DNA from: Rhodoferax sp.
GTDB lineage: Bacteria > Pseudomonadota > Gammaproteobacteria > Burkholderiales > Burkholderiaceae_C
Reading direction: 5' to 3'
Assembly: GCF_013297935.1 (NCBI RefSeq)
Contig: NZ_JAAFIX010000001.1
Coordinates: forward strand, 124,001-188,000
Length of the DNA: 64,000 nt
Shown: piece after piece, positions 1-64,000 of the stretch
How positions within the stretch are numbered: position 1 is the first letter of the stretch
How the letters are laid out: each line of letters opens with the position of its first letter
Made by a program: the position numbers and the translations under genes
The notes under the pieces: generated by a model
The model's database searches: none
Seen by the model: only the letters and a program-made list of their open reading frames with translations
What the model was told of the DNA's origin: nothing

Positions 1-190
1 AGAATCCTTCAACGATTTTGGTGTCCCGGGTCAGAGCCTCGTACCACCGGAGTGAGAAGCCCGTAAAGTTGGCATCTTGCCTGGTGCTGTTGAATGAAAA
101 CACCACCATGAACAGTAAAGGCATGTAGAGGAACGCATAGACCAGCGCCAACCAGGCTTTGCCAAAGTGTTTTTCAATCCAGGCTTTCAT
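1..190 (-). CDS. potI: Putrescine/spermidine ABC transporter permease PotI (5' end only)
   Basis: Only the first 63 codons lie in the window; the gene runs off the left edge. The visible N-terminus has a short cytoplasmic stretch (MKAWIEKHFGKAW) followed by a hydrophobic membrane helix and the motif SFNSTR, as in the second permease of PotFGHI/PotABCD importers. It follows potH on the same strand with only 8 bases between them, so the two are co-transcribed. It would form the inner-membrane channel with PotH. Identity is inferred from the start and from the neighbouring potH-potG-potF genes. Confidence 0.85.
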   Translation of the reverse strand, partial: MKAWIEKHFGKAWLALVYAFLYMPLLFMVVFSFNSTRQDANFTGFSLRWYEALTRDTKIVEGF

Positions 191-198
191 GAGAATCC

Positions 199-1116
199 TT
201 ATTGCTTGGGTTCAGCGGCTTCGCCGGTGTACCGGTAGTACAGGGCCAACGGCACCACAATGAGACCAATCATCACGACCGCCAATGCACTGGCGCGGGG
301 CCAGTTGTTGCTGGTAAACATTTCATCCCACACTACGCGCCCGATCATGATGTTTTCAGGCCCCCCGAGCAGCGATGGAATCACGAACTCGCCCACCGAA
401 GGAATAAACACCAGCATGAATCCCGCCACAATGCCGGCCTTAGACAGTGGCACAGTGACCAGCCAGAATGCCTTGAAGGGTGAGGTCCCCAAGTCGTAGG
501 CGGCTTCCAGCAAGCGGAAATCCATCTTCACCAGATTTGCGTACAGCGGCAGGATCATGAAGGGCAGATACACATAGGTCATGCCGACCAGCATCGACAC
601 ATTCGTGTACAGCAACTGCACAGGCTCTGAAGTCAGCCCGACGGCCATCATCAACTGGTTGATGACCCCTTGATCCGCCAAGATTCCTTTCCACGCATAG
701 ACACGCAAAAGAAACGATGTCCAAAACGGCAGCATCACCATCATGAGCAGCGCCGGGCGCACGCTGGGCTTGGCTCGCGCAATGAAATAGGCAAACGGAT
801 AGCCGATCAGCAAACACAACACCGCGGTGCACAGCGCATACCAAATCGAGCGCAAATACGCCTCGATGTACAGCGTCTGAAAGAGCGCCCCACCTTCCCC
901 GGTGCGGAAGATGGACCAGTAGTTCTCGTACTTCAGCTTCAGCAGCCCGGTGCCGGAATCCCAAATCGGCTTGAAGGGGTTGATGTCGTTGCCCATGTCC
1001 ACGAAACTGATGTAGACCAGAATGAGAAATGGCAACAAAAAGAAAATCAGCAGCCAACTGAATGGCACACCGATCACAAAGCGGCGACCCGGGGTAGGCA
1101 CAGTGTTGGTGGACAT
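199..1116 (-). CDS. potH: Putrescine/spermidine ABC transporter permease PotH
   Basis: Inner-membrane permease of a polyamine importer, 305 aa with about six hydrophobic segments. The EAA-type loop that contacts the ATPase is visible near residue 205 (LLEAAYDLGTS). The start at 1116 (MSTNTVPT) was preferred to an upstream in-frame start because it lies just after the potG stop and gives the usual PotH length. It sits between potG (8-base gap) and potI. Substrate specificity for putrescine rather than spermidine cannot be read directly, but the adjacent putrescine-degrading genes favour putrescine. Confidence 0.9.
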   Translation of the reverse strand: MSTNTVPTPGRRFVIGVPFSWLLIFFLLPFLILVYISFVDMGNDINPFKPIWDSGTGLLKLKYENYWSIFRTGEGGALFQTLYIEAYLRSIWYALCTAVLCLLIGYPFAYFIARAKPSVRPALLMMVMLPFWTSFLLRVYAWKGILADQGVINQLMMAVGLTSEPVQLLYTNVSMLVGMTYVYLPFMILPLYANLVKMDFRLLEAAYDLGTSPFKAFWLVTVPLSKAGIVAGFMLVFIPSVGEFVIPSLLGGPENIMIGRVVWDEMFTSNNWPRASALAVVMIGLIVVPLALYYRYTGEAAEPKQ

Positions 1117-1124
1117 AGCGAACC

Positions 1125-2225
1125 TCAATCCCGCAGCACGATTCCAGAACGATCGCCCCACCAGAAGTACACATCGTCTTCCCAAGTGATGTCACTCAGA
1201 TCCTGGCGCGAAGTATTGGCTTCTGTGATCTTGACCCGGGTGCCATCAGTTGCCACCACGATGAAGGTGTTGTAGGAGCCGAAATAGGCAATTTCTTTGA
1301 CCTTGCCGGTGAATACGTTGACGCCCACCGCCGGCTTGGTTTTACTGATCTCGATCTTCTCAGGGCGCACCGCGATACCCACAGGCATGTTGAGCGTGCC
1401 GCTCACGCCGTGGCCTACCTGGATTTCGCCAATACCGGTCACGGCGGCACAACGATCCACCTCGTCAACGCTCAGTCGCCCTTCAAACACGTTGACGTTT
1501 CCGATGAAGCCCGCCACGAAGCGATTGGCAGGATGCTCGTACACCTCTTCAGGGCTTCCCACCTGCAGGACCCGGCCTTTGCTCATGACCGCAATCCGGT
1601 TGGCCATGGTCATCGCCTCTTCCTGATCGTGGGTCACCATCACGCAAGTGACACCTACCTTCTCAATAATATTCACCAACTCAAACTGGGTCTGCTCCCG
1701 TAGCTTCTTATCAAGCGCACCCAATGGCTCATCCAGAAGCAAGAGCTTAGGACGCTTGGCCAGACTGCGCGCCAGTGCAACCCGTTGCTGTTGACCGCCG
1801 GAGAGCTGATGGGGTTTGCGTTTGGCATAGGCACCGAGCTGAACCAGATCCAACATTTCACCCACGCGCTGCTTGATTTCGTCTTTGGGCAACCCCTCCC
1901 GCTTCAGACCAAACGCGACGTTCTCCCAAATATCAAGATGCGGAAACAGCGCATAGCTCTGGAACATCATGTTGATCGGGCGGTCATAAGGCGCCAGTTT
2001 GGCAACGTCTTGCCCACCGAGCAATATGCGTCCCGATGTCGGTGACTCAAAACCGGCCAGCATACGCAGCAACGTAGATTTGCCACAACCGGAACTGCCC
2101 AAAAGCGCGAATATCTCGCCTTGCGCGATCGAGAGTGAGACCTCGTCGACCGCTACGGCTTCATCAAAACGCTTCACCAATTTTTCGGTGACCAGATATC
2201 CCACTTTGTCGGGTTGCACTGCCAT
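1125..2225 (-). CDS. potG: Polyamine ABC transporter ATP-binding protein PotG
   Basis: ATPase of the polyamine importer, 366 aa from the ATG at 2225 (MAVQPDKVGY); an upstream GTG-type extension of 11 codons is less likely. It shows Walker A (GSSGCGKST), the ABC signature LSGGQQQR, Walker B (LLLLDEPLGALD) and the switch His in VTHDQEEA, followed by a C-terminal TOBE-type regulatory domain (about residues 270-366). It lies between potF and potH. A hairpin with a T-run sits between potF and this gene, so its expression may be lower than that of the binding protein. Confidence 0.93.
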   Translation of the reverse strand: MAVQPDKVGYLVTEKLVKRFDEAVAVDEVSLSIAQGEIFALLGSSGCGKSTLLRMLAGFESPTSGRILLGGQDVAKLAPYDRPINMMFQSYALFPHLDIWENVAFGLKREGLPKDEIKQRVGEMLDLVQLGAYAKRKPHQLSGGQQQRVALARSLAKRPKLLLLDEPLGALDKKLREQTQFELVNIIEKVGVTCVMVTHDQEEAMTMANRIAVMSKGRVLQVGSPEEVYEHPANRFVAGFIGNVNVFEGRLSVDEVDRCAAVTGIGEIQVGHGVSGTLNMPVGIAVRPEKIEISKTKPAVGVNVFTGKVKEIAYFGSYNTFIVVATDGTRVKITEANTSRQDLSDITWEDDVYFWWGDRSGIVLRD

Positions 2226-2255
2226 GTGATTGACCTTGAATGATGTCGCTGAATA

Positions 2256-2293
2256 CAAAAAGGGCTGTTCATACCGGGGTACAAACAGCCCTT
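2256..2293 (-). terminator. Terminator-like hairpin between potF and potG
   Basis: On the minus strand a perfect 10-bp stem AAGGGCTGTT/AACAGCCCTT with a 14-base loop is followed by five Ts. It lies 20 bases downstream of the potF stop and about 30 bases upstream of the potG start. It therefore looks like an intra-operon attenuator, or a processing stem that stabilises potF mRNA. Confidence 0.7.
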
Positions 2294-2312
2294 GATGCGC
2301 TGGGTTCAGGGC

Positions 2313-3473
2313 TTACTTGCCTTTTTTGAACGCGTTGTAAGCATTCGCCATGGATTCACGCGCTTCATTGGTGAAGCTGCTTGGAGGGATCATTTTGGCG
2401 AAGTATTCGGCGTCCACGAAGATGCTCTTGTTGGCGGTCATCTCGGGATTGATCTTCTCGACCGATGCCTTGTTGCCGGTGTTGTAGTTCATCTCATTGG
2501 TCATGGATGCACCACTTTCGGCACGGAGGTAAAAGTCAATGAACGCGTGTGCATTGTTAGGATGCTTGGCGTCCTTGGTAAGGCCAATAGCATCGATGAA
2601 GATCAATGCACCGGTACTTGGCAACAAAGCTTCGATGACTTCTTTGGACCCGTTTTCTTTCGCACGACCCGCTGCAATGTTGATGTCGCCGGCCCAGCCG
2701 ATAGACACACAAGCCTTACCGCCTGCAATGTCGTCAATCATGGTGGAGCTGAACAAACGGACATCTTTACGCACCTTTGCCAACATGGCGCCGGCTTCCT
2801 TGTAGTCGTCTGCACTGTTGGAATACGCATCTTTACCGATGTAATGCAGCGCCACAGGCAAAATTTCAGTCGGGGAATCCAGGTAGGCGATACCGCAGGA
2901 TTTCAGCTTAGCGGTGTATTTGGGGTTGAACACCAGATCCCACGCGTTTTCCGGCATGGGCATGCCGCCCAGGGCTTTTTCTACTTTTGTTTTGTTGATA
3001 CCGACGGTGGTGAAGCTCCAAGCCCAAGGCACGAGGTGCTTGTTCTCAGGGTCAGCCTTGGTCATGGTAGCCATCAGCGCGGGGTCCAGGTTTGCAAGGT
3101 TTTTGATCTTGGACTTGTCCAGGGGCTGCAACAAACCACCCTCAATTTGCGGCTTGGCAAACACAGTGCCGGGGACCACGAGGTCATAGCCGGTATTGCC
3201 AGCCACCAATTTGGCATGCAGGGCTTCGTTGGTTTCGAAGGTGTCGTAGTTCACCTTGATACCGGTTTCCTTTTCAAAGGCCGCAATCATCCCCTCAGGA
3301 ATGTAATCAGGCCAGTTGTAAATATTGAGTACCTTCTCTTCAGTATTGACGGGCGCCGCCGGCGCGCTCGCTACAGCAGCAGGTGCCGCGGCGGCCGCAG
3401 GTGCCTCTTCTTTTTTACCGCAACCGGCCAGAACCAGCGCCGACAGCGCGAAGGTGCAAAGGTACTTTTTCAT
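2313..3473 (-). CDS. potF: Periplasmic polyamine-binding lipoprotein PotF
   Basis: Substrate-binding protein of the polyamine importer, 386 aa. The N-terminus is a lipoprotein signal with lipobox LAGC, Cys18 being the lipidation site, so the protein should be anchored in the membrane. An Ala/Pro-rich linker (about residues 24-45) precedes the mature type 2 periplasmic-binding fold, which begins near EKVLNIYNWPDYIPEG, a hallmark of PotD/PotF proteins. It is the first gene of the potFGHI run and is followed by a hairpin that probably makes it the best expressed. The lipid anchor differs from soluble E. coli PotF. Confidence 0.93.
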   Translation of the reverse strand: MKKYLCTFALSALVLAGCGKKEEAPAAAAAPAAVASAPAAPVNTEEKVLNIYNWPDYIPEGMIAAFEKETGIKVNYDTFETNEALHAKLVAGNTGYDLVVPGTVFAKPQIEGGLLQPLDKSKIKNLANLDPALMATMTKADPENKHLVPWAWSFTTVGINKTKVEKALGGMPMPENAWDLVFNPKYTAKLKSCGIAYLDSPTEILPVALHYIGKDAYSNSADDYKEAGAMLAKVRKDVRLFSSTMIDDIAGGKACVSIGWAGDINIAAGRAKENGSKEVIEALLPSTGALIFIDAIGLTKDAKHPNNAHAFIDFYLRAESGASMTNEMNYNTGNKASVEKINPEMTANKSIFVDAEYFAKMIPPSSFTNEARESMANAYNAFKKGK

Positions 3474-3565
3474 GGTGAGCGTATCCCCGTAGAAATGAAA
3501 ATATTGGACTACAAACTACAAGCCTGACACTAGCAATATTCAGACCAAAAAAGATTATAGAAGTG

Positions 3566-4960
3566 CTAAATCAATGCTTTGGCATTCAACTCCGCATGTG
3601 TCAAATCCAGCGATAAATAAATCAGACGCATCAATTCATCAATATCAGCGCGGGTCATCGTCAGAGGTGGGGCAATGATCATGCGGTCGCCCACCGCCCG
3701 CATCACCAACCCGCTGCGGAAACAGTGGGCGCGGCACACCATGCCCACGGCGTCGGCCTCTGCAAAACGCGTCCGGCGCTGCTTATCTTTGACCAGCACC
3801 AAGCCGGCTACAAACCCACATGTTTCTGCCGCGGTGACCAAGGGATGCTCGTTGAGCTCGGTAAAACGTTGGGCGAAATACGCTCCGATGTCGCCACGAA
3901 TTTTTTGCGGCAACTGTTCTTGCTCCATCAGGGCAATGTTGGCGAGTCCAACAGCACAGGCCACCGGGTGCCCGCTGTAGGTGTATCCATGGTTGAATTC
4001 CCCGCCCTGCTCTATCAAGACCTTGGCCACACGGTTACCCACCATTACTCCCCCCAAAGGGATGTAACCACTGGTGATCGCCTTGGCAAAGGTCACCAAA
4101 TCTGGCTTGTAGCCGAACTTCTCGTAGCCGAACCAATGCCCGAGGCGGCCGAAGGCACAAATGACTTCATCACTGATCAGCAAGATGCCGTATTTGTCGA
4201 CGATGCGCTGAATCTCCGGCCAATAACTGTCGGGCGGAATGATGACCCCGCCTGCCCCCTGCACCGGTTCAGCAATGAATGCCGCCACCTTGTCAGGTCC
4301 GACCGAAAGAATTTTCTCCTCCAGCCAACCCGCGGCCCGCACCCCGAACTCCAGCGCAGACTCTCCGGGCAAGCCGTTCTCAAAAAAATACGGTTGCCCG
4401 ATATGCGTGATGTTCGGAATGGGCAAATCACCCTGGGCGTGCATGCCACTCATTCCCCCCAGCGAGGCCCCTGCCATGGTGCTGCCGTGGTAGGCATTGA
4501 GTCGGCTGATGATGACTTTACGCTCGGGCTGACCCAACAAATCCCAGTAGCGGCGGACCATGCGCACGTTGGAGTCATTGCTCTCGCTGCCACTGGACGA
4601 ATAGAACACATGCTGAAAACTACGGTCACCGACATCCGGTGCCAGTGAAGCCAACTTGGCCGCCAGTTGCACCGCCGGCACATTGGTCGTTTGGAAGAAG
4701 CTGTTGTAGTAGGGCAGTGTCATCATTTGCTGATGAGCAGCATCGGCCAGCTCCCGCCTACCGTACCCCGCGTTGACACACCATAAGCCACTCATCCCAT
4801 CCAGGATTCGGTTGCCCTCCGAATCCCACACATAAATGCCCTCAGCATGGCTGATTACCCGGGCACCGCGGCTCTGCAGGTCTTTAAAGTCCGTAAATGG
4901 GTGCAGAAAGTGCGCGCTGTCCAGAGACTGGATCTGTGCAGTGTCGATAGAAATAGTCAT
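3566..4960 (-). CDS. Class III aminotransferase, putrescine:pyruvate aminotransferase-like (SpuC type)
   Basis: PLP-dependent omega-aminotransferase, 464 aa, normal length for the SpuC/omega-transaminase family. Visible motifs are the PLP-phosphate region SSGSESND, the Asp of ISDEVICAFGR and the Schiff-base lysine in TFAKAITSGYIPLGG. The family moves amino groups from diamines or omega-amino acids to pyruvate. Next to polyamine import and puuA/puuB genes, conversion of putrescine to 4-aminobutanal is the likely role. It is transcribed in the same direction as potF and the puuA-like gene, with gaps of 92 and 37 bases. A beta-alanine or GABA aminotransferase activity cannot be excluded. Confidence 0.85.
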   Translation of the reverse strand: MTISIDTAQIQSLDSAHFLHPFTDFKDLQSRGARVISHAEGIYVWDSEGNRILDGMSGLWCVNAGYGRRELADAAHQQMMTLPYYNSFFQTTNVPAVQLAAKLASLAPDVGDRSFQHVFYSSSGSESNDSNVRMVRRYWDLLGQPERKVIISRLNAYHGSTMAGASLGGMSGMHAQGDLPIPNITHIGQPYFFENGLPGESALEFGVRAAGWLEEKILSVGPDKVAAFIAEPVQGAGGVIIPPDSYWPEIQRIVDKYGILLISDEVICAFGRLGHWFGYEKFGYKPDLVTFAKAITSGYIPLGGVMVGNRVAKVLIEQGGEFNHGYTYSGHPVACAVGLANIALMEQEQLPQKIRGDIGAYFAQRFTELNEHPLVTAAETCGFVAGLVLVKDKQRRTRFAEADAVGMVCRAHCFRSGLVMRAVGDRMIIAPPLTMTRADIDELMRLIYLSLDLTHAELNAKALI

Positions 4961-4997
4961 GGCAAGTCAAAAAATGAATACGCAATCTCAGCGGGGC

Positions 4998-6365
4998 TTA
5001 CACATGGAGCAACAAGTGCTCTCGCTCCCAGGGTGAGATCACCTTCATGAACTCATCGAACTCCAACTCCTTGATTTCGGAGTACACGGTGACAAACTCT
5101 TTGCCCAGCACCTCGTGCAGATCGCTCTCTTTGCGCAACCAGTCCAAGGCCTCGCCCAGACTGCGCGGGAGCGCATAGGGCGAGAGGTAGGCATCCCCCC
5201 GCATTTCGGGCTTGGGCTTGATTTTGTTTTTCAAACCCAAGTAGCCGCAGGCCAAGGTCATGGCCATGGCCACATAGGGGTTGGCATCCGCCCCGATCAC
5301 CCGGTTCTCTACGCGACGGGCTGCAGGGGAAGAAATTGGCGAACGTATTCCCACGGTGCGGTTGTCATAACCCCACTCAATATTGATGGGCGCTGCCGTA
5401 TTGCGTGAGAGGCGCCGGTAGCTATTCACATAGGGGGCCACCAGAACCATGGCCGCCGGAATGTAGCGCTGCAGCCCCCCGATGTAGTGCATAAAAGCCT
5501 CGGAGGGGGTTCCATCCTCGTTGCTGAACACGTTTTTGCCGGACTCCATATGCACCAGACTCTGGTGTACGTGCATGGCACTGCCCGGCTCACCGGCAAT
5601 CGGCTTGGCCATAAAAGTGGCGTACATGTCGTGGCGCAACGCAGCTTCCCGCACCGTGCGCTTGAAGAAGAACACTTCATCGGCCAGGCCCAAGGGCTTG
5701 TTGTGGAAGAAATTAATCTCCATCTGGCCCGCACCCACTTCGTGGATCAAGGTATCTACGTTGAGCTCCATCTTGTCGGAGTAGTCGTAAATCTCTTCAA
5801 ACAAGGGGTCAAACTCGTTCACCGCGTCAATACTGTAGGCCTGACGCGAGGTCTCCGCCCGCCCGCTCCGCCCCACCGGCGCTCTGAGCAAGGTGTTGGG
5901 ATCAGTATTGCGGGCCGTGAGGTAAAACTCCAACTCGGGCGCCACGATGGGTTGCAAGCCCTCTGCTGCAAACAAATCGCAGACCCTGCGCAACACACTG
6001 CGGGGCGCAAATGGAACCAGCTTGCCCTCGTGGTCGAAACAGTCGTGAATGACCTGCGCAGTAGGGTCGGTAGCCCAGGGAACGATACGCACCGAAGAAG
6101 GATCCGGGCGCAACTGCATGTCTTTGTCGGTAGGGTCAATGACATCGTAGTACGGCCCGCTTTCAGGAAACTCGCCGGTAACCCCCATGGCCACAATCGC
6201 CTGGGGCAGTCGCATGCCACGGTCTTCGGTGAACTTTGCCCGGGGCAAAATTTTGCCGCGGGCGACCCCGGTCAAGTCAGGTACCAAACACTCTACCTCG
6301 GTGACCCGGCGCTCATTGAGCCATTGCTCCAGATCGTTGAAATTCATGTTTTTGTTTTCGGTCAT
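4998..6365 (-). CDS. puuA: Glutamine synthetase family protein, gamma-glutamylputrescine synthetase-like
   Basis: 455 aa with the glutamine synthetase fold. N-terminal beta-grasp region includes VECLVPDLTGVARGK. The catalytic domain shows the metal-binding Glu of HEVGAGQMEINF, the ATP/ammonia motif GSAMHVHQSL and the phosphate-binding RNTAAPINIEWG. Divergence from GlnA and the setting among polyamine genes point to ATP-dependent gamma-glutamylation of putrescine (PuuA, also called SpuI in pseudomonads). The start at 6365 (MTENKNMNF) is supported by an AAGGAG ribosome binding site 7 bases upstream. The MocR regulator gene diverges from it. Confidence 0.85.
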   Translation of the reverse strand: MTENKNMNFNDLEQWLNERRVTEVECLVPDLTGVARGKILPRAKFTEDRGMRLPQAIVAMGVTGEFPESGPYYDVIDPTDKDMQLRPDPSSVRIVPWATDPTAQVIHDCFDHEGKLVPFAPRSVLRRVCDLFAAEGLQPIVAPELEFYLTARNTDPNTLLRAPVGRSGRAETSRQAYSIDAVNEFDPLFEEIYDYSDKMELNVDTLIHEVGAGQMEINFFHNKPLGLADEVFFFKRTVREAALRHDMYATFMAKPIAGEPGSAMHVHQSLVHMESGKNVFSNEDGTPSEAFMHYIGGLQRYIPAAMVLVAPYVNSYRRLSRNTAAPINIEWGYDNRTVGIRSPISSPAARRVENRVIGADANPYVAMAMTLACGYLGLKNKIKPKPEMRGDAYLSPYALPRSLGEALDWLRKESDLHEVLGKEFVTVYSEIKELEFDEFMKVISPWEREHLLLHV

Positions 6366-6505
6366 TGTTTTCTCCTTGGTGTGCAGCATCGACATCATGC
6401 CTGCAGCACAACGCTTTGAACAAAATCATTCTGGTGCAGAATTGGCTGAAATCCGGAGCCATTTAAAAGGCTTCTATGGTGCCACTTTTACTCCACTGCC
6501 ATCCC

Positions 6506-7969
6506 ATGCTGTCCGAACTCATCCTCAGTGAAATGCACCAGCTCAGCAGCAAGGGGCAGATGCCACTGCACCGGCAGCTGTATGAGGCCCTGCGCAGGGC
6601 GGTACTCCAAGGCAAGCTCCATGCCGGAGACAAACTCCCCTCCAGCCGTGAACTCACGCAAGATCTGAACCTATCCCGCAACACGGTGGTCGCCGCCATC
6701 AACCAGTTGGTCACCGAGGGTTACCTAATCAGCCGGGTGGGTAGCGGGACCTATGTCAACGAGCAATCGCGACCTGCGCAGCGATCTCTGACCACCAGCA
6801 CCGACCAAGGCTCAGGCCTTTCCGTTCGGGGCATTGCGGTGTCGACCCAATACACCTCAGCCCAACTCGAAATACAACCCTTCACCCCTGGGGTGGCGGA
6901 CTTCAGCGCCTTCCCGGTCGCACTGTGGCAGCGCCTGCAAAACAAGCACTGGCGCATGACTTACCCCGACATGCTGGACTACTCCTACGGCGGTGGCCAC
7001 ACCCCGTTGCGGCGTGCGGTCGCGGACTATCTGCGGGTGTCGCGCAGTGTGCCCGTCGATATGGACCAGGTGCTCATCACCAACGGCACCCAGCAATCTC
7101 TGGACTTGTGCGCCCACATGCTCGCGGACCACGGGCAATGTGTCTGGATGGAAGACCCCGCCTACTGGGGCGCGGTGAAAGCATTCACCGCTTCAGGTCT
7201 TACGCTCCATCCGGTTGCCGTAGACCCGCACGGCATGGCGCCTTCTCTTGCCGACAACCAAAAGACACCACGCCTGATTTACACCACCCCCTCCCACCAG
7301 TACCCGACAGGGGCCGTCATGTCTCTTGCGCGCAGACAACAGCTGCTGGCACTGGGCCGGCAACACAACGCCTGGATACTCGAAGACGACTACGACAGCG
7401 AATTCCGCTTCAGTGGCCCGCCGCTTTCGTCTCTGGCGGGGCTCGATAGCAGTGGCCGGGTGATCTATCTGGGGTCGTTCTCCAAAGTCCTGTACCCGGG
7501 ACTGAAGCTGGGCTACTTGGTGGTTCCCAAAACGGTGGCCGCTGCCTTCAAGCAGGCGCACTATGACCTGAATCGCCCCGGGCAACTTCCACTCCAAGCA
7601 GCGTTGGCCGAATTCATCGAGTTGGGGCACTTTGCCGCCGCGCTCCGAAAAGCCCGCCAAAGCTACGCGCAACGCCGCAGGTGCCTGCTCGACGCGTTGC
7701 AACCCATCCTCGGACCCAAGGCCAGCATCAGTGGCGCAGAACAAGGCCTGCACCTGTGTCTGCAATTGCCCACCGTGCTGGACGATGCCGCGCTTGCAAG
7801 GCGTATCGGCCACGCAGGCATGGTGGTGCGCCCGCTCTCGGCCTACTGCCTCGCAAGACGCGACGCGAAAGGTCTGGTGATCGGCTACGGGTATGCCACG
7901 CTCCAAGACATCGCTCGCTGGGGACCCGAACTCGCCAGACTGGTGGCGGCGGCTATAAAAGATCTTTGA
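6506..7969 (+). CDS. MocR-type transcriptional regulator (GntR winged helix fused to aminotransferase domain)
   Basis: About 487 aa. Residues 1-80 form a GntR winged-helix domain (GDKLPSSRELTQDLNLSRNTV). After a linker, residues ~115-487 form a class I aminotransferase-like domain that keeps the PLP lysine region (YLGSFSKVLYPGLKLGY) and the NGTQQSLDL loop. Such proteins sense PLP adducts of amines and control nearby catabolic genes. It diverges from the puuA-like gene and converges with the oxidase gene with a 17-base overlap, so it is the likely regulator of the polyamine cluster. The start at 6506 matches the family N-terminus; an in-frame ATG at 6476 would add 10 residues. Confidence 0.88.
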   Translation: MLSELILSEMHQLSSKGQMPLHRQLYEALRRAVLQGKLHAGDKLPSSRELTQDLNLSRNTVVAAINQLVTEGYLISRVGSGTYVNEQSRPAQRSLTTSTDQGSGLSVRGIAVSTQYTSAQLEIQPFTPGVADFSAFPVALWQRLQNKHWRMTYPDMLDYSYGGGHTPLRRAVADYLRVSRSVPVDMDQVLITNGTQQSLDLCAHMLADHGQCVWMEDPAYWGAVKAFTASGLTLHPVAVDPHGMAPSLADNQKTPRLIYTTPSHQYPTGAVMSLARRQQLLALGRQHNAWILEDDYDSEFRFSGPPLSSLAGLDSSGRVIYLGSFSKVLYPGLKLGYLVVPKTVAAAFKQAHYDLNRPGQLPLQAALAEFIELGHFAAALRKARQSYAQRRRCLLDALQPILGPKASISGAEQGLHLCLQLPTVLDDAALARRIGHAGMVVRPLSAYCLARRDAKGLVIGYGYATLQDIARWGPELARLVAAAIKDL

Positions 7970-9257
7970 GCTGGTGGTAAGCCATGCCAAGCACAAGGCT
8001 GGGGGTGCGCAACCACCGCCCTCCGGGAAAGCTCCGGTGCTGCATGCGCGCAAACACATCCAGGCGCTCGGCCTGCCCTGCAATGGCTTGCGCTACCAAT
8101 CGACCGGCTAAACCCGTCAATGCAACCCCGTGGCCACTAAATCCCTGCAGGTAGTACACGTTGCCACCGATCCGGCCGAAGTCGGGTGCGCGGTTCATGG
8201 TGATGTCGACAAAACCACCCCACACATACTCCAGTCGGGTTTTCGCCAGCTGCGGAAACACCCTGCACATGCGACGGTGCATGGTGTCTGACAGATGACG
8301 GGGCGTTGCCGTGGAATAGCTCACGCCGCCCCCAAACAACAACCTTTGGTCGGCACTCCTGCGGAAATAGTCCACCGCAAAATTGTTATCACACACCGCA
8401 GAATTGCCCGGAAGCAAGCTGGCGGCAAAGGCATCCCCCAAGGGCTCAGTCCCCACCACATAGGTCCCGACCGGCATGATGCGACTACTGAGCTCGGGGG
8501 CTACTTGCGGCCCCCACTCAGGCAAAGCACAGTTGCCGGCCAGCACCGCAAAGTTCGCTCGCACAGTACCGTTGGCAGTCTGTGCCGTGACGGTAGCCCC
8601 GCGCTGCAACCCGGTCACCGCGGAGTGCTCAAACACCTGCACCCCAGCCGCCTGCGCAGCAGCCAATAGGCCAAGCACGTATTTCAAAGGGTGCAAATGC
8701 CCGGAAACCGGCTCCCAGGTCGCGCCGAGATAGTGCGCACTTTGAATCTGGGTTTGCAAATCCGCGCCTTGCAGCCAACGGGTAGAGAACCCGTAGTCCC
8801 GCTCTAAGGCTTCGGCGTCGGCCTGCAGTGCCCTCACCTTGCGGGGACTGTCCGCCACCGTGAGATAGCCTGTGGCCAGATCGCAAACAATGCGGTGCTC
8901 GAACACCCGCTCCTTGAGCAAAGCGACTGCCTCCAGCGACATGTCCCACACCCTTCGGGACATGGCATGACCACCTTGGGCTTCAAATGGCGCCTGACCG
9001 CTGGCCACGCCCACGATAAATTGACCGCCGTTGCGCCCGGAAGCTCCACTACCGACGCGGTCCGCCTCCAACAGCGCCACGGAGTAACCGGCCTTGCGCA
9101 AATCCAGCGCGCAACACAAACCGGCAAAACCCCCACCTATCACGACGACATCGGCATGGTGAGAACCAGCCAACGCAGGCAAGGCAGCAGCGCGCTGTGC
9201 GCTGGCCTCGTAATAGCTATGGCGATTGAGCTGGGTGTCTGACTGCAGCAAAGACAT
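7953..9257 (-). CDS. puuB: FAD-dependent amine oxidoreductase, gamma-glutamylputrescine oxidase-like (PuuB)
   Basis: 434 aa DAO-family flavoprotein. The FAD-binding Rossmann motif is VVVIGGGFAGLCCALDLRKAG near residue 37 and a second dinucleotide contact is SGRNGGQF; the C-terminal part has YYLQGFSGHGVALTG, typical of PuuB/OrdL proteins. The family oxidises gamma-glutamyl-putrescine to the aldehyde with release of ammonia and H2O2. The ATG at 9257 fits the family length and lies 8 bases from the upstream agmatinase stop, which indicates an operon. The 3' end overlaps the convergent MocR gene by 17 bases. Confidence 0.87.
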   Translation of the reverse strand: MSLLQSDTQLNRHSYYEASAQRAAALPALAGSHHADVVVIGGGFAGLCCALDLRKAGYSVALLEADRVGSGASGRNGGQFIVGVASGQAPFEAQGGHAMSRRVWDMSLEAVALLKERVFEHRIVCDLATGYLTVADSPRKVRALQADAEALERDYGFSTRWLQGADLQTQIQSAHYLGATWEPVSGHLHPLKYVLGLLAAAQAAGVQVFEHSAVTGLQRGATVTAQTANGTVRANFAVLAGNCALPEWGPQVAPELSSRIMPVGTYVVGTEPLGDAFAASLLPGNSAVCDNNFAVDYFRRSADQRLLFGGGVSYSTATPRHLSDTMHRRMCRVFPQLAKTRLEYVWGGFVDITMNRAPDFGRIGGNVYYLQGFSGHGVALTGLAGRLVAQAIAGQAERLDVFARMQHRSFPGGRWLRTPSLVLGMAYHQLKDLL

Positions 9258-9265
9258 GGCAAGCG

Positions 9266-10189
9266 CTACCCCGCGGCCAATTTGGCCGCTTGACCGCTGA
9301 GATAAGTCCACACCAGCGTAGCTGCCGCATTACTGGTGAGTTCAGCGTGGTCGTACGCGGGAGCCACCTCCACGCAATCCATCCCGATGAAAGACAGTGG
9401 CGCCAACTCTTCCAGCAAGGTCAAGACCTGTGAGCTACTCAGCCCGCCCGGCTCGGGAGTGCCCGTTCCGGGGGCAAACGCGGGGTCCAGGCAGTCGATA
9501 TCCAGTGTGAGGTAGACCGGCGTGTCACCGATGCGCTGGCGAATGGCATCCACCACCTCCGCCAGCCCGGCACCATCACGCCCCCGCAGAGCACGGGCTG
9601 TGAAGATCATTCCACCCTGGTCACGGACGTACTCCCGCGCAGCACGGGTGCCACTGGATCGCAGACCGATTTGGATGGTTTTATCCGCCTGCACCAGGCC
9701 TTCTTGCAAAGCTTCATAGGTCCAGGTGCCATGGCCGGAGGGTTCTCCGAAATGGTCTTCCCACGTATCGCAGTGCGCATCAAAGTGAATCAAGGCCACC
9801 GCACCATAGCGCCGCTTGATCGCACGCAGCAGTGGCAGAGTGACCGAATGATCGCCCCCTAAAAACACGCAATGGTGGTTGTTCAACAAAGCGTCCGCCT
9901 GGGCCTCAATCGCAGCCCGCACCTCCACCAAGGGCGAAGCATTGGGCAAGGTGAACTCACCGGCATCGCCAAGCCTATCGATCGGGCTGACGCCAAAGAC
10001 CGGGTGCAAGCCGTCACACAACATCAAGGATGCGCGCCGGATTTCTTGCGGACCAAACCGCGCGCCCGGACGATTCGTCACCGCACCATCAAACGGAATG
10101 CCTGTCAGCGCAAATGCCTGATCGTGGAGAGGGCCGCAGGCCAGAAAGCGATTGCTGTTGCTGGCATAGGCAAAAGTACCGGTTCCCAT
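9266..10189 (-). CDS. speB: Agmatinase-family ureohydrolase
   Basis: 307 aa binuclear manganese ureohydrolase. Metal ligands are seen in GGDHSVTLP, HFDAHCDTW and LTLDIDCLDPAFAPGTG. The family cleaves agmatine to putrescine and urea; guanidinobutyrase and guanidinopropionase are close relatives that sequence alone does not exclude. The start at 10189 (MGTGTFAYA) has an AGAAGGA ribosome binding site at good spacing; an upstream ATG at 10231 would add 14 residues. It is the first gene of an operon with the puuB-like oxidase, so putrescine made here could feed the pathway encoded on its other side. Confidence 0.87.
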   Translation of the reverse strand: MGTGTFAYASNSNRFLACGPLHDQAFALTGIPFDGAVTNRPGARFGPQEIRRASLMLCDGLHPVFGVSPIDRLGDAGEFTLPNASPLVEVRAAIEAQADALLNNHHCVFLGGDHSVTLPLLRAIKRRYGAVALIHFDAHCDTWEDHFGEPSGHGTWTYEALQEGLVQADKTIQIGLRSSGTRAAREYVRDQGGMIFTARALRGRDGAGLAEVVDAIRQRIGDTPVYLTLDIDCLDPAFAPGTGTPEPGGLSSSQVLTLLEELAPLSFIGMDCVEVAPAYDHAELTSNAAATLVWTYLSGQAAKLAAG

Positions 10190-10326
10190 GAAATGTCCTT
10201 CTGTCGCAAAACTGGTTTGAATGGAATTCATGTCAACCTTAACCGCGCGATTGCGCCTGTTTGGAGCCACTTGAGGGCCACCGCTTGGTGTAGGCTTGAG
10301 CGCTTTGCTGATTGACCCCATACGCC

Positions 10327-11274
10327 ATGAGTACCACGAACACGACACCCCGGCTCCTCTCCTATGCTCTGCTGGCTTCCAGCATGGCGCTGGTCGGCAG
10401 CTACGTCGCCCTGTCGAAGCCATTGGTCATGGTGCTGCCGGTTTTCTTACTCGCGTGGCTGCGTTTCGGAATCGGTGGTCTGGCTACTCTGCACTGGCTC
10501 AAGCGCCCTGCCGACGAGCCGCCCATGACACCGGCCACGCGGAAATTTTTGTTCCTCGAGTCCTTCTTCGGAAACTTTCTGTTTTCTATCTGCATGTTGT
10601 ACGGGGTCAGCATGACCACCGCTGTCTCAGCGGGAGTGATCATGGCCTCCATTCCCGCGGTAGTCGCCATCATGAGCTGGGTTTTTCTGAAGGAAAAAAT
10701 CAACGCCCGAACCTGGATGGCAGTCGCCTGCAGCGCCCTGGGTATTGGTCTACTCGCACTATCAAAAAGTGAGCACGCCGCGCACGCTTCATCAGGGCCA
10801 GCAAGCGATTTGAGTCCTAACAGCCATCTTCTGGGCAACGCTTTGGTTTTCGCCGCCGTGTTGTGTGAAGCCGCTTACGCCGTGATTGCCAAAAAGCTCA
10901 CCGGCGCGCTGACGCCACGGCGGATTACCTCGCTGATCAACCTCTGGGGTTTTGCTCTGGTAACGCCCTTTGGGGCGTATGTGGCCTGGTCCTTTGACTT
11001 CGGCGCGGTGCCGGCGGGTTCCTGGTTGTTGCTGGTGTTTTACGCTCTGGCAGCTAGCGTGTGGACCGTGTGGCTCTGGATGAGTGGGCTCAAGAATGTG
11101 CCCGCCTCACGCGCAGGTGTGTTTACGGTCATGCTGCCCATATCAGCAGCGTTGGTGGGCGTCCTCGTTTTGGGCGAGCCCTTGGGCGGGCTTCAACTGC
11201 TAGCTTTTAGCATCGCACTCCTGAGCGTGGTGCTCGCCACCCTGCCGGGGCGGGAGGCCAGCCCATCACACTAG
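10327..11274 (+). CDS. EamA/DMT-superfamily inner-membrane transporter
   Basis: 315 aa with about ten hydrophobic helices in two EamA halves, typical of drug/metabolite exporters. The ATG at 10327 is preferred over a TTG five codons upstream. It diverges from the agmatinase gene with 137 bases between starts and converges with the RraA-like gene, whose stop overlaps by 9 bases. Substrate unknown; export of an amine or amino acid is only a guess from context. Confidence 0.8.
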   Translation: MSTTNTTPRLLSYALLASSMALVGSYVALSKPLVMVLPVFLLAWLRFGIGGLATLHWLKRPADEPPMTPATRKFLFLESFFGNFLFSICMLYGVSMTTAVSAGVIMASIPAVVAIMSWVFLKEKINARTWMAVACSALGIGLLALSKSEHAAHASSGPASDLSPNSHLLGNALVFAAVLCEAAYAVIAKKLTGALTPRRITSLINLWGFALVTPFGAYVAWSFDFGAVPAGSWLLLVFYALAASVWTVWLWMSGLKNVPASRAGVFTVMLPISAALVGVLVLGEPLGGLQLLAFSIALLSVVLATLPGREASPSH

Positions 11275-11799
11275 TGGGCGGGGCGCAATGACGATGCCGT
11301 CGCGGTCGGCATACAACCAATCTCCGGGTCGCACCCACACGCCCTGAATGCGCACAGGCAGCTGGGTCAAGCCCTGTTGACGCCTCTCTGTGGGCAAAGG
11401 CATAGGCGCAAGTGCGCGGATGCCCACCTCCTGCAGCTCCAGCTCAGCGAGGTCCCGTACGCAACCGTCCACCACCAGTCCGGCCCAACCGTTGCGCGCG
11501 GCAGCCGCAGCCAAGTTGCCCCCGACCAAAGCTCGCCGCAACGAGCTCCCCCCATCCACGATCAGTACTTGCCCGACCCTGCCCGCAGGGGTGTCAAGCC
11601 ACCCCTGCGATTCCACGGCCTGCTTCACAAAGCTGTTGTCCTCAAAACACTGCACCGTGTAGACCGGGCCACAGAAACTCGCCCGCCCTCCAAACTCGCG
11701 AAACACGGGGGGCAACACCCTGAAATCCCCACTCTGGTCACCCTTGTGCGCATCGCAAAAGTCGCAGGTGGAAAACGGGGGAAAAACGGTACCGGACAT
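11266..11799 (-). CDS. RraA-like family protein (RNase E activity regulator / HMG aldolase fold)
   Basis: 177 aa. The conserved family core is visible as GQVLIVDGGSSLRRAL and WAGLVVDGCVRDLAEL, the latter with the Arg-Asp pair that binds metal and pyruvate in 4-hydroxy-4-methyl-2-oxoglutarate aldolases. The length is close to the compact RraA/HMG aldolase type (about 160 aa). The start at 11799 has an AAGGAG site 7 bases upstream. It diverges from the SWIB gene. Whether it modulates RNase E or acts as an aldolase cannot be told from sequence. Confidence 0.8.
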   Translation of the reverse strand: MSGTVFPPFSTCDFCDAHKGDQSGDFRVLPPVFREFGGRASFCGPVYTVQCFEDNSFVKQAVESQGWLDTPAGRVGQVLIVDGGSSLRRALVGGNLAAAAARNGWAGLVVDGCVRDLAELELQEVGIRALAPMPLPTERRQQGLTQLPVRIQGVWVRPGDWLYADRDGIVIAPRPLV

Positions 11800-11976
11800 C
11801 GGGGGACTCCTTGGGGACTGATTTCCACCGATTCTCCAATGAAAAAAACAACATTCCTCACGGAAAATTGGTCTTGCTCCCTTGGAATGGGCCTTTTTTG
11901 CCATTAGCATGTGCGCTACCAGTGAAGAAGCTTTTTTTTGCTGGCGTAAAACCAACTTCTAAAAGGACAATTCACC

Positions 11977-12408
11977 ATGGCAACTGCGAAAAAAGCGCCG
12001 GCAAAGAAAGCCGCTGCTCCAGCAAAGAAAGCTGCTCCTGCAACCAAGGCTGCAGCTCCCGCGAAGAAAGTAGCCGCCAAGGCTGCAGCTCCAGCAAAGA
12101 AAGCCGCTGCTCCCGCCAAGAAGGCAGCCGCTCCTGCTAAAAAAGCCCCTGCCAAGAAGCGAACCGTCAACGCCGCGTTCATGAAGGCCCTGACACCGAG
12201 CGCAGCATTGGCCGCCGTGGTGGGCGCTGCTGCACTGCCACGCACTGAAGTGGTGAGCAAGCTCTGGACATACATCAAGAAGCACGGCCTGCAAGATGCC
12301 GCCAACAAGCGCAACATCAACGCCGATGCCAAGCTCAAAGAAATCTTCGGCAAAGCCCAAGTCACCATGTTTGAACTGGCTGGCCTGATCGGCAAGCACC
12401 TGAAGTAA
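11977..12408 (+). CDS. SWIB-domain protein with histone H1-like lysine/alanine-rich N-terminus
   Basis: 143 aa in two parts. Residues 1-62 are a low-complexity tail of repeated KKAAAPA/KKAPAK units, very basic, resembling bacterial histone H1-like proteins that bind DNA non-specifically. Residues ~64-143 form a SWIB/MDM2-type domain (AFMKALTPSAAL, SKLWTYIKKHGL, LKEIFGKAQVTMFEL), a fold best known from eukaryotic chromatin remodelling complexes and also present in some bacteria. It is a single-gene unit: ribosome binding site AAAAGGA upstream, strong terminator 22 bases after the stop. A nucleoid-associated role is inferred. Confidence 0.88.
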   Translation: MATAKKAPAKKAAAPAKKAAPATKAAAPAKKVAAKAAAPAKKAAAPAKKAAAPAKKAPAKKRTVNAAFMKALTPSAALAAVVGAAALPRTEVVSKLWTYIKKHGLQDAANKRNINADAKLKEIFGKAQVTMFELAGLIGKHLK

Positions 12409-12430
12409 GTCACCTGAGTGACTATCAAAA

Positions 12431-12458
12431 AAGGCCGGACTCTCCGGCCTTTTTTTTC
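12431..12458 (+). terminator. Rho-independent terminator after the SWIB gene
   Basis: Perfect 9-bp stem AAGGCCGGA/TCCGGCCTT with a 3-base loop, followed by eight or more Ts counted with the stem end. Confidence 0.9.
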
Positions 12459-12574
12459 GTGATATGGCCGGAACAAGCTGCGAACTGGACCCCAAAACAC
12501 CTAGGGTTTTCCGCCGATTCTTATTGGTATGGTTTATGCATAATCGCCACCTTTAAACCAAGGGATTTTTACCC

Positions 12575-14146
12575 ATGAAACTCCAGGTACTCGCTCTCGC
12601 CGCAACCATGGCATTCGGAGCAACTGCATTGCAGGCCAAGACATTCAAATGGTCTAGCGCAAGTGACATCGCAACTTGGGACATCCACTCCCAAAACAAT
12701 GCCCTTCAAAACGGCATTCACGCCGCGGTCTATGAAAGCTTTGTCTACTACAACAGCAAGACATTCAAAATCGAACCCGTACTGGCCACGGCCTGGAAGG
12801 ACGTCACACCCACGCAAATGCGCTTCACTTTGCGCAGCGGTGTCAAGTTTCATGATGGCAGCCCACTGACTGTCGATGACGCTGTGTTCTCCATCCAACG
12901 CGCCATGATGCCAACGTCGAACTTCACGCCCTACATTCAGGGTGTGGACAAGGTTGTGAAGGTCAACGAAACGACATTCGACGTTTACAGCAAGGCTCCG
13001 AACCCTGTGCTGTTGAATCAAATGACAGAGTTGCGTGTCATGAGCAAAGCTTGGGCTGAGAAGAACAAGTCTGTCGCTCCGAAGGACATCAAGACACAGG
13101 AAGAAAACTTCGCACACCGTAACGCCAACGGTACGGGTCCCTACATGCTCAAAGAGTGGTTGCCGGACCAAAAGCTGGTTCTCACCCAAAACACAGGCTG
13201 GTGGGGCAAGAGTGATTCGAACGTAACTGAAATCGTCTACACCCCCGTTAAGGCAGTGGCCACCCGCATGGCTGCTTTGCTCTCCGGCGAAGTGGATCTG
13301 GTGCTGGACCCCAGCCCGCAAGACTTGCCACGCGTTCGCTCCAACCCCGAGTTGAAGGTGATGGACGGCATTGAAAACCGCACCATTTTCTTCGGCATGG
13401 ACCAGTTCCGCGACGAGCTCGTGGGCAGCAACATCAAGGGCAAAAACCCTCTGAAAGATGTGCGCGTCCGCAAAGCGCTCTACCAAGCGATCGACGCAGA
13501 CGCGATCACCCGCGTCACCATGCGTGGTCTGGGCCAAGCCACAGGTGCCATCGTGGCACCTCAGGTCACTGGCTGGACAGAGGCTGTGCACAAGCGCTAC
13601 CCGTTCGACGTGGCAGCTGCTCAAAAACTGTTAGCCGATGCGGGCTACAAAGACGGTTTTGAAGTGGATCTGGCGTGCCCGAACAACCGCTACATCAACG
13701 ACGAACAAATCTGCCAGGCTGTGACGGCCATGTGGTCGCGTATAGGCGTGAAGGCGAAGCTGCGCACCCTGCCATTGGTGACCTACTTCCCCATGATCCA
13801 GCGCAATGAAGCCAGTATTTACATGCTGGGCTGGGGCGTACCGACATTTGATGCCTTGTACAGCCTGCAATCCCTGGTTCGCTCCGTGGGCGCTGGCGGT
13901 GACGGCAACTACAACGTCGGCCGTTACAGCAACCCGCAGATGGACGCTTTGATCGAGCGCACCAAAAAAGAAACCGATCTGAAGCTGCGCACCGAATTGC
14001 TCACAAAAGCACTCCAACTGCACAATGACGATGTCGCCAATATTCCTTTGCATAACCAAGTGATTCCTTGGGCCATGAAGAAGAACATTGACGTGGTTCA
14101 TCGTGCGGACAACCGCCTCGATTGGCGCCTGGTCAAAGTTAAGTAA
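12575..14146 (+). CDS. dppA: Peptide/opine ABC transporter substrate-binding protein (DppA/OppA family)
   Basis: 523 aa SBP_bac_5 family protein. A cleavable signal peptide is visible at residues 1-21 (ending TALQA), so it is periplasmic. The mature part begins with FKWSSASDIATWDIHS and contains the family signature around VKFHDGSPLTVDDAVFS. It starts the dppABCDF run. A long upstream region (12460-12574) should hold the promoter. Substrate is probably di- or oligopeptide, but nickel or glutathione carriers share this fold. Confidence 0.88.
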   Translation: MKLQVLALAATMAFGATALQAKTFKWSSASDIATWDIHSQNNALQNGIHAAVYESFVYYNSKTFKIEPVLATAWKDVTPTQMRFTLRSGVKFHDGSPLTVDDAVFSIQRAMMPTSNFTPYIQGVDKVVKVNETTFDVYSKAPNPVLLNQMTELRVMSKAWAEKNKSVAPKDIKTQEENFAHRNANGTGPYMLKEWLPDQKLVLTQNTGWWGKSDSNVTEIVYTPVKAVATRMAALLSGEVDLVLDPSPQDLPRVRSNPELKVMDGIENRTIFFGMDQFRDELVGSNIKGKNPLKDVRVRKALYQAIDADAITRVTMRGLGQATGAIVAPQVTGWTEAVHKRYPFDVAAAQKLLADAGYKDGFEVDLACPNNRYINDEQICQAVTAMWSRIGVKAKLRTLPLVTYFPMIQRNEASIYMLGWGVPTFDALYSLQSLVRSVGAGGDGNYNVGRYSNPQMDALIERTKKETDLKLRTELLTKALQLHNDDVANIPLHNQVIPWAMKKNIDVVHRADNRLDWRLVKVK

Positions 14147-14167
14147 GACCGCACTTCTTTCGTAAAC

Positions 14168-14205
14168 GGGGTCGCGGCAGTATCTGCCGCGGCCCCCATT
14201 TTTTT
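14168..14205 (+). terminator. Terminator/attenuator hairpin between dppA and dppB
   Basis: Stem GGGGTCGCGGCAG/CTGCCGCGGCCCC (one mismatch, 3-base loop) followed by CA and seven Ts. It ends 6 bases before the dppB start, so it could reduce transcription into the membrane and ATPase genes and also mask the dppB ribosome binding site. Confidence 0.75.
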
Positions 14206-14211
14206 GAATCT

Positions 14212-15192
14212 ATGTTTGCATTCATAGTGCGGCGCTTAGCGCAAGCGGCATTGGTGATGGTCACCGTTGCCCTCATATCGTTCATGCTGTTTCAATATGT
14301 TGGCGACCCTGTCGTCTTCCTGTTGGGGCAGGATGCAACGCAAGAGCAAATCAAGGAACTGCGTCAGGCCCTGGGCCTTGACCAACCTTTTATTGTTCAG
14401 TTCTGGCATTTCCTCAGGAATGCTGCCCAGGGCGAGTTCGGCTTCAGTTTGCGCCAGGGGACCCAGGTCTCCGCGCTAATTGCCGAACGCTTCCCTGCCA
14501 CCCTTGAGCTCGCTTTGGTCGCTGGTTTTCTGGCACTTGCGGTCGGAATTCCCATGGGCGTTTACGCCGCGCTCAAACGCGGTTCGTTCTTGAGCCAAGT
14601 GTTCATGACCCTGTCGCTTCTGGGCGTCTCGCTTCCCACCTTCTTGATCGGCATCTTGTTGATTCTGGTGTTCGCCGTAACGCTGGGCTGGTTCCCGAGC
14701 TTCGGCCGCGGAGAAGTGGTCAAGGTAGGCTGGTGGACCAGTGGTTTATTGACGGCAAAGGGATGGCATCACATCGTGTTGCCGGCAGTCACTTTGGCTA
14801 TTTTTCAGCTCACCCTGATCATGCGACTGGTACGGGCCGAGATGTTGGAAGTCTTGCGAACCGACTACATCAAGTTCGCCCGTGCCCGGGGCCTGACAAC
14901 GCGAGCTGTTCACTTCGGGCATGCGCTGAAAAACACGCTGGTACCTGTGATGACGATCACCGGCTTACAGCTGGGCGGTTTGATTGCCTTCGCCATCATC
15001 ACGGAAACTGTGTTCCAGTGGCCGGGCATGGGCCTCTTGTTCATTCAGGCAGTGACGTTTGCAGACATTCCGGTCATGGCCGCGTATTTGTGCTTGATTG
15101 CGCTCATCTTTGTGGTCATCAATCTGATCGTGGACTTGCTGTATTTCGCGGTGGACCCGCGTCTGCGTGCTGGCAAGTCAGGCGGGCATTGA
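14212..15192 (+). CDS. dppB: Peptide ABC transporter permease DppB
   Basis: 326 aa inner-membrane permease with six predicted helices. The family N-terminus MFAFIVRRLAQAAL and the EAA loop (DYIKFARARGLTTRAV) that docks the ATPase are visible. No clear ribosome binding site precedes the ATG; the T-rich tail of a terminator-like hairpin lies directly upstream, which is odd for a gene needing steady translation. Followed by dppC after 42 bases. Confidence 0.9.
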   Translation: MFAFIVRRLAQAALVMVTVALISFMLFQYVGDPVVFLLGQDATQEQIKELRQALGLDQPFIVQFWHFLRNAAQGEFGFSLRQGTQVSALIAERFPATLELALVAGFLALAVGIPMGVYAALKRGSFLSQVFMTLSLLGVSLPTFLIGILLILVFAVTLGWFPSFGRGEVVKVGWWTSGLLTAKGWHHIVLPAVTLAIFQLTLIMRLVRAEMLEVLRTDYIKFARARGLTTRAVHFGHALKNTLVPVMTITGLQLGGLIAFAIITETVFQWPGMGLLFIQAVTFADIPVMAAYLCLIALIFVVINLIVDLLYFAVDPRLRAGKSGGH

Positions 15193-15234
15193 GCCAAAGA
15201 ACACAACCTTTTTTCCCTCAATGAGGAACACCAA

Positions 15235-16146
15235 TTGAACTCTCTATTTCACCGGTGGTGGGATGGTGATGTGGGCTATAGCTTCCGCACCTCCCCCACT
15301 GCCATCTTCGCTGCGCTGATTGCTCTCACCTGTCTGGTGTGTGCCCTCTTTGCGCCCTGGATTGCACCCCACAACCCTTTTGACCTGTCCACATTGCAGC
15401 TGGACAACGCCCGCCTACCTCCCGCCTGGAGTGAAGGCGGCAAGGCCAGCTACCTGCTGGGTACCGACGATCAAGGTCGCGACATTTTGTCCGCCTTGAT
15501 GTACGGTGCCCGTATCTCGCTGGCCGTGGGGCTCGCCTCCGTGGTGTTGTCTCTATTGGTCGGGGTCAGTTTTGGCCTGCTGGCAGGCTTCCTGGGTGGT
15601 TGGGTAGACGCATTGCTGATGCGCTTGTGCGACGTAATGCTCTCCTTCCCCGCGATCCTGGTCGCCTTGCTGATTGCGGGTGTGGGGCGCGCGCTCTTCC
15701 CCAACGCCCACGAGTCACTCGCTTTTGGGGTACTAATCATCTCGATCTCTTTGACGGGTTGGGTGCAATACGCCCGTACCGTGCGCGGCAGTACCTTGGT
15801 TGAGCGCAACAAGGAATATGTGCAAGCTGCACGGGTCACTGGTGTGGCACCGCTTCGCATCATGCGCAAGCATGTGCTGCCCAATGTGCTTGGCCCCGTA
15901 TTGGTGCTCGCCACCATCCAGGTAGCCACGGCCATCATCACCGAAGCCACCCTCTCCTTCCTCGGAGTCGGCGCTCCGCCCACCTCACCGTCGTTAGGCA
16001 CCCTGATCCGGGTCGGCAACGACTACCTGTTCTCCGGCGAATGGTGGATCACCATTTTCCCGGGCGCCATGCTGGTCCTGATTGCCCTGAGTGTTAATTT
16101 GCTGGGTGATTGGTTGCGCGATGCCCTGAACCCCCGCTTGAGATAA
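15235..16146 (+). CDS. dppC: Peptide ABC transporter permease DppC
   Basis: 303 aa second permease. It begins with a TTG codon preceded by a GAGGA site and has the DppC pattern: N-terminal helix, then LLGTDDQGRDILSALMYGARIS, and an EAA loop (EYVQAARVTGVAPLRIM). It pairs with DppB to form the channel. Six bases separate its stop from dppD. Confidence 0.9.
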   Translation: MNSLFHRWWDGDVGYSFRTSPTAIFAALIALTCLVCALFAPWIAPHNPFDLSTLQLDNARLPPAWSEGGKASYLLGTDDQGRDILSALMYGARISLAVGLASVVLSLLVGVSFGLLAGFLGGWVDALLMRLCDVMLSFPAILVALLIAGVGRALFPNAHESLAFGVLIISISLTGWVQYARTVRGSTLVERNKEYVQAARVTGVAPLRIMRKHVLPNVLGPVLVLATIQVATAIITEATLSFLGVGAPPTSPSLGTLIRVGNDYLFSGEWWITIFPGAMLVLIALSVNLLGDWLRDALNPRLR

Positions 16147-16152
16147 CCACCT

Positions 16153-17124
16153 ATGAGTTTGTTACAAGTTAAAAATCTGGTGGTGGAGTTCCCATCACGC
16201 AAAGGCACGCTCCGTGCGCTCGACCAAATATCGTTCGATATCGCACCCGGAGAAATTCTGGGCGTCGTGGGTGAATCCGGCGCAGGCAAGTCGCTGACCG
16301 GCGCTGCAATCATCGGCCTGCTGGAGCCACCGGGTCGTATCGGCGGCGGTGAAATTCTGCTGGAAGGCCAGCGCATCGACAACCTGCCACAAGACCGCAT
16401 GCGTGCGATACGGGGCCGCAAGATCGGTGCGATTTTTCAGGACCCATTAACCTCCTTAAACCCGCTCTACTCGGTCGGTAGGCAACTGATTGAAACGATC
16501 ACCACCCACCTGCCACTGAACCAGGCACAGGCGCGTGAACGGGCCATTCAGCTGTTGAAAGACACCGGTATTCCGGCAGCCGAGCAGCGCATAGACCACT
16601 ACCCGCACCAATTCTCTGGCGGCATGCGCCAGCGCGTCGTGATTGCCTTGGCTTTGGCAGCGGAACCGAAGCTCATCGTCGCTGACGAGCCCACCACGGC
16701 ACTGGACGTTTCCATCCAGGCGCAGATCATCACCCTGCTCAAAACCATCTGCAAAGAGCGTGGTGCTGCGGTCATGCTGATTACCCACGACATGGGCGTG
16801 ATTGCCGAGACTTGCGACCGCGTGGCTGTGATGTATGCGGGCCGGGTAGCCGAAATCGGCCCCGTGCACGATGTGATCAACCGTCCGTCACACCCCTACA
16901 CAGCGGGCCTGATGGCCTGTATCCCCGACATGAGCCAAGATCGCGAAAACCTTCACCAGATTGATGGTGCCATGCCACGACTGAATGCCATCCCACAAGG
17001 CTGCGCATTCAACCCGCGCTGCACCCGCACAATTGCCAAATGCACACAGCAACGCCCAGACCTGATGCAGGCAGGCAACACCCAGGCAGCCTGCTGGCTG
17101 CATGAGGCAGGGGGTGCCGCATGA
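16153..17124 (+). CDS. dppD: Peptide ABC transporter ATP-binding protein DppD
   Basis: 323 aa ATPase with Walker A GESGAGKS, signature FSGGMRQR, Walker [13 protein letters not shown] and switch His in ITHDMGV. The C-terminal oligopeptide/dipeptide domain contains the Cys pattern of [10 protein letters not shown], which in related proteins binds an iron-sulfur cluster. It overlaps dppF by 4 bases (ATGA), indicating translational coupling. Confidence 0.93.
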
Positions 17125-18125
17125 GTCAAGATACCAAACCGCTGGTAAGGGCGACGGACCTCGCCAAGACCTTCGACGTCTCTGCCCCTTGGCTGAACCG
17201 GGTGATTGAACGCAAACCCAAGATGCTGCTCAAGGCAGTAAACGGCGTGAGCTTTGATATTGAACGGGGGACCACCCTCGCTCTGGTGGGAGAGTCCGGA
17301 TGCGGCAAGAGCACGGTCGCGCGTTTGCTGGTCGGCTTGTATGAGCCAACCCGTGGTGGCTTCGAGTTCGACGGCCAGGATGCCCATGCTGCATTCAAAA
17401 CGCCAGAGGGACGCAAGCTACGCAGACGCGTGCAAATGGTGTTTCAAGACCCCTATGCCAGCCTGAATCCACGCTGGACGGTGGGCGACATCATTGCAGA
17501 GCCACTCATCGAACATGAGATCTTGAGTGAGAAAGCCGCCTTGGACCAGCGCGTGGGCGAATTGCTGGAGTCCGTCGGTCTCTCGGCACAAGACCGCATC
17601 AAGTTTCCGCACCAGTTTTCAGGGGGCCAGCGTCAGCGCATCTCCATCGCACGGGCTTTGGCGACCCAGCCAGAGTTTCTGGTGTGCGATGAACCCACCT
17701 CCGCTCTGGATGTAAGTGTGCAGGCGCAAGTGCTCAACATCATGAAAGACCTGCAGCGCAAGCAGGGCCTGACTTACCTGTTCATCTCGCACAACCTCGC
17801 GGTAGTGCGGCATGTCAGCGACCAGGTGGGCGTCATGTACTTGGGTGGCTTGGTGGAGTTGGCTGACAAACACACGCTGTTTGACAGCCCGCGCCACCCC
17901 TATACCCGCATGCTGCTGGATGCCATTCCCAAAATGCACGACACCGGTCGAGCCCGTACGGCGGTGGCAGGCGAGGTGCCGAACCCGCTCAATCCGCCAT
18001 CGGGTTGTGCGTTTCACCCGCGCTGTCCCCATGCCAATGCACGGTGTAAAAGCGAGAAGCCGGAGATGATCAAACGCGATGGAATCCGGGTCGCTTGCCA
18101 CGCGGTAGAGGAAGGCCGCATCTGA
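17121..18125 (+). CDS. dppF: Peptide ABC transporter ATP-binding protein DppF
   Basis: 334 aa partner ATPase of DppD with Walker A GESGCGKST, signature FSGGQRQR, Walker B LVCDEPTSALD and ISHNLAVV. The C-terminal extension has GCAFHPRCPHAN. It is the last gene of the importer and a terminator follows 38 bases after its stop. Confidence 0.93.
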   Translation: MSQDTKPLVRATDLAKTFDVSAPWLNRVIERKPKMLLKAVNGVSFDIERGTTLALVGESGCGKSTVARLLVGLYEPTRGGFEFDGQDAHAAFKTPEGRKLRRRVQMVFQDPYASLNPRWTVGDIIAEPLIEHEILSEKAALDQRVGELLESVGLSAQDRIKFPHQFSGGQRQRISIARALATQPEFLVCDEPTSALDVSVQAQVLNIMKDLQRKQGLTYLFISHNLAVVRHVSDQVGVMYLGGLVELADKHTLFDSPRHPYTRMLLDAIPKMHDTGRARTAVAGEVPNPLNPPSGCAFHPRCPHANARCKSEKPEMIKRDGIRVACHAVEEGRI

Positions 18126-18163
18126 GTTGCGGCTTGCAGGCAAGGCTAGCGCCCAATGAAAAT

Positions 18164-18190
18164 AGGCCGGCATCTACCGGCCTGTTTTTT
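18164..18190 (+). terminator. Terminator after dppF
   Basis: Stem AGGCCGG/CCGGCCT with a 6-base loop followed by G and seven Ts. Confidence 0.85.
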
Positions 18191-18225
18191 TACCAAATCA
18201 GGCACTTGCGCACAAAGAATGCGCC

Positions 18226-20373
18226 TCAACCAGGTCCTTGTGAAACTGGATAACCAACAATATTCTTCAATGCCGGATATCCGCTGACCGCGAACGAAGC
18301 CAGCCGCCCACCCATGACGGCACCTTCCACACTGCCCACGTTCAGCCCTGTATAAATCCAATCACCCGCGATCGACAGGTTCGCAAATCCACTGCCCCAA
18401 GCCTTCAGGCGCGCGGCAGTGCTGCCGGGTGGCGAGGTCACATAACTCTCGGTAGGATCAATGTTGGCTCGCCAGAACTGCTGGTTGAATCGCTGCACTC
18501 CCTCGGCGGACCAAGCGGGGTCCGTACGTAGCAGGCTGAAATCCAGGCCCATGGGGTCGCCCGGCGGGTTGACAACATTGGTCGTTGCCTTAGGCAACAA
18601 GGGGCCCATGCTGGCCTGTAAATACTGCACACATTGCGCCTGCACACGCGCGTAGGCACGGGCCGGGTAGCCCGTGTCTTCAAAGGACGGCGCAGGCTCG
18701 TACTCCGCCATCGCTCCGCTGAAATACCACAAGGATTGGGGTGCAGAATCGGCTGGCCAGTCTTCCCACTTCAGAAGGTGCGTGAAGTCCACCTGACCAT
18801 CCAGCGGGTTCAGATAAGTTGCACCGATCACGGTATCTGTCGGGTTTTTAAACTCGATATCCCAACCCAAATCCGTCGTACTTCGATTCATCCAAAGCTG
18901 CATCGTCTGGGTCTGGACGGTCGTGACCTTCTCCACCATGTGCTTCCACGCCGGATTCGCCTCCATTAACTCTTTGCAGAGGTACGGTACGGCACCGATG
19001 GAGATGGCGAACACCAGATGGTCGAAATCACGCCCTACCCGGAGCTCGCGTTGCGCTACAGGCTTCCAGCCGTTCCAGTAAGACTCCAGATCAACCTTGC
19101 CCGCGCGCAGGGCTTCGCCCTCTTCCAATTGCTCAAACTTGGGTTGACCGGGCCAGGCCGGCAGCCCTTTGACGTCAATCAGGGGGACATAGCCTCGCTC
19201 CGGGTGCTTGAGTCGGGCCTGCACACCGAAGCGTACCGACTCCACTGCATCGCGCTGCGCACTGAGGTGCAGGCTCTCCACCTTATGGAAGAACTCGAAC
19301 TTCACACCGCGCTTTTTCAACACTTCGTACAGCGGAGCAATCACGGTCTCCCCCGTACCCGCCTCAAACAACCAGGCGAATGCCCCCGCATAGGCAAAGC
19401 TGCGCAGAGTCCAGTGCAAGTAGCAGCCGGCACCCATCAGGGCAGTGCGTGCCGTGTCACCTTTGGGGTATTGGTAGGACAGGTTGACCGTGTTCAGCGC
19501 CATCGGGCTGGAAGCCACCATGACCGATGCACCATGCCGGATCAGCCAGTCACTGAAGTTCTCGTCGTCCAGCTGATCAAATCCCTTGCTGGCGACTTCG
19601 TCCTTGATACAACCACGCAGAATAGCCAGCAGAAATTCGGCAACGATCAGCAGGCGCCGCAACTCGGTGTTGCCGTCCACCAATCGCTCAGCTGCGATGC
19701 GCACCCAACCCCAAGCCGCGTCCAACGCCTTCCACAGCACAGAGTCCACACCATGCAGCACCACGGACTCAGCGTGCAGCAATGCCACCACGGCTTTCAC
19801 CAAGCCACGGCCCAATGCCCACTCTGCTGCCTGCACTACACTGAGTTCGTGGTGACTGCTTGCATGATGATCCAGCAGGGCGTCCAGCACATCAGCTGTC
19901 GCTGCCACCCAATGCTCCACCTTTTGTAACTTGGCAAGCGATTCCAGATCACCGGGAATCAAATCATTGCGGGGCGAGGTGAATGGCCAGCGGGACATCT
20001 TGCCGTCGATGTACTCCCACATGAGCACAAAGCTCTCGGGCTTGAAGGCCTCTTCAAACGTGGCTAGCGGCTGACCGGGTTGGCGGCCCAGTGCCTCGTA
20101 GCACTGACGCATGATCGGCAGTGCGTTGTAGTAGCTACCGAGAAAGCCATGGATGCCATGCTCCTCAATGCGCATGTGCTCGCCACGTGCCGTGGCACAC
20201 TTGCCGCCGAGACGCCAACCCATCTGGTAGATAGTGATATCCATGGACTGCTGCCAATCCGGCTGGCTGCTCAACTCGAATGCCGTGGTGAGGGCCGAAA
20301 TACCGCCCCCCAGAATGGCAACCTTTTTGCGGGTGACAGGCACACCGCCCCGGAGTTCAAGCACATCGGACAT
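18226..20373 (-). CDS. Large FAD/NAD(P)-binding amine oxidase-like protein
   Basis: 715 aa. The N-terminus carries a Rossmann motif (KKVAILGGGISALTTAFEL, residues ~16-34) and the second dinucleotide element YQMGWRLGGKCATAR. The C-terminus has the FAD-closing motif LSIAGDWIYTGLNVGSVEGAV. This is the layout of phytoene desaturase/hydroxysqualene dehydroxylase-like flavoproteins, but the ~450-residue middle is long and I recognise no substrate. No signal peptide. It lies 52 bases downstream of a winged-helix regulator gene on the same strand and is probably controlled by it. Confidence 0.75.
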   Translation of the reverse strand: MSDVLELRGGVPVTRKKVAILGGGISALTTAFELSSQPDWQQSMDITIYQMGWRLGGKCATARGEHMRIEEHGIHGFLGSYYNALPIMRQCYEALGRQPGQPLATFEEAFKPESFVLMWEYIDGKMSRWPFTSPRNDLIPGDLESLAKLQKVEHWVAATADVLDALLDHHASSHHELSVVQAAEWALGRGLVKAVVALLHAESVVLHGVDSVLWKALDAAWGWVRIAAERLVDGNTELRRLLIVAEFLLAILRGCIKDEVASKGFDQLDDENFSDWLIRHGASVMVASSPMALNTVNLSYQYPKGDTARTALMGAGCYLHWTLRSFAYAGAFAWLFEAGTGETVIAPLYEVLKKRGVKFEFFHKVESLHLSAQRDAVESVRFGVQARLKHPERGYVPLIDVKGLPAWPGQPKFEQLEEGEALRAGKVDLESYWNGWKPVAQRELRVGRDFDHLVFAISIGAVPYLCKELMEANPAWKHMVEKVTTVQTQTMQLWMNRSTTDLGWDIEFKNPTDTVIGATYLNPLDGQVDFTHLLKWEDWPADSAPQSLWYFSGAMAEYEPAPSFEDTGYPARAYARVQAQCVQYLQASMGPLLPKATTNVVNPPGDPMGLDFSLLRTDPAWSAEGVQRFNQQFWRANIDPTESYVTSPPGSTAARLKAWGSGFANLSIAGDWIYTGLNVGSVEGAVMGGRLASFAVSGYPALKNIVGYPVSQGPG

Positions 20374-20425
20374 GACAGACTTTCAAGGTGAGAGTGGCCG
20401 CACTGCGCGTCCACGACCGCGAAGT

Positions 20426-22039
20426 TTATGCCTGCCAGCCTGCGGCTTTCAGCGCGTCCAAAAACTTGTTGCGATGCTGCTCACGCACGAAAGGATGGCC
20501 GAACATGATGGCCTGCATGTTGTAGCCGCGGCCGCTCATGGCCTGATGCAGGCTGGCTTTTGCCGCATCTTGCTCGCCAGCTACAGACAAACAAGCCGCT
20601 AACAGCAAATGATTGAAATACCAATCTGCCCTCTTAGCCGTCGCTTCGCGGGCATAACGCACTGCATCAGCGTGACGTCCGTCAACAAAGCAAGCAATGG
20701 CGCGACTGCGGATCCAGAGGCTCAGGTGCGGGTCATGCGGGCTCGCATCAATAGCCTGCAAAATAAATTCTTCAGCTTCTTCTGTGCGGCCGGAAAACAC
20801 CAGCAACCGGCCAAGCTCCCCCGCCGCTGCCGCCGCCTGCGGGTACAAGCCCAAGGAGCACTCCAGCTCCGCAATGGCCGCCTGCATCTGCCCCGCGCAT
20901 GACAAGGCGGTTCCCAGCGTGAAGTGGGCAAACGCATCGCGCTCGTCGTTCCGCACCGCCACCAGTGCCAGGCGGTTGGCCTCGGCAACGGTGGCACGCG
21001 GGTCCTCTGCCCATGCGCCCCAAAGCTTCGCCATGTGCGTGAACGCCATCAAAGACAAGCACGCAGAGTCGCCGGGTTTGATTTCCAGCGCGCGTGTCAA
21101 CAGCTGCTGGGCCTGCAGCACATGGTCAGGCGTGGTCCGCCAGAAATGCCAGCGGGCCCGCATCAGCAGATCCCAGTGCTCCATGTTCTGTTGCGGCACT
21201 TCGCCCGCGACGCGCTCTTCGCTGTGCAGATAAACCGGCTCAATCGCGCTAACAATCTGCCCGGAAATTTCGACTTGCACAGCGAACATATCGCTCAAAG
21301 GCCGATCAAACCGGTCTGCCCACAGTGTTTCACCTGTAGAAGTATCGACCAACTCAGCGGTTATACGCAGCATGGTCGCTGCACGCCGCACACTGCCTAG
21401 CACCAGGTACCGGGCACGGAGTGCCGAACCGACTGACTGGTTGCTCTCGGTGGTATTGCGATAGGCAAACGAGGAATTCCGCGACACCACCAGCAACCAC
21501 GGTGATTTCGTCAGTTGGGTGATGATGTCTTCGGCCAAGCCATCCGAAAAGTACTCTTGGTCAGGATCTGCATTCAGGTTCACAAAGGGTAAAACGGCAA
21601 TGGTCCGGCGGTAAGCCTGCTGGTCTGAAGCACGCCCTTTGCCCCTTAGGACTCGCGGCGGCTCGACTTCGGCCGGCACCACGTTCAAACGCAAGGTGAA
21701 ACGGTAGCCCCGACCAGGAACCGTCGCAATGGCATCGGCTCCCAAAATTCGCCGCAAGCTGGACACGTGCACCTGTAGGTTGTTTTCCTCTACCACCAGA
21801 CCGGGCCACACCAGATCAAATAGGCGCTTCTTTGTGACTAACTCTCCAGCATAGTCTGCAAGCACACACAGCACATCAAACGCCCGTGCGCCCACCAAAA
21901 CAGCTTGCCCATCGCACAACAGCCGACGCTCGTGCCTTTGCAAAACGAATTTGCCAAACGCACTGATTCCTGATTCTTTATCAGTAGAAATAGTATTTAC
22001 AGACAAAACAGTGCCTTCTCGTTGTTTAGGGAAAGTCAC
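20426..22039 (-). CDS. Winged-helix (OmpR/CadC-type) regulator with TPR-like C-terminal half
   Basis: 537 aa. Residues ~28-118 match a Trans_reg_C DNA-binding domain (ARAFDVLCVLADYAGELVTKKRLFD, then LQVHVSSLRRILG and VPGRGYRF). Residues ~140-265 contain the IAVLPFVNLNADPDQEYFSDGLAEDI segment that often follows this domain in CadC-like proteins. The rest is helical repeat sequence of TPR character. No transmembrane helix is evident, so unlike CadC it should be cytoplasmic. It precedes the FAD protein gene on the same strand and diverges from the unknown gene at 22141. Confidence 0.82.
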   Translation of the reverse strand: MTFPKQREGTVLSVNTISTDKESGISAFGKFVLQRHERRLLCDGQAVLVGARAFDVLCVLADYAGELVTKKRLFDLVWPGLVVEENNLQVHVSSLRRILGADAIATVPGRGYRFTLRLNVVPAEVEPPRVLRGKGRASDQQAYRRTIAVLPFVNLNADPDQEYFSDGLAEDIITQLTKSPWLLVVSRNSSFAYRNTTESNQSVGSALRARYLVLGSVRRAATMLRITAELVDTSTGETLWADRFDRPLSDMFAVQVEISGQIVSAIEPVYLHSEERVAGEVPQQNMEHWDLLMRARWHFWRTTPDHVLQAQQLLTRALEIKPGDSACLSLMAFTHMAKLWGAWAEDPRATVAEANRLALVAVRNDERDAFAHFTLGTALSCAGQMQAAIAELECSLGLYPQAAAAAGELGRLLVFSGRTEEAEEFILQAIDASPHDPHLSLWIRSRAIACFVDGRHADAVRYAREATAKRADWYFNHLLLAACLSVAGEQDAAKASLHQAMSGRGYNMQAIMFGHPFVREQHRNKFLDALKAAGWQA

Positions 22040-22140
22040 AAGGAATGCGCCCTAGATTCAGGAATTTTAAGGATTCCTTTAAGACTTTATGGACAGAGTT
22101 CTCCAAACTACACCTCAGTCGTTGTTACAAAACCATACAC

Positions 22141-22749
22141 ATGTCCAAACCAATCCAACTTGCCGACGCCACCTCCAGCCTCTGGAAGCAAACCACCGTC
22201 TTGCGCAACGTGCAGGGCCAAGAAGAAGCTATCAGCTTGGGGCCTGACGGCAATGTCTGGAGCTTCATCGCCGATAGTGGCGACAGCCGCTTTGACGCTA
22301 CGGGCCAACGTCTCGAAAACCTGGAGTTGCCTGCGGACTTCGTCACCGTGAGCCGCAACGCTGCGGGCGCTATCGTGGTCATTGCGGCAAAAGGCCTGCA
22401 CCTCCAGTACCGCACCGAAACACCCCTGACAGCACTGGATGTTTCTGAAGGCCTGCGCCACCGCTGGACCCCTGCGAAAACCATCCGCTTACCCGCCATC
22501 CCCGGTGCAGTCGGCGTGCGCCGGCTCTACACCCAGAACGATTTCAGCGGCATGCGGATTGCCTTGATCGTTGACACGGAGACCCCGGAGAACGGCCAAA
22601 GCTATGTGATGGCCTGCTCGCAGTGGACCGACAATGGCCCCGGGCCTTTCATACTCCTACCCCCCATGGGCGCCAAAAAACCTGTGGGCCCCACCCCAGC
22701 GGCACCGACCGCGGGAAACCGCCTGTTCCGCACAGCGCAGTCAGCCTGA
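22141..22749 (+). CDS. Protein of unknown function divergent from the winged-helix regulator
   Basis: 202 aa from ATG 22141 (MSKPIQLADATSSLW). I do not recognise a family. The sequence is mostly beta-prone, with ALSLGPDG-like stretches (EEAISLGPDGNVWSFIADSG) and a Pro/Ala-rich end, no signal peptide or membrane helix. An in-frame extension up to 22045 exists but overlaps the likely divergent promoter region. It could be a target of the regulator at 20426-22039. Confidence 0.6.
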   Translation: MSKPIQLADATSSLWKQTTVLRNVQGQEEAISLGPDGNVWSFIADSGDSRFDATGQRLENLELPADFVTVSRNAAGAIVVIAAKGLHLQYRTETPLTALDVSEGLRHRWTPAKTIRLPAIPGAVGVRRLYTQNDFSGMRIALIVDTETPENGQSYVMACSQWTDNGPGPFILLPPMGAKKPVGPTPAAPTAGNRLFRTAQSA

Positions 22750-22766
22750 CCGGGCTATCCGCCGGC

Positions 22767-23165
22767 TCAAGCGCCCGTTTGGTACAGCTCTAGTGGCAGG
22801 CCGTCAGGGTCAGCGAAAAAAGTAAAACGCCGGCCGGTGTACTCATCCACCCGGATGTCCTCCACCGGAACGCCCGCAGCTTCCAGCGCTTGTTGAGCGG
22901 CCGCCACATCGGCCACAGCAAAGCACAAATGCCGCAGTCCACAGGCTTCGGGTCTTGACGGACGGGCCGGCGGCTCAGGAAACGAAAATAGCTCTAGCTG
23001 CGTGCCATCAGGCAGTGCTAGGTCGAGCTTCCAGGAATTGCGGGCGGCACGGAAGTTTTCTGCCAACACCTGCAGCCCCAGCACCTCCACATAAAAGCGC
23101 TTGGAGCGCTCGTAGTCCGACGCAATCACCGCCACATGGTGCACGCCCAGCAGTGCGAGGCTCAT
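22767..23165 (-). CDS. gloA2: VOC-family glyoxalase-like protein (YaeR/GloA2 type)
   Basis: 132 aa with the two beta-alpha-beta-beta-beta halves of the vicinal oxygen chelate fold. Metal-ligand positions are HHVAVIA near residue 9, LELF near 58, LRHLCFAV near 78 and LELYQ at the end, matching E. coli YaeR, which is about 129 aa. Its start overlaps the stop of the upstream ThDP enzyme gene by 4 bases (ATGA), so the two are translationally coupled. The reaction is unknown; related proteins handle lactoyl-glutathione-like substrates. Confidence 0.8.
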   Translation of the reverse strand: MSLALLGVHHVAVIASDYERSKRFYVEVLGLQVLAENFRAARNSWKLDLALPDGTQLELFSFPEPPARPSRPEACGLRHLCFAVADVAAAQQALEAAGVPVEDIRVDEYTGRRFTFFADPDGLPLELYQTGA

Positions 23166-24937
23166 CGCTGCAACGCGGTTTGCACCAAGGCTGCCTGGGT
23201 CATGGCCGCGAGCGTGCCGCGGGTGCTAATGAGTTCGGGCTCCAGCACCACTTCAATCACGGTGCCATTGGGTCGCGCCAATGCGGCCAGCAGCTCCGTT
23301 TCAAAGTCAGCACTCTTGCGGATGGTGACCCCCGCGTAGCCATAGGCGCGGGCCAAGGCTGCAAAGTCGGGGTTGGCCAGCGCGGTGCCGGCCACGTGCT
23401 CGGGGTACTCGCGCTCCTGGTGCATGCGGATGGTGCCGTACATGCCGTTGTTCAGCAGCAGGATGATGCTTTTGGCGCCGTGTTGCACGGCGGTGGCCAG
23501 CTCTTGGCCATTCATCAAAAAGTCGCCATCGCCGGCAATGGTGAAGGCCGTGCGCCCGGTCAGAATGGCCGCGCCGATGCCCGCCGGCACGCCATAGCCC
23601 ATGGCACCGTTGGTAGGCGCCAGCTGGGTCTTGTGCCCTGCGGCCAAGCCGGTGTAGCGGTAGAAGCGGTGCAGCCAGCTAGCAAAGTTACCGGCACCGT
23701 TGGTCAGCACGGCGTCGGCTGGCAAGTGCTTTTGCAGCGTGGCAATCACGCTGGGCATGTCCACTAAGCCGCGCTCGTTGTCAGCGGGCAAGTCTTTGAT
23801 CACGCTGGGCACCAGGTTGGCCTGGTAATCGGCGTTGCAGCCTTGCGTCCACGCTTCCCACGGCACATTGACCGGTGCGGTCAGCACCTCCAGCGATCGG
23901 GCGGCGGCGCGCATGCTGGCGTGAATGGCCAGATCGGCTTGATACACGCGGTTGAGTTCCTCGGCACTGCTGTGGATATGCACCAGCGTTTGCGCGGTTT
24001 TGGGCGCTTGCAGCAGGGTGTAGCCGCCCGTGGTCATTTCACCCAAGCGCGGGCCGATGGCAATGATCAAGTCACTCTCGCGCACCCGCTTGGCCAGCGC
24101 CGGGTTGATGCCGATGCCCACATCACCCGCGTACTGCGGGTGGTGGTTGTCAAACGTGTCCTGAAAGCGAAAGGCATTGCCTACCGGCAGGCGCCAGTTT
24201 TCGGCAAAGCGCTGCAGGGCTTGGGCGGCCTGCGGCGTCCAGCCACCGCCACCGGCGATAACAAAAGGGCGCTCTGATTTCAATAACAACTGGCGCAGGT
24301 CCCGCAAGGCCCCCGGGTCGCTCCAAGCCTCCACCGGCTCCACCTGAGCCAACGGCTGTGGCAGTTGGCCTGCGGCGTCGGGCATCAGGGTTTGGGTCAA
24401 CATGTCTTCCGGCAACACCAGCACCACGGGGCCGGGTCGGCCGTTCATAGCCGTGGCAAAGGCACGGGCAATGTATTCGGGGATGCGCGCCGCATCGTCA
24501 ATGCGCTCCACCCGCTTGGCCATGCCCAAGGTGCTGGGGCCAAACATCACGCGGTAGTCCATCTCCTGAAAGGCCTCGCGGTCGCGCTGCTCGCTGGCCA
24601 CATCGCCCACGAACAGCACCATGGGCGTGGAATCTTGAAACGCGGTGTGCACGCCGATGCTGGCATTCGTAGCACCCGGCCCGCGGGTCACAAAGCAGAT
24701 ACCCGGCCGCCCGGTGAGCTTGCCCTGGGCCTCGGCCATGAAAGCAGCCCCGCCCTCCTGCCGGTTGATGATGAAGCGAATCTGCTCCCGGTAGCGGTGA
24801 AAGCCGTCCAGCACGGCCAGATAGCTCTCGCCGGGCACGCCAAAGGCGTGGGTCACGCCTTGGGCGATCAGGCATTGCACCAGCAGGTGGCCGGCGAGTT
24901 GGGGGGATGCGTCAGGGGTGGAAGAATGTGTCTGCAT
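23162..24937 (-). CDS. Thiamine diphosphate-dependent enzyme, acetolactate synthase large subunit-like
   Basis: 591 aa with three ThDP-enzyme domains. The Pyr domain has GVPGESYLAVLDG and the catalytic Glu in NRQEGGAAFMAEA; the PP domain has the cofactor motif GDGDFLMNGQELATAV ending in LLLNNG. It lacks an adjacent small regulatory subunit gene, so a role in branched-chain synthesis is doubtful; decarboxylation or carboligation of another 2-oxoacid is as likely. It sits 44 bases after the cysteine desulfurase-rhodanese gene and is coupled to the VOC gene. The start at 24937 (MQTHSSTPD) was chosen over 51 low-quality upstream codons. Confidence 0.82.
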   Translation of the reverse strand: MQTHSSTPDASPQLAGHLLVQCLIAQGVTHAFGVPGESYLAVLDGFHRYREQIRFIINRQEGGAAFMAEAQGKLTGRPGICFVTRGPGATNASIGVHTAFQDSTPMVLFVGDVASEQRDREAFQEMDYRVMFGPSTLGMAKRVERIDDAARIPEYIARAFATAMNGRPGPVVLVLPEDMLTQTLMPDAAGQLPQPLAQVEPVEAWSDPGALRDLRQLLLKSERPFVIAGGGGWTPQAAQALQRFAENWRLPVGNAFRFQDTFDNHHPQYAGDVGIGINPALAKRVRESDLIIAIGPRLGEMTTGGYTLLQAPKTAQTLVHIHSSAEELNRVYQADLAIHASMRAAARSLEVLTAPVNVPWEAWTQGCNADYQANLVPSVIKDLPADNERGLVDMPSVIATLQKHLPADAVLTNGAGNFASWLHRFYRYTGLAAGHKTQLAPTNGAMGYGVPAGIGAAILTGRTAFTIAGDGDFLMNGQELATAVQHGAKSIILLLNNGMYGTIRMHQEREYPEHVAGTALANPDFAALARAYGYAGVTIRKSADFETELLAALARPNGTVIEVVLEPELISTRGTLAAMTQAALVQTALQR

Positions 24938-24981
24938 GCCCGCCATTGTGCAGCCGCAAGCCATGCGTGTTGCGCACGACC

Positions 24982-26595
24982 CTATGCCATTTCTGCCAGC
25001 GCCAAGCCGCCCTCCAGGTGCCACACCTGGCGGTGGCCACGCTCGCGCAACAAGGCCGCGGCCTGCCGGCTGCGCGCACCACTGCGGCAAAACATGACCA
25101 GTGGCCCGAGTGCCTCAGAAAAGTCGGCAGGCATGGTGTGGCGCAGCGTTTCCAGCGGCACATTCACCGCGGGCGTGTGGTGAACCACGGTATGCGCCCA
25201 GGGCAGCAGGTGGCGGCTGGCCTGGTGCTCCGCGGCGTCGCGCACATCCACCATGCGGGCATCGGGGTAGAGCTGAAAAAAGGCACCCAAGGCCTGGGCG
25301 GACAGTGCGCCAGCGTCTGCACCCCTAGCGGCAGCGGCGACTGCTATTGCTGGGGCTCCCACAGTCGCCGTGTCTGCTGCAGGCTTAGCGCCGGGCACGG
25401 CCGATGCGCGCAGCACCTGACCGCACAGGGCAATGCGGGCACAGGCCTCGTCAATGAAGGCATCGTCCACCGTGGCCCCTATCGACAGGCGAACTGCACC
25501 CGTGGTTTGCCACACGGGCAGGCCCATGGCTTGCAACACATAGCTGGGCTCGGCCTTGGCGGCGCTGCACGCACTGCCCGCGCTCACCCGCATGCCGGCC
25601 GCGTCAAACACATTGACTAGCGTGCTGCTGCGCAGGCCCGGCACCGAAAAATTGAGCGTGGTGGGCAGGCTGCCCGCAAACGGCATGTTGAACACCACGC
25701 CGGGGAAGGCGGTGCGCAGCGCATCGGCCAGGCGCGCCCGGTCGCGCTCCAGTTGCCCATGGGGGCGGAATACGGTGGTGTCGCCCTCCTCCAGCACCTG
25801 CAACACGGCACCCAGCGCAGCAATGCCGGGCATGTTTTCAGTGCCGGCGCGGCTACCGCCTTCCTGGCCGCCACCGGCCATGAGCGCGGTGTAAGGGCTG
25901 CCTTCGCGCACATAGAGCATGCCGATGCCCTTGGGCGCATACAGCTTGTGACCCGAAAAAGGCGCGTAGTCCACGCGCGTGGCGGCGAGGTTCATATCCA
26001 ACTTGCCCAGTGCCTGCACGCAGTCCACCAGCCAGCGCGCGCGGGAGCCGCTGGCCCCCAGCGCCGCCTCTATGCCCGCCAGGTCCGACACCACACCGGT
26101 CTCGTTATTGGCGGCCATGGTGCACAGCAGAGTGGCGCCGGGCACATGTTGTTTTAAAAACTCCAGATCGTGCAGGCCTTGGCGATCCACCGGCACGGTC
26201 AGCACCGGCAAGTGCAGGCCGAGCAAATGGTTCCAGTGGGCCACCGCCTGGGGCACGGCCTTGTGCTCGGTGGCACCAAGCAAAATGGGGCCGTCTGCCG
26301 CCTCACCCGCGTCCCGCCGGGCGCGCACCTCGCACAGGGCCGACAACACGGCGGTCTGAATACCCTCGGTCGCGCCACTCACAAACAACAACTGCCCGCT
26401 GCCCGTGCCCAACACACGGGCCGCCTGCGCACGCACGCCATCCAACAGAGCCTTGGCACGCAAGCCGGTGCTGTGGCTGCTGCTGGGGTTGCCAAACTGG
26501 CCCATGAGGGCCAACACCGCAGCATCGCGCGCGGCAGGCAGCACGGGGGTGGTGGCATTGCAGTCCAGGTAAATCTCGTGGGCAGGTGCGTGCAT
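24982..26595 (-). CDS. Cysteine desulfurase fused to a C-terminal rhodanese domain
   Basis: 537 aa fusion. Residues 1-395 are a NifS/IscS-like class V aminotransferase: ATEHKAV loop, PLP Schiff-base Lys217 in FSGHKLYAPKG and catalytic Cys343 in SAGSACSAAKAEPS. An Ala-rich linker (about 396-435) leads to a rhodanese domain (436-537) with DVRDAAEHQASRH and the active-site loop CRSGARSR, Cys503. Persulfide sulfur taken from cysteine could pass directly to the rhodanese Cys for transfer to an acceptor. It is first in an operon with the ThDP enzyme and VOC genes and diverges from an Lrp-type regulator. Confidence 0.88.
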   Translation of the reverse strand: MHAPAHEIYLDCNATTPVLPAARDAAVLALMGQFGNPSSSHSTGLRAKALLDGVRAQAARVLGTGSGQLLFVSGATEGIQTAVLSALCEVRARRDAGEAADGPILLGATEHKAVPQAVAHWNHLLGLHLPVLTVPVDRQGLHDLEFLKQHVPGATLLCTMAANNETGVVSDLAGIEAALGASGSRARWLVDCVQALGKLDMNLAATRVDYAPFSGHKLYAPKGIGMLYVREGSPYTALMAGGGQEGGSRAGTENMPGIAALGAVLQVLEEGDTTVFRPHGQLERDRARLADALRTAFPGVVFNMPFAGSLPTTLNFSVPGLRSSTLVNVFDAAGMRVSAGSACSAAKAEPSYVLQAMGLPVWQTTGAVRLSIGATVDDAFIDEACARIALCGQVLRASAVPGAKPAADTATVGAPAIAVAAAARGADAGALSAQALGAFFQLYPDARMVDVRDAAEHQASRHLLPWAHTVVHHTPAVNVPLETLRHTMPADFSEALGPLVMFCRSGARSRQAAALLRERGHRQVWHLEGGLALAEMA

Positions 26596-26687
26596 GGCAG
26601 TTCGCTCGGGGTGGGTGGCAAAACCATGATGGTAGGCCGCGCCTGCGGTGCAAACGTTTCGCTTTTCATCTACTTATCTATTTCTGT

Positions 26688-26701
26688 AGAATGAATATTC
26701 T
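26688..26701. promoter_or_regulatory. Possible Lrp-type operator between desulfurase and regulator genes
   Basis: Short inverted repeat AGAAT-N4-ATTCT inside an otherwise AT-rich patch of the 130-base divergent intergenic region, 25 bases before the regulator start. Position and symmetry suit an Lrp/AsnC binding site; the match is weak. Confidence 0.35.
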
Positions 26702-26725
26702 CAAAATTAACAGCGAGCAGAACCC

Positions 26726-27190
26726 ATGACCTCTAAAGAGCTGGACCGCACCGACCGCGCTATTCTGAGCGCGCTGCAACAAGACGGCACCCTGTCGGTG
26801 GCGCAGCTCAGCGAAAAGGTGGGCCTGTCCACCACGCCCTGCTGGAAACGGGTGAAGGCCATGGAGGAGTCAGGGCTGATTGCCAAGCGCGTGGCCATCG
26901 TCAACCGCGAGCAGGCCGGTCTGCCAGTCACCGTGTTTGTGAGCCTGCGCACCAACCGGCACGACGACGCCTGGCTGCGCGAATTCGCCGCCGCCGTAGC
27001 CGCCATGCCCGAGGTCATGGAGTTCCACCGCATGAGCGGCGATGTGGACTACCTGCTCAAGGTCGTGGCCGCCGACATTGCGGGCTACGACCGCTTTTAC
27101 AAACGCCTGATTCAGAACGCGCAGCTGGCCGGAGTGTCCAGCGCGTTCTCCATGGAAGAGATCAAGAGCACTACCGCGCTACCATTGTGA
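26726..27190 (+). CDS. Lrp/AsnC-family transcriptional regulator
   Basis: 154 aa. N-terminal HTH (LDRTDRAILSALQQDG, VGLSTTPCWKRVKAME) and C-terminal RAM/effector domain (LPVTVFVSL, SGDVDYLLKVV). It diverges from the cysteine desulfurase-rhodanese operon, so control by cysteine or a related amino acid is a reasonable inference; DecR-type Lrp proteins regulate cysteine catabolism in this way. Its stop merges into a copy of the dispersed repeat. A decayed copy of the 3' part of a related gene lies at 31420-31556. Confidence 0.88.
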   Translation: MTSKELDRTDRAILSALQQDGTLSVAQLSEKVGLSTTPCWKRVKAMEESGLIAKRVAIVNREQAGLPVTVFVSLRTNRHDDAWLREFAAAVAAMPEVMEFHRMSGDVDYLLKVVAADIAGYDRFYKRLIQNAQLAGVSSAFSMEEIKSTTALPL

Positions 27191-27239
27191 TAGCGGCTTG
27201 CGCATACTTCATGAGGGCTAGAGGCCTATTTCATGTGAA
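27187..27239 (+). repeat. Dispersed gene-end repeat, copy 1
   Basis: Begins at the lrp stop (TGATAG) and runs GCGGCTTGCGCA...GAGGGCTAGAGGCCTATTT. Outer arms and inner AGC/GCT pairing give an imperfect hairpin. Confidence 0.8.
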
Positions 27240-27312
27240 ATTCAAGTCTCAGCTCAATGCGTAGTCATATCGGATAAAGCCATGGTGCTTGGCCACACGG
27301 TCATACAGACCT

Positions 27313-27954
27313 CTACCCCTTGATCCTTTGCTGCACCAGCGCAGCCATGTGCGCAGCCGCATCGCCCGCTTGGCCCCCCAATCCTGCGGCTACGCCCCGC
27401 TGGTCCGCCGCCGGGCGATTCTGGCTCACCTTCCACTTGCCGACCCAGCGCTGCACCGGAATCTCGATACCGACGATGGCGCGCAGCATTTTGGAGATGT
27501 AGTCGGCGGGTGCGTCCGACACCTGCCAAGGGTGGGCCTGACCCGACTCATGGGTCTGGGTCAGCCGCGTCACGATATCCAGCACGCGTGCTTCATCGTC
27601 AAACACCTGCGGGACACCATGGGCATGCACCGTGGCGTAGTTCCAGGTCGGCACGGCCATGCCGTTGGCCTGTTTGCTGGGGTACCAGTTGGGCGACACA
27701 TAGGCCTGCGCACCCGTAAAGACCGCGACCGATGGCGCCCCTGCTGCCAGCGCCTGCCACACCGGATTGGCGCGGGCAACATGGCCGACCAGCGTGCCGT
27801 GTTCGCCGCGCTCCACGTCCAGCAACATGGGGATGTGGTTGACCAGCAATTCCCCCTCATGCTGCACGACCCAGGTGGCCAGCGGATGGGACCGCACCAG
27901 GGCGTGCAAGGTAGCGACGTCGGTCTCAGCAAAGTGGGAGGGCAGGTAGGTCAT
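27313..27954 (-). CDS. FMN-binding negative regulator PaiB-like
   Basis: 213 aa with the PaiB family signature: N-terminal YLPSHFAETD, then LLVNHIPMLLD, the FTGAQAYVSPNWYPSK segment and VPTWNYATVHAHG. The fold binds flavin in a split-barrel; B. subtilis PaiB represses sporulation and protease genes, while the function in proteobacteria is unclear. The ATG at 27954 is preferred over a TTG 9 bases upstream. It diverges from a MocR-type regulator across a short palindromic region. Confidence 0.87.
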   Translation of the reverse strand: MTYLPSHFAETDVATLHALVRSHPLATWVVQHEGELLVNHIPMLLDVERGEHGTLVGHVARANPVWQALAAGAPSVAVFTGAQAYVSPNWYPSKQANGMAVPTWNYATVHAHGVPQVFDDEARVLDIVTRLTQTHESGQAHPWQVSDAPADYISKMLRAIVGIEIPVQRWVGKWKVSQNRPAADQRGVAAGLGGQAGDAAAHMAALVQQRIKG

Positions 27955-27972
27955 GGTGAACAAGCGTGCTGG

Positions 27973-28025
27973 TAAATTGGCTCTTCAGTTTATAAACTTT
28001 CTTATATAAATAAAGAGCCAATTTA
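27973..28025. promoter_or_regulatory. Palindromic operator region between paiB-like and mocR genes
   Basis: A perfect 13-bp inverted repeat, TAAATTGGCTCTT at 27973-27985 and AAGAGCCAATTTA at 28013-28025, encloses a 12-base palindrome AGTTTATAAACT at 27987-27998 and a TATATAAATAAA stretch that may supply -10 elements. The symmetry and the divergent genes fit a MocR autoregulatory and target site. Confidence 0.65.
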
Positions 28026-28027
28026 AA

Positions 28028-29500
28028 GTGATTCAAAGAACCATTGCGCCCGACCAGATGCCGCCCCACAAGCCCCGCAGCGGGAGTGTGCGGCAGCAGG
28101 TCTATCTGGAGCTGCGCCGCGCCATGGAGCAAGGCACCTTCAAGCCGGGTACGCGCCTGCCCGCGTCACGCGATCAGGCCAAGACGCTGGGCGTCTCGCG
28201 TAACAGCGTGTTGTGGGCGCTGGAGCGCTTGCAGTCCGAAGGTTATGTCGTGGCGCGTGTGGGCGATGGCAGTTATGTGGCGGACAACCTGGGCGCATTG
28301 GCGTCTTCGGGCGCGGCAGCCCAGGGATTGCGTCCCCCCGTTACCGCAGGCCTGTCACAGCGTGGGCGCCTGGTTGCCGACACGGTGCTGCGTTGGAACC
28401 CTCCCTTGCAGCCCGCGCTACCCTTTCGCATTGGTGCACCCGAGATCGCCACGTTTCCCTTTGCGGTGTGGGACCGGTTAGCGCGCCAGGCCTCCAAGGA
28501 GCAGCGCATGGCACAGGCCCAGTACCTGGACCCTGCCGGTTCACCCGCGCTGCGCGACGCGGTTGCACAGTGGCTGTGGGCGTCGCGCGGCATACGCTGC
28601 GAAGCCACCCAAATCGTCATCTGCTCGGGCTCGCAACAAGCTATTGACTTGGTCGGCCGGCTGCTGTTGGATGTGGGCGATGAAGCCTGGGTAGAAGACC
28701 CGGGCTACCCCGGCATACGCGCCAGCCTGGTCGGTCACGGCGTGACGGTGCGCCCGGTGCCGGTGGACCGCGAAGGCGTGGTCGTGGAGCAAGCCGCATC
28801 CCTGTGGCCCGCCGCCCGGCTGGCGGTGGTGACACCCACCTCGCAATTCCCCACCAGCGTGCGCATGAGCCTGCCCCGCCGCCTGGCCTTGCTGGACTGG
28901 GCCAACGCGCAGCAGGCTTGGGTGGTGGAAGACGACTACGACGGGGAGTTCCAGTACGGCACACACCGCCTGCCCGCGCTATGCAGCTTGCCCCATGCGC
29001 AGCGCGTGCTGTATGTGGGCACCTTCTCCAAAACACTGCACCCCGGCTTGCGCCTGGGTTTCATCGTGCTGCCGCACGCACTGGCCGGCGCCTTCGCGAT
29101 GGCCCGTGCGCTGACCGACCGCCACGCGCCCGGCGACGCGCAAGACGTGCTGGCCCGCTTCATCACCGAGGGGCATTTGCTACGGCACCTGCGCCGCATG
29201 CGCGAGCTGTATCCGCAGCGCCAGAAAGTCTTGATCGAGGCCTTGGCAAAGGCCAGCCAAGGGCGCATGGTGTTGCAGCCCAGCGAACAAGGCTTGCACC
29301 TACTGCACGAACTACCGGGGGGCCAGGACGACCTCGCGTTGTCCGCACGTGCCGAGCAGGCAGGCTTGATGCTGGCGCCGCTGTCGCGTTACGCCATCGC
29401 GTCCCAACGCAGGGGATGGCTGTTGGGTTACGCGGGGTACGACGGGGTGGCGCTGCGCAAGGCTGCCGCCACGCTGGGTAAATTGCTACTAAATAGATAG
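28028..29500 (+). CDS. MocR-type transcriptional regulator (GntR + aminotransferase-like)
   Basis: 490 aa. GntR winged helix at residues ~18-85 (LRRAMEQGTFKPGTRLPASRD, LGVSRNSVLWALERL) and an aminotransferase-like domain with SQQAIDL, EDPGYPG and the PLP lysine region YVGTFSKTLHPGLRLGF. It starts with GTG at 28028; an ATG 30 bases later is possible. Only 73 bases separate it from the divergent paiB-like gene, which is the obvious target. The last codons (LLLNR) and the stop lie within a copy of the dispersed repeat. Confidence 0.88.
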   Translation: MIQRTIAPDQMPPHKPRSGSVRQQVYLELRRAMEQGTFKPGTRLPASRDQAKTLGVSRNSVLWALERLQSEGYVVARVGDGSYVADNLGALASSGAAAQGLRPPVTAGLSQRGRLVADTVLRWNPPLQPALPFRIGAPEIATFPFAVWDRLARQASKEQRMAQAQYLDPAGSPALRDAVAQWLWASRGIRCEATQIVICSGSQQAIDLVGRLLLDVGDEAWVEDPGYPGIRASLVGHGVTVRPVPVDREGVVVEQAASLWPAARLAVVTPTSQFPTSVRMSLPRRLALLDWANAQQAWVVEDDYDGEFQYGTHRLPALCSLPHAQRVLYVGTFSKTLHPGLRLGFIVLPHALAGAFAMARALTDRHAPGDAQDVLARFITEGHLLRHLRRMRELYPQRQKVLIEALAKASQGRMVLQPSEQGLHLLHELPGGQDDLALSARAEQAGLMLAPLSRYAIASQRRGWLLGYAGYDGVALRKAAATLGKLLLNR

Positions 29501-29540
29501 CTTCTTGCGCAATATCTGCTAGGGCTAGAAGCCTATTTGG
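29486..29540 (+). repeat. Dispersed gene-end repeat, copy 2
   Basis: GCTACTAAATAGATAGCTTCTTGCGCA...AGGGCTAGAAGCCTATTT. It contains the mocR stop codon. AAATAG and CTATTT arms pair. Confidence 0.8.
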
Positions 29541-29548
29541 CACCAAAA

Positions 29549-30979
29549 CTACCGCAACACATCCCGCTTGAACTTAGGCACTTCTTTCACCCACGCCTTG
29601 AGCGCGGTGGCCCTTTGCACCACGGCGCTTGCAATCTGCTGGACCAGCGCGCGCTCGGTCTCGGTGTAGACGGTGTCTTCGGCTTGCAGCGGGGCTTGCA
29701 CGAGGGCCGCACTGCACAGGCTATCCAGCTCACGGGCAAAAAAGGCTCGGGGTATGCCGCAGCGCTCGCACAGGTCGGCCAATGCAAACGACTTCACCCC
29801 GTCCAGCGCGAACACATCGCCAAACGCCATGGCCAGCTCGTGGTCAATAGCGTTCGCGGGGTACTGCATCACACTGACGAGGTCATACAGCTCCGCCACA
29901 TTCAAGCCCGCCCGACTCACATGAAAGGAGATGTTTTTGCCATGCGCATCGCTATTGCCAAGGAGTAGCGTGGTGGCGGCCCACAGCACCAGCCGCTGCA
30001 TGCCAAGGGCAGGAGTTTCCAGATGCGCTCTGGCCGCAAAAATCTTCTCAAAACTGGCGCCATCGCGGATGTGCGCTACGTCTGCCCCGCTCCCCAGGTT
30101 GCGCTCGTATTTAGCGGCTGGCGGCAAATCTGCCACCTGGCAGCCGTCAATGATGTGCAGCCGCTGCTGCGCGGCCAAGGCCAAGGTTTCCCCCGTAGGT
30201 TGGCCACTCGCGTCTACCACCTGCGCGTGCTGCACCTGGCCGGTGGGTGCGCGGTCAAAGCGCTTCACCACCAGCACGGGCGATGGAACTCGCACGATAG
30301 ACACTTCGGCCACATGCCGCTGCCCGTAGCGCTGCTGGCTGATGCGCCCTGCCAGCTGCATGCAAAAGTGCTCGTTGGCCACCATGCATGGCAGGCTTGC
30401 GCTCAGCGGCTCGGGCTTGAGGATGTGGGTCGACGGCACCGCCCCATCCGCCAACCACCAGCGCCCGTCGTGCCAATGGGCCAACAGCTTGTCTTGGTAA
30501 CCGGCAATTGACATGCGCACCTTGCCGTCCCACACGCTGAACGGCACCTGGGCACGAGCGGCAATGCGCTGCGCCAACTCGTCGGGCGATAACTCCCGCG
30601 CCACAGCGGGCAAGGCTGCGGGCCGCTGGCCTGCGGGCAAAAAGCTAAGCCCCCCGGTCGTCTCTTGGCCCAAGTAGCGAATCAGGCCGAAGATGTTGTT
30701 CTTTTGGATGCTGGTGTGCGTGGACGCCACGTCCAGCGCCCGCCCCTCGGGCAACAGGTTTTCTAGAAAGCGGCGTATGGAATGCGAATCCGCCGCCCGC
30801 CCCAAAGGCAAGTGCGGGGACAAGGCATAACCCACCACCGAAGACTGCCACCCGGCGGTGTACTGCAGCGCAAACCGGTCCGCCTGCGGGTCCAGGGCCA
30901 CACGGGCCACGGCTTCGTTGCCCGAAAAAATGTCCAAGGCGTAGTTCAGGTTGGGCAAGGCAAACAGGTCGTCGTTCAT
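29549..30979 (-). CDS. hipA: HipA-family toxin kinase
   Basis: 476 aa from ATG 30979, normal for HipA (about 440 aa). N-terminal HipA_N subdomain with LLPEGRALD; autophosphorylation/ATP loop MSIAGYQDKLLA; catalytic lysine region STHILKPE; LVVKRFDR; catalytic loop GNSDAHGKNISF and a DFG-like LYDLVS. HipA proteins phosphorylate aminoacyl-tRNA synthetases such as GltX and can induce dormancy. Its start overlaps the hipB stop by 4 bases, the usual antitoxin-first order. All visible catalytic motifs look intact. Confidence 0.88.
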   Translation of the reverse strand: MNDDLFALPNLNYALDIFSGNEAVARVALDPQADRFALQYTAGWQSSVVGYALSPHLPLGRAADSHSIRRFLENLLPEGRALDVASTHTSIQKNNIFGLIRYLGQETTGGLSFLPAGQRPAALPAVARELSPDELAQRIAARAQVPFSVWDGKVRMSIAGYQDKLLAHWHDGRWWLADGAVPSTHILKPEPLSASLPCMVANEHFCMQLAGRISQQRYGQRHVAEVSIVRVPSPVLVVKRFDRAPTGQVQHAQVVDASGQPTGETLALAAQQRLHIIDGCQVADLPPAAKYERNLGSGADVAHIRDGASFEKIFAARAHLETPALGMQRLVLWAATTLLLGNSDAHGKNISFHVSRAGLNVAELYDLVSVMQYPANAIDHELAMAFGDVFALDGVKSFALADLCERCGIPRAFFARELDSLCSAALVQAPLQAEDTVYTETERALVQQIASAVVQRATALKAWVKEVPKFKRDVLR

Positions 30980-31284
30980 GGCAAGGGCTCCGCAGGTGCA
31001 GCCAGCGCGGCAATCGACGCTTCGGTGGCATGGGCCAGACTGGCCGGCACAGCAAACAAATGCAAGCCCAGGCCTTGCAGCACCAGCAACAAGCGGTCCA
31101 CGGTAATGGCCTTGCCGTTTTCTAACCGAGAGAGCACGTCGGCCGACACGCCGCACAGCGCCGCCGCATCGTCAATGCGCAGCCCGTGCCGCACCCGCTG
31201 GTTACGCACATGGATGCCCAGCCCCGCCAGATCGAGAATGTGTGGAGTCGGGTCGGCAGCGAGCGCGTGGAGTTTGCGGGCCAT
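30976..31284 (-). CDS. hipB: HipB-like XRE-family antitoxin
   Basis: 102 aa with an HTH_XRE domain (IHVRNQRVRHGLRIDDAAALCGVSADVLSRLENGKA, given here as the span ~24-59). It should bind and neutralise HipA and repress the operon. ATGA overlap with hipA couples translation. Upstream AT-rich repeats are likely operators. Confidence 0.85.
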   Translation of the reverse strand: MARKLHALAADPTPHILDLAGLGIHVRNQRVRHGLRIDDAAALCGVSADVLSRLENGKAITVDRLLLVLQGLGLHLFAVPASLAHATEASIAALAAPAEPLP

Positions 31285-31299
31285 TGTTTCGCCTTACAG

Positions 31300-31343
31300 G
31301 AATAATTAACGAAATGGCGATGATAGAGAATTAATTACGGAAT
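31300..31343. promoter_or_regulatory. Possible HipB operators
   Basis: Two similar AT-rich elements, GGAATAATTAACGAAAT (31300) and AGAATTAATTACGGAAT (31327), spaced 27 bases start to start just upstream of hipB, followed by AATAATTATT at ~31349. Their position suits autoregulation; no other gene explains them. Confidence 0.4.
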
Positions 31344-31419
31344 ATCAAAATAATTATTCTCACACGACGAATGGATCGATTGTTTTGGATGGACGAAACA
31401 ATTTTTAACAGGCCTTCAC

Positions 31420-31556
31420 GCCCGAAGTGATGGAGTCCTGCCGCGCATCAGCGGTGATGTGGGTGACCTGCTCAAAGTCGCGGCCACCGACTGTGCGGGC
31501 GACAACCACGTGCACAAACGCCTGGTCAAGAACACCACGGCGCTACCATTGTGATA
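31420..31556 (+). pseudogene. Decayed 3' fragment of an Lrp/AsnC regulator gene
   Basis: The DNA aligns with the 3' part of the lrp-type gene at 27008-27190. In the best frame it reads RISGDVGDLLKVAA, then KRLVKN and directly TTALPL-stop, matching RMSGDVDYLLKVVA ... KRLIQN ... TTALPL of that gene. About 50 bases between KRL-N and TTALPL are deleted and a frameshift separates the PEVME start. No start codon or HTH half remains. Its stop is followed by repeat copy 3, exactly as the intact gene is followed by copy 1. Confidence 0.8.
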
Positions 31557-31602
31557 GCGTCTCGCGCATATTCCATAAGCGCCAGAGGCTGATTTGTCTC
31601 TT
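31550..31602 (+). repeat. Dispersed gene-end repeat, copy 3
   Basis: Follows the lrp fragment: TGATAGCGTCTCGCGCATATTCCATAAGCG... then CCAGAGGCTGATTT; a diverged copy. Confidence 0.65.
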
Positions 31603-31672
31603 AAACGGCTTGATTGCATCGGGTGGCGTCAAATCCCCGGTTGCAGAAACAAAGAGCGCGAATCACCCGCTT

Positions 31673-31875
31673 GGGGGATGTTTGGTACTTGGCAACGCAA
31701 TTACACTGAAACCCAACTGCTGCCGGGTTTGGCAGTTTTTTAAATCACGATTGACGGCAATGGAACATGCCGAAAATCCAGTGCCCATGGGGCGTTCAAT
31801 GGAGATCAGATGTCCAATTTATGGAGCAGTGATCAACTTATAGAGCAGGGTTTGCTCTGGACATTGCGTTAGACG
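31673..31875 (+). repeat. Left arm of ~200 bp inverted repeat (integron-like leader)
   Basis: The sequence from GGGGGATGTTTGG to GTTAGACG recurs in inverted form at 32861-33061 with small indels and scattered substitutions. It ends in GTTAGAC (31868-31874), a match to the integron core site GTTRRRY, 2 bases before the first small gene. It contains a hairpin AGAGCA/TGCTCT at 31842-31858 and a conserved 20-codon reading frame. Confidence 0.85.
31810..31872 (+). CDS. Putative 20-aa leader peptide in left inverted-repeat arm
   Basis: ATG at 31810 with GGAG five bases upstream; reads MSNLWSSDQLIEQ and ends LLWTLR, with the TAG stop inside the GTTAGAC core site. The mirrored copy at 32864-32926 differs in four residues with no indel and two silent changes, while the DNA further upstream has indels. 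This resembles the short leader frame in attI1 of class 1 integrons, which helps translate the first cassette. Translation is unproven. Confidence 0.45.
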   Translation: MSNLWSSDQLIEQGLLWTLR

Positions 31876-31876
31876 A

Positions 31877-32311
31877 ATGAAAAAAGACTCTCTAATTGCC
31901 CTTGCCTTCTGGGCGGCTGTAATTTTTCTAGTGTACGGAGTAACCCGTGGCGCCTTCGTCATGATCGGTTTCATCGCCGTGTTGGTGGCAATTGCGGACT
32001 ACTTCGGCACTAGAGACCAGCGTAAGCCGCCATCCACTTCCGAACGCACTCTCGCACACCTTTGGGTTTGGCTCAGGCGCGCAGTTTGTTGGCCCATAGG
32101 TGGCCTTTTAGTGTACCGAAGCGTCTACAGTCTGCTACCTTCAGAAGTCGCAGGCGATGCACCATCTTGGCTGGTGAGACTATTTGGCGTTTTGCTTGGA
32201 GTTCTCTTTATCTACATTGGTTTCGTTGGTCAGGGCAACGATCGATCTGCGCTTCGAGATGACATTAAGCTACACAAAGAGAACAAGCGCAGGTACAAAT
32301 TATGGTTCTAG
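31877..32311 (+). CDS. Small membrane protein of unknown function (cassette-like gene 1)
   Basis: 144 aa with about four hydrophobic helices (ALAFWAAVIFLVYGV, MIGFIAVLVAIADYF, VCWPIGGLLVYR, LFGVLLGVLFIYIGF) and charged ends. I recognise no family. It starts 2 bases after GTTAGACG and ends 7 bases before an attC-like site, with no ribosome binding site of its own, the layout of an integron gene cassette. AT content is higher than in neighbouring chromosomal genes, which supports transfer. Confidence 0.65.
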   Translation: MKKDSLIALAFWAAVIFLVYGVTRGAFVMIGFIAVLVAIADYFGTRDQRKPPSTSERTLAHLWVWLRRAVCWPIGGLLVYRSVYSLLPSEVAGDAPSWLVRLFGVLLGVLFIYIGFVGQGNDRSALRDDIKLHKENKRRYKLWF

Positions 32312-32318
32312 ATCAAGT

Positions 32319-32398
32319 GCCTAACATTTCGCTCGGCTAGGACACGCAGCAGCAGAAAACCGCTTCGCGGCGCTTGCTGCGCGATGGAAGGGTTAAAC
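32319..32398 (+). other. attC-like recombination site (59-base element) between two convergent genes
   Basis: 80 bases bounded by GCCTAAC (32319-32325, RYYYAAC) and GTTAAAC (32392-32398, GTTRRRY). The inside is a quasi-palindrome: CGCAGCAGCA pairs imperfectly with TTGCTGCGC and the tip reads CCGCTTCGCGG, as in many attC sites. The small genes on either side both end within 7 bases of it. Both boundary motifs match in either orientation, so direction is ambiguous. Confidence 0.75.
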
Positions 32399-32404
32399 GA
32401 CACC

Positions 32405-32851
32405 TTACTTCGCGACAAAGTGGAAGTGCAGATACGTTACATGCTGCAGGGCCGGGCCATTCGTGTAGAGGCGGTAGTTGAGCACACCCTCACGTTTGGC
32501 AAGTTCTCTCGCAAGCGCGAAACATCCCAGTACGTACGGCGAGTCTTCTGGTTGCAGTTCAAGAATGTTTCGAACGTCTCGCTTTGGAAAAAAGACAAGA
32601 TGCACCCGCCCTTCTGGCCTCGGGTGCTTGACCGCGACGCACTCGTTCGACTCACCGACGGAAGGAATAAGGTTCGACGTTTGCTGAATAACTGCCGACG
32701 CGAGCAACCCAACGAGGTCATTTGGCTTGTAGCAGCTACTTTCGCATGTAGATGCGGCAAGGAATGACCTCGGGATCGTTCTTGAGAAGAGCCAACCACC
32801 AAGAGCGATTCCGACAGCAAACGTGATGGCGATTGATATGGCGCGGCGCAT
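32405..32851 (-). CDS. Membrane-anchored HIT-like domain protein (cassette-like gene 2)
   Basis: 148 aa. Residues ~5-24 are a hydrophobic anchor or signal; residues ~80-148 resemble a histidine-triad domain (VHLVFFPKRDV, LARELAKREGV, YRLYTNG, VTYLHFHFVA). The triad H-x-H-x-H appears as Y140-L-H142-F-H144: the first His is Tyr, the presumed nucleophile position H142 is kept. The gene starts 10 bases after an inverted GTTAGAC core and ends 6 bases from the attC-like site. HIT hydrolases act on nucleotide conjugates; this one is unassigned. Confidence 0.6.
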   Translation of the reverse strand: MRRAISIAITFAVGIALGGWLFSRTIPRSFLAASTCESSCYKPNDLVGLLASAVIQQTSNLIPSVGESNECVAVKHPRPEGRVHLVFFPKRDVRNILELQPEDSPYVLGCFALARELAKREGVLNYRLYTNGPALQHVTYLHFHFVAK

Positions 32852-32860
32852 GGGTCGTGG

Positions 32861-33061
32861 CGTCTAACGTAATGCATAGAGCAAACCCTGCTCTATAAGT
32901 TGGTCACTGGTCCATAAACTGGACATCTGATCTCCCTTGAAAGCCCCATGGGCACTGGATTGTCGGCATGTTTCATTGCCTTCAATCGTGATTAAAAACT
33001 GCCAAACCCGGCAGCAGTTGGCTTTCAGTGTCATTGCGTTGCCCGCTGCCAAACATCCCCC
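32861..33061 (-). repeat. Right arm of ~200 bp inverted repeat (integron-like leader)
   Basis: Inverted partner of 31673-31875. Read on the minus strand it runs from GGGGGATGTTTGG to GTTAGACG (GTTAGAC at 32862-32868) and leads into the HIT-like gene. The two arms enclose 985 bases with two convergent genes and one attC-like site. No obvious target-site duplication flanks the arms. Confidence 0.85.
32864..32926 (-). CDS. Putative 20-aa leader peptide in right inverted-repeat arm
   Basis: Mirror copy of the 31810 frame: MSSLWTSDQLIEQ...LLYALR, with GGGAG upstream and the TAG stop in the GTTAGAC core. Same length, no indel relative to the left copy. Unproven as a translated peptide. Confidence 0.45.
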   Translation of the reverse strand: MSSLWTSDQLIEQGLLYALR

Positions 33062-33285
33062 AGCGTGCCAGGCAGATTCCCCGTTGAGCCTCACAAATGC
33101 CCCCCTCCGGTAGCACAAAGTGCTCCGCAATAGGTCTCCTCATTGTGATCGTGATTTTGGCGACCATTGCTCATGCGGCGGACAATCCAAGCGTCAGCAA
33201 TAGCGCCGCGCTGGGCAAATTGCTACCAAATAGATAGCTTCTTGCGCAATATCTACGAGGGCTAGAGGCTTATTTCTCTTAAAAC
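33062..33285. other. Non-coding scar with a short mocR 3'-end remnant
   Basis: No gene is supported here. At 33203-33232 the DNA (GCCGCGCTGGGCAAATTGC...) matches the last ~30 bases of the mocR gene at 28028-29500 (A-A-T-L-G-K-L-L-L-N-R) and, like it, runs straight into a copy of the dispersed repeat. The remainder is unrecognised. Confidence 0.5.
33220..33277 (+). repeat. Dispersed gene-end repeat, copy 4
   Basis: GCTACCAAATAGATAGCTTCTTGCGCAATATCT... then GAGGGCTAGAGGCTTATTT; nearly identical to copy 2. Confidence 0.8.
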
Positions 33286-34143
33286 TCAGGCCTCAACCGT
33301 CACCCGCCCCTGCGCGTAACGCCCATCCCCGCGCTGGAACACCTTGTCATCCAACAAAACATCCCCCGGCACGTAGCTAGGGCCGCTGTTCAGCCGCTCG
33401 TAGATCGGGTCAAAGTCAATGCGAGCAAGGGCCAGCAGGTCGTCCAAGCTGTCGAGCACAAAGTAGCACTCCTGAAAATCGTCGATGCGGTAGTGGGTGC
33501 GCATGACGCGCTCTAGGTCAAAACCGATGCGGTGGGGCGAAGCGCTTTGCACCGAGAACGCGCTCTCGGTAAAGCTGGACGCAATGCCTGCGCCATAGAT
33601 GCGCAGCGCCTCTTGCGCACCGCCCTCGCCCTGCACCTGCTCTTTCACCAGCCCAAACTCCACCGTGTACCAATACACGCGCGCCAACTCGGTGAGCTTG
33701 CCGATGCGCTGCGCGCGCAGCCCCGCCTCGCCATAGAGCTGGATGAAGTCCGCCATGACCGGGTGCATGAGCATGGGCACGTGGCCGAACACGTCGTGAA
33801 ACACATCGGGCTCTTGCAGGTAGTCCAGCTGGTTTGCACTGCGGATGAAGTTGCCGCTGGGGAAGCGGCGGTGGGCCAGGTGCTCAAAAAACACCTCGTC
33901 AGGCACGAGGCCCGGCACGGCCACCACCTGCCAGCCGGTGCGCGGCTGCAGCACTTCGTTGAGCGCCGCAAAGTTGGGGATTGCCTCCGCGCTCAGGGGC
34001 AGCGCTTGCATGCCCTCCACAAACTCGCGGCAAGCCAGGTGCGGCAGCAGCGCGGTCTGGCGCTCAAACAGCGTCTTCCACACCGCGTGGTCTTGGGCGC
34101 TGTAGTGCTCCCAGCGCTGGGGGATGGTGTGGTCGTGTGCCAT
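33286..34143 (-). CDS. phhA: Phenylalanine 4-monooxygenase
   Basis: 285 aa, the usual length of bacterial monomeric phenylalanine hydroxylases. Iron ligands are in FHDVFGHVPML (two His) and VEFGL (Glu); the pterin-binding region RFPSGNFIRSANQLDYLQEPD is present (span given in short form as PDVFHD). It converts phenylalanine to tyrosine with tetrahydrobiopterin and O2. The start at 34143 (MAHDHTIPQRWEHY) fits the family. It is the last gene of a run hpd-VOC-fahA-phhA on the minus strand, 13 bases after fahA. The pterin dehydratase phhB is not in the window. Confidence 0.93.
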   Translation of the reverse strand: MAHDHTIPQRWEHYSAQDHAVWKTLFERQTALLPHLACREFVEGMQALPLSAEAIPNFAALNEVLQPRTGWQVVAVPGLVPDEVFFEHLAHRRFPSGNFIRSANQLDYLQEPDVFHDVFGHVPMLMHPVMADFIQLYGEAGLRAQRIGKLTELARVYWYTVEFGLVKEQVQGEGGAQEALRIYGAGIASSFTESAFSVQSASPHRIGFDLERVMRTHYRIDDFQECYFVLDSLDDLLALARIDFDPIYERLNSGPSYVPGDVLLDDKVFQRGDGRYAQGRVTVEA

Positions 34144-34156
34144 GTCCGCCCTCGCC

Positions 34157-35443
34157 TCAGGCCGCGTGTGCCGCCAGCACCGTGCCCCGGCAGTCGCCAA
34201 AGCCGATACGGCGCGCACCTTCGCGTTGGCAGCTGCCCCGCAAGATGATGGTGTCGCCGTCTTGCAAAAAGGTGCGCGTCTCGCCATTGGCCAGCGTGAG
34301 CGCCTGCTTGCCGCCAAGAGTCAGCTCCAAGAGCGAGCCGCCCTGCTCCGGCTGTGGGCCGGACAAGGTGCCGGTGCCCAGCACATCGCCGCTGCGCAGG
34401 TTGCAGCCGTTCACCGTGTGGTGGGCCACCAACTGCGCCAGCGTCCAATACGCGTCGCGCAGGTTGGATTGCGAGAGGCGCACGCCTGCGCTGCCTGCGG
34501 CCCGCATGGCGGGGGTTTGCAGCCAGACTTCGAGCTGCACGCCGATGGCGCCTGCGCTGCGGTTGTGCGCGCTGTCCAGATACGGCAGCGGCTGCGGGTC
34601 GGCCGCTGGCCGCTCAAACGCCGCGCGAAACGGGGCCAGCGCCTCCAGCGTCACCAACCAGGGCGACACGGTGCTCGCAAAGTTTTTGGCGAGAAACGGG
34701 CCCAGCGGCTGGTACTCCCAGGCCTGCACATCGCGCGCGCTCCAGTCATTGAGCAGGGTCAGGCCGAAGATGTGTTCTTCGGCATCCGCTATAGAAACAG
34801 GAGCGCCCAGCACATTGCCCATGCCGCTCCAGGCGGCCATTTCAAGCTCGTAGTCCAGCCGCGCAGTGGGGCCGAAGTCGGGCACGCTGGCGCCGGGCTT
34901 GAGCGTCTGGCCGCGAGGGCGGTGAAATTGCTGGCCACTGGCGCCAATGCTGCTGGCGCGCCCGTGGTAGCCAATGGGCACCCACTGGTAGTTGGGCAAG
35001 AGCGGGTTGTCGGGCCGGAAGAGCTTGCCCACCGTAGTGGCGTGGTGGATGCCGGTGTAGAAGTCGGTGTAGTCGCCCACCTCGCAAGGCAGACCCAGCT
35101 CCACTTCGGTTTGGCGCAAGAGTGCGTCGGCCCACACTTTTTGCAGAGCCGAGCCTGCGCGCAAGCCCTCCCAGAGGGCTAGGCGTAGCGCGCGGCGCTC
35201 GGCCACCGGCAGGGCCATGAGGCGGTGCATGTCGTTGTGGTCCACCAGGCCCACGGCGTGCAGGTCCAGCACGCGGTCGCCAATGGCCACGCCAATTTGC
35301 CAAGGCTCCATCGCGTTGTGGCGGAAGCGGCCAAAGGGCAGGTTTTGGATGGGGAAGTCGGTGTCGGGCGCGTTGGCGCTCTCCACCCAGCTCTGGGTGT
35401 CGGGCGCGTGGGTGGCGTCCAGAGTGGTCAGCGCTGCGCTCAT
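34157..35443 (-). CDS. fahA: Fumarylacetoacetase
   Basis: 428 aa FAH-family hydrolase, similar in length to known fumarylacetoacetases (about 420). N-terminal FAA domain (FPIQNLPFGRF) and catalytic FAH domain with the metal/acid motifs FYTGIHHATTVG, ELEMAAWSG and LLNDWSARDVQAWEYQPLGPF. It splits fumarylacetoacetate into fumarate and acetoacetate, the last step of tyrosine breakdown. Its start overlaps the VOC gene stop by 4 bases. Homogentisate dioxygenase and maleylacetoacetate isomerase are not encoded here. Confidence 0.93.
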   Translation of the reverse strand: MSAALTTLDATHAPDTQSWVESANAPDTDFPIQNLPFGRFRHNAMEPWQIGVAIGDRVLDLHAVGLVDHNDMHRLMALPVAERRALRLALWEGLRAGSALQKVWADALLRQTEVELGLPCEVGDYTDFYTGIHHATTVGKLFRPDNPLLPNYQWVPIGYHGRASSIGASGQQFHRPRGQTLKPGASVPDFGPTARLDYELEMAAWSGMGNVLGAPVSIADAEEHIFGLTLLNDWSARDVQAWEYQPLGPFLAKNFASTVSPWLVTLEALAPFRAAFERPAADPQPLPYLDSAHNRSAGAIGVQLEVWLQTPAMRAAGSAGVRLSQSNLRDAYWTLAQLVAHHTVNGCNLRSGDVLGTGTLSGPQPEQGGSLLELTLGGKQALTLANGETRTFLQDGDTIILRGSCQREGARRIGFGDCRGTVLAAHAA

Positions 35444-35985
35444 GCTTGGGCTCCCAGTTCTTTGGCGTGCAAAAAGGCGGCGTGTTTGGGTGCGCGCTTG
35501 GTCACGCTCCACTCTTCGAGCATCTGCCATTTCACAGCGTCGGCCATCGCAATTTTTGCGGCCTCTTCCGGGTCCGGGCAGGCCAGTTCCAGGCGGTGGC
35601 CGTTGGGGTCAAAGAAGTAGATGCTGTGGAACATGCCGTGGTCGGTCACGCCCAACACGTCCACGCCCTGCGCCTCCAGGTGCGCCTTGAACGCCAGCAG
35701 CTCGGCGCGGTCTTTCACGCGAAAGGCGATGTGCTGCACCCACTCGGGGGTGTTCGGGTCGCGGCCCATGGGCGGCTGCGTGGGCAGCTCAAAGAACGCC
35801 AGCACATTGCCCTGCCCTGCGTCCATGAAGATGTGCATATAAGGGTCTGGCGCGCGGGTAGAGGGCACCAGGTCTTCGGCAATGGCCAGCACAAAGTCCA
35901 TGTGCAGCATCTTCTGGTACCAGAGCACAGTTTCTTTGGCGTCTTTGCAGCGGTAGGCCACGTGGTGAATGCGGTCGATTTTCAT
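35440..35985 (-). CDS. VOC-family protein within the tyrosine catabolic operon
   Basis: 181 aa with glyoxalase/bleomycin-resistance repeats: IDRIHHVAYRCKD at the N-terminus, VQHIAFRVKD and HRLELACPD supply candidate metal ligands. A GAGGAG ribosome binding site precedes ATG 35985. It lies between hpd (37-base gap) and fahA (4-base overlap), so it is co-expressed with tyrosine degradation. Its reaction is unknown; it is too short to be a second 4-hydroxyphenylpyruvate dioxygenase. Confidence 0.8.
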   Translation of the reverse strand: MKIDRIHHVAYRCKDAKETVLWYQKMLHMDFVLAIAEDLVPSTRAPDPYMHIFMDAGQGNVLAFFELPTQPPMGRDPNTPEWVQHIAFRVKDRAELLAFKAHLEAQGVDVLGVTDHGMFHSIYFFDPNGHRLELACPDPEEAAKIAMADAVKWQMLEEWSVTKRAPKHAAFLHAKELGAQA

Positions 35986-36022
35986 AGTGTTGTCTCCTCG
36001 GTCCGTCTGGATTCGCCTGGGT

Positions 36023-37120
36023 TCACTTGGCAGCTTCGAGCACGCCACGGTTGATCTGGTCGCGCTCCAGCGATTCAAACAGCGCTTTGAAATTGCCTTC
36101 GCCAAAGCCCTCGCGGTAGTTGCCTTTGCGCTCGATGAATTCGAAGAACACCGGGCCCAACAATGGTTGCGAGAAGATCTGCAGCAGCAGGCGCGGCTGG
36201 CCCCCCTCGGTGGTGCCGTCCAGCAGAATACCGCGCGCTTGCAAATCGCTCACCGGCTGGCCGTGGCCGGGCAGGCGCTTGGCCAGGTTCTCGTAATACA
36301 GATCGCTGGGCGCAGTCAGCAGCGGAATGCCGGCCATTTGCAACTTGTCGATCGCGACCGGCAGGTCTTCGCACAGCAGGGCGATGTGTTGAATACCCTC
36401 GCCGTTGAACTGCATCAAAAACTCTTCAATCTGCCCGCCGCCCTGGCGCGCTTCTTCGTTGAGCGGAATGCGCACCAAGCCGTCCGGCGCGGTCATGGCC
36501 TTGGAGGTCAGGCCGGTGTACTCGCCCTGAATGTCGAAGTAGCGGATTTCCTGAAAGTTAAACAGCTTGCTGTAGAAGTCGGCCCAATACGCCATGCGGC
36601 CCCGGTACACGTTGTGCGTGAGGTGGTCGACCACGCTGAAGCCGTGGCCCACGGGGTGGCGGTCCACGCCGGGCAGGAATTCAAAGTCGATGTCGTAAAT
36701 GGACTTGCCATCTTCATAGCGGTCAATCAGGTACAGCGGCGCGCCGCCAATGCCCTTGATGGCGGGCAGATTCAGCTCCATGGGGCCGGGGCGCAGCTCT
36801 ACCGGCTGGGCACCCAATTCGAGGGCGCGCTTATACGCAATGTGTGAATCTTTCACCCGAAACGCCATGCCGCAGGCGCTCGGCCCGTGCTCGGCAGCAA
36901 AGTAGCCGGCCACGCTTTTGGGCTCGCGGTTCACGATGAAGTTGATGCCGCCCTGGCGGTACAGCACCACGTCTTTAGAGCGGTGCTTGGCCACCAGCGT
37001 GAAGCCCATGCGCTCAAACACGGGTTCAATAATGCCCGCCAAAGGCGACGCAAACTCCACAAACTCAAAGCCCATCAGGCCCATGGGGTTCTCAAACAAA
37101 TCGGTGTGGGGGGTGGTCAT
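36023..37120 (-). CDS. hpd: 4-hydroxyphenylpyruvate dioxygenase
   Basis: 365 aa, typical for bacterial HPPD. The iron ligands are visible as VVDHLTHNV (His), IQHIALLC (His) and FFEFIERKG (Glu). It makes homogentisate from 4-hydroxyphenylpyruvate. ATG 37120 is preceded by AGAGGAG. First gene of hpd-VOC-fahA-phhA, divergent from an Lrp/AsnC regulator with 107 bases between starts, which should contain both promoters. Confidence 0.95.
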
Positions 37121-37227
37121 AGCGGGCTCCTCTAGGTGATGCAAAAGATAGTGAATTGTGGGCAGAAGTGCGTGCAATGGGTTTGCATAACTTCACAGGA
37201 AAACCCTCAATGCCGCATAATTTGTGC

Positions 37228-37725
37228 ATGAAAAGCACCTCTAACGAAGATTCGCTGCTCGACGGGTTTGATGTAAGCCTTCTCGCCGCATTGCAGCGCG
37301 ATGCCTATGCCACCCACCAGCAAATTGGCGAGCAAATTCATTTGTCTGCCTCACAGGTGAGCCGGCGGGTGCAGCGCCTGCAGGCCGCGGGCCTGATTCG
37401 CCGCTATGTGGCGCTGCTGGAGCCGCAGGCCCTGGGCCTGGGCGTGCGCGCCATGAGCTATGTGACCCTGACCCGCCATGGCGGCGACGAGGGCACAGCC
37501 TTTGAGCGCGAGATTGGCAGCATCCCCGAAGTGCTGGAGTGCTACTCGGTAGCCGGTGAGTCCGACTACATGCTGCACATCGTGTGTGCGGACCTGGCCG
37601 TGCTGTCGGAGCAGGTGCTGCGCCGCATCACCCGCATTCAGGGTGTGGGCAGCATTCGCTCCAATATTGTGCTGGGCTGCATCAAGAGCAGCACCGAGCT
37701 GCCGCTGGGGCATTTGCGGCGCTGA
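37228..37725 (+). CDS. Lrp/AsnC-family regulator divergent from hpd
   Basis: 165 aa with HTH (LDGFDVSLLAALQRDAY, LSASQVSRRVQRLQAAG) and RAM domain (SYVTLTRHG, SVAGESDYMLHIVC). Divergence from hpd suggests it activates tyrosine catabolism in response to an aromatic amino acid or keto acid, as known for Lrp-type hpd regulators in proteobacteria. ATG 37228 gives the family start; an ATG at 37210 would add six codons. Confidence 0.87.
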   Translation: MKSTSNEDSLLDGFDVSLLAALQRDAYATHQQIGEQIHLSASQVSRRVQRLQAAGLIRRYVALLEPQALGLGVRAMSYVTLTRHGGDEGTAFEREIGSIPEVLECYSVAGESDYMLHIVCADLAVLSEQVLRRITRIQGVGSIRSNIVLGCIKSSTELPLGHLRR

Positions 37726-37762
37726 GCTGTGGGGCGCTAACTCGTGCGCCGCGCAGCGGGGC

Positions 37763-39001
37763 TTACTTGACGGTGCGCCGCCCCACTCCCAGTGCCGCGC
37801 CCACGCTGAGCAGCAGCACAAAACCTGCGCCCACCAGCGTGGCGCCGTACCAGCCCCGGTCCATGAACACGCCAAACACCAAGGGCGAAATGGCAAAGCC
37901 GGTATCCAGCCCCGAGTACACCAGCCCGTAGACCCGGCCGGTAGCGCCCTTGGGCGTGGCCTTTTTAATCATCATGTCGCGCGACGGCCCGCCAATGCCC
38001 ACCGCAAAACCCGTAATCGCCAACACCACCATAGTGCCGGTTGCACCCAGCCAGCCGGTGCCGCAGAGCGCCAACAGCGCCGCACCCACCGCCATGGCCC
38101 AGGCCACCACGCGGTCGGAGTGTTGCGACTTGGCCGCCACAAAACCACCAATGAACATGCCCACCGCGCCACACAGCATGTAAGAAGAAATGGTGTAGGT
38201 AGCCGCCTCAAAGCTCACGCCGTGCATGGCTTTCAAAATCGACACCGCGTAGCTCTGCACCACCGCCAGCGTCATGGTCGAAAGCAAAAAGAAGCCGAAG
38301 CACCACCACACTACCGGCAGCTTCATAAAGGCCATGTCGTGCTCGGCCTGCGGGCCGCCTGCCACGGGCGCCACTTTGCGGGCCACCGTGGTGTGCAGGT
38401 ACTGGCGCTGGGTCAAGAGCACGCCCATCACCACCACAAACAAGCCCGCAGCGGCCAGATAGGTCTGCCGCCAACCGATGATGGCGCCCAAGCCCGCAAA
38501 AAACACCGGCGCCAGCGCCCAGCCCAGGTTGCCGCTCAGGCCGTGCGCGCTAAACGCATAGCCCAGGCGCGGGGTGGACACGCGTTGGTTCAGGATGGTG
38601 AAGTCCACAGGGTGAAAGGTCGAGTTGCCCAAACCGGCCAGCACCGCCACCAGCATCAGGCCGGCGTAGCCCGTGACAAACGAGGCCGTCACACAGGCCA
38701 CCACAAACAAACTCAGCGCCATGAACATGAGCGGGCGCGCACCAAAGCGGTCCACCACAAAACCCGCGCAGGCCTGGCCCACGCCCGACACCACAAAAAA
38801 CGCCGTCATCAGCAAGCCGAGCTGCGAGTAGTTCAGGCCAAACTCTTTCATGAACACCGGAAACAGCAGCGGCAATATCAAGTGGCCAAAGTGGGAGCTG
38901 GCGTGGGCCAGCCCGATCAGGCCGATCACGGTGGCGTCTTGCTTCAAGGGAACGGCGGGTGCCGCAGCGGCGGCGGGCGAAGAGAGGGTGGCAGTGGTCA
39001 T
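37763..39001 (-). CDS. MFS transporter
   Basis: 412 aa with about 12 hydrophobic helices. The MFS loop motif between helices 2 and 3 reads GFVVDRFGARPLM, and the ASSHFGHLILPLLFPVFM helix resembles fosmidomycin-resistance (Fsr) type exporters. The Ala-rich start at 39001 (MTTATLSSPAAAAA) fits. It diverges from an AraC-type regulator with 95 bases between starts, so it is probably the regulated target. Substrate unknown. Confidence 0.83.
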   Translation of the reverse strand: MTTATLSSPAAAAAPAVPLKQDATVIGLIGLAHASSHFGHLILPLLFPVFMKEFGLNYSQLGLLMTAFFVVSGVGQACAGFVVDRFGARPLMFMALSLFVVACVTASFVTGYAGLMLVAVLAGLGNSTFHPVDFTILNQRVSTPRLGYAFSAHGLSGNLGWALAPVFFAGLGAIIGWRQTYLAAAGLFVVVMGVLLTQRQYLHTTVARKVAPVAGGPQAEHDMAFMKLPVVWWCFGFFLLSTMTLAVVQSYAVSILKAMHGVSFEAATYTISSYMLCGAVGMFIGGFVAAKSQHSDRVVAWAMAVGAALLALCGTGWLGATGTMVVLAITGFAVGIGGPSRDMMIKKATPKGATGRVYGLVYSGLDTGFAISPLVFGVFMDRGWYGATLVGAGFVLLLSVGAALGVGRRTVK

Positions 39002-39096
39002 GCAACGCATCGTACGGGCGCAGGTGCTTTCTTGATTACGACAAAAAGACAATAATTGTCGAAAACCCGCCAAACCTGACCCGACGATCAACGCCC

Positions 39097-39918
39097 ATGA
39101 AACGCAAGGCCCCGCTCACCCCCGTGTCGTTTGACACCTCCGCCAAGCGCCCGCCCACTACCGAGCGCCCTGTGCGCAGCCGGGCCCGCTCGCTGGCTAT
39201 GGACGCACACATCGAGCCCCACCAGCACCCTTGGTCGCAGTTCACCTACTGCGCCAGCGGGCTCATGCAAGTCACCGTGACGCAGGGCGAGCGGCAAACC
39301 ACCTTTATCGTGCCGCCCAGCCGCGCGGTGTGGATTCCGCCCCACGTGCAGCACAACGTGGTGGTGCTGGAGACTGCCGAGCTGCGCACTGTAGACATTG
39401 CCCCCAGCGTGCTGCCCGCCAACTGGACCGAATGCCGCGTGCTAGTGGTGAGCCGGCTGCTGCGCGAGCTGGTGCACGCGCTCGAAGGCAGTGAGCCCGG
39501 CCCGCGCGACACCGCCCTCATGGCCCTGACCGCCGACGAGGTGACCCGCTCCGACACCCAGGCCCTGGGCGTGCCTATGCCCCACCCCGAGCATGGCGAC
39601 AAGCGCCTGCGCGCCCTGTGCGAAGCCGTGTTGCGCGACCCGGCCGAAAAAGGCCAGCTGCGTGAATGGGTGGCCGATGTGGGCGCCAGCGAGCGCACCA
39701 TGGCCCGCCTCTTCCGCGACGAGCTGGGCACCAGCTACCAGCAGTGGCGCACCCAAGCCGTGTTGGCCCACGCCCTGCCCCAGCTGGCCCGCGGCGTGCC
39801 CATCGCCCAAGTGGCGGCTGCTGCGGGCTACGCCAGCGACAGCGCGTTCTCCGCCATGTTCAAGCACAGCATGGGCAAAGCGCCGAGCCACTTTCAGGCC
39901 AAAACGCTATCAAAATAG
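39097..39918 (+). CDS. AraC-family regulator with cupin sensor domain
   Basis: 273 aa. N-terminal cupin (AHIEPHQHPWSQFTY, VPPSRAVWIPPHVQHNVV) and C-terminal AraC HTH pair (VGASERTMARLFRDELGTSY, IAQVAAAAGYASDSAFSAMFK). It belongs to the group that often controls an adjacent MFS exporter. The last residues LSK and stop are supplied by repeat copy 5. Confidence 0.87.
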   Translation: MKRKAPLTPVSFDTSAKRPPTTERPVRSRARSLAMDAHIEPHQHPWSQFTYCASGLMQVTVTQGERQTTFIVPPSRAVWIPPHVQHNVVVLETAELRTVDIAPSVLPANWTECRVLVVSRLLRELVHALEGSEPGPRDTALMALTADEVTRSDTQALGVPMPHPEHGDKRLRALCEAVLRDPAEKGQLREWVADVGASERTMARLFRDELGTSYQQWRTQAVLAHALPQLARGVPIAQVAAAAGYASDSAFSAMFKHSMGKAPSHFQAKTLSK

Positions 39919-39962
39919 GAGCTGCTTGCGCATGTTTTGTGTGGGCTAGAGGCACTTTTGGC
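39907..39962 (+). repeat. Dispersed gene-end repeat, copy 5
   Basis: CTATCAAAATAGGAGCTGCTTGCGCATG... then TGGGCTAGAGGCACTTTTGG. Contains the araC-type gene stop. The rest of the 242-base gap up to 40160 holds no recognisable gene. Confidence 0.8.
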
Positions 39963-40160
39963 TTAAAAATAAGGAGTGTGTCGCGGCCTAGCTATCATCT
40001 TCCGCTTGGGAGAACACAACACCAAACACGCCGCAGCGCAAGCCTTCATTATTCGGTCTGGCGCCGTCCACGCATCAGCCGGACGACATTCTTAAGCGGC
40101 CGATCACCGCTTCAACAAACTACAAATTCCCGACTAAACGCATAAGCCGAGGCCAGATAC

Positions 40161-41123
40161 ATGAGTGTTTATAAATACTTTTCTCCGGAAAACGCTGAGC
40201 GTTATTTGACTACCTGGGCGATGCGTCTCACACCACCGAACCGTGTCAATGATCCATTCGAAATGCGCCCAAGTTTTGACGCATTTTCAGAAGCTGCAGT
40301 TCAAAAATTTCTAAGTACAAGAGCGCAAGATTTATCAAAGGAAGTAGCTATGAAGATAGCTGCCAAACTTCCACATAAAAGTGAAGGTACGAACAATCCG
40401 GCGTTGAGTGCGTTAGCACGGTACCTTTTTGATTGCGAAACAGAGGAAGACTTGGCAACACTCTTGCAAATCACATCAAGCGCAGAACTTCATGCAATAA
40501 GAGTTCAAGCTCAAAAGGCTATCTACGACCAGCTACCTACTTGGAACTCAGATACTGAAAATGCATTGCGCCAGAGTGCAGCAGAGTCGTTGGGCATGTT
40601 GTGCCTAAGTGGGAGCTCAAATAATCCTTTGATGTGGGCGCACTATGCCAAAAGCCACGAAGGAGTCGTCGTGGAGTTTGACGAGAATCACCCGACATTT
40701 CACCGCCGTCGGAGTAGCGTTGACGAGTTCGGGTACCTACGCAGAGTCTCATACGCAGACACCCGGCCCAGCATTTCGAAAATTGATGGAAACGACACAT
40801 TCATACAACTCGCATTTGTCAAAGGACTTGACTGGGCGTATGAACAAGAACATCGGATGATTTGGCCGTTGAGCCTTGCAGATTGCTCCAAAAGTATTGG
40901 AGAGGAAACCATCTATCTACTGGAAGTACCAGCACTGGCAGTAAAGAGCCTTACTTTCGGTTGTAAAGCTGAAGCCAGCTTTACCCAACAGATAGTGCAG
41001 ATACTTTCACAAAACAAAGACGCAGGCCATATTCAGGTCTACCAGTCCTTTGTGTCGACTGATACCTTTGCACTGTGCTACCAGCCTTACCAAGGTGTCG
41101 ACAACGAAGCACTATCAAAATAG
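40161..41123 (+). CDS. DUF2971 domain protein
   Basis: 320 aa matching the DUF2971 pattern: N-terminal VYKYFSPENAE and RVNDPFEM, central LCLSGSSNNPLMWAHYAKSHEGVVVEFD (span ~152-180), and WAYEQEHRMIWPL near residue 230. Function of the family is unknown; members often occur in accessory or defence regions. Codon use is more AT-rich than in adjacent genes, suggesting acquisition. Monocistronic. The C-terminal ALSK and stop come from repeat copy 6. Confidence 0.82.
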   Translation: MSVYKYFSPENAERYLTTWAMRLTPPNRVNDPFEMRPSFDAFSEAAVQKFLSTRAQDLSKEVAMKIAAKLPHKSEGTNNPALSALARYLFDCETEEDLATLLQITSSAELHAIRVQAQKAIYDQLPTWNSDTENALRQSAAESLGMLCLSGSSNNPLMWAHYAKSHEGVVVEFDENHPTFHRRRSSVDEFGYLRRVSYADTRPSISKIDGNDTFIQLAFVKGLDWAYEQEHRMIWPLSLADCSKSIGEETIYLLEVPALAVKSLTFGCKAEASFTQQIVQILSQNKDAGHIQVYQSFVSTDTFALCYQPYQGVDNEALSK

Positions 41124-41158
41124 TAGCAACTTGCGATTGCTAGTTGCGGGCTAGAGAG
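41112..41158 (+). repeat. Dispersed gene-end repeat, copy 6
   Basis: CTATCAAAATAGTAGCAACTTGCGATTGC...GCGGGCTAGAG, a shorter copy carrying the DUF2971 gene stop. Confidence 0.7.
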
Positions 41159-41174
41159 GGGCAGAATCAAAAAA

Positions 41175-41447
41175 TCAACCCAACTTGCCTGCCAGCTGCA
41201 ACGAAGCCCGTAGCGCATCGTTAATGCGCGTCTGCCAGCCATCGCCACTGGCGCGCAGCGCGGCAGGCACATCCGGGTCCAAGCGAATTTTTACGGCCTC
41301 TTTGGTACTGGCCGCACGGGGCCTGCCACGCGGCTTGAGCACAGCGCCTTCGTAGCGGTCGGCCGTTTGAAAGAAAGCCTCGGGCAGCTCAGGCGCGGCG
41401 TCAGGGTCAGTCCAGGTGGCGAGCGTAGTAGGTTTTTTCGCGGTCAT
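41175..41447 (-). CDS. brnA: BrnA-like antitoxin
   Basis: 90 aa. The C-terminal half (KEAVKIRLDPDVPAALRASGDGWQTRIN, as a span ~51-78) is the ribbon-helix-helix region of the BrnA antitoxin family, which binds BrnT and represses the operon. The gene appears intact. It overlaps by 4 bases the stop of a short reading frame that is a deleted BrnT toxin, keeping the normal brnT-brnA order. Confidence 0.78.
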   Translation of the reverse strand: MTAKKPTTLATWTDPDAAPELPEAFFQTADRYEGAVLKPRGRPRAASTKEAVKIRLDPDVPAALRASGDGWQTRINDALRASLQLAGKLG

Positions 41448-41566
41448 TGGCTTTCCTCATACTGATAATGCGGCGCTACCTCGAATACTTCCGCCGCGCG
41501 GGCGAAGTCCAAGCCTTTTTCGGTCAGCGTCTGCTTCAGTTTTTGGCTGTCAAATTCTATTTGCAC
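41444..41566 (-). pseudogene. brnT: BrnT-like toxin with internal deletion
   Basis: A 40-codon frame from GTG 41566: VQIEFDSQKLKQTLTEKG, LDFARAAEVFEV, then PHYQYEESQ and TGA overlapping the brnA ATG. The first part matches the start of BrnT (about 90 aa; FEWD..KA..N..KHGVSF..A..VF) and the last residues resemble its normal end (..RHYEES). The central ~50 residues with the RNase core are missing in frame, so the toxin should be inactive. Confidence 0.65.
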
Positions 41567-41707
41567 AGTTATTTATTGTGCCCCCATTAAATCACCGGCA
41601 CACTCTTCCAAAATGCCAGCTGCTCGCAAACCAAGGCGGAACGCGAACCATTGAAAACACCGTCGATCAGGGCACAATGCGGCAACCATCTACGAACAGG
41701 TTTATCT

Positions 41708-42010
41708 ATGCCTCCACCAACCGTTCTGAACCAGCAAGCCCTACAACAGTTTTGCGAAGCGCACCACATTCGTAGCTTGGCCCTGTTTGGCTCGCAGGCC
41801 AAAGGAACTGCGCGGCCGGATAGCGATATTGACTTGTTGGTGGACTTTGAGCCTGACGCAGTACCGGGCCTACTTGGCATGGCCGTGCTGGAAGATGAGC
41901 TGTCAGCGCTCATGGGAGGACGTAAGGTCGATTTGCGCACGCCAAGCGATTTGTCCCGGCACTTCCGGGATGAAGTGGTGCACACCGCCCAAGTGCAATA
42001 TGCACGCTGA
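41708..42010 (+). CDS. mntA: MntA-like minimal nucleotidyltransferase antitoxin
   Basis: 100 aa with the nucleotidyltransferase motif GSX10DXD (GSQAKGTARPDSDID) and a C-terminal VDLRTPSDL. In characterised MntA-HepT systems the MNT protein AMPylates a tyrosine of the HEPN toxin and neutralises it. It overlaps the hepT-like gene by 11 bases. ATG 41708 fits the domain start. Confidence 0.87.
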   Translation: MPPPTVLNQQALQQFCEAHHIRSLALFGSQAKGTARPDSDIDLLVDFEPDAVPGLLGMAVLEDELSALMGGRKVDLRTPSDLSRHFRDEVVHTAQVQYAR

Positions 42011-42344
42011 AGATCGCATTCGCTTGCTCCACATGGTGGAGGCGGCCCAGGCCGCATTGAAGTTTGTCGGCGGCAAAAAGCAGGCAGACCTTCAATCAGA
42101 CCAGATGCTGCTTTTCGCGGTGGTGCGAGCCATTGAAATCCTGGGCGAAGCCGCAAACAAGGTGTCTGAAGACTTGCAGTCTGGCAACAATTCCATTCCG
42201 TGGCGCGCTATTGTGGGCATGCGCAATCGCTTGGTACATGCCTACTTTGACATAGACACTGAAATGGTCTGGAAGACGCTTCAGAACGAAATCCCGGGAC
42301 TGCTAGGCGCTCTGCAAGCGCTGCTCCTCAAGGATCAGGCGTAG
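42000..42344 (+). CDS. hepT: HepT-like HEPN toxin (DUF86)
   Basis: 114 aa HEPN protein. The RNase motif RX4HXY is present as RNRLVHAY near residue 80, so both the catalytic residues and the target tyrosine for AMPylation are intact. Helical throughout. Translationally coupled to mntA. Such pairs act as type VII toxin-antitoxin systems, possibly in phage defence. Confidence 0.87.
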   Translation: MHAEDRIRLLHMVEAAQAALKFVGGKKQADLQSDQMLLFAVVRAIEILGEAANKVSEDLQSGNNSIPWRAIVGMRNRLVHAYFDIDTEMVWKTLQNEIPGLLGALQALLLKDQA

Positions 42345-42372
42345 AAACTCGGATTCACGTCCAACAATTTCA

Positions 42373-42654
42373 TCAAGCAGTTACCTGCACACCCTTCCAA
42401 AACGCCACCCGGTCGCGCACCATCTCGGCTTCAGGCTTGGGGTCGGCGTAGTACCAGACAGCGTCGATGTTCATCTCACCGTTCACCATGAGCGAGTAGT
42501 AGCTGGCTTGGCCTTTCCAGGCGCAGCTGGTTTTGTGGTTGCTGAACTGCACGTAATCGCGGTTCAGGCTGCTGGCGGGAAAGTAGTGGTTGCCTTCCAC
42601 GAGCACGGTGTCGGTGCTCTCGGCGATGGTGGTTCCGTTCCAAATAGCTTTCAT
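42373..42654 (-). CDS. DUF427 domain protein
   Basis: 93 aa, compact DUF427 fold: MKAIWNGTTIAESTDT, VEGNHYFP, then TSCAWKGQASYY and the closing DAVWYYADPKPEAE. The motif K-T-x-C-x-W-K-G is diagnostic. Function unknown. It diverges from the osmolyte transporter operon with 116 bases between starts. Confidence 0.85.
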   Translation of the reverse strand: MKAIWNGTTIAESTDTVLVEGNHYFPASSLNRDYVQFSNHKTSCAWKGQASYYSLMVNGEMNIDAVWYYADPKPEAEMVRDRVAFWKGVQVTA

Positions 42655-42770
42655 GGGTGCTCCAGGGGCAAATAGGGTTTTGCTATTGCAACACAAGCCG
42701 CCCGGCGGGCTGCGCTTTCGGGTCATTGGGGATTGGCTTATCCTGTGGCCTCATTTAAAAGGGCTTCACC

Positions 42771-43700
42771 ATGCTGCACTCCCCCCGATTCATGCGCCGT
42801 CATCTCTTGGTTTTGGCCGCCGGCCTGTTGGCTTGCTGGGGCGCACACGCCCAGACCGCGGTGCGCGTGGCCTCCAAAATCGACACCGAAGGCAAACTGC
42901 TGGGCAACATCGTGGTGCTGGCCCTGGAGGCCAACGGCATCAAAACCGAAAACAAAGTAGCACTGGGCAACACCAAGGTGGTGCGCACAGCACTGGTGGC
43001 GGGCGAGATTGACCTCTACCCCGAGTACACCGGCAACGGCGCTTTCATGCTGGGCGACGAGAGCAACAAGGCCTGGAAAGACCTGCGCGCGGGCTACGAG
43101 CTGGCCAAGAAAATGGATCTGGAGAAAAGCCGCCTCGTCTGGCTGGAGCCCGCACCGGCCAACAACACCTGGGCGATTGCGGTGCGCAAAGATGTGGCCA
43201 CCGCCAACAAGCTGCGCACCCTGGACGACATGGGCCAATACATCGCCAAAGGCGGTGCGTTCAAGCTGGCCGCCTCGGCAGAGTTTATGGAGCGCGCCGA
43301 CGCCATGCCCGCCTTCCAGGCCGCTTACGGCTTCAAGCTGAAAGCGGACCAGGCGCTGGTGCTGGCCGGGGGCGACACGGCAGCCACCATCAAAGCGGCA
43401 GCCGAAAAAACCTCGGGCGTTAACGCCGCCATGGCCTACGGCACCGACGGCCCCGTGGCCGCACTCGGCCTGGTGGTGATGGAAGACCCCAAGGGCGTGC
43501 AACCCGTCTATGCCCCCGCCCCCGTGGTGCGGGAAGAAGTGCTCAAGCGCAACCCCGCCATTGCCACGGTGTTGGCGCCCATTTTCAAAACCCTCGATGG
43601 CCCCACCCTCCAGGAGCTGAATGCCCGCATTCAGCTCGAAGGCGTGGATGCCAAGCAAGTCGCGTCTGCCTATTTGCGCAGCAAAGGCTTTTTGAAATAA
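42771..43700 (+). CDS. yehZ: Osmolyte/glycine betaine ABC transporter substrate-binding protein (OsmF/YehZ type)
   Basis: 309 aa OpuAC-family protein with a signal peptide ending near GAHAQ (residues ~8-28). The mature part begins VRVASKIDTEGKLLGNIVVLALEANG and contains EIDLYPEYTGNGAF, the ligand-loop signature of YehZ/OpuCC proteins. An AAGGG site precedes ATG 42771. First of four co-directional genes forming a complete importer for betaine or related compatible solutes. Confidence 0.87.
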   Translation: MLHSPRFMRRHLLVLAAGLLACWGAHAQTAVRVASKIDTEGKLLGNIVVLALEANGIKTENKVALGNTKVVRTALVAGEIDLYPEYTGNGAFMLGDESNKAWKDLRAGYELAKKMDLEKSRLVWLEPAPANNTWAIAVRKDVATANKLRTLDDMGQYIAKGGAFKLAASAEFMERADAMPAFQAAYGFKLKADQALVLAGGDTAATIKAAAEKTSGVNAAMAYGTDGPVAALGLVVMEDPKGVQPVYAPAPVVREEVLKRNPAIATVLAPIFKTLDGPTLQELNARIQLEGVDAKQVASAYLRSKGFLK

Positions 43701-43707
43701 GCGCCGG

Positions 43708-44898
43708 GTGAGCGCCCCTTTGCCGCACAGCCTCCCTGCACAGACACCCCCCGCTTTCAACCCGGTGCTGGCGCTGTGTGCAGTGCTGGCGCTGGGGGCC
43801 GCGTGGGCCCTGCCCTTCGTGCGGGTCGCGCCGAACCGGCTGCTGTCTGGCGAGCCGGTTTTTTTAACGCAGGTGCTGCAGGCCCAAGGCGGCTGGGGTG
43901 CGGCGCTGTTGGTGGCCTGGCTGTGCATAGCCATTACGCAGTCTCACAAGCGCTTCACCCAAGCCAGCGTGGCGCTGGTGATGGCGGTCGCCCTGGCCGG
44001 CCTGTGGCTGCTGGCCGGCCACCATGCCAGCACGGCCAGCCAAGGCGACAACCCGCTGACCCGCACCGCGCTGGGTGCGGGCTTTTGGACGCTGGCCGCG
44101 CTGGCCTGGATGGCCGCGCTGGACGCGGTCACCCGCTTGCAGCTCGCCACCCTGCCGCGCTTGCTGCTGCAAGCGGCACTGCTTGTGCCCCTGCTGCTGG
44201 CACTCCCTGCGGGGCAGGACTTGTCGATTGCCAAGGAATACGCCAACCACCGCGATGTATTCGCGCCCGCTATCTGGCGCCACTTGCAGATCGTGCTGCT
44301 GGCTATTGCACCGGCCGTGGCCATTGGCGTGTCGCTGGCCTGGCGCATGACCCGCGCGCCGCGCCTGCGCGAGACCTTGTTTCCGGTGCTCAATGTGATT
44401 CAGACCATTCCCTCTATCGCCCTCTTTGGCCTGCTCATGGCGCCGCTGGCGTGGCTGGCCGCCCAAGCCCCTGCGCTGGGCCGGCTGGGCATCAGCGGGG
44501 TGGGCTTGGCGCCTGCGGTGCTGGCGCTGCTGCTGTATGCGCTGCTGCCCATCGTGCGCTCGGCCTTGGTCGGGCTGGAGCAGGTGCCAGAAGCCACCGT
44601 CACCGCGGCGCGCGCCATGGGCATGACGCCACGCCAAGTACTGTGGCATGTTGAGCTGCCGCTGGCCTTGCCGGTGCTGCTGATCGGGCTGCGCACCGCG
44701 GTCGTGCAAACCACGGGCCTGGCGGCTGTGACTGCGCTGGTGGGTGCTGGGGGATTAGGCAGCATCATGTTTGACGGCTTGTTCAGCGCGGCCAACGAGC
44801 TGGTGATGCTGGGTGTGATTCCCATCGTGCTGCTGGCGGTGCTGGCAGACAGTTTTTTCAAAATGCTTGGCACCCTGCTGGAGATGCCCGCCGCATGA
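43708..44898 (+). CDS. yehY: Osmolyte ABC transporter permease (YehY type)
   Basis: 396 aa permease, long because of several extra N-terminal helices before the ABC permease core, as in YehY. The core includes LNVIQTIPSIALFGLLMAP and the EAA loop EATVTAARAMGMTPRQVL. It starts with GTG 7 bases after the binding protein gene and overlaps the ATPase gene by 4 bases. Confidence 0.87.
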   Translation: MSAPLPHSLPAQTPPAFNPVLALCAVLALGAAWALPFVRVAPNRLLSGEPVFLTQVLQAQGGWGAALLVAWLCIAITQSHKRFTQASVALVMAVALAGLWLLAGHHASTASQGDNPLTRTALGAGFWTLAALAWMAALDAVTRLQLATLPRLLLQAALLVPLLLALPAGQDLSIAKEYANHRDVFAPAIWRHLQIVLLAIAPAVAIGVSLAWRMTRAPRLRETLFPVLNVIQTIPSIALFGLLMAPLAWLAAQAPALGRLGISGVGLAPAVLALLLYALLPIVRSALVGLEQVPEATVTAARAMGMTPRQVLWHVELPLALPVLLIGLRTAVVQTTGLAAVTALVGAGGLGSIMFDGLFSAANELVMLGVIPIVLLAVLADSFFKMLGTLLEMPAA

Positions 44899-45833
44899 TC
44901 ACGTTTGACCACACCTGCAAATCCTATGGCGGCACCTCCGCCATCACCGACCTGAACCTGCTCATCGCCCAAGGCGAACTGGTGGTGTTGCTCGGGCCCT
45001 CGGGCTCGGGCAAGTCCACCGCGCTCAAAATGATCAACCGCATGGTCGACCACGATGGTGGCCGCATCCTGCTGAACGGCGAAGAAATCTACAGTTTCAA
45101 TGTGCAGGATTTGCGCCGCCGTATGGGCTACGCCATTCAGTCCGTGGGCCTTTTCCCGCACTGGACGGTGGCGCGCAACATTGCCACCGTGCCCACGCTG
45201 CTGGGCTGGGAGCCCGCCCGCGTGCAAGCCCGGGTGACCGAGCTGCTGCAGCTGCTGGACATGGCCCCCGCCCAATACGCCAGCCGTTACCCGCACCAGC
45301 TCTCCGGCGGGCAGCAGCAGCGGGTGGGCGTGGCCCGTGCGCTGGCTGCCGACCCCGATGTGTTGCTCATGGACGAGCCCTTTGGCGCGCTGGACCCGGT
45401 CACCCGCGCTAGCCTGCAACTGGAGCTCAAGCGCATTCACCGCGCTACCGGAAAAACCATTGTGCTGGTCACCCACGACATCGACGAAGCCCTGCTGCTC
45501 GCCACCCGCATCGTGTTGCTGAACCAGGGCCGCATTGCGCAAGTGGGCACGCCGCTGGAGCTGCTGCAGCAACCCGCCAGCGACTTTGTGGCCGACTTTA
45601 TAGGCCGCGCAGACGTGGGGCTCAAGCAGCTTTCACTGCGCCCGGTGGCCACGTCGGTGCAAGCCGTGCAGGGAGCCGCGCCCACCCACGTGATTGCAGA
45701 TACCGCCACGGTGCGCGAAGCCATTTCGCAAATGGCGGCGCTGGGCGTGTCGGTGCTGGGGGTGTGCGATGCCGAAGGCAGCCTGCTCGGCCAGGTGCGG
45801 GCTGCGGACTTGCTGGAAGCACGGCATGGCTGA
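44895..45833 (+). CDS. yehX: Osmolyte ABC transporter ATP-binding protein (YehX/OpuCA type)
   Basis: 312 aa. Walker [10 protein letters not shown], signature LSGGQQQR, Walker [13 protein letters not shown] and VTHDIDEA. The C-terminus (~250-312) holds a CBS-like segment ([32 protein letters not shown]), typical of osmoregulated transporters where it senses ionic strength. Overlaps both neighbours (4 and 8 bases). Confidence 0.9.
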
Positions 45834-46566
45834 CACAGCGGGCCACTGGTGGGCCGACCGGCTGGCTTGGACCGTGGCAGCACTGCTGGCGCTGGCCTAT
45901 GGGCTGCCGTATTCCCAACCCTTATTCGCGGCTCTGTTTCCTGCCCTCCCGCGCCCGGTGTACCTGCAAGAGCCCTTGGCCACTTTGTTGTGGCAGCACC
46001 TCGGGATGGTGCTGCTGTCGAGCGCCGTGGCAGTGCTCGCCGGTACCGCCGCAGGCTTGGCCACCACGAGGCCGACGGGGCGCGCCTTCAAGCCGCTGAT
46101 GGAAACACTGGCCGCCATGGGACAGACCTTTCCGCCCGTGGCGGTGTTGGCGGTGGCGGTGCCCGCGGTGGGTTTCGGTGAGCTGCCAGCGCTCATAGCC
46201 CTCGCCCTCTTCGGGCTGCTGCCGGTGCTGCAGGGCACACTGGCGGGGCTGGAGTCGGTGCCACGCCCGGTGCTGGAATCTGCCCGCGCCATGGGCCTCT
46301 CGCCGTGGCACTTGCTCACCCAGGTGCAGATCCCGCTGGCGCTGCCTTTGTGGCTGGCGGGTGTGCGCACGTCGGTCGTCATCAACATCGGCACAGCCGC
46401 CATTGCGTCCACGGTGGGCGCCAAAACGCTGGGCTCGCCCATCATCGTCGGGCTCTCGGGGTTCAACACGGCGTATGTGTTGCAAGGTGCGGTGCTGGTG
46501 GGCCTGCTGGCCGTAGCGGCCGACATGGCATTTGAACGGCTGGCGCGCAAGCTATCAATTCAATAG
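45826..46566 (+). CDS. yehW: Osmolyte ABC transporter permease (YehW type)
   Basis: 246 aa with about six helices; permease motifs [13 protein letters not shown] and EAA loop [16 protein letters not shown], then [17 protein letters not shown]. Last gene of the operon. The final residues LSIQ and stop come from repeat copy 7. Confidence 0.87.
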
Positions 46567-46604
46567 CTACTCGCGCAGGTTTCATGTGGGCTAGAGGCCA
46601 AAAA
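46551..46604 (+). repeat. Dispersed gene-end repeat, copy 7
   Basis: CTATCAATTCAATAGCTACTCGCGCAGG... then GTGGGCTAGAGGCC. Carries the yehW stop and lies between yehW and the convergent clpB. Confidence 0.75.
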
Positions 46605-46630
46605 CACCTCTAAACCCACCTGACCAGCCT

Positions 46631-49222
<2,592 letters not shown>

Positions 49223-49258
49223 GGGGTTCCTCCTGGCGGTTCATCCGGTTATGCATCA

Positions 49259-49286
49259 GCTTGGGGCCCGGCGGGTGCTTTTCAAG
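49259..49286 (-). promoter_or_regulatory. Sigma-32 (heat shock) promoter of clpB
   Basis: On the minus strand CTTGAAA (49286-49280) is followed after 13 bases by CCCCAAGC (49266-49259), close to the sigma-32 consensus CTTGAAA-N13-15-CCCCATNT. The initiation point would lie about 30 bases before clpB. Confidence 0.75.
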
Positions 49287-49382
49287 TGAGCCAGGCGCGC
49301 CGTGTTTGACCTAGCGCAAACTCGCGCCATACGGGCCTGTGCGCCCGATAATGCGCTCTGGCCATTTTGTCTTTGAGTCCGC

Positions 49383-49973
49383 ATGCAAGTCCACCAGTTT
49401 CAAGTCAGCTACGTCGCAGAACAAGACCGCATTCTGGTGCGCATGAATTCGACCGCGGGCGACGAGCAAAGCCTGTGGCTGACCCGTCGCTTGATGCTCA
49501 ACCTCTTTCCCCATCTGGACAAGGCGGTGCACGAGTTGAGCCTGAGCACCGCAAGCGCCGTGGGCCACGATGGCGCGGCAGACCATGCAGTACGCGCCTA
49601 CCAGCAAGAAGAAACCTTGAGCCAGTCCGACTTTGAAACTCCCTACCAGGAGGTGTCGCCGGACGATGCGGCCGGCCCTCTGCTGGTTACCACCGCCCAC
49701 TACCAGTTGCGCAACGAGCAGGAAATGAGCTTGCGCTTTGACGAAAAGTTCAAAGGCCAGACCGAGGCCCGGAGCATCGAGATCAACATGGTGAGCGAAA
49801 CCGCTTTGGCCTTGCTGCATGTGCTGCGCCTGGGCCTTCAGGCCAGCGGCTGGGGCATTGGCGGAGCTAGTGCCACGGAGGCACCGGTGCTGCGCGCACC
49901 TGAACCGCAGGAAGACGATGCCGGTGAGTGGGACGCCTTCACCCACGCCGAGCGGCCCAAGTACCTCAACTAA
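49383..49973 (+). CDS. Conserved hypothetical protein upstream of clpB
   Basis: 196 aa from ATG 49383 (MQVHQFQVSYVAEQDRI). The start is soluble, acidic and mixed alpha/beta, without signal peptide or membrane helix. Motifs such as RILVRMNSTAGDEQSLWLTRRL look like a conserved beta-hairpin plus helix. I do not recognise a family. It diverges from clpB (160 bases between starts) and converges with moaE. Confidence 0.65.
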   Translation: MQVHQFQVSYVAEQDRILVRMNSTAGDEQSLWLTRRLMLNLFPHLDKAVHELSLSTASAVGHDGAADHAVRAYQQEETLSQSDFETPYQEVSPDDAAGPLLVTTAHYQLRNEQEMSLRFDEKFKGQTEARSIEINMVSETALALLHVLRLGLQASGWGIGGASATEAPVLRAPEPQEDDAGEWDAFTHAERPKYLN

Positions 49974-49995
49974 GCGGGTCTGCGCCCGGCCCGGC

Positions 49996-50490
49996 TCAGG
50001 CGTTGCGCGCCGTGATGCCCCAGCGGGCCAGCGCGTCGTCGTCGCTCACACGGGCATCCACCCAGTGCGCGCCATCGGGTGTGGTCTCTTTTTTCCAAAA
50101 AGGCGCCTGGGTCTTGAGGTAGTCCATGATGAACTCGCAAGCCTGAAAGCTCTGGCCCCGGTGCGCAGATGTCACTGCCACCAGCACCACGCCCTCGGTC
50201 GGCAGGAGCACGCCCACCCGGTGCACCACGCGAGCGCCGTAGATGTCGAAGCGCGCAAACGCCTCGTCCACCATAACCTCGATGGATTTTTCGGTCATTC
50301 CGGGGTAGTGCTCCAACTCCAGCGTTTGCACCGAACCGGCAGCCCCCGGTGCATTGCGGTCGCGCACAGTGCCGACAAAGCTGCACACAGCGCCCACGCG
50401 CGGGTCACCGGCTTGCAGGGCCGCGAGTTCGGCCGCTACATCGAACGCGGCGGTCTGAATCCGCACCCAGGGTGTGCTGCTATGGGTCAT
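49996..50490 (-). CDS. moaE: Molybdopterin synthase catalytic subunit MoaE
   Basis: 164 aa. Conserved MoaE features: GAVCSFVGTVRD, LELEHYPGMTE, HRVGVLLPTEGVVLVAV, SAHRGQSFQACEF and the catalytic lysines in FWKKE. With MoaD it inserts sulfur into precursor Z to give molybdopterin. It follows moaD after 25 bases in a moeA-moaD-moaE run. Confidence 0.93.
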   Translation of the reverse strand: MTHSSTPWVRIQTAAFDVAAELAALQAGDPRVGAVCSFVGTVRDRNAPGAAGSVQTLELEHYPGMTEKSIEVMVDEAFARFDIYGARVVHRVGVLLPTEGVVLVAVTSAHRGQSFQACEFIMDYLKTQAPFWKKETTPDGAHWVDARVSDDDALARWGITARNA

Positions 50491-50515
50491 GGTGAGAGCC
50501 ACCGTACTGCCCGAA

Positions 50516-50767
50516 TCAACCACCGGTGACCGGTGGAAAAAACGCTACTTCGTCGCCTGCGGCGAGTGGGGTGTCTGGCTCACTCATGACCTGGTTGAGC
50601 GCCATGCGGACCGAGCGGTCTGTGCCCAAGGCCTCCGCGCCCCGGCCACCGCGTGCGATCAACTCCGCACGCAACTGGGCCAAGGTGAGCGCATCGGTGT
50701 CCAGCGCCTCGCTGGAGGTGCCCATGGCCTCGCGCATGGAGGCGAAATAACGCACGGTCACTCTCAT
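50516..50767 (-). CDS. moaD: Molybdopterin synthase sulfur carrier subunit MoaD
   Basis: 83 aa ubiquitin-like protein: VTVRYFASMREA at the start and the C-terminal FPPVTGG whose Gly-Gly tail carries the thiocarboxylate. Start overlaps the moeA stop by 4 bases. Confidence 0.93.
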   Translation of the reverse strand: MRVTVRYFASMREAMGTSSEALDTDALTLAQLRAELIARGGRGAEALGTDRSVRMALNQVMSEPDTPLAAGDEVAFFPPVTGG

Positions 50768-52023
50768 GCCAACAACTCGCTGAAAGGTAGGTAGCGCACG
50801 GTTTGCCCGTACACAATGGGTTCGCCGGGAGCCACATCCACCAGGCCATCGCCCCAGACGGCCGAGGTCAGCACGGCGGAGCTCTGGTTGCCAAACAGGT
50901 CCAGGCCGCCATTGGCGTTGCGCCGCACCCGCAAAAACTCACGACGTTTATCGGCCTGGGGCCAATCAAAGTCTGCGCGGACTGCTATGGGTTTCATAGC
51001 AACATCCTGCACGCCTTGCAGCCGCAGCAAAAACGGGCGCACCAGCAGCAAAAAGGTCACAAAGCTCGACACCGGGTTGCCCGGCAACCCGATGAAGTGC
51101 GCCGCACCAAGGCGCCCGTGCGCAAACGGTTTGCCGGGCTTCATGCCGATCTGCCACAGGTCCAGGGTGCCCAGCTGCTGCACCGCGGGTTTGATGTGGT
51201 CTTCCTCACCCACCGACACGCCGCCGCTGGTGAGAATGACGTCGTTATCCGCCGCTGCGGCTTGGAGTGCCGCGATAGTGGCCGCCCGGTTGTCGGGGAC
51301 GATGCCCAAGTCCGCCACCTCACAGCCCATACGGCGCAAAAGGTTCTGCAGGAAAAAGCGGTTGGAGTTGTAAATAGCGCCGGGCGGCATGTCCTGCGGG
51401 GCCACGGTGCCGGGCATGATGAGCTCGTCACCGGTGGAAAACAAGGCCACGCGGGGCTTGCGGGCTACCCTCAACTCGGCGCGCCCCACTCCGGCGGCCA
51501 GGCCCAGTTCGGCGGGCCCCAGCCGGGTGCCGGCGGCCAACACGGTGTCGCCACGCTGCACGTCTTCCCCGGCGTGGCGCACATGCTGGCCGGGCAAAGG
51601 CACGCTGTGGATGCGGATGGTTTCGGGCCCGGCGTGACGCTCGTCGTTCAGGCGGGTGCAATCCTCTTGCATCACCACCGCATCGGCCCCGGAGGGCAGC
51701 GGCGCACCAGTAAAAATGCGGGCTGCAGTGCCCGGCAGGAGCACAGCCCCCGCGGTGCCTGCAGCAATGCGTTGCCTCACCTCTAACTCGACCTGCCCTA
51801 GCAACACATCGGCAGCGTGCACGGCGTAACCGTCCATCGCGCTGTTGTCGAAGGCCGGCACCTGCAGGGAGGAAACCACGTTTTCGGCAAGCACCCGGCC
51901 ATCAGCGTCGAAGGTAGCGAGCGACTCGGCGCCAGCGAGCGGCTCGGCGGCCGCCAGCAGCTGCACTAGCGCATCGTCCAAGGGCATCAGGGGCTTACGG
52001 GGCGCAGCAGTCGCAGTGGTCAT
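50764..52023 (-). CDS. moeA: Molybdopterin molybdenumtransferase MoeA
   Basis: 419 aa. Motifs: FDNSAMDGYAV, GAPLPSGADAVVMQED, ALFSTGDEL, TSGGVSVGEEDHI and the C-terminal LPGNPVSSFVTF. It inserts molybdate into adenylated molybdopterin. First of the moeA-moaD-moaE genes; repeat copy 8 lies just upstream of its start. Confidence 0.95.
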   Translation of the reverse strand: MTTATAAPRKPLMPLDDALVQLLAAAEPLAGAESLATFDADGRVLAENVVSSLQVPAFDNSAMDGYAVHAADVLLGQVELEVRQRIAAGTAGAVLLPGTAARIFTGAPLPSGADAVVMQEDCTRLNDERHAGPETIRIHSVPLPGQHVRHAGEDVQRGDTVLAAGTRLGPAELGLAAGVGRAELRVARKPRVALFSTGDELIMPGTVAPQDMPPGAIYNSNRFFLQNLLRRMGCEVADLGIVPDNRAATIAALQAAAADNDVILTSGGVSVGEEDHIKPAVQQLGTLDLWQIGMKPGKPFAHGRLGAAHFIGLPGNPVSSFVTFLLLVRPFLLRLQGVQDVAMKPIAVRADFDWPQADKRREFLRVRRNANGGLDLFGNQSSAVLTSAVWGDGLVDVAPGEPIVYGQTVRYLPFSELLA

Positions 52024-52024
52024 G

Positions 52025-52082
52025 TGCTATCAAATCAAGAGCTGCTAGCGCAAACGCTGTGCGGGCTAGGCAGCTATTTCAC
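52025..52082 (+). repeat. Dispersed gene-end repeat, copy 8
   Basis: GCTATCAAATCAAGAGCTGCTAGCGCA... then GCGGGCTAGGCAGCTATTTC. It sits between the thrC stop and the moeA start, in the opposite orientation to both genes. Confidence 0.7.
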
Positions 52083-52089
52083 TCAAAAA

Positions 52090-53517
52090 TCAGGCGCACT
52101 CGCGCTCGATCAGGGCTTTCACAGCGGCCACATCGGCCCCCATCACCACCACGCGTTTGGGCAGGGCTTCAATGCCTTCAAACTGCGGGGGCCGCTCGGG
52201 CTCGCGGCCCAGGGCCTCGACCACCGTGGCTGCAAACTTGATGGGCAATGCGGTCTCCAGAACCACCATGGGCACACCGGCAGTCAGGTGCTCCAGGGCC
52301 ACCTTCAGGCCGTCGGCAGTGTGGGTGTCGATCATCATTCCGTGCTGCTCGTAGGTGGCGCGGATGGTGCCCAGGCGGTTAGCGTGGGTGCTCTTGCCGC
52401 TCACGAAACCGTACTTGGTGGCCGCTTGCGCGAACACCGGGTCGGCGCTCAGGTCGAACTGGCCGGTTTTGGACAGGCCTTCGCCAAACAGCGCCTTGAC
52501 CCGCGCACCGTCGCGGCCCAGCAGGTCGAACACAAAGCGCTCGAAATTGCTGGCCTTGGAAATGTCCATGGACGGGCTGGAGGTCTCGTGCGTGTCTGCG
52601 GTGCCGCGCACGCGGTACACGCCGGTGCGGAAGAACTCGTCGAGCACATCGTTTTCGTTGGTGGCGACCACCAGCTTGTCGACCGGCAGGCCCATCTGGC
52701 GGGCCACATGGCCGGCACAGACGTTGCCGAAATTGCCACTCGGCACGCTGAACGACACCTTTTGGGCATTGGACTCGGTGGCCTGGATGTAGCCGGCAAA
52801 GTAGTACACCACCTGGGCCAGCAAACGCGCCCAGTTGATGGAGTTGACGGTGCCGATTTTGTATTTGCGCTTGAACTCGAGGTCGTTGGACACGGCCTTG
52901 ACGATGTCCTGGCAGTCATCAAACACGCCCTGGATGGCGATGTTGTAGATGTTGGCGTCCTGCAGGCTGAACATTTGGGCCTGCTGGAACGGGCTCATGC
53001 GGCCGTGCGGGCTGGTCATGAAGACGCGCACGCCCTTTTTGCCGCGCATGGCGTGTTCGGCAGCGCTGCCGGTGTCGCCACTGGTGGCGCCCAGAATATT
53101 GAGCTCTTCGCCGCGGCGGCCCAGTTCGTATTCGAACAGGTTGCCCAGCAGTTGCATGGCCATGTCCTTGAACGCCAGGGTCGGGCCGTTGGACAACGCT
53201 TCGATCCAGACACCATCTTGCAAGTGGCGCAAGGGCACGATCTCGCCGGTGCCGAACACTTCGGCGGTGTAGGTCTTGGCGCACAGGGTGCGCAGATCGT
53301 CGGCCGGAATGTCGTCGATGTAGAGGGACAAAATTTCAAACGCCAGCGAGGCGTAGCCCTGCTCGTGGTAGACCTTGCGCCAGCGGGTCAGCGTGGCGTC
53401 GTCCACCTGCGGGTAGGCCACTGGAAGGTACAGGCCGCCGTCCGGCGCCAGGCCTTCGAGCAGGATTTCGCAGAAGCGTTTGCGGTCCGGGTGACCGCGG
53501 GTTGAGAGGTATTGCAT
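52090..53517 (-). CDS. thrC: Threonine synthase
   Basis: 475 aa, the long proteobacterial form. N-terminal MQYLSTRG and CEILLEGLAPDGGLYLP; PLP lysine in GPTLAFKDMAMQ; phosphate loop SGDTGSAAEHA. Converts O-phosphohomoserine to threonine. It follows hom by 15 bases on the same strand, a conserved hom-thrC pair. thrB is not between them and must lie elsewhere. Confidence 0.95.
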   Translation of the reverse strand: MQYLSTRGHPDRKRFCEILLEGLAPDGGLYLPVAYPQVDDATLTRWRKVYHEQGYASLAFEILSLYIDDIPADDLRTLCAKTYTAEVFGTGEIVPLRHLQDGVWIEALSNGPTLAFKDMAMQLLGNLFEYELGRRGEELNILGATSGDTGSAAEHAMRGKKGVRVFMTSPHGRMSPFQQAQMFSLQDANIYNIAIQGVFDDCQDIVKAVSNDLEFKRKYKIGTVNSINWARLLAQVVYYFAGYIQATESNAQKVSFSVPSGNFGNVCAGHVARQMGLPVDKLVVATNENDVLDEFFRTGVYRVRGTADTHETSSPSMDISKASNFERFVFDLLGRDGARVKALFGEGLSKTGQFDLSADPVFAQAATKYGFVSGKSTHANRLGTIRATYEQHGMMIDTHTADGLKVALEHLTAGVPMVVLETALPIKFAATVVEALGREPERPPQFEGIEALPKRVVVMGADVAAVKALIERECA

Positions 53518-53532
53518 GCGGCAGCTTCCTGT

Positions 53533-54855
53533 TTACGCCAACTCTTCTTTGCGGATGCGGGTGATGGGTTGCAACACGGTGGGCAGCGCTTGCATTTGGG
53601 CGAGCGCCGCGTCCATCTTGGCTTCTACGCAGTCGTGGGTCAGGATGATGACGTCGGTTTGCGTAGCCGCTTCGCCGCTGATTTCGTCCGCTTCACGTTG
53701 CAGCACCGCGTCGATGCTGATGCCGGCTTCGGCCAGCAAGCCGGTGACCTTGGCCAGCACACCGGCCTCGTCGGCCACGCGCAAGCGCAAGTAGTAGCTG
53801 GTCACGACTTCGCTCATCGCCACGACCGGGGTGTTGCTGATGGCGTCCGGCTGGAAAGCCAAGTGCGGCACGCGTTGGGCAGCGTCTGCAGTGTGCAGAC
53901 GGGTGATGTCCACCAAGTCGGCAATCACCGCGCTGGCAGTGGGCTCAGAGCCCGCGCCCTTGCCGTAATACAGCGTGGTGCCCACAGCGTCGCCATGGGC
54001 CATGACGGCGTTCATGGCGCCTTCCACATTGGCAATCAGGCGCTTGGCCGGTACCAGTGTGGGGTGCACGCGCAGCTCAATACCGGCGGCCGTGCGCTTG
54101 GTAATGCCCAAGAGCTTGATGCGGTAGCCCAGTTGCTCGGCGTACTTGATGTCGGCCGCGCCCAGCTTGGTGATGCCTTCCACATAGGCCTTGTCGAACT
54201 GCACCGGAATGCCGAAGGCAATCGCGCTCATCAAGGTGACTTTGTGGGCGGCGTCCACGCCTTCGATGTCGAAGGTCGGGTCGGCTTCGGCGTAACCCAA
54301 CCGCTGGGCTTCTTTGAGCACCACGTCAAAGTCCAGACCCTTGTCGCGCATCTCGGACAAGATGAAGTTGGTGGTGCCGTTGATGATGCCGGCAATCCAC
54401 TGGATGCGGTTGGCCGTCAGGCCTTCGCGCAGCGCCTTGATGATGGGAATGCCACCGGCCACAGCCGCTTCAAACGCCACCATCACGCCCTTGGCGGATG
54501 CTGCGGCAAAAATTTCGGTGCCGTGCACGGCGAGCAAGGCCTTGTTGGCAGTGACCACATGCTTGCCAGCCGCAATGGCTTCGAGCACCAACGCTTTGGC
54601 AATGCCGTAGCCGCCGATCAGCTCAATGACGATGTCAATGTCGGGGTTGGCGATGACTGCACGCGCGTCGTTCACCACCTTCACATCGGGGCCGACCACA
54701 CTTTGGGCACGCGCCACATCGAGGTCAGCCACCATGGTGATTTCGATACCGCGGCCGGCACGGCCTTGAATCTCTTGCTGGTTGCGTTTGAGCACATTGA
54801 ATGTGCCGCTACCTACGGTGCCAATGCCGAGCAGGCCTACTTGTATCGGTTTCAT
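53533..54855 (-). CDS. hom: Homoserine dehydrogenase
   Basis: 440 aa. NAD(P)-binding motif VGLLGIGTVGSGTFNVL, catalytic domain with GIINGTTNFIL and AEADPTFDIEGVDAAHK, and a C-terminal ACT domain (YYLRLRVADEAGVLAKV) for allosteric control by threonine. Reduces aspartate semialdehyde to homoserine. Co-directional with thrC and preceded by alaA. Confidence 0.96.
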   Translation of the reverse strand: MKPIQVGLLGIGTVGSGTFNVLKRNQQEIQGRAGRGIEITMVADLDVARAQSVVGPDVKVVNDARAVIANPDIDIVIELIGGYGIAKALVLEAIAAGKHVVTANKALLAVHGTEIFAAASAKGVMVAFEAAVAGGIPIIKALREGLTANRIQWIAGIINGTTNFILSEMRDKGLDFDVVLKEAQRLGYAEADPTFDIEGVDAAHKVTLMSAIAFGIPVQFDKAYVEGITKLGAADIKYAEQLGYRIKLLGITKRTAAGIELRVHPTLVPAKRLIANVEGAMNAVMAHGDAVGTTLYYGKGAGSEPTASAVIADLVDITRLHTADAAQRVPHLAFQPDAISNTPVVAMSEVVTSYYLRLRVADEAGVLAKVTGLLAEAGISIDAVLQREADEISGEAATQTDVIILTHDCVEAKMDAALAQMQALPTVLQPITRIRKEELA

Positions 54856-54871
54856 ATCGTTTCTACGTAAA

Positions 54872-54921
54872 AAGTGCTTCTAGCCCTTGCAAACATTGCG
54901 CGGGCAGCTATCAAAATCAGA
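54872..54921 (-). repeat. Dispersed gene-end repeat, copy 9
   Basis: Read on the minus strand: TTTTGATAGCTGCCCGCGCAATG... then AAGGGCTAGAAGCACTTTTT. It lies between the alaA stop and the hom start, same orientation as these genes. Confidence 0.7.
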
Positions 54922-54926
54922 GTGAG

Positions 54927-56153
54927 TCAGTTCCCGTTGCGCTTGCGATAGCTCTCAAGGAACCGGGCAATGCGGCCAATGGCTTCGCGCAAATCGTCTT
55001 CATGCGGGAGGAAAACAATGCGGAAGTGGTCGGGCGCATGCCAGTTAAAGCCGGTTCCCTGCACCAGCATGACGCGGGTCTCGCGCAGCAGCTCCAGGAA
55101 AAATTGCCGGTCATCTGCAATGGGGTACACCGCAGGATCCAGCTTGGGAAACATATACAGCGCGGCCTGCGGCTTCACACAGGTCACGCCGGGGATGGCG
55201 GTAATCAGCTCATAGGCCAAGTCGCGTTGGCGGCGCAGGCGACCGCCCTCGCACACCAGGTCGTTAATGCTTTGGTAACCGCCCAAAGCGGTCTGGATCG
55301 CCCACTGGCCGGGCACGTTGGAGCACAGCTTCATGTTCGAGAGCATGTTGAGGCCCTCGATGTAGTCGGTCGCCGACTTCTTGTTGCCCGACACCACCAG
55401 CCAGCCCGCGCGGTAGCCGCAGGAGCGGTAGCTTTTGGACAGGGAGTTGAAGGTGAGCGTCAGCACGTCGGTCGACAAGCTGCCCAGCGCCGTGTGCTGA
55501 ATACCGTCGTACAGCACCTTGTCATAGACCTCGTCGGCCAGAATGACCAGACCATGCTCGCGGGCGACCTCAATGATGCCCTGCAGCAGTTCGGTGGAAT
55601 ACAAGACACCGGTCGGGTTGTTGGGGTTGATGACCACAATGCCCTTGGTCCGGGGCGTGATCTTGGCGCGGATATCGTCCAAGTCGGGCATCCAGCCATT
55701 GTTTTCGTCACACAGGTAGTGCACCGGGGTGCCGCCGGACAGGCTGGTGGCCGCGGTCCACAAGGGGTAGTCGGGCATGGGCAACAGCAACTCATCGCCG
55801 TTGTCCAGCAAGGCGTTGGTGGCCATGGTGATCAATTCACTGGCGCCATTGCCCAAGTAAATATCGTCCAAGGTCACGCCGGCGATACCCTGCTTTTGCG
55901 TCTCGTGCATGACCGCTTTGCGGGCTGCAAAAATGCCTTTGCTGTCCGAGTAGCCGGCCGAGTTGGGCAGGTTGCGGATCATGTCCTGCTGGATTTCCTC
56001 GGGCGCATCAAAACCGAACACCGCCAAGTTGCCCAGATTGAGCTTGATGATCTTCTGGCCTTCGTCCTCCATCTGACGGGCGGCGTCCATGATGGGACCG
56101 CGAATGTCATAGAGCACATTGGCCAGCTTGGCAGATTTCTGAATGGTTTTCAA
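54927..56153 (-). CDS. alaA: Alanine-synthesising aminotransferase AlaA-like
   Basis: 408 aa class I aminotransferase; E. coli AlaA is 405 aa. PLP lysine in FNSLSKSYRSCGYRAG, cofactor contacts in NGASELI, NPNNPTG and DEVYDKV. It begins with TTG 56153 (KTIQKSAKLANVLYDIRGP) with a GGAGGGA ribosome binding site; no ATG fits. It makes alanine from pyruvate with glutamate. Upstream of hom-thrC on the same strand. Confidence 0.9.
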   Translation of the reverse strand: MKTIQKSAKLANVLYDIRGPIMDAARQMEDEGQKIIKLNLGNLAVFGFDAPEEIQQDMIRNLPNSAGYSDSKGIFAARKAVMHETQKQGIAGVTLDDIYLGNGASELITMATNALLDNGDELLLPMPDYPLWTAATSLSGGTPVHYLCDENNGWMPDLDDIRAKITPRTKGIVVINPNNPTGVLYSTELLQGIIEVAREHGLVILADEVYDKVLYDGIQHTALGSLSTDVLTLTFNSLSKSYRSCGYRAGWLVVSGNKKSATDYIEGLNMLSNMKLCSNVPGQWAIQTALGGYQSINDLVCEGGRLRRQRDLAYELITAIPGVTCVKPQAALYMFPKLDPAVYPIADDRQFFLELLRETRVMLVQGTGFNWHAPDHFRIVFLPHEDDLREAIGRIARFLESYRKRNGN

Positions 56154-56247
56154 AGTCCCTCCGGGAGTGTTCAGCACAGGGCGAAACCTATAATTTGACC
56201 ACAGTTCGGCAAGCACTCCGCTTGCCACTTCCGCCAGCAAGCTCCCC

Positions 56248-56613
56248 ATGAAATTCATACCCGACGCAACACAAGGCCCGTCTATTACCGGCTATGGCCC
56301 TGACTGGGTCGAAGTCAACGGTGAAAAACACCACAGCAGCATTATTGTGAGCAGCCAAGGCATCTGCCGGCCGTGGGTCTGCACCCGCTTTGAGGACCTG
56401 ACCGATGCGCACTTTCAGGAACTGGCGGCACTGGCGCCCGAGCTGGTGCTATTCGGGAGCGGCGACAAAATCCGCTTTCCCCATCCGCAGTGGGTGTCTC
56501 CGCTTTACAGCGCGCGTATCGGCGTAGAAACCATGGACACCCAGGCCGCGTGCCGGACTTACAACTTTCTGTCCGGCGAAGGACGCAAAGTAGTGGCTGC
56601 ACTCCTCATATAG
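56248..56613 (+). CDS. Mth938-like domain protein (DUF498)
   Basis: 121 aa. Conserved features: ITGYGPDWVEVNGE, PWVCTRFEDLT, LVLFGSGDKIRFP and GVETMDTQAACRTYN, matching the Mth938/DUF498 family of small soluble proteins of unknown function. It diverges from alaA. Confidence 0.85.
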   Translation: MKFIPDATQGPSITGYGPDWVEVNGEKHHSSIIVSSQGICRPWVCTRFEDLTDAHFQELAALAPELVLFGSGDKIRFPHPQWVSPLYSARIGVETMDTQAACRTYNFLSGEGRKVVAALLI

Positions 56614-56770
56614 ATAGCAGGCTCCTCTGGAAAGGCGTCCGGGCGGGCCCTTTTCAGAGTAAAATCATGGGTTGCGGTCCAGAGCGAAGAATTGCTGTCA
56701 CGTTCGACGCTGTCCCCTATGACTGACCAGTCCGGCGTGCCGGACTGAAACACCGAGATTGAAATTCCAT

Positions 56771-57247
56771 ATGGCGATTGTTGTCAACAAACCCCTTCCC
56801 GAATTCGAAGCCAACGCTACCGGCGGCATCAAGGTGACCAACACCACCCACGTCGGGAAAACCATGGTTTTGTACTTTTACCCTAAAGACAATACCCCCG
56901 GTTGCACCACCGAAGCCATGCAATTCAGGGACAAATACAAAGATTTCGTGAAAGCCGGTGCCGAGGTGTTCGGTGTTTCCCGCGACAACATGAAGTCCCA
57001 TGATGAGTTCAAGACCAAGCTTGAACTGCCCTTTGAATTGATTGCCGACACCGAAGAAAAAATGTGCCACATGTTCGGCGTGGTGAAAAACAAGATCATG
57101 TACGGCAAGAAGGTCAAGGGCATCGAGCGCAGCACCTTCCTGATCGGCGCCGATGGCCTGGTCAAAGAAGAGTGGCGCGGGCTCAAGGTCCCGGGCCATG
57201 TGGATGACGTCCTGAAGGCCGTCAAAGTCCTCAAAAAAGCTGCCTGA
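56771..57247 (+). CDS. bcp: Thioredoxin-dependent peroxiredoxin Bcp/PrxQ
   Basis: 158 aa. The peroxidatic Cys lies in YPKDNTPGCTTEAM. The resolving Cys found five residues later in many Bcp proteins is replaced by Met, but another Cys in EEKMCHMFGVV sits where atypical PrxQ enzymes keep their resolving Cys. It reduces peroxides using thioredoxin. ATG 56771 is the family start. A terminator follows. Confidence 0.92.
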   Translation: MAIVVNKPLPEFEANATGGIKVTNTTHVGKTMVLYFYPKDNTPGCTTEAMQFRDKYKDFVKAGAEVFGVSRDNMKSHDEFKTKLELPFELIADTEEKMCHMFGVVKNKIMYGKKVKGIERSTFLIGADGLVKEEWRGLKVPGHVDDVLKAVKVLKKAA

Positions 57248-57343
57248 TCGCCCTGTTGTTTTGATGCACCCGTTGCCAATAGGCGTCACGGGGCTCATGC
57301 ATAATGGTTCGCATGCCGTTGAAGCTTGCAACCGCGATCACAC

Positions 57344-57374
57344 AAAAAGCCGCCTTGGCTCAAGGCGGCTTTTT
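57344..57374 (+). terminator. Terminator after bcp
   Basis: Perfect 14-bp stem AAAAAGCCGCCTTG/CAAGGCGGCTTTTT with a 3-base loop; works in either direction. Confidence 0.9.
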
Positions 57375-57424
57375 CGCTTTTTCGGCATCGTTTTTTCACT
57401 TCTCAACTTCTGCGAATCCACTCC

Positions 57425-59122
57425 ATGCCACTGCCCACTGCCCCGTCCAAGCGTGCTGACCGATTGACCGCCAAAGACTTTGAGGCTCCTGTGCGCGCAA
57501 CCCCTCGCGCAGCCCGCAAGGCCCCGACAGAAGTAACCGCCGCCCCGCCCGCCACCACCGTCGCCGCGAAGCGCCCGGTGGAGCGCGAACCCAAGAAATC
57601 TTCACAATCCGCAGCCTTGACCCACTCCCCGGTAGTAGCGCCTGCCGTTGCAGCCCTCGCACCGGCACCCAAGCCCACTCCGGCACCAGTGGCAAGCCCT
57701 GAGACCAAGCGAAGCAAGCGCCCCAAGAGTACCGGGCCTAAAAAGCTGTTTGTGCTGGACACCAATGTGTTGCTGCACGACCCCATGTGCTTGTTCCGCT
57801 TTGAAGAACACGATATCTACCTGCCGATGATCGTGCTTGAAGAGCTGGACGGCCACAAAAAGGGCATGACCGAGGTCGCCCGCAACGCCCGCCAGACCAG
57901 CCGCACGCTGGACGCACTCGCCGGAGCCCCCGGTGCAGACATCACCGCTGGGTTCATGTTGGACAGCACCGGCCACAAGGATGCGCGCGGCAAGCTCATG
58001 TTCCAGACGGAGCCGCTCAACTACACCTTGCCCACCAGCCTGCCCCAAGGCAAAGCGGACAACCAGATTCTCGGTGTAGTCGAGGCATTGCGTCAGCATT
58101 ACGCCCCGCGTGAAGTGGTGCTGGTGTCCAAAGACATCAATATGCGCGTCAAGGCCCGGGCGCTGGGCCTCGGCACCGACGACTACCAGAACGACAAGAC
58201 GCTGGAAGACGGCGACCTGCTGTACTCAGGTTCACTCGCCCTTCCTACCGACTTCTGGGCTACCCACGGCCAGAGCGTCGAGAGTTGGCAGCAAGGCCCG
58301 CACACCTTTTACAAGGTTGACGGCCCCTCGGTGCCCCACATGCTAATCAACCAGTTTGTGTACTTCGAATCCCCCGGCGAACCGAGCCTGTATGCCCGTG
58401 TGACCGAAATCCGCGGCACCACCGCGGTACTGAAAACTCTGAAAGACTTCAACCACTTGAAGAACGCGGTCTGGGGCGTGACAACCCGCAATCGCGAGCA
58501 GAACTTCGCCATGAACCTGCTCACCGACCCGGAAGTGGATTTCGTCACCCTGACAGGTACCGCCGGCACTGGCAAGACCTTGATGGCGCTGGCTGCCGGC
58601 CTGACCCAGGTCCTCGATGACCGCCGCTACACCGAGATCATCGTCACGCGCGCCACTGTGAGCGTGGGCGAAGACATCGGCTTTCTGCCAGGCACCGAGG
58701 AAGAGAAGATGGGCCCCTGGATGGGTGCTCTCGACGACAACCTTGAGGTTCTCGGCAAAACCGACACCAATGCCGGTGAATGGGGGCGCGCTGCCACCAA
58801 TGAGTTGATCCGCAGCCGGGTCAAGATCAAGAGCATGAACTTCATGCGCGGTCGGACGTTTTTGAACAAATATGTCATCATCGACGAAGCGCAGAACTTG
58901 ACGCCCAAGCAGATGAAGACCCTGATCACCCGTGCAGGGCCGGGCACCAAAATTATCTGCATGGGTAACCTGGCGCAGATTGATACGCCCTACCTCACCG
59001 AAGGTTCCTCCGGTCTCACGTTTGCCGTAGACAAGTTCAAAGGCTGGCCGCACGGCGGGCATATCACTCTGGCCCGTGGCGAGCGCTCGCGCCTGGCGGA
59101 TTTTGCGAGCGAAGTGCTATAA
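57425..59122 (+). CDS. PhoH-family ATPase with N-terminal PIN domain (YlaK/PhoH2 type)
   Basis: 565 aa from ATG 57425. Residues 1-105 are an Ala/Pro/Lys-rich disordered stretch; ~106-260 is a PIN RNase domain (LFVLDTNVLLHDP, LEELDGHKKG, SKDINMRVKA); ~330-565 is the PhoH helicase-like ATPase with Walker A GTAGTGKTLMA, Walker B VIIDEAQNLTP and LARGERSRLADFAS. Related PhoH2 proteins are RNA helicases with RNase activity. The stop falls in repeat copy 10. Confidence 0.88.
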   Translation: MPLPTAPSKRADRLTAKDFEAPVRATPRAARKAPTEVTAAPPATTVAAKRPVEREPKKSSQSAALTHSPVVAPAVAALAPAPKPTPAPVASPETKRSKRPKSTGPKKLFVLDTNVLLHDPMCLFRFEEHDIYLPMIVLEELDGHKKGMTEVARNARQTSRTLDALAGAPGADITAGFMLDSTGHKDARGKLMFQTEPLNYTLPTSLPQGKADNQILGVVEALRQHYAPREVVLVSKDINMRVKARALGLGTDDYQNDKTLEDGDLLYSGSLALPTDFWATHGQSVESWQQGPHTFYKVDGPSVPHMLINQFVYFESPGEPSLYARVTEIRGTTAVLKTLKDFNHLKNAVWGVTTRNREQNFAMNLLTDPEVDFVTLTGTAGTGKTLMALAAGLTQVLDDRRYTEIIVTRATVSVGEDIGFLPGTEEEKMGPWMGALDDNLEVLGKTDTNAGEWGRAATNELIRSRVKIKSMNFMRGRTFLNKYVIIDEAQNLTPKQMKTLITRAGPGTKIICMGNLAQIDTPYLTEGSSGLTFAVDKFKGWPHGGHITLARGERSRLADFASEVL

Positions 59123-59165
59123 ATTAAATAGCTAGAGGCGAAATACGCAAAAGGGCTGGAAGCCA
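59117..59165 (+). repeat. Dispersed gene-end repeat, copy 10 (diverged)
   Basis: CTATAAATTAAATAGCTAGAGGCGAAATACGC... then AAAGGGCTGGAAGCC. It supplies the phoH-like stop and merges into the following terminator stem. Confidence 0.55.
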
Positions 59166-59188
59166 TTATGGCTTCCAACCCTTTTTTT
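59149..59188. terminator. Bidirectional terminator between phoH-like gene and dnaB
   Basis: Stem GGAAGCCAT/ATGGCTTCC extended by AAGGG/CCCTT around a small internal loop, then seven Ts on the plus strand; A-rich on the other side for dnaB. Confidence 0.85.
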
Positions 59189-59205
59189 GCCCCGGAACTG
59201 ACTAC

Positions 59206-60609
59206 TTAATAGTCATCACCGCCACTGTGGGCGAGATTCTCAAATTTGGTAAAGCGGTTCATGAAAGCGAGCTTTACCGTACCGGTCGGGCCATTACGTT
59301 GCTTAGCAATGATGACCTCGGCCACACCCGGTTCTTTGCACTGGTCTTTGGTGTAGTACTCATCGCGGTAGATAAACATGATGATGTCCGCATCCTGTTC
59401 AATAGCGCCGGATTCGCGCAAGTCACTCATCATGGGGCGCTTGTCAGGTCGCTGCTCCACCGAGCGGTTGAGCTGAGAGAGAGCAATCACCGGGCACTTC
59501 AATTCACGCGCCAGCATCTTCAATCCCCGAGAAATTTCGCCCAGCTCCGTAGCGCGGTTTTCACCATCGCCGCCGCTTCCGCTCATGAGCTGCAAGTAGT
59601 CGACCACAATCAAACCCAACTGACCGCACTGGCGAGCTAGACGGCGGGCATTCGCACGCACTTCACTCGAATTCAAACCTGCGCTTTCATCGATGTGCAG
59701 CGAGATGGTGCGCAAGCGTTCAATGGCTTCCGACAAACGCGGCCATTCCTCATCAGTGAGCTTGCCGGTACGCAAATGGCCTTGGTCTACACGACCGATG
59801 GAGCCGACGATACGCACTGCCAACTGTGCTGCACCCATTTCCATCGAGAAAATGGCGACCGGCAAGCCTTCGTTCAGGGCAACGTGTTCGGCGATATTGA
59901 TCGCCAACGCTGTTTTACCCATGGACGGACGCGCCGCAAGCACAATCAAATCGCCCGCTTGCAAGCCGGCGGTCATACGGTCGAAATCGATGAAACCTGT
60001 GGGCACACCCGTTACGTCGTTCGGGTTATCGGCCATTTCCTGGACACGGTCCAGCAGGTTGACCACCAGGCTGTCCATGGACTGGAAGCCTTGTTTGTTG
60101 CGCTTGCCAGCTTCCCCGATGTTGAAAATCTTCTGCTCGGACTCATCCACGATCTCTGACACCGGCCGCCCCTTGGGATTGAAGGCGTTAGTGGCGATTT
60201 CGTCACTGGCGCTCACCAGTTTGCGCAGGATCGAGCGGTCGCGAACAATCTCTGCGTAGCGGCGGATGTTGCTTGCACTCGGCACATACTGCGCTAAGGA
60301 ATTCAGGTATGTGAGTCCCCCCACCTCCTCTGCTTTGCCTTGGTTTTGCAGGTGTTCGAAAACGGTGATGACGTCAGCCGGTTTGTTGCCGTTGATCAGG
60401 ACACCAATGGAGGCGTAAATCAGACGGTGCTCGTGCCGGTAGAAGTCTGCGTCCATCAAGATGTCGCTCACGCGGTCCCACGCCTCGTTGTCGAGAAGCA
60501 GACCCCCAATGACGCTGGACTCCCCTTCTATCGAATGAGGCGGCACCCTTAGCTGGGCGATCTGGCGGTCGGTTTCAAATCCTTCGGTAGCAAACGGTAC
60601 AGCAGACAT
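59206..60609 (-). CDS. dnaB: Replicative DNA helicase DnaB
   Basis: 467 aa. N-terminal primase-interacting domain (VPPHSIEGESSVIGGLLLD) and RecA-like C-terminal domain with Walker A ARPSMGKTALAINIA, IFSMEMG, VVDYLQLM and the DNA-binding/arginine-finger region LSQLNRSVEQRPDKRP. Unwinds DNA at the fork. It lies downstream of rplI as in many betaproteobacteria. Confidence 0.97.
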   Translation of the reverse strand: MSAVPFATEGFETDRQIAQLRVPPHSIEGESSVIGGLLLDNEAWDRVSDILMDADFYRHEHRLIYASIGVLINGNKPADVITVFEHLQNQGKAEEVGGLTYLNSLAQYVPSASNIRRYAEIVRDRSILRKLVSASDEIATNAFNPKGRPVSEIVDESEQKIFNIGEAGKRNKQGFQSMDSLVVNLLDRVQEMADNPNDVTGVPTGFIDFDRMTAGLQAGDLIVLAARPSMGKTALAINIAEHVALNEGLPVAIFSMEMGAAQLAVRIVGSIGRVDQGHLRTGKLTDEEWPRLSEAIERLRTISLHIDESAGLNSSEVRANARRLARQCGQLGLIVVDYLQLMSGSGGDGENRATELGEISRGLKMLARELKCPVIALSQLNRSVEQRPDKRPMMSDLRESGAIEQDADIIMFIYRDEYYTKDQCKEPGVAEVIIAKQRNGPTGTVKLAFMNRFTKFENLAHSGGDDY

Positions 60610-60726
60610 GTGGTTTCCTATGTGCCCTTTATCCTAAGGCGCGCAGCGCCCAGCGTCGAGTGAGAAGCTGGGGGCAAGTTGTGGAAAAACTGTGCAAACA
60701 AAGGGATAAACCCAAGCCCCAAATAC

Positions 60727-60757
60727 AAAAGCCGCGAGGGCGGACCCTGGCGGCTTT
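60727..60757 (-). terminator. Terminator after rplI
   Basis: On the minus strand AAAGCCGC...CCAGGG/CCCTC...GCGGCTTT forms a stem followed by TTTTG; it separates rplI from dnaB. Confidence 0.7.
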
Positions 60758-60798
60758 GGTGTGTTCAGCCCGCAAGCGGACTGTACGAACAGTGCTGA

Positions 60799-61251
60799 TT
60801 AAGCAGTTTCGCCGTACACGGACACAGTGATATCAACCACTACGTCGGTGTGCAGAGCCACGCTCACAGTGCTGTCGCTCACGACCTTGATAGGGCCGTT
60901 AGGCATACGCACTTGGGCTTTAGCCACTTTGTAACCGGCTTTCACCAGTTCTTCAGCGATGTCATAGTTGGTCACGGAACCGAACAAACGGCCATCCACA
61001 CCAGCCTTTTGAGTCAGCTTGATGGTAGTACCACCGAGCTTTTCACCCAAAGCTTGGCATTCAGCCAACTTAGCTGCTGCAGCTTTTTCCAGTTCAGCGC
61101 GCTTGGCTTCGAACTCTGCCTTGGCAGATTCGGTAGCGCGGCGTGCACGGCCGGAAGGGATCAAAAAGTTACGAGCGTAGCCATCTTTCACCTTGACGAT
61201 TTCGCCCAGGTTGCCGAGGTTCACGACCTTGTCGAGCAGAATAATTTGCAT
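60799..61251 (-). CDS. rplI: 50S ribosomal protein L9
   Basis: 150 aa; N-terminal signature [19 protein letters not shown] and [16 protein letters not shown], long connecting helix, C-terminal domain. Last of rpsF-priB-rpsR-rplI. Confidence 0.97.
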
Positions 61252-61263
61252 GGTCGAGACTCC

Positions 61264-61545
61264 TTAGATCTTGTGCTGGTCGCTGTAAGGCAACATCGCC
61301 AGGAAGCGAGCGCGCTTGATAGCGGTGTTCAGTTGGCGCTGGAAAATAGCGCGGGTGCCGGTAAGGCGTGCGGGAATGATCTTGCCGTTTTCAGCAATGA
61401 AGTCACGCAATGTGTCGATGTCTTTGTAGTCGATTTCTTCGACGCCAGTCACTGTGAAGCGGCAGAAACGCTTGCGCTTGAACAGCAACGATTGCGTGTT
61501 GCGCTTAGGGCGCTTGTCTTTATTGAAACGTTTTGGTCCGGGCAT
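61264..61545 (-). CDS. rpsR: 30S ribosomal protein S18
   Basis: 93 aa with [31 protein letters not shown] and [10 protein letters not shown], the S18 core. Binds S6 in the small subunit platform. 12 bases upstream of rplI. Confidence 0.97.
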
Positions 61546-61561
61546 GATGGACTCCTAAAAA

Positions 61562-61855
61562 TTAATTTTGCAAAAATTCTTGAATGTGGAAAACGACTGA
61601 CTTTCCCTGGCGCGCATTAGCCATAAACCCGGTGAACTGCCACACACTGCCTACTGCTTGCTTTGCAAGCCGCTCAGCCAATGTGCCGAAAGCCACCGCT
61701 TTCATTGCTACCTTCACGGTTCTTACCGACCCTGCTTCAGACACTTGCGACTCATGTTCGAGCCGGAGATTGAGAGCGGGAAGGCCTGACGGTGTGTAAC
61801 GCATGGTTTCAACCTCTGCGATGCAAGCACCTAGAACCAGTGAGTTTGTCTGCAC
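61562..61855 (-). CDS. priB: Primosomal replication protein N (PriB)
   Basis: 97 aa OB-fold protein: LVLGACIAEVETMRYTPSGLPALNLRLEHESQ (span residues 6-37) and MKAVAFGTLAERLA. It helps restart stalled forks. The proposed start is GTG 61855, but the GAGGAG site lies immediately against it, so the true start may be a few codons inside. Confidence 0.9.
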   Translation of the reverse strand: MQTNSLVLGACIAEVETMRYTPSGLPALNLRLEHESQVSEAGSVRTVKVAMKAVAFGTLAERLAKQAVGSVWQFTGFMANARQGKSVVFHIQEFLQN

Positions 61856-61888
61856 TCCTCAGTAAGAAAGGTTCGTTGACCCGATCAA

Positions 61889-62254
61889 TTAGGCTTGGTA
61901 CTCGGCCTGCTGGGCCTTGCGCGCGTCTTCACGCTCAACAGTCTTCATCATGGAAGAAGGACCGGTTTCGGCCTTCTTCTTAGACACTGTCAGGTGACGC
62001 AACACGGCGTCGTTGAACTTGAACGCGTGCTCCAGTTCAGACATCACAGCTTGGTCAGCTTCAATGTTGACGCACAGGTAGTGAGCCTTGGCCAGCTTGT
62101 TGATCAGGTAAACCATCTGACGACGGCCCCAGTCTTCAACACGGTGCACCTTGCCACCGCCAGCGGTGATCATGCCCTTGTAACGCTCCAGCATTGCAGG
62201 AACTTGCTCGCTCTGATCCGGATGGATCATGAGGATGATTTCGTAATGACGCAT
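61889..62254 (-). CDS. rpsF: 30S ribosomal protein S6
   Basis: 121 aa; [38 protein letters not shown] and AVLRHLTV are S6 hallmarks; short charged C-terminal tail. AAGGAG site before ATG 62254. First gene of the operon. Confidence 0.97.
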
Positions 62255-62261
62255 TGATACT

Positions 62262-62330
62262 CCTTGAGGATTTCCCAGCATCTGGGTTTTCCGGCATTTG
62301 CATGCCGGCTATGAAAGCTGCCCCCGGCGT
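62262..62330 (-). promoter_or_regulatory. Structured 5' leader of the rpsF operon
   Basis: The minus-strand leader holds two hairpins, CCGGCAT-N4-ATGCCGG and CCCAG-N3-CTGGG, just before the rpsF ribosome binding site. Many bacteria have an S6:S18-binding leader here; whether these hairpins match that motif is uncertain. Confidence 0.35.
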
Positions 62331-62361
62331 CTAGGCGAGGTGCAGCAAGGCGAAGCCCATG

Positions 62362-62390
62362 ATTATAGCCTAACCCAATGGGGGAGACAA
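62362..62390 (-). promoter_or_regulatory. Sigma-70 promoter of the rpsF operon
   Basis: Minus strand TTGTCT (62390-62385), 17 bases, TATAAT (62367-62362). Near-consensus spacing and a perfect -10; it overlaps the 3' end of the upstream symporter gene. Confidence 0.75.
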
Positions 62391-64000
62391 ATCGCGCTCT
62401 TCGGCAGCGTCAGGGGACGTGAGAAAACTGAATACGACAGCCGCGGCCAGACCCACCGGAACCCCGAAAACACCGGCAGACACGGGCTGAATACCGAACC
62501 ACAGGTACTCACCCGAAAATCCGAACCACTGCCGCAAAACGGGGAAGTTCAGGACCATGTAGCACACTGTGGTCCCCAAGCCGGCCAACATGCCTGCAAC
62601 CGCCCCCACGCGGGTCATGCGCTTCCAGAAAATGCCCAGCACCATGGCCGGCACAAAAGCCGCACCCGCCAAAGAAAAAGACGCCGACACCAAATACAAA
62701 ATTCCAGCTGGACGCTGGGCTGCCGCATAGGCCGCCATCAGCGCAACAACCAGCAACGCGAATTTAGACAACATGACACGCCGCATGGCCTCGGCCTTGT
62801 TGCTGTTGCCTTCAAAGTACACATCGTGTGCCAACGCATTGCCAATGGTCAGCAACAAGCCATCCGCCGTCGACAGCGCAGCCGCCAGACCACCTGCAGC
62901 CACCAACACGGACACGACATACGGCAGGCCACCGATATCCGGCGACGCCAGCATCACCAGGTCTGCACCTACCCGCAGCTCGGCGAACTGCAACACCCCA
63001 TCGGCATTGACATCACTGAACGATAGCAAGTTGGGATCGCGTGACCACTGCAGCATCCACGCCGGCAAGGCATCAAACGGCTGCCCTACGAGATTGGCCA
63101 TCACCTCGTACTTCACCAGCACGGCCAATGCCGGTGCGGACAGGTACAAAAGTGCAATGAAGATCACGGACCACGCCACGGAGCGCCTGGCCTGCGCAAC
63201 GCCGGGAGTGGTGTAGTAACGGGTCAAGAGGTGAGGCAGACCGGCTGTTCCCACCATCAAACAAAACATCAGTGCCAAAAAATTGGCTCGCGAATCGGCA
63301 AATTCCTTCTGCTCAGCGACAGAGCCTTCCGGATCCCCGGCAAAGGGCCGGGTTTGCGGGGCCATGCCACCCAAGGCCTTCGCCCTTTCGGCGTTCTCAA
63401 GCCAGCCCCGCGTCCACAACTCGCGGGCGGCCCGGGCGTCTTTGGGCAGGGCAGCCAAAGTTTTTCGTGTGGCTTGTACCAGCGCATCGGGCGCCTTGCT
63501 GTCTCCGAGCACACGCAATTGGCGTCGCAACTCGTCGCGCTCTGCAGACAGGGAAGACTCCACATCCACCAATTTGAGTTTGAACTCCTCGGCACGCCGG
63601 GCGTAGATCGCAATGACCTCCTGCTCTTGCGGGGACACAGCAAAGGCTTGCTCCATCTGGGTAATTTTCCCGAGTTGCTGCCCATAGGCTATCGGGGCCA
63701 AGGGGTTGCCGGTCTGCTGGTAGGACAACCAGGACACAGGAATCAAAAATGCCAGGATGATCACCGCATACTGCGTCACCTGCGTCCACGTCACGGCGCG
63801 CATACCCCCCAAAAACGAACACACGAGCACCCCGCCCAAGGCCAGCAAAATGCCGATCTCGAAATGCACGCCGGTGATTCGGGAGGTAATCAAGCCCACG
63901 CCGTAAAGCTGGGCCACGACATAGGTGAACGAGCACAACACGGCAGACCAGGCCGCAATCCGCCGGGGCCACTGGCCACCGAAGCGGACCCTGAAAAAAT
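62370..64000 (-). CDS. Sodium:solute symporter family protein (5' end outside the window)
   Basis: At least 542 codons, open to the right edge (RVRFGGQWPRRIAAWS precedes the first internal start candidate). SSS-family helices are visible: VAQLYGVGLITSRITGV, GGMRAVTWTQVTQYAVI, CLMVGTAGLPHLLTRYYT and ADGLLLTIGNALAHD. Between two helices there is a ~145-residue hydrophilic insert with coiled-coil character (YARRAEEFKLKLVDVESSLSAE region). It resembles ActP/VC_2705-type symporters for short carboxylates. The promoter of rpsF lies in its 3' end. Confidence 0.8.
   Translation of the reverse strand, partial: FFRVRFGGQWPRRIAAWSAVLCSFTYVVAQLYGVGLITSRITGVHFEIGILLALGGVLVCSFLGGMRAVTWTQVTQYAVIILAFLIPVSWLSYQQTGNPLAPIAYGQQLGKITQMEQAFAVSPQEQEVIAIYARRAEEFKLKLVDVESSLSAERDELRRQLRVLGDSKAPDALVQATRKTLAALPKDARAARELWTRGWLENAERAKALGGMAPQTRPFAGDPEGSVAEQKEFADSRANFLALMFCLMVGTAGLPHLLTRYYTTPGVAQARRSVAWSVIFIALLYLSAPALAVLVKYEVMANLVGQPFDALPAWMLQWSRDPNLLSFSDVNADGVLQFAELRVGADLVMLASPDIGGLPYVVSVLVAAGGLAAALSTADGLLLTIGNALAHDVYFEGNSNKAEAMRRVMLSKFALLVVALMAAYAAAQRPAGILYLVSASFSLAGAAFVPAMVLGIFWKRMTRVGAVAGMLAGLGTTVCYMVLNFPVLRQWFGFSGEYLWFGIQPVSAGVFGVPVGLAAAVVFSFLTSPDAAEERDLSPPLG

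Follow-up and report, generated by a model that had tools for sequence, protein, structure and literature searches.

An apparent mirror-image relic integron with a chimeric attC site in a Rhodoferax genome

RESULTS

Two inverted arms enclose two convergent genes

The locus lies within a 64,000-nucleotide stretch of a Rhodoferax sp. genome (contig NZ_JAAFIX010000001.1, positions 124,001 to 188,000), which was analyzed as a whole and is referred to here as the window. Two arms in inverted orientation, at positions 31672-31875 and 32861-33062, pair without gaps over 138 nt and again over 69 nt, at 91% complementarity in both blocks; aligned with gaps, the arms are 90.4% identical over 198 nt. The left arm (31672..31874, plus strand) consists of an outer portion of ~135 nt followed by an attI site ending in the core GTTAGAC and is orthologous to six copies in five congeners; the right arm (32862..33062, minus strand) is an inverted copy of it. 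A motif scan placed the two core recombination sites at 31868..31874 (plus) and 32862..32868 (minus). Gene A (31877..32311, plus), encoding 144 amino acids read from the sequence as a predicted membrane protein, and gene B (32405..32851, minus), encoding 148 amino acids with HIT/DcpS_C domains, start 2 and 10 nt, respectively, from their cores and converge on one attC-like element at 32319-32398. The initial annotation had described inverted arms of ~200 bp, each ending in GTTAGAC, with genes 2 to 10 bases from the core converging on a single attC-like element, and in these respects it was borne out. The motif occurs at two places only in the window, the inner end of each arm; since this count equals chance expectation (2 vs 2.2; not significant), its weight comes solely from its position at the end of a conserved attI.

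Gene A matched no Pfam or NCBIfam family over cut-off and had eight homologues in a very large protein set, the best of which (P0001) is 90% identical and is encoded on a 1.65-kb metagenome contig, while the protein search with gene B gave 117 matches, itself counted. Both genes sit directly after attI cores, where an integrase would have put cassettes, and the R'' boxes GCCTAAC and GTTTAAC lie 6 to 7 nt beyond the stops of genes A and B. At one of four loci found, in a Rhodocyclaceae metagenome-assembled genome (L085), a homologue of gene B lies between a GTTAGAC core and, past the gene, an attC-like site, as judged by eye. This cassette-like setting, together with the gene evidence, makes A and B plausible cassette genes.

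The inner part of each arm corresponds to an integron attI

Judged by homology, the inner ~65 nt of each arm is a Comamonadaceae integron attI. The identification comes from arm homologues located ~110 bp from integron integrase genes in six other genomes (G228, G341, G006, G409, G438 at two loci, and G446); in the first three, the integrase gene ~110 bp away is full length and has the opposite orientation. The arm, taken as a whole in the initial annotation, is not a single unit: attI is confined to the inner part, and the outer ~135 nt was found in the arm's own genome and, among congeners, in five, with a 26-nt piece of it in G461. In a family sample of 399 genomes the arm query matched 15 genomes in 13 genera (own genome and genus counted), outside the genus by the inner part only. 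Matches were found in 19 of the 103 genomes of a genus sample (own genome counted), that of G461 being limited to the 26 nt of the outer part. An order-wide sample gave matches in 2/399 genomes, namely, the arm's own and one already known from the family, and the attI was present in 9/67, 1/18, and 2/26 genomes of three further genera.

An integrase gene lies close to few of these sites. A survey of 16 other congener genomes, covering matches to E 1e-35, with G217 taken from a separate profile search, placed one within ~200 bp of 4 of 23 attI copies, at ~113 bp (G409, G438 twice, and G446), one of the G438 intI genes being in two pieces. For the other genera of the family sample the figure was 3 of 19 within ~200 bp (matches to E 1e-20); weaker integrase remnants or contig ends may hide further cases in both counts. 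In the genome under study, no gene in the window, nor any in the whole genome, exceeded the family cut-off for the integron integrase (TIGR02249), extending to the genome the initial annotation's statement that the window holds none. The sole match listed (E 1e-20) reached 80 bits against a cut-off of 265 and covered model positions 245-302 (58 positions). Of the components of a complete integron, the locus thus has an attI site, recognized by homology to intI-adjacent sites, and no intI beside it.

Within its own genome the arm occurs at two places only, the mirrored pair, and no second such pair was found in that genome, in the family (399) or genus (103) samples, or in the three further genera among the matches listed. 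The full arm was absent from the plasmid and phage records searched: the plasmid search gave one partial match, of attI only, in Simplicispira suum (NZ_CP027671.1), the phage records gave no match to the arm, and a 32-base exact scan of viral contigs gave none. The two arms are each other's closest relatives (90.4% identity vs 81.5 to 86.4% to other copies; support, 0.96), so the right arm was either copied within its own lineage or brought from a near relative. The ~10% difference between them implies that the fusion is old or that a diverged copy was brought in. As a single strand, the attI region folds better than shuffled sequence (z scores, -4.0 and -4.6).

Whether the outer portion might derive from the 5' end of intI and its promoter by decay was tested. 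The spacing of GGGTTT...TTTTTA is similar in the alignment, but a profile of the non-attI part scored only three of eight arms, at 0.7 bits (reached by 2/300 shuffles) and -1.1 and -3.0 bits (0/300 each); the other five gave no score. Both arms carry inward-pointing terminator-like hairpins upstream of attI, at 31719-31741 (plus) and 33015-32998 (minus). Terminator-like sites number seven in 31500-33300, vs 2.3 in shuffles, and such hairpins could shield the cassettes from outside transcription. No promoter-like site was found in 31500-33300, and an Rfam scan of 31400-33300 gave nothing near a gathering score (one match, E 3.2).

A short leader frame runs into the attI core

Each attI of the window contains, behind a Shine-Dalgarno sequence, a leader open reading frame of 20 codons whose TAG stop falls in the core: 31810..31872 on the plus strand (MSNLWSSDQLIEQGLLWTLR), preceded by GGAG at 31801-31804, and 32864..32926 on the minus strand (MSSLWTSDQLIEQGLLYALR). 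An ATG or GTG stands at the aligned place in 43 of 44 attI copies, mostly after a purine-rich stretch (by eye). Of the 43 copies kept, 35 have 63 nt from start to core codon and 8 have 66 nt; no other length occurs, and the core codon is a stop in 31 (TAG in 21, TAA in 9, and TGA in 1). The start codon and the frame up to the core are thus retained, giving a leader like ORF-11 of class 1 integrons. Among the 63-nt leaders, 34/35 are open, compared with a mean of 22.8 and a maximum of 31 in 2,000 random-substitution controls; the G225 copy has an internal stop. However, frame 2 is also open in 31/35, and shuffling letters within columns leaves 29.2/35 open on average, so openness alone weighs little and the 63/66-nt length rule weighs more. 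Substitutions are spread evenly over the codon positions (85, 98, and 84), giving no sign of selection on the leader amino acids. From this pattern, it seems to be the frame, rather than the peptide, that is kept.

The leader stop precedes the gene start by 4 nt (gene A) or 12 nt (gene B). A leader that is preceded by a Shine-Dalgarno sequence and terminates within the core would explain why the genes lack ribosome binding sites of their own. ORF-11 of attI1, as outlined in PMC8876359, similarly takes its stop from the cassette core and couples translation to cassettes without an initiation region.

The central attC site reads as two 5' halves

The covariance check that the initial annotation had proposed for the attC-like element came out significant. 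A model built from seven 87-bp attC sites of relatives found a single strong attC in 31000-34000, at 32319-32398 on the plus strand (33.7 bits, E 5e-8, filters off); the same site scored 6.7 bits on the minus strand (E 2.5), and the next match in the interval (12.7 bits, E 0.049) lay inside a hipB-like ORF. Strict-rule pattern scans had missed the window's own site, which the covariance model recovered. The model also found attC sites in the congener single-arm loci L093 (a training sequence), L092, L089, L055 (E 0.0024), and L091 (E 0.9), with no match at E 1 in L090.

On its 3' side the central site is short of seven model positions, and many pairs are broken. Positions ~32319-32381 would correspond to the attC of gene A minus its 3' end, and the last 17 nt (32382..32398, minus strand; GTTTAACCCTTCCATCG) to the inverted 5' end of an attC belonging to gene B (compare L148:621-689). 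As a single strand, the site folds no better than shuffles (z scores, -0.74 and 0.10), which the broken 3' half could explain.

A leave-one-out classification of attC halves was run on 27 sites picked by eye from 44 scan hits, 17 having been dropped as unlike attC or near-duplicates (some near-duplicates remained among the 27). Its assignments were correct in 27/27 and 27/27 cases. The left end of the window's site scored +18.4. Reading inward from the right end gave +9.8, and the 3' halves of the 27 sites ranged from -26.9 to -11.2; the right-end value (positions 8-24) falls below the range of the true 5' halves of these chosen sites, 12.6 to 24.0. Because choice by eye could flatter the test, it was repeated with rule-chosen and unselected sets. 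Fifteen sites chosen by a core rule were classified correctly (15/15 and 15/15), and with this set the right end scored +14.3 (positions 8-17) and +9.2 (positions 8-24), inside the 5' ranges of 3.4 to 16.1 and 5.8 to 22.4. With all 44 hits, likely false sites included, 37 to 39/44 and 38 to 40/44 assignments were right, and the right end (+13.1 and +10.0) exceeded every 3' half (maxima, 6.0 and 7.0). The same held for the 28 sites left after near-duplicate removal, where 20 to 21/28 and 23 to 25/28 were right and the right end reached +11.3 and +9.1. Random sequence attains the right-end score in 1.6% (positions 8-17) or 9% (positions 8-24) of draws, and 3' halves with half of their bases replaced do so in 0.12% or 0.8%. 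That the central site is chimeric, a fusion of two attC 5' parts of which the second amounts to ~17 nt, is strongly indicated by these scores. With both ends reading as attC 5' halves, the unit would consist of two attI-cassette units joined tail to tail.

The locus in congeners and its flanks

A single arm occurs at the orthologous site in five congeners, in six copies (G217, G403, G417, G406, and two contigs of G427). Behind the arm come one to three cassette-like genes and a downstream gene common to all, which encodes a biopterin-dependent aromatic amino acid hydroxylase (PF00351); in G217, an Lrp/AsnC regulator gene lies upstream. In all six copies the left-arm homology extends outward past the arm, to 31526 in four, to 31575 in G403, and to 31609 in the second G427 contig. 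No integrase match lies adjacent to any of the six. An integrase gene over cut-off is present elsewhere in the genomes of G217 and G417, and none was found to E 1e-35 in G403, G406, and G427. By these comparisons, the left arm is the ancestral one, an integrase-less attI platform common to the congeners. A second, inverted arm is shown only by the genome under study among those searched.

The inserts differ almost throughout. In an all-versus-all comparison of the seven (attI and right flank trimmed), shared cassettes were found only between G417 and G427 contig 326; three other matches, of 53 to 64 nt, fall in attC regions, and the 12 insert-encoded proteins (G427 contig 326 left out) had no match to one another. 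The single assembly of G427 contains, at the orthologous locus, two arrays that differ from each other, so the raw material for a fusion of two such units exists.

The empty sites whose search the initial annotation had recommended were found among the congeners: in G407 and G399, the two flanking genes stand side by side with no integron. The search covered seven arm-less congeners, among which G349 has another upstream gene and the four remaining loci do not cover that side. An intergenic repeat of ~55 bp is present on both sides of the integron (right copy, 33215..33280; left copy, ~31544-31600; relation judged by eye) and as one copy at the empty sites L118 and L121 (by eye), so the entire integron may be gained or lost by recombination between the repeats. 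The outer sequence beyond the right arm (33063..33215) was found in the genome under study alone, 1 of 103 in the genus, with 33050-33215 as the query.

Three observations concern the left flank. Where congeners continue to the Lrp/AsnC gene, positions 27231-31411 of the window hold a MocR/PdxR-like regulator gene and a hipBA-like pair. The Lrp/AsnC gene is represented in the window by 3' pieces only (31411-31595). G403 (L089, 9989-19082) has ~9 kb between the Lrp/AsnC-side sequence and the arm, unlike the other congeners.

A terminal inverted repeat linking the right flank of the congener copies to the arm's outer terminus was considered as well; it was convincing by eye and failed against shuffles. 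Its score was reached by 24 of 1,000 shuffles in G217, 771 in G403, 93 in G417, 163 and 542 in the two G427 copies, and 924 in G406, the flank of G403 and of the second G427 contig having been cut at a slightly different motif.

DISCUSSION

The data are best accounted for by a relic integron in which two integrase-less attI-cassette units became fused in inverted orientation, tail to tail, probably by an illegitimate event, each half probably still being an expression unit; we give this reading a probability of roughly 0.68. We infer the following order of events, from the loss of the integrase at the locus to the illegitimate joining and its consequence for expression. A chromosomal integron of the genus would have lost its integrase gene and kept its attI beside the biopterin-dependent hydroxylase gene, and this integrase-less attI would have come to carry different cassettes in different species. 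A segment comprising attI, gene A, and the 5' part of its attC would then have been fused to the inverted 5' end of a second segment comprising the attC of gene B, gene B, and attI. The fusion may have been palindrome or replication driven rather than made by an integrase. An integrase cuts at the GTT of the core; the two segments meet within the attC hairpin rather than at a GTT crossover, so the fusion was probably illegitimate. In each half, probably still functional in expression, ribosomes would load at the Shine-Dalgarno sequence of attI, read the leader of 20 codons, and reinitiate at the cassette gene, immediately past the leader stop in the core. The rearrangement seems to have happened once: no other example of such a mirror-image relic integron with an apparently chimeric attC was seen among the relatives searched. 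What survives of the initial annotation's integron-like mirrored unit is its integron nature, the mirrored pair of attI-plus-cassette units, and the one central attC, though not its reading as a carrier. Its suggestion of an inversion product of a former integron came close, the left arm being the shared platform and the right arm an inverted copy of it, with joining by fusion favored over inversion. As for its option of a site where an integrase acts on both ends, the genome has no integrase gene over cut-off, yet A and B occupy the places directly behind attI cores that integrase insertion would have given them.

The most serious alternative, unlikely but deserving some weight, reverses the order: the mirrored attI pair came first, an integrase inserted gene A on the left and gene B on the right, and the two facing attC sites collapsed into a hybrid. 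Both genes begin directly behind a GTTAGAC core in attI and look as if they had entered there, the ~10% divergence of the arms is compatible with an old pair, and a chimeric attC is the expected product of palindrome collapse by deletion. However, no arm-bearing congener has a pair without the central fusion, and the host genome has no integrase gene over cut-off.

We consider it improbable that the locus is a working two-ended integron, in which an integrase acting in trans would load either end, flip the segment, and swap the genes behind their leaders, the attI being a docking site shared across the genus. Were this so, the integrase could come from a plasmid or from integrase genes like those present elsewhere in two of the five congeners. 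The two cores being identical and inverted, the segment could in principle flip if an integrase entered the cell.

That integrase-driven inversion produced the second arm, or that a second platform was inserted at a secondary core site, is more doubtful still. According to PMC4792948, DNA flanked by inverted attI1 sites in a laboratory construct is inverted by IntI1, with a 72-fold increase when integrase is present; integrase-dependent inversions at secondary sites also occur, according to PMC10127599; and both cores at our locus read GTTAGAC. Against this, the join in the center does not coincide with a GTT crossover, and an attI × attI inversion needs both sites beforehand and so cannot create the second arm. 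The present case also differs from that construct in involving natural sites of another integron family and a genome with no integrase over cut-off, and a flipped form was not seen.

Very little speaks for the mobile cassette carrier of the initial annotation, that is, arms acting as the terminal repeats of a MITE-like or transposon-like element that moves cassettes as a block. The outer ends of both arms stop at about the same base (GGGGGATG) in different surroundings, and the G217 right flank resembles the inverted arm end at the shuffle frequency given above; in the other five congener copies, however, 93 to 924 of 1,000 shuffles reach the right-flank score, and the left-arm homology runs outward into the flank in six of six. 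No target duplication was seen by eye at the unit ends, the genomes searched contain this one pair rather than the unit at several loci, and no plasmid or phage record searched has the full arm. MITE-flanked integrons, or integron mobilization units, have similar repeats at both ends of their cassettes; the arms described here differ in containing attI, in pointing inward, and in the continuity of the left one with its flank in relatives. Finally, plain decay, with A as a cassette with a degraded attC and gene B plus the right arm as an unrelated neighbor, can hardly be credited: the attC does fit the plus-strand model best with its 3' part missing, but gene B abuts an attI core on one side, has an R'' box 6 nt past its stop on the other, and has a homologue in the cassette-like setting seen by eye in L085.

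The locus shares features with several described systems and differs from each. As in the attI1/ORF-11 arrangement of class 1 integrons, in the account given by PMC8876359, attI is followed by a cassette and contains a short ORF with a Shine-Dalgarno sequence and a stop in the GTTRRRY core; the window's leaders, likened here by description, have 20 codons, and there are two inverted platforms and no integrase. The CALIN and In0 categories of IntegronFinder, as defined in the text of PMC9024848, likewise denote integron remains missing one component, a CALIN being a cluster of attC sites (by default at least 2) and an In0 requiring an integrase. The present unit fits neither, as it keeps attI and one chimeric attC, the single significant attC in 31000-34000 falling short of the two or more, without integrase, of a CALIN. 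Fused cassettes, as portrayed in PMC4670013, also have a cassette attC that is partly lost, but here the fusion is tail to tail and the second half is inverted with its own attI.

No natural mirrored attI pair or tail-to-tail attC was found among literature titles and abstract openings, a scope outside which most subscription journals lie. An inverted attI pair was otherwise known to us only from the laboratory construct in PMC4792948, and the pair described here is apparently natural. It provides a defined locus at which DNA inversion by integrons in nature could be examined.

The presence of different arrays at a shared site that has no integrase beside it is relevant to the question of integrase action in trans; the movement of entire loci from one species to another would also lead to differing arrays. 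One congener (G400), whose genome is in one contig, has two attI and several attC-like sites (L094 and L095) and no integrase match to E 1e-35. Among loci in which intI and attI are together, the intervals between the two in L005, L008, L012, and L069 hold a palindrome such as AACTGTATTTTTATACAGT, which resembles the consensus of a LexA box.
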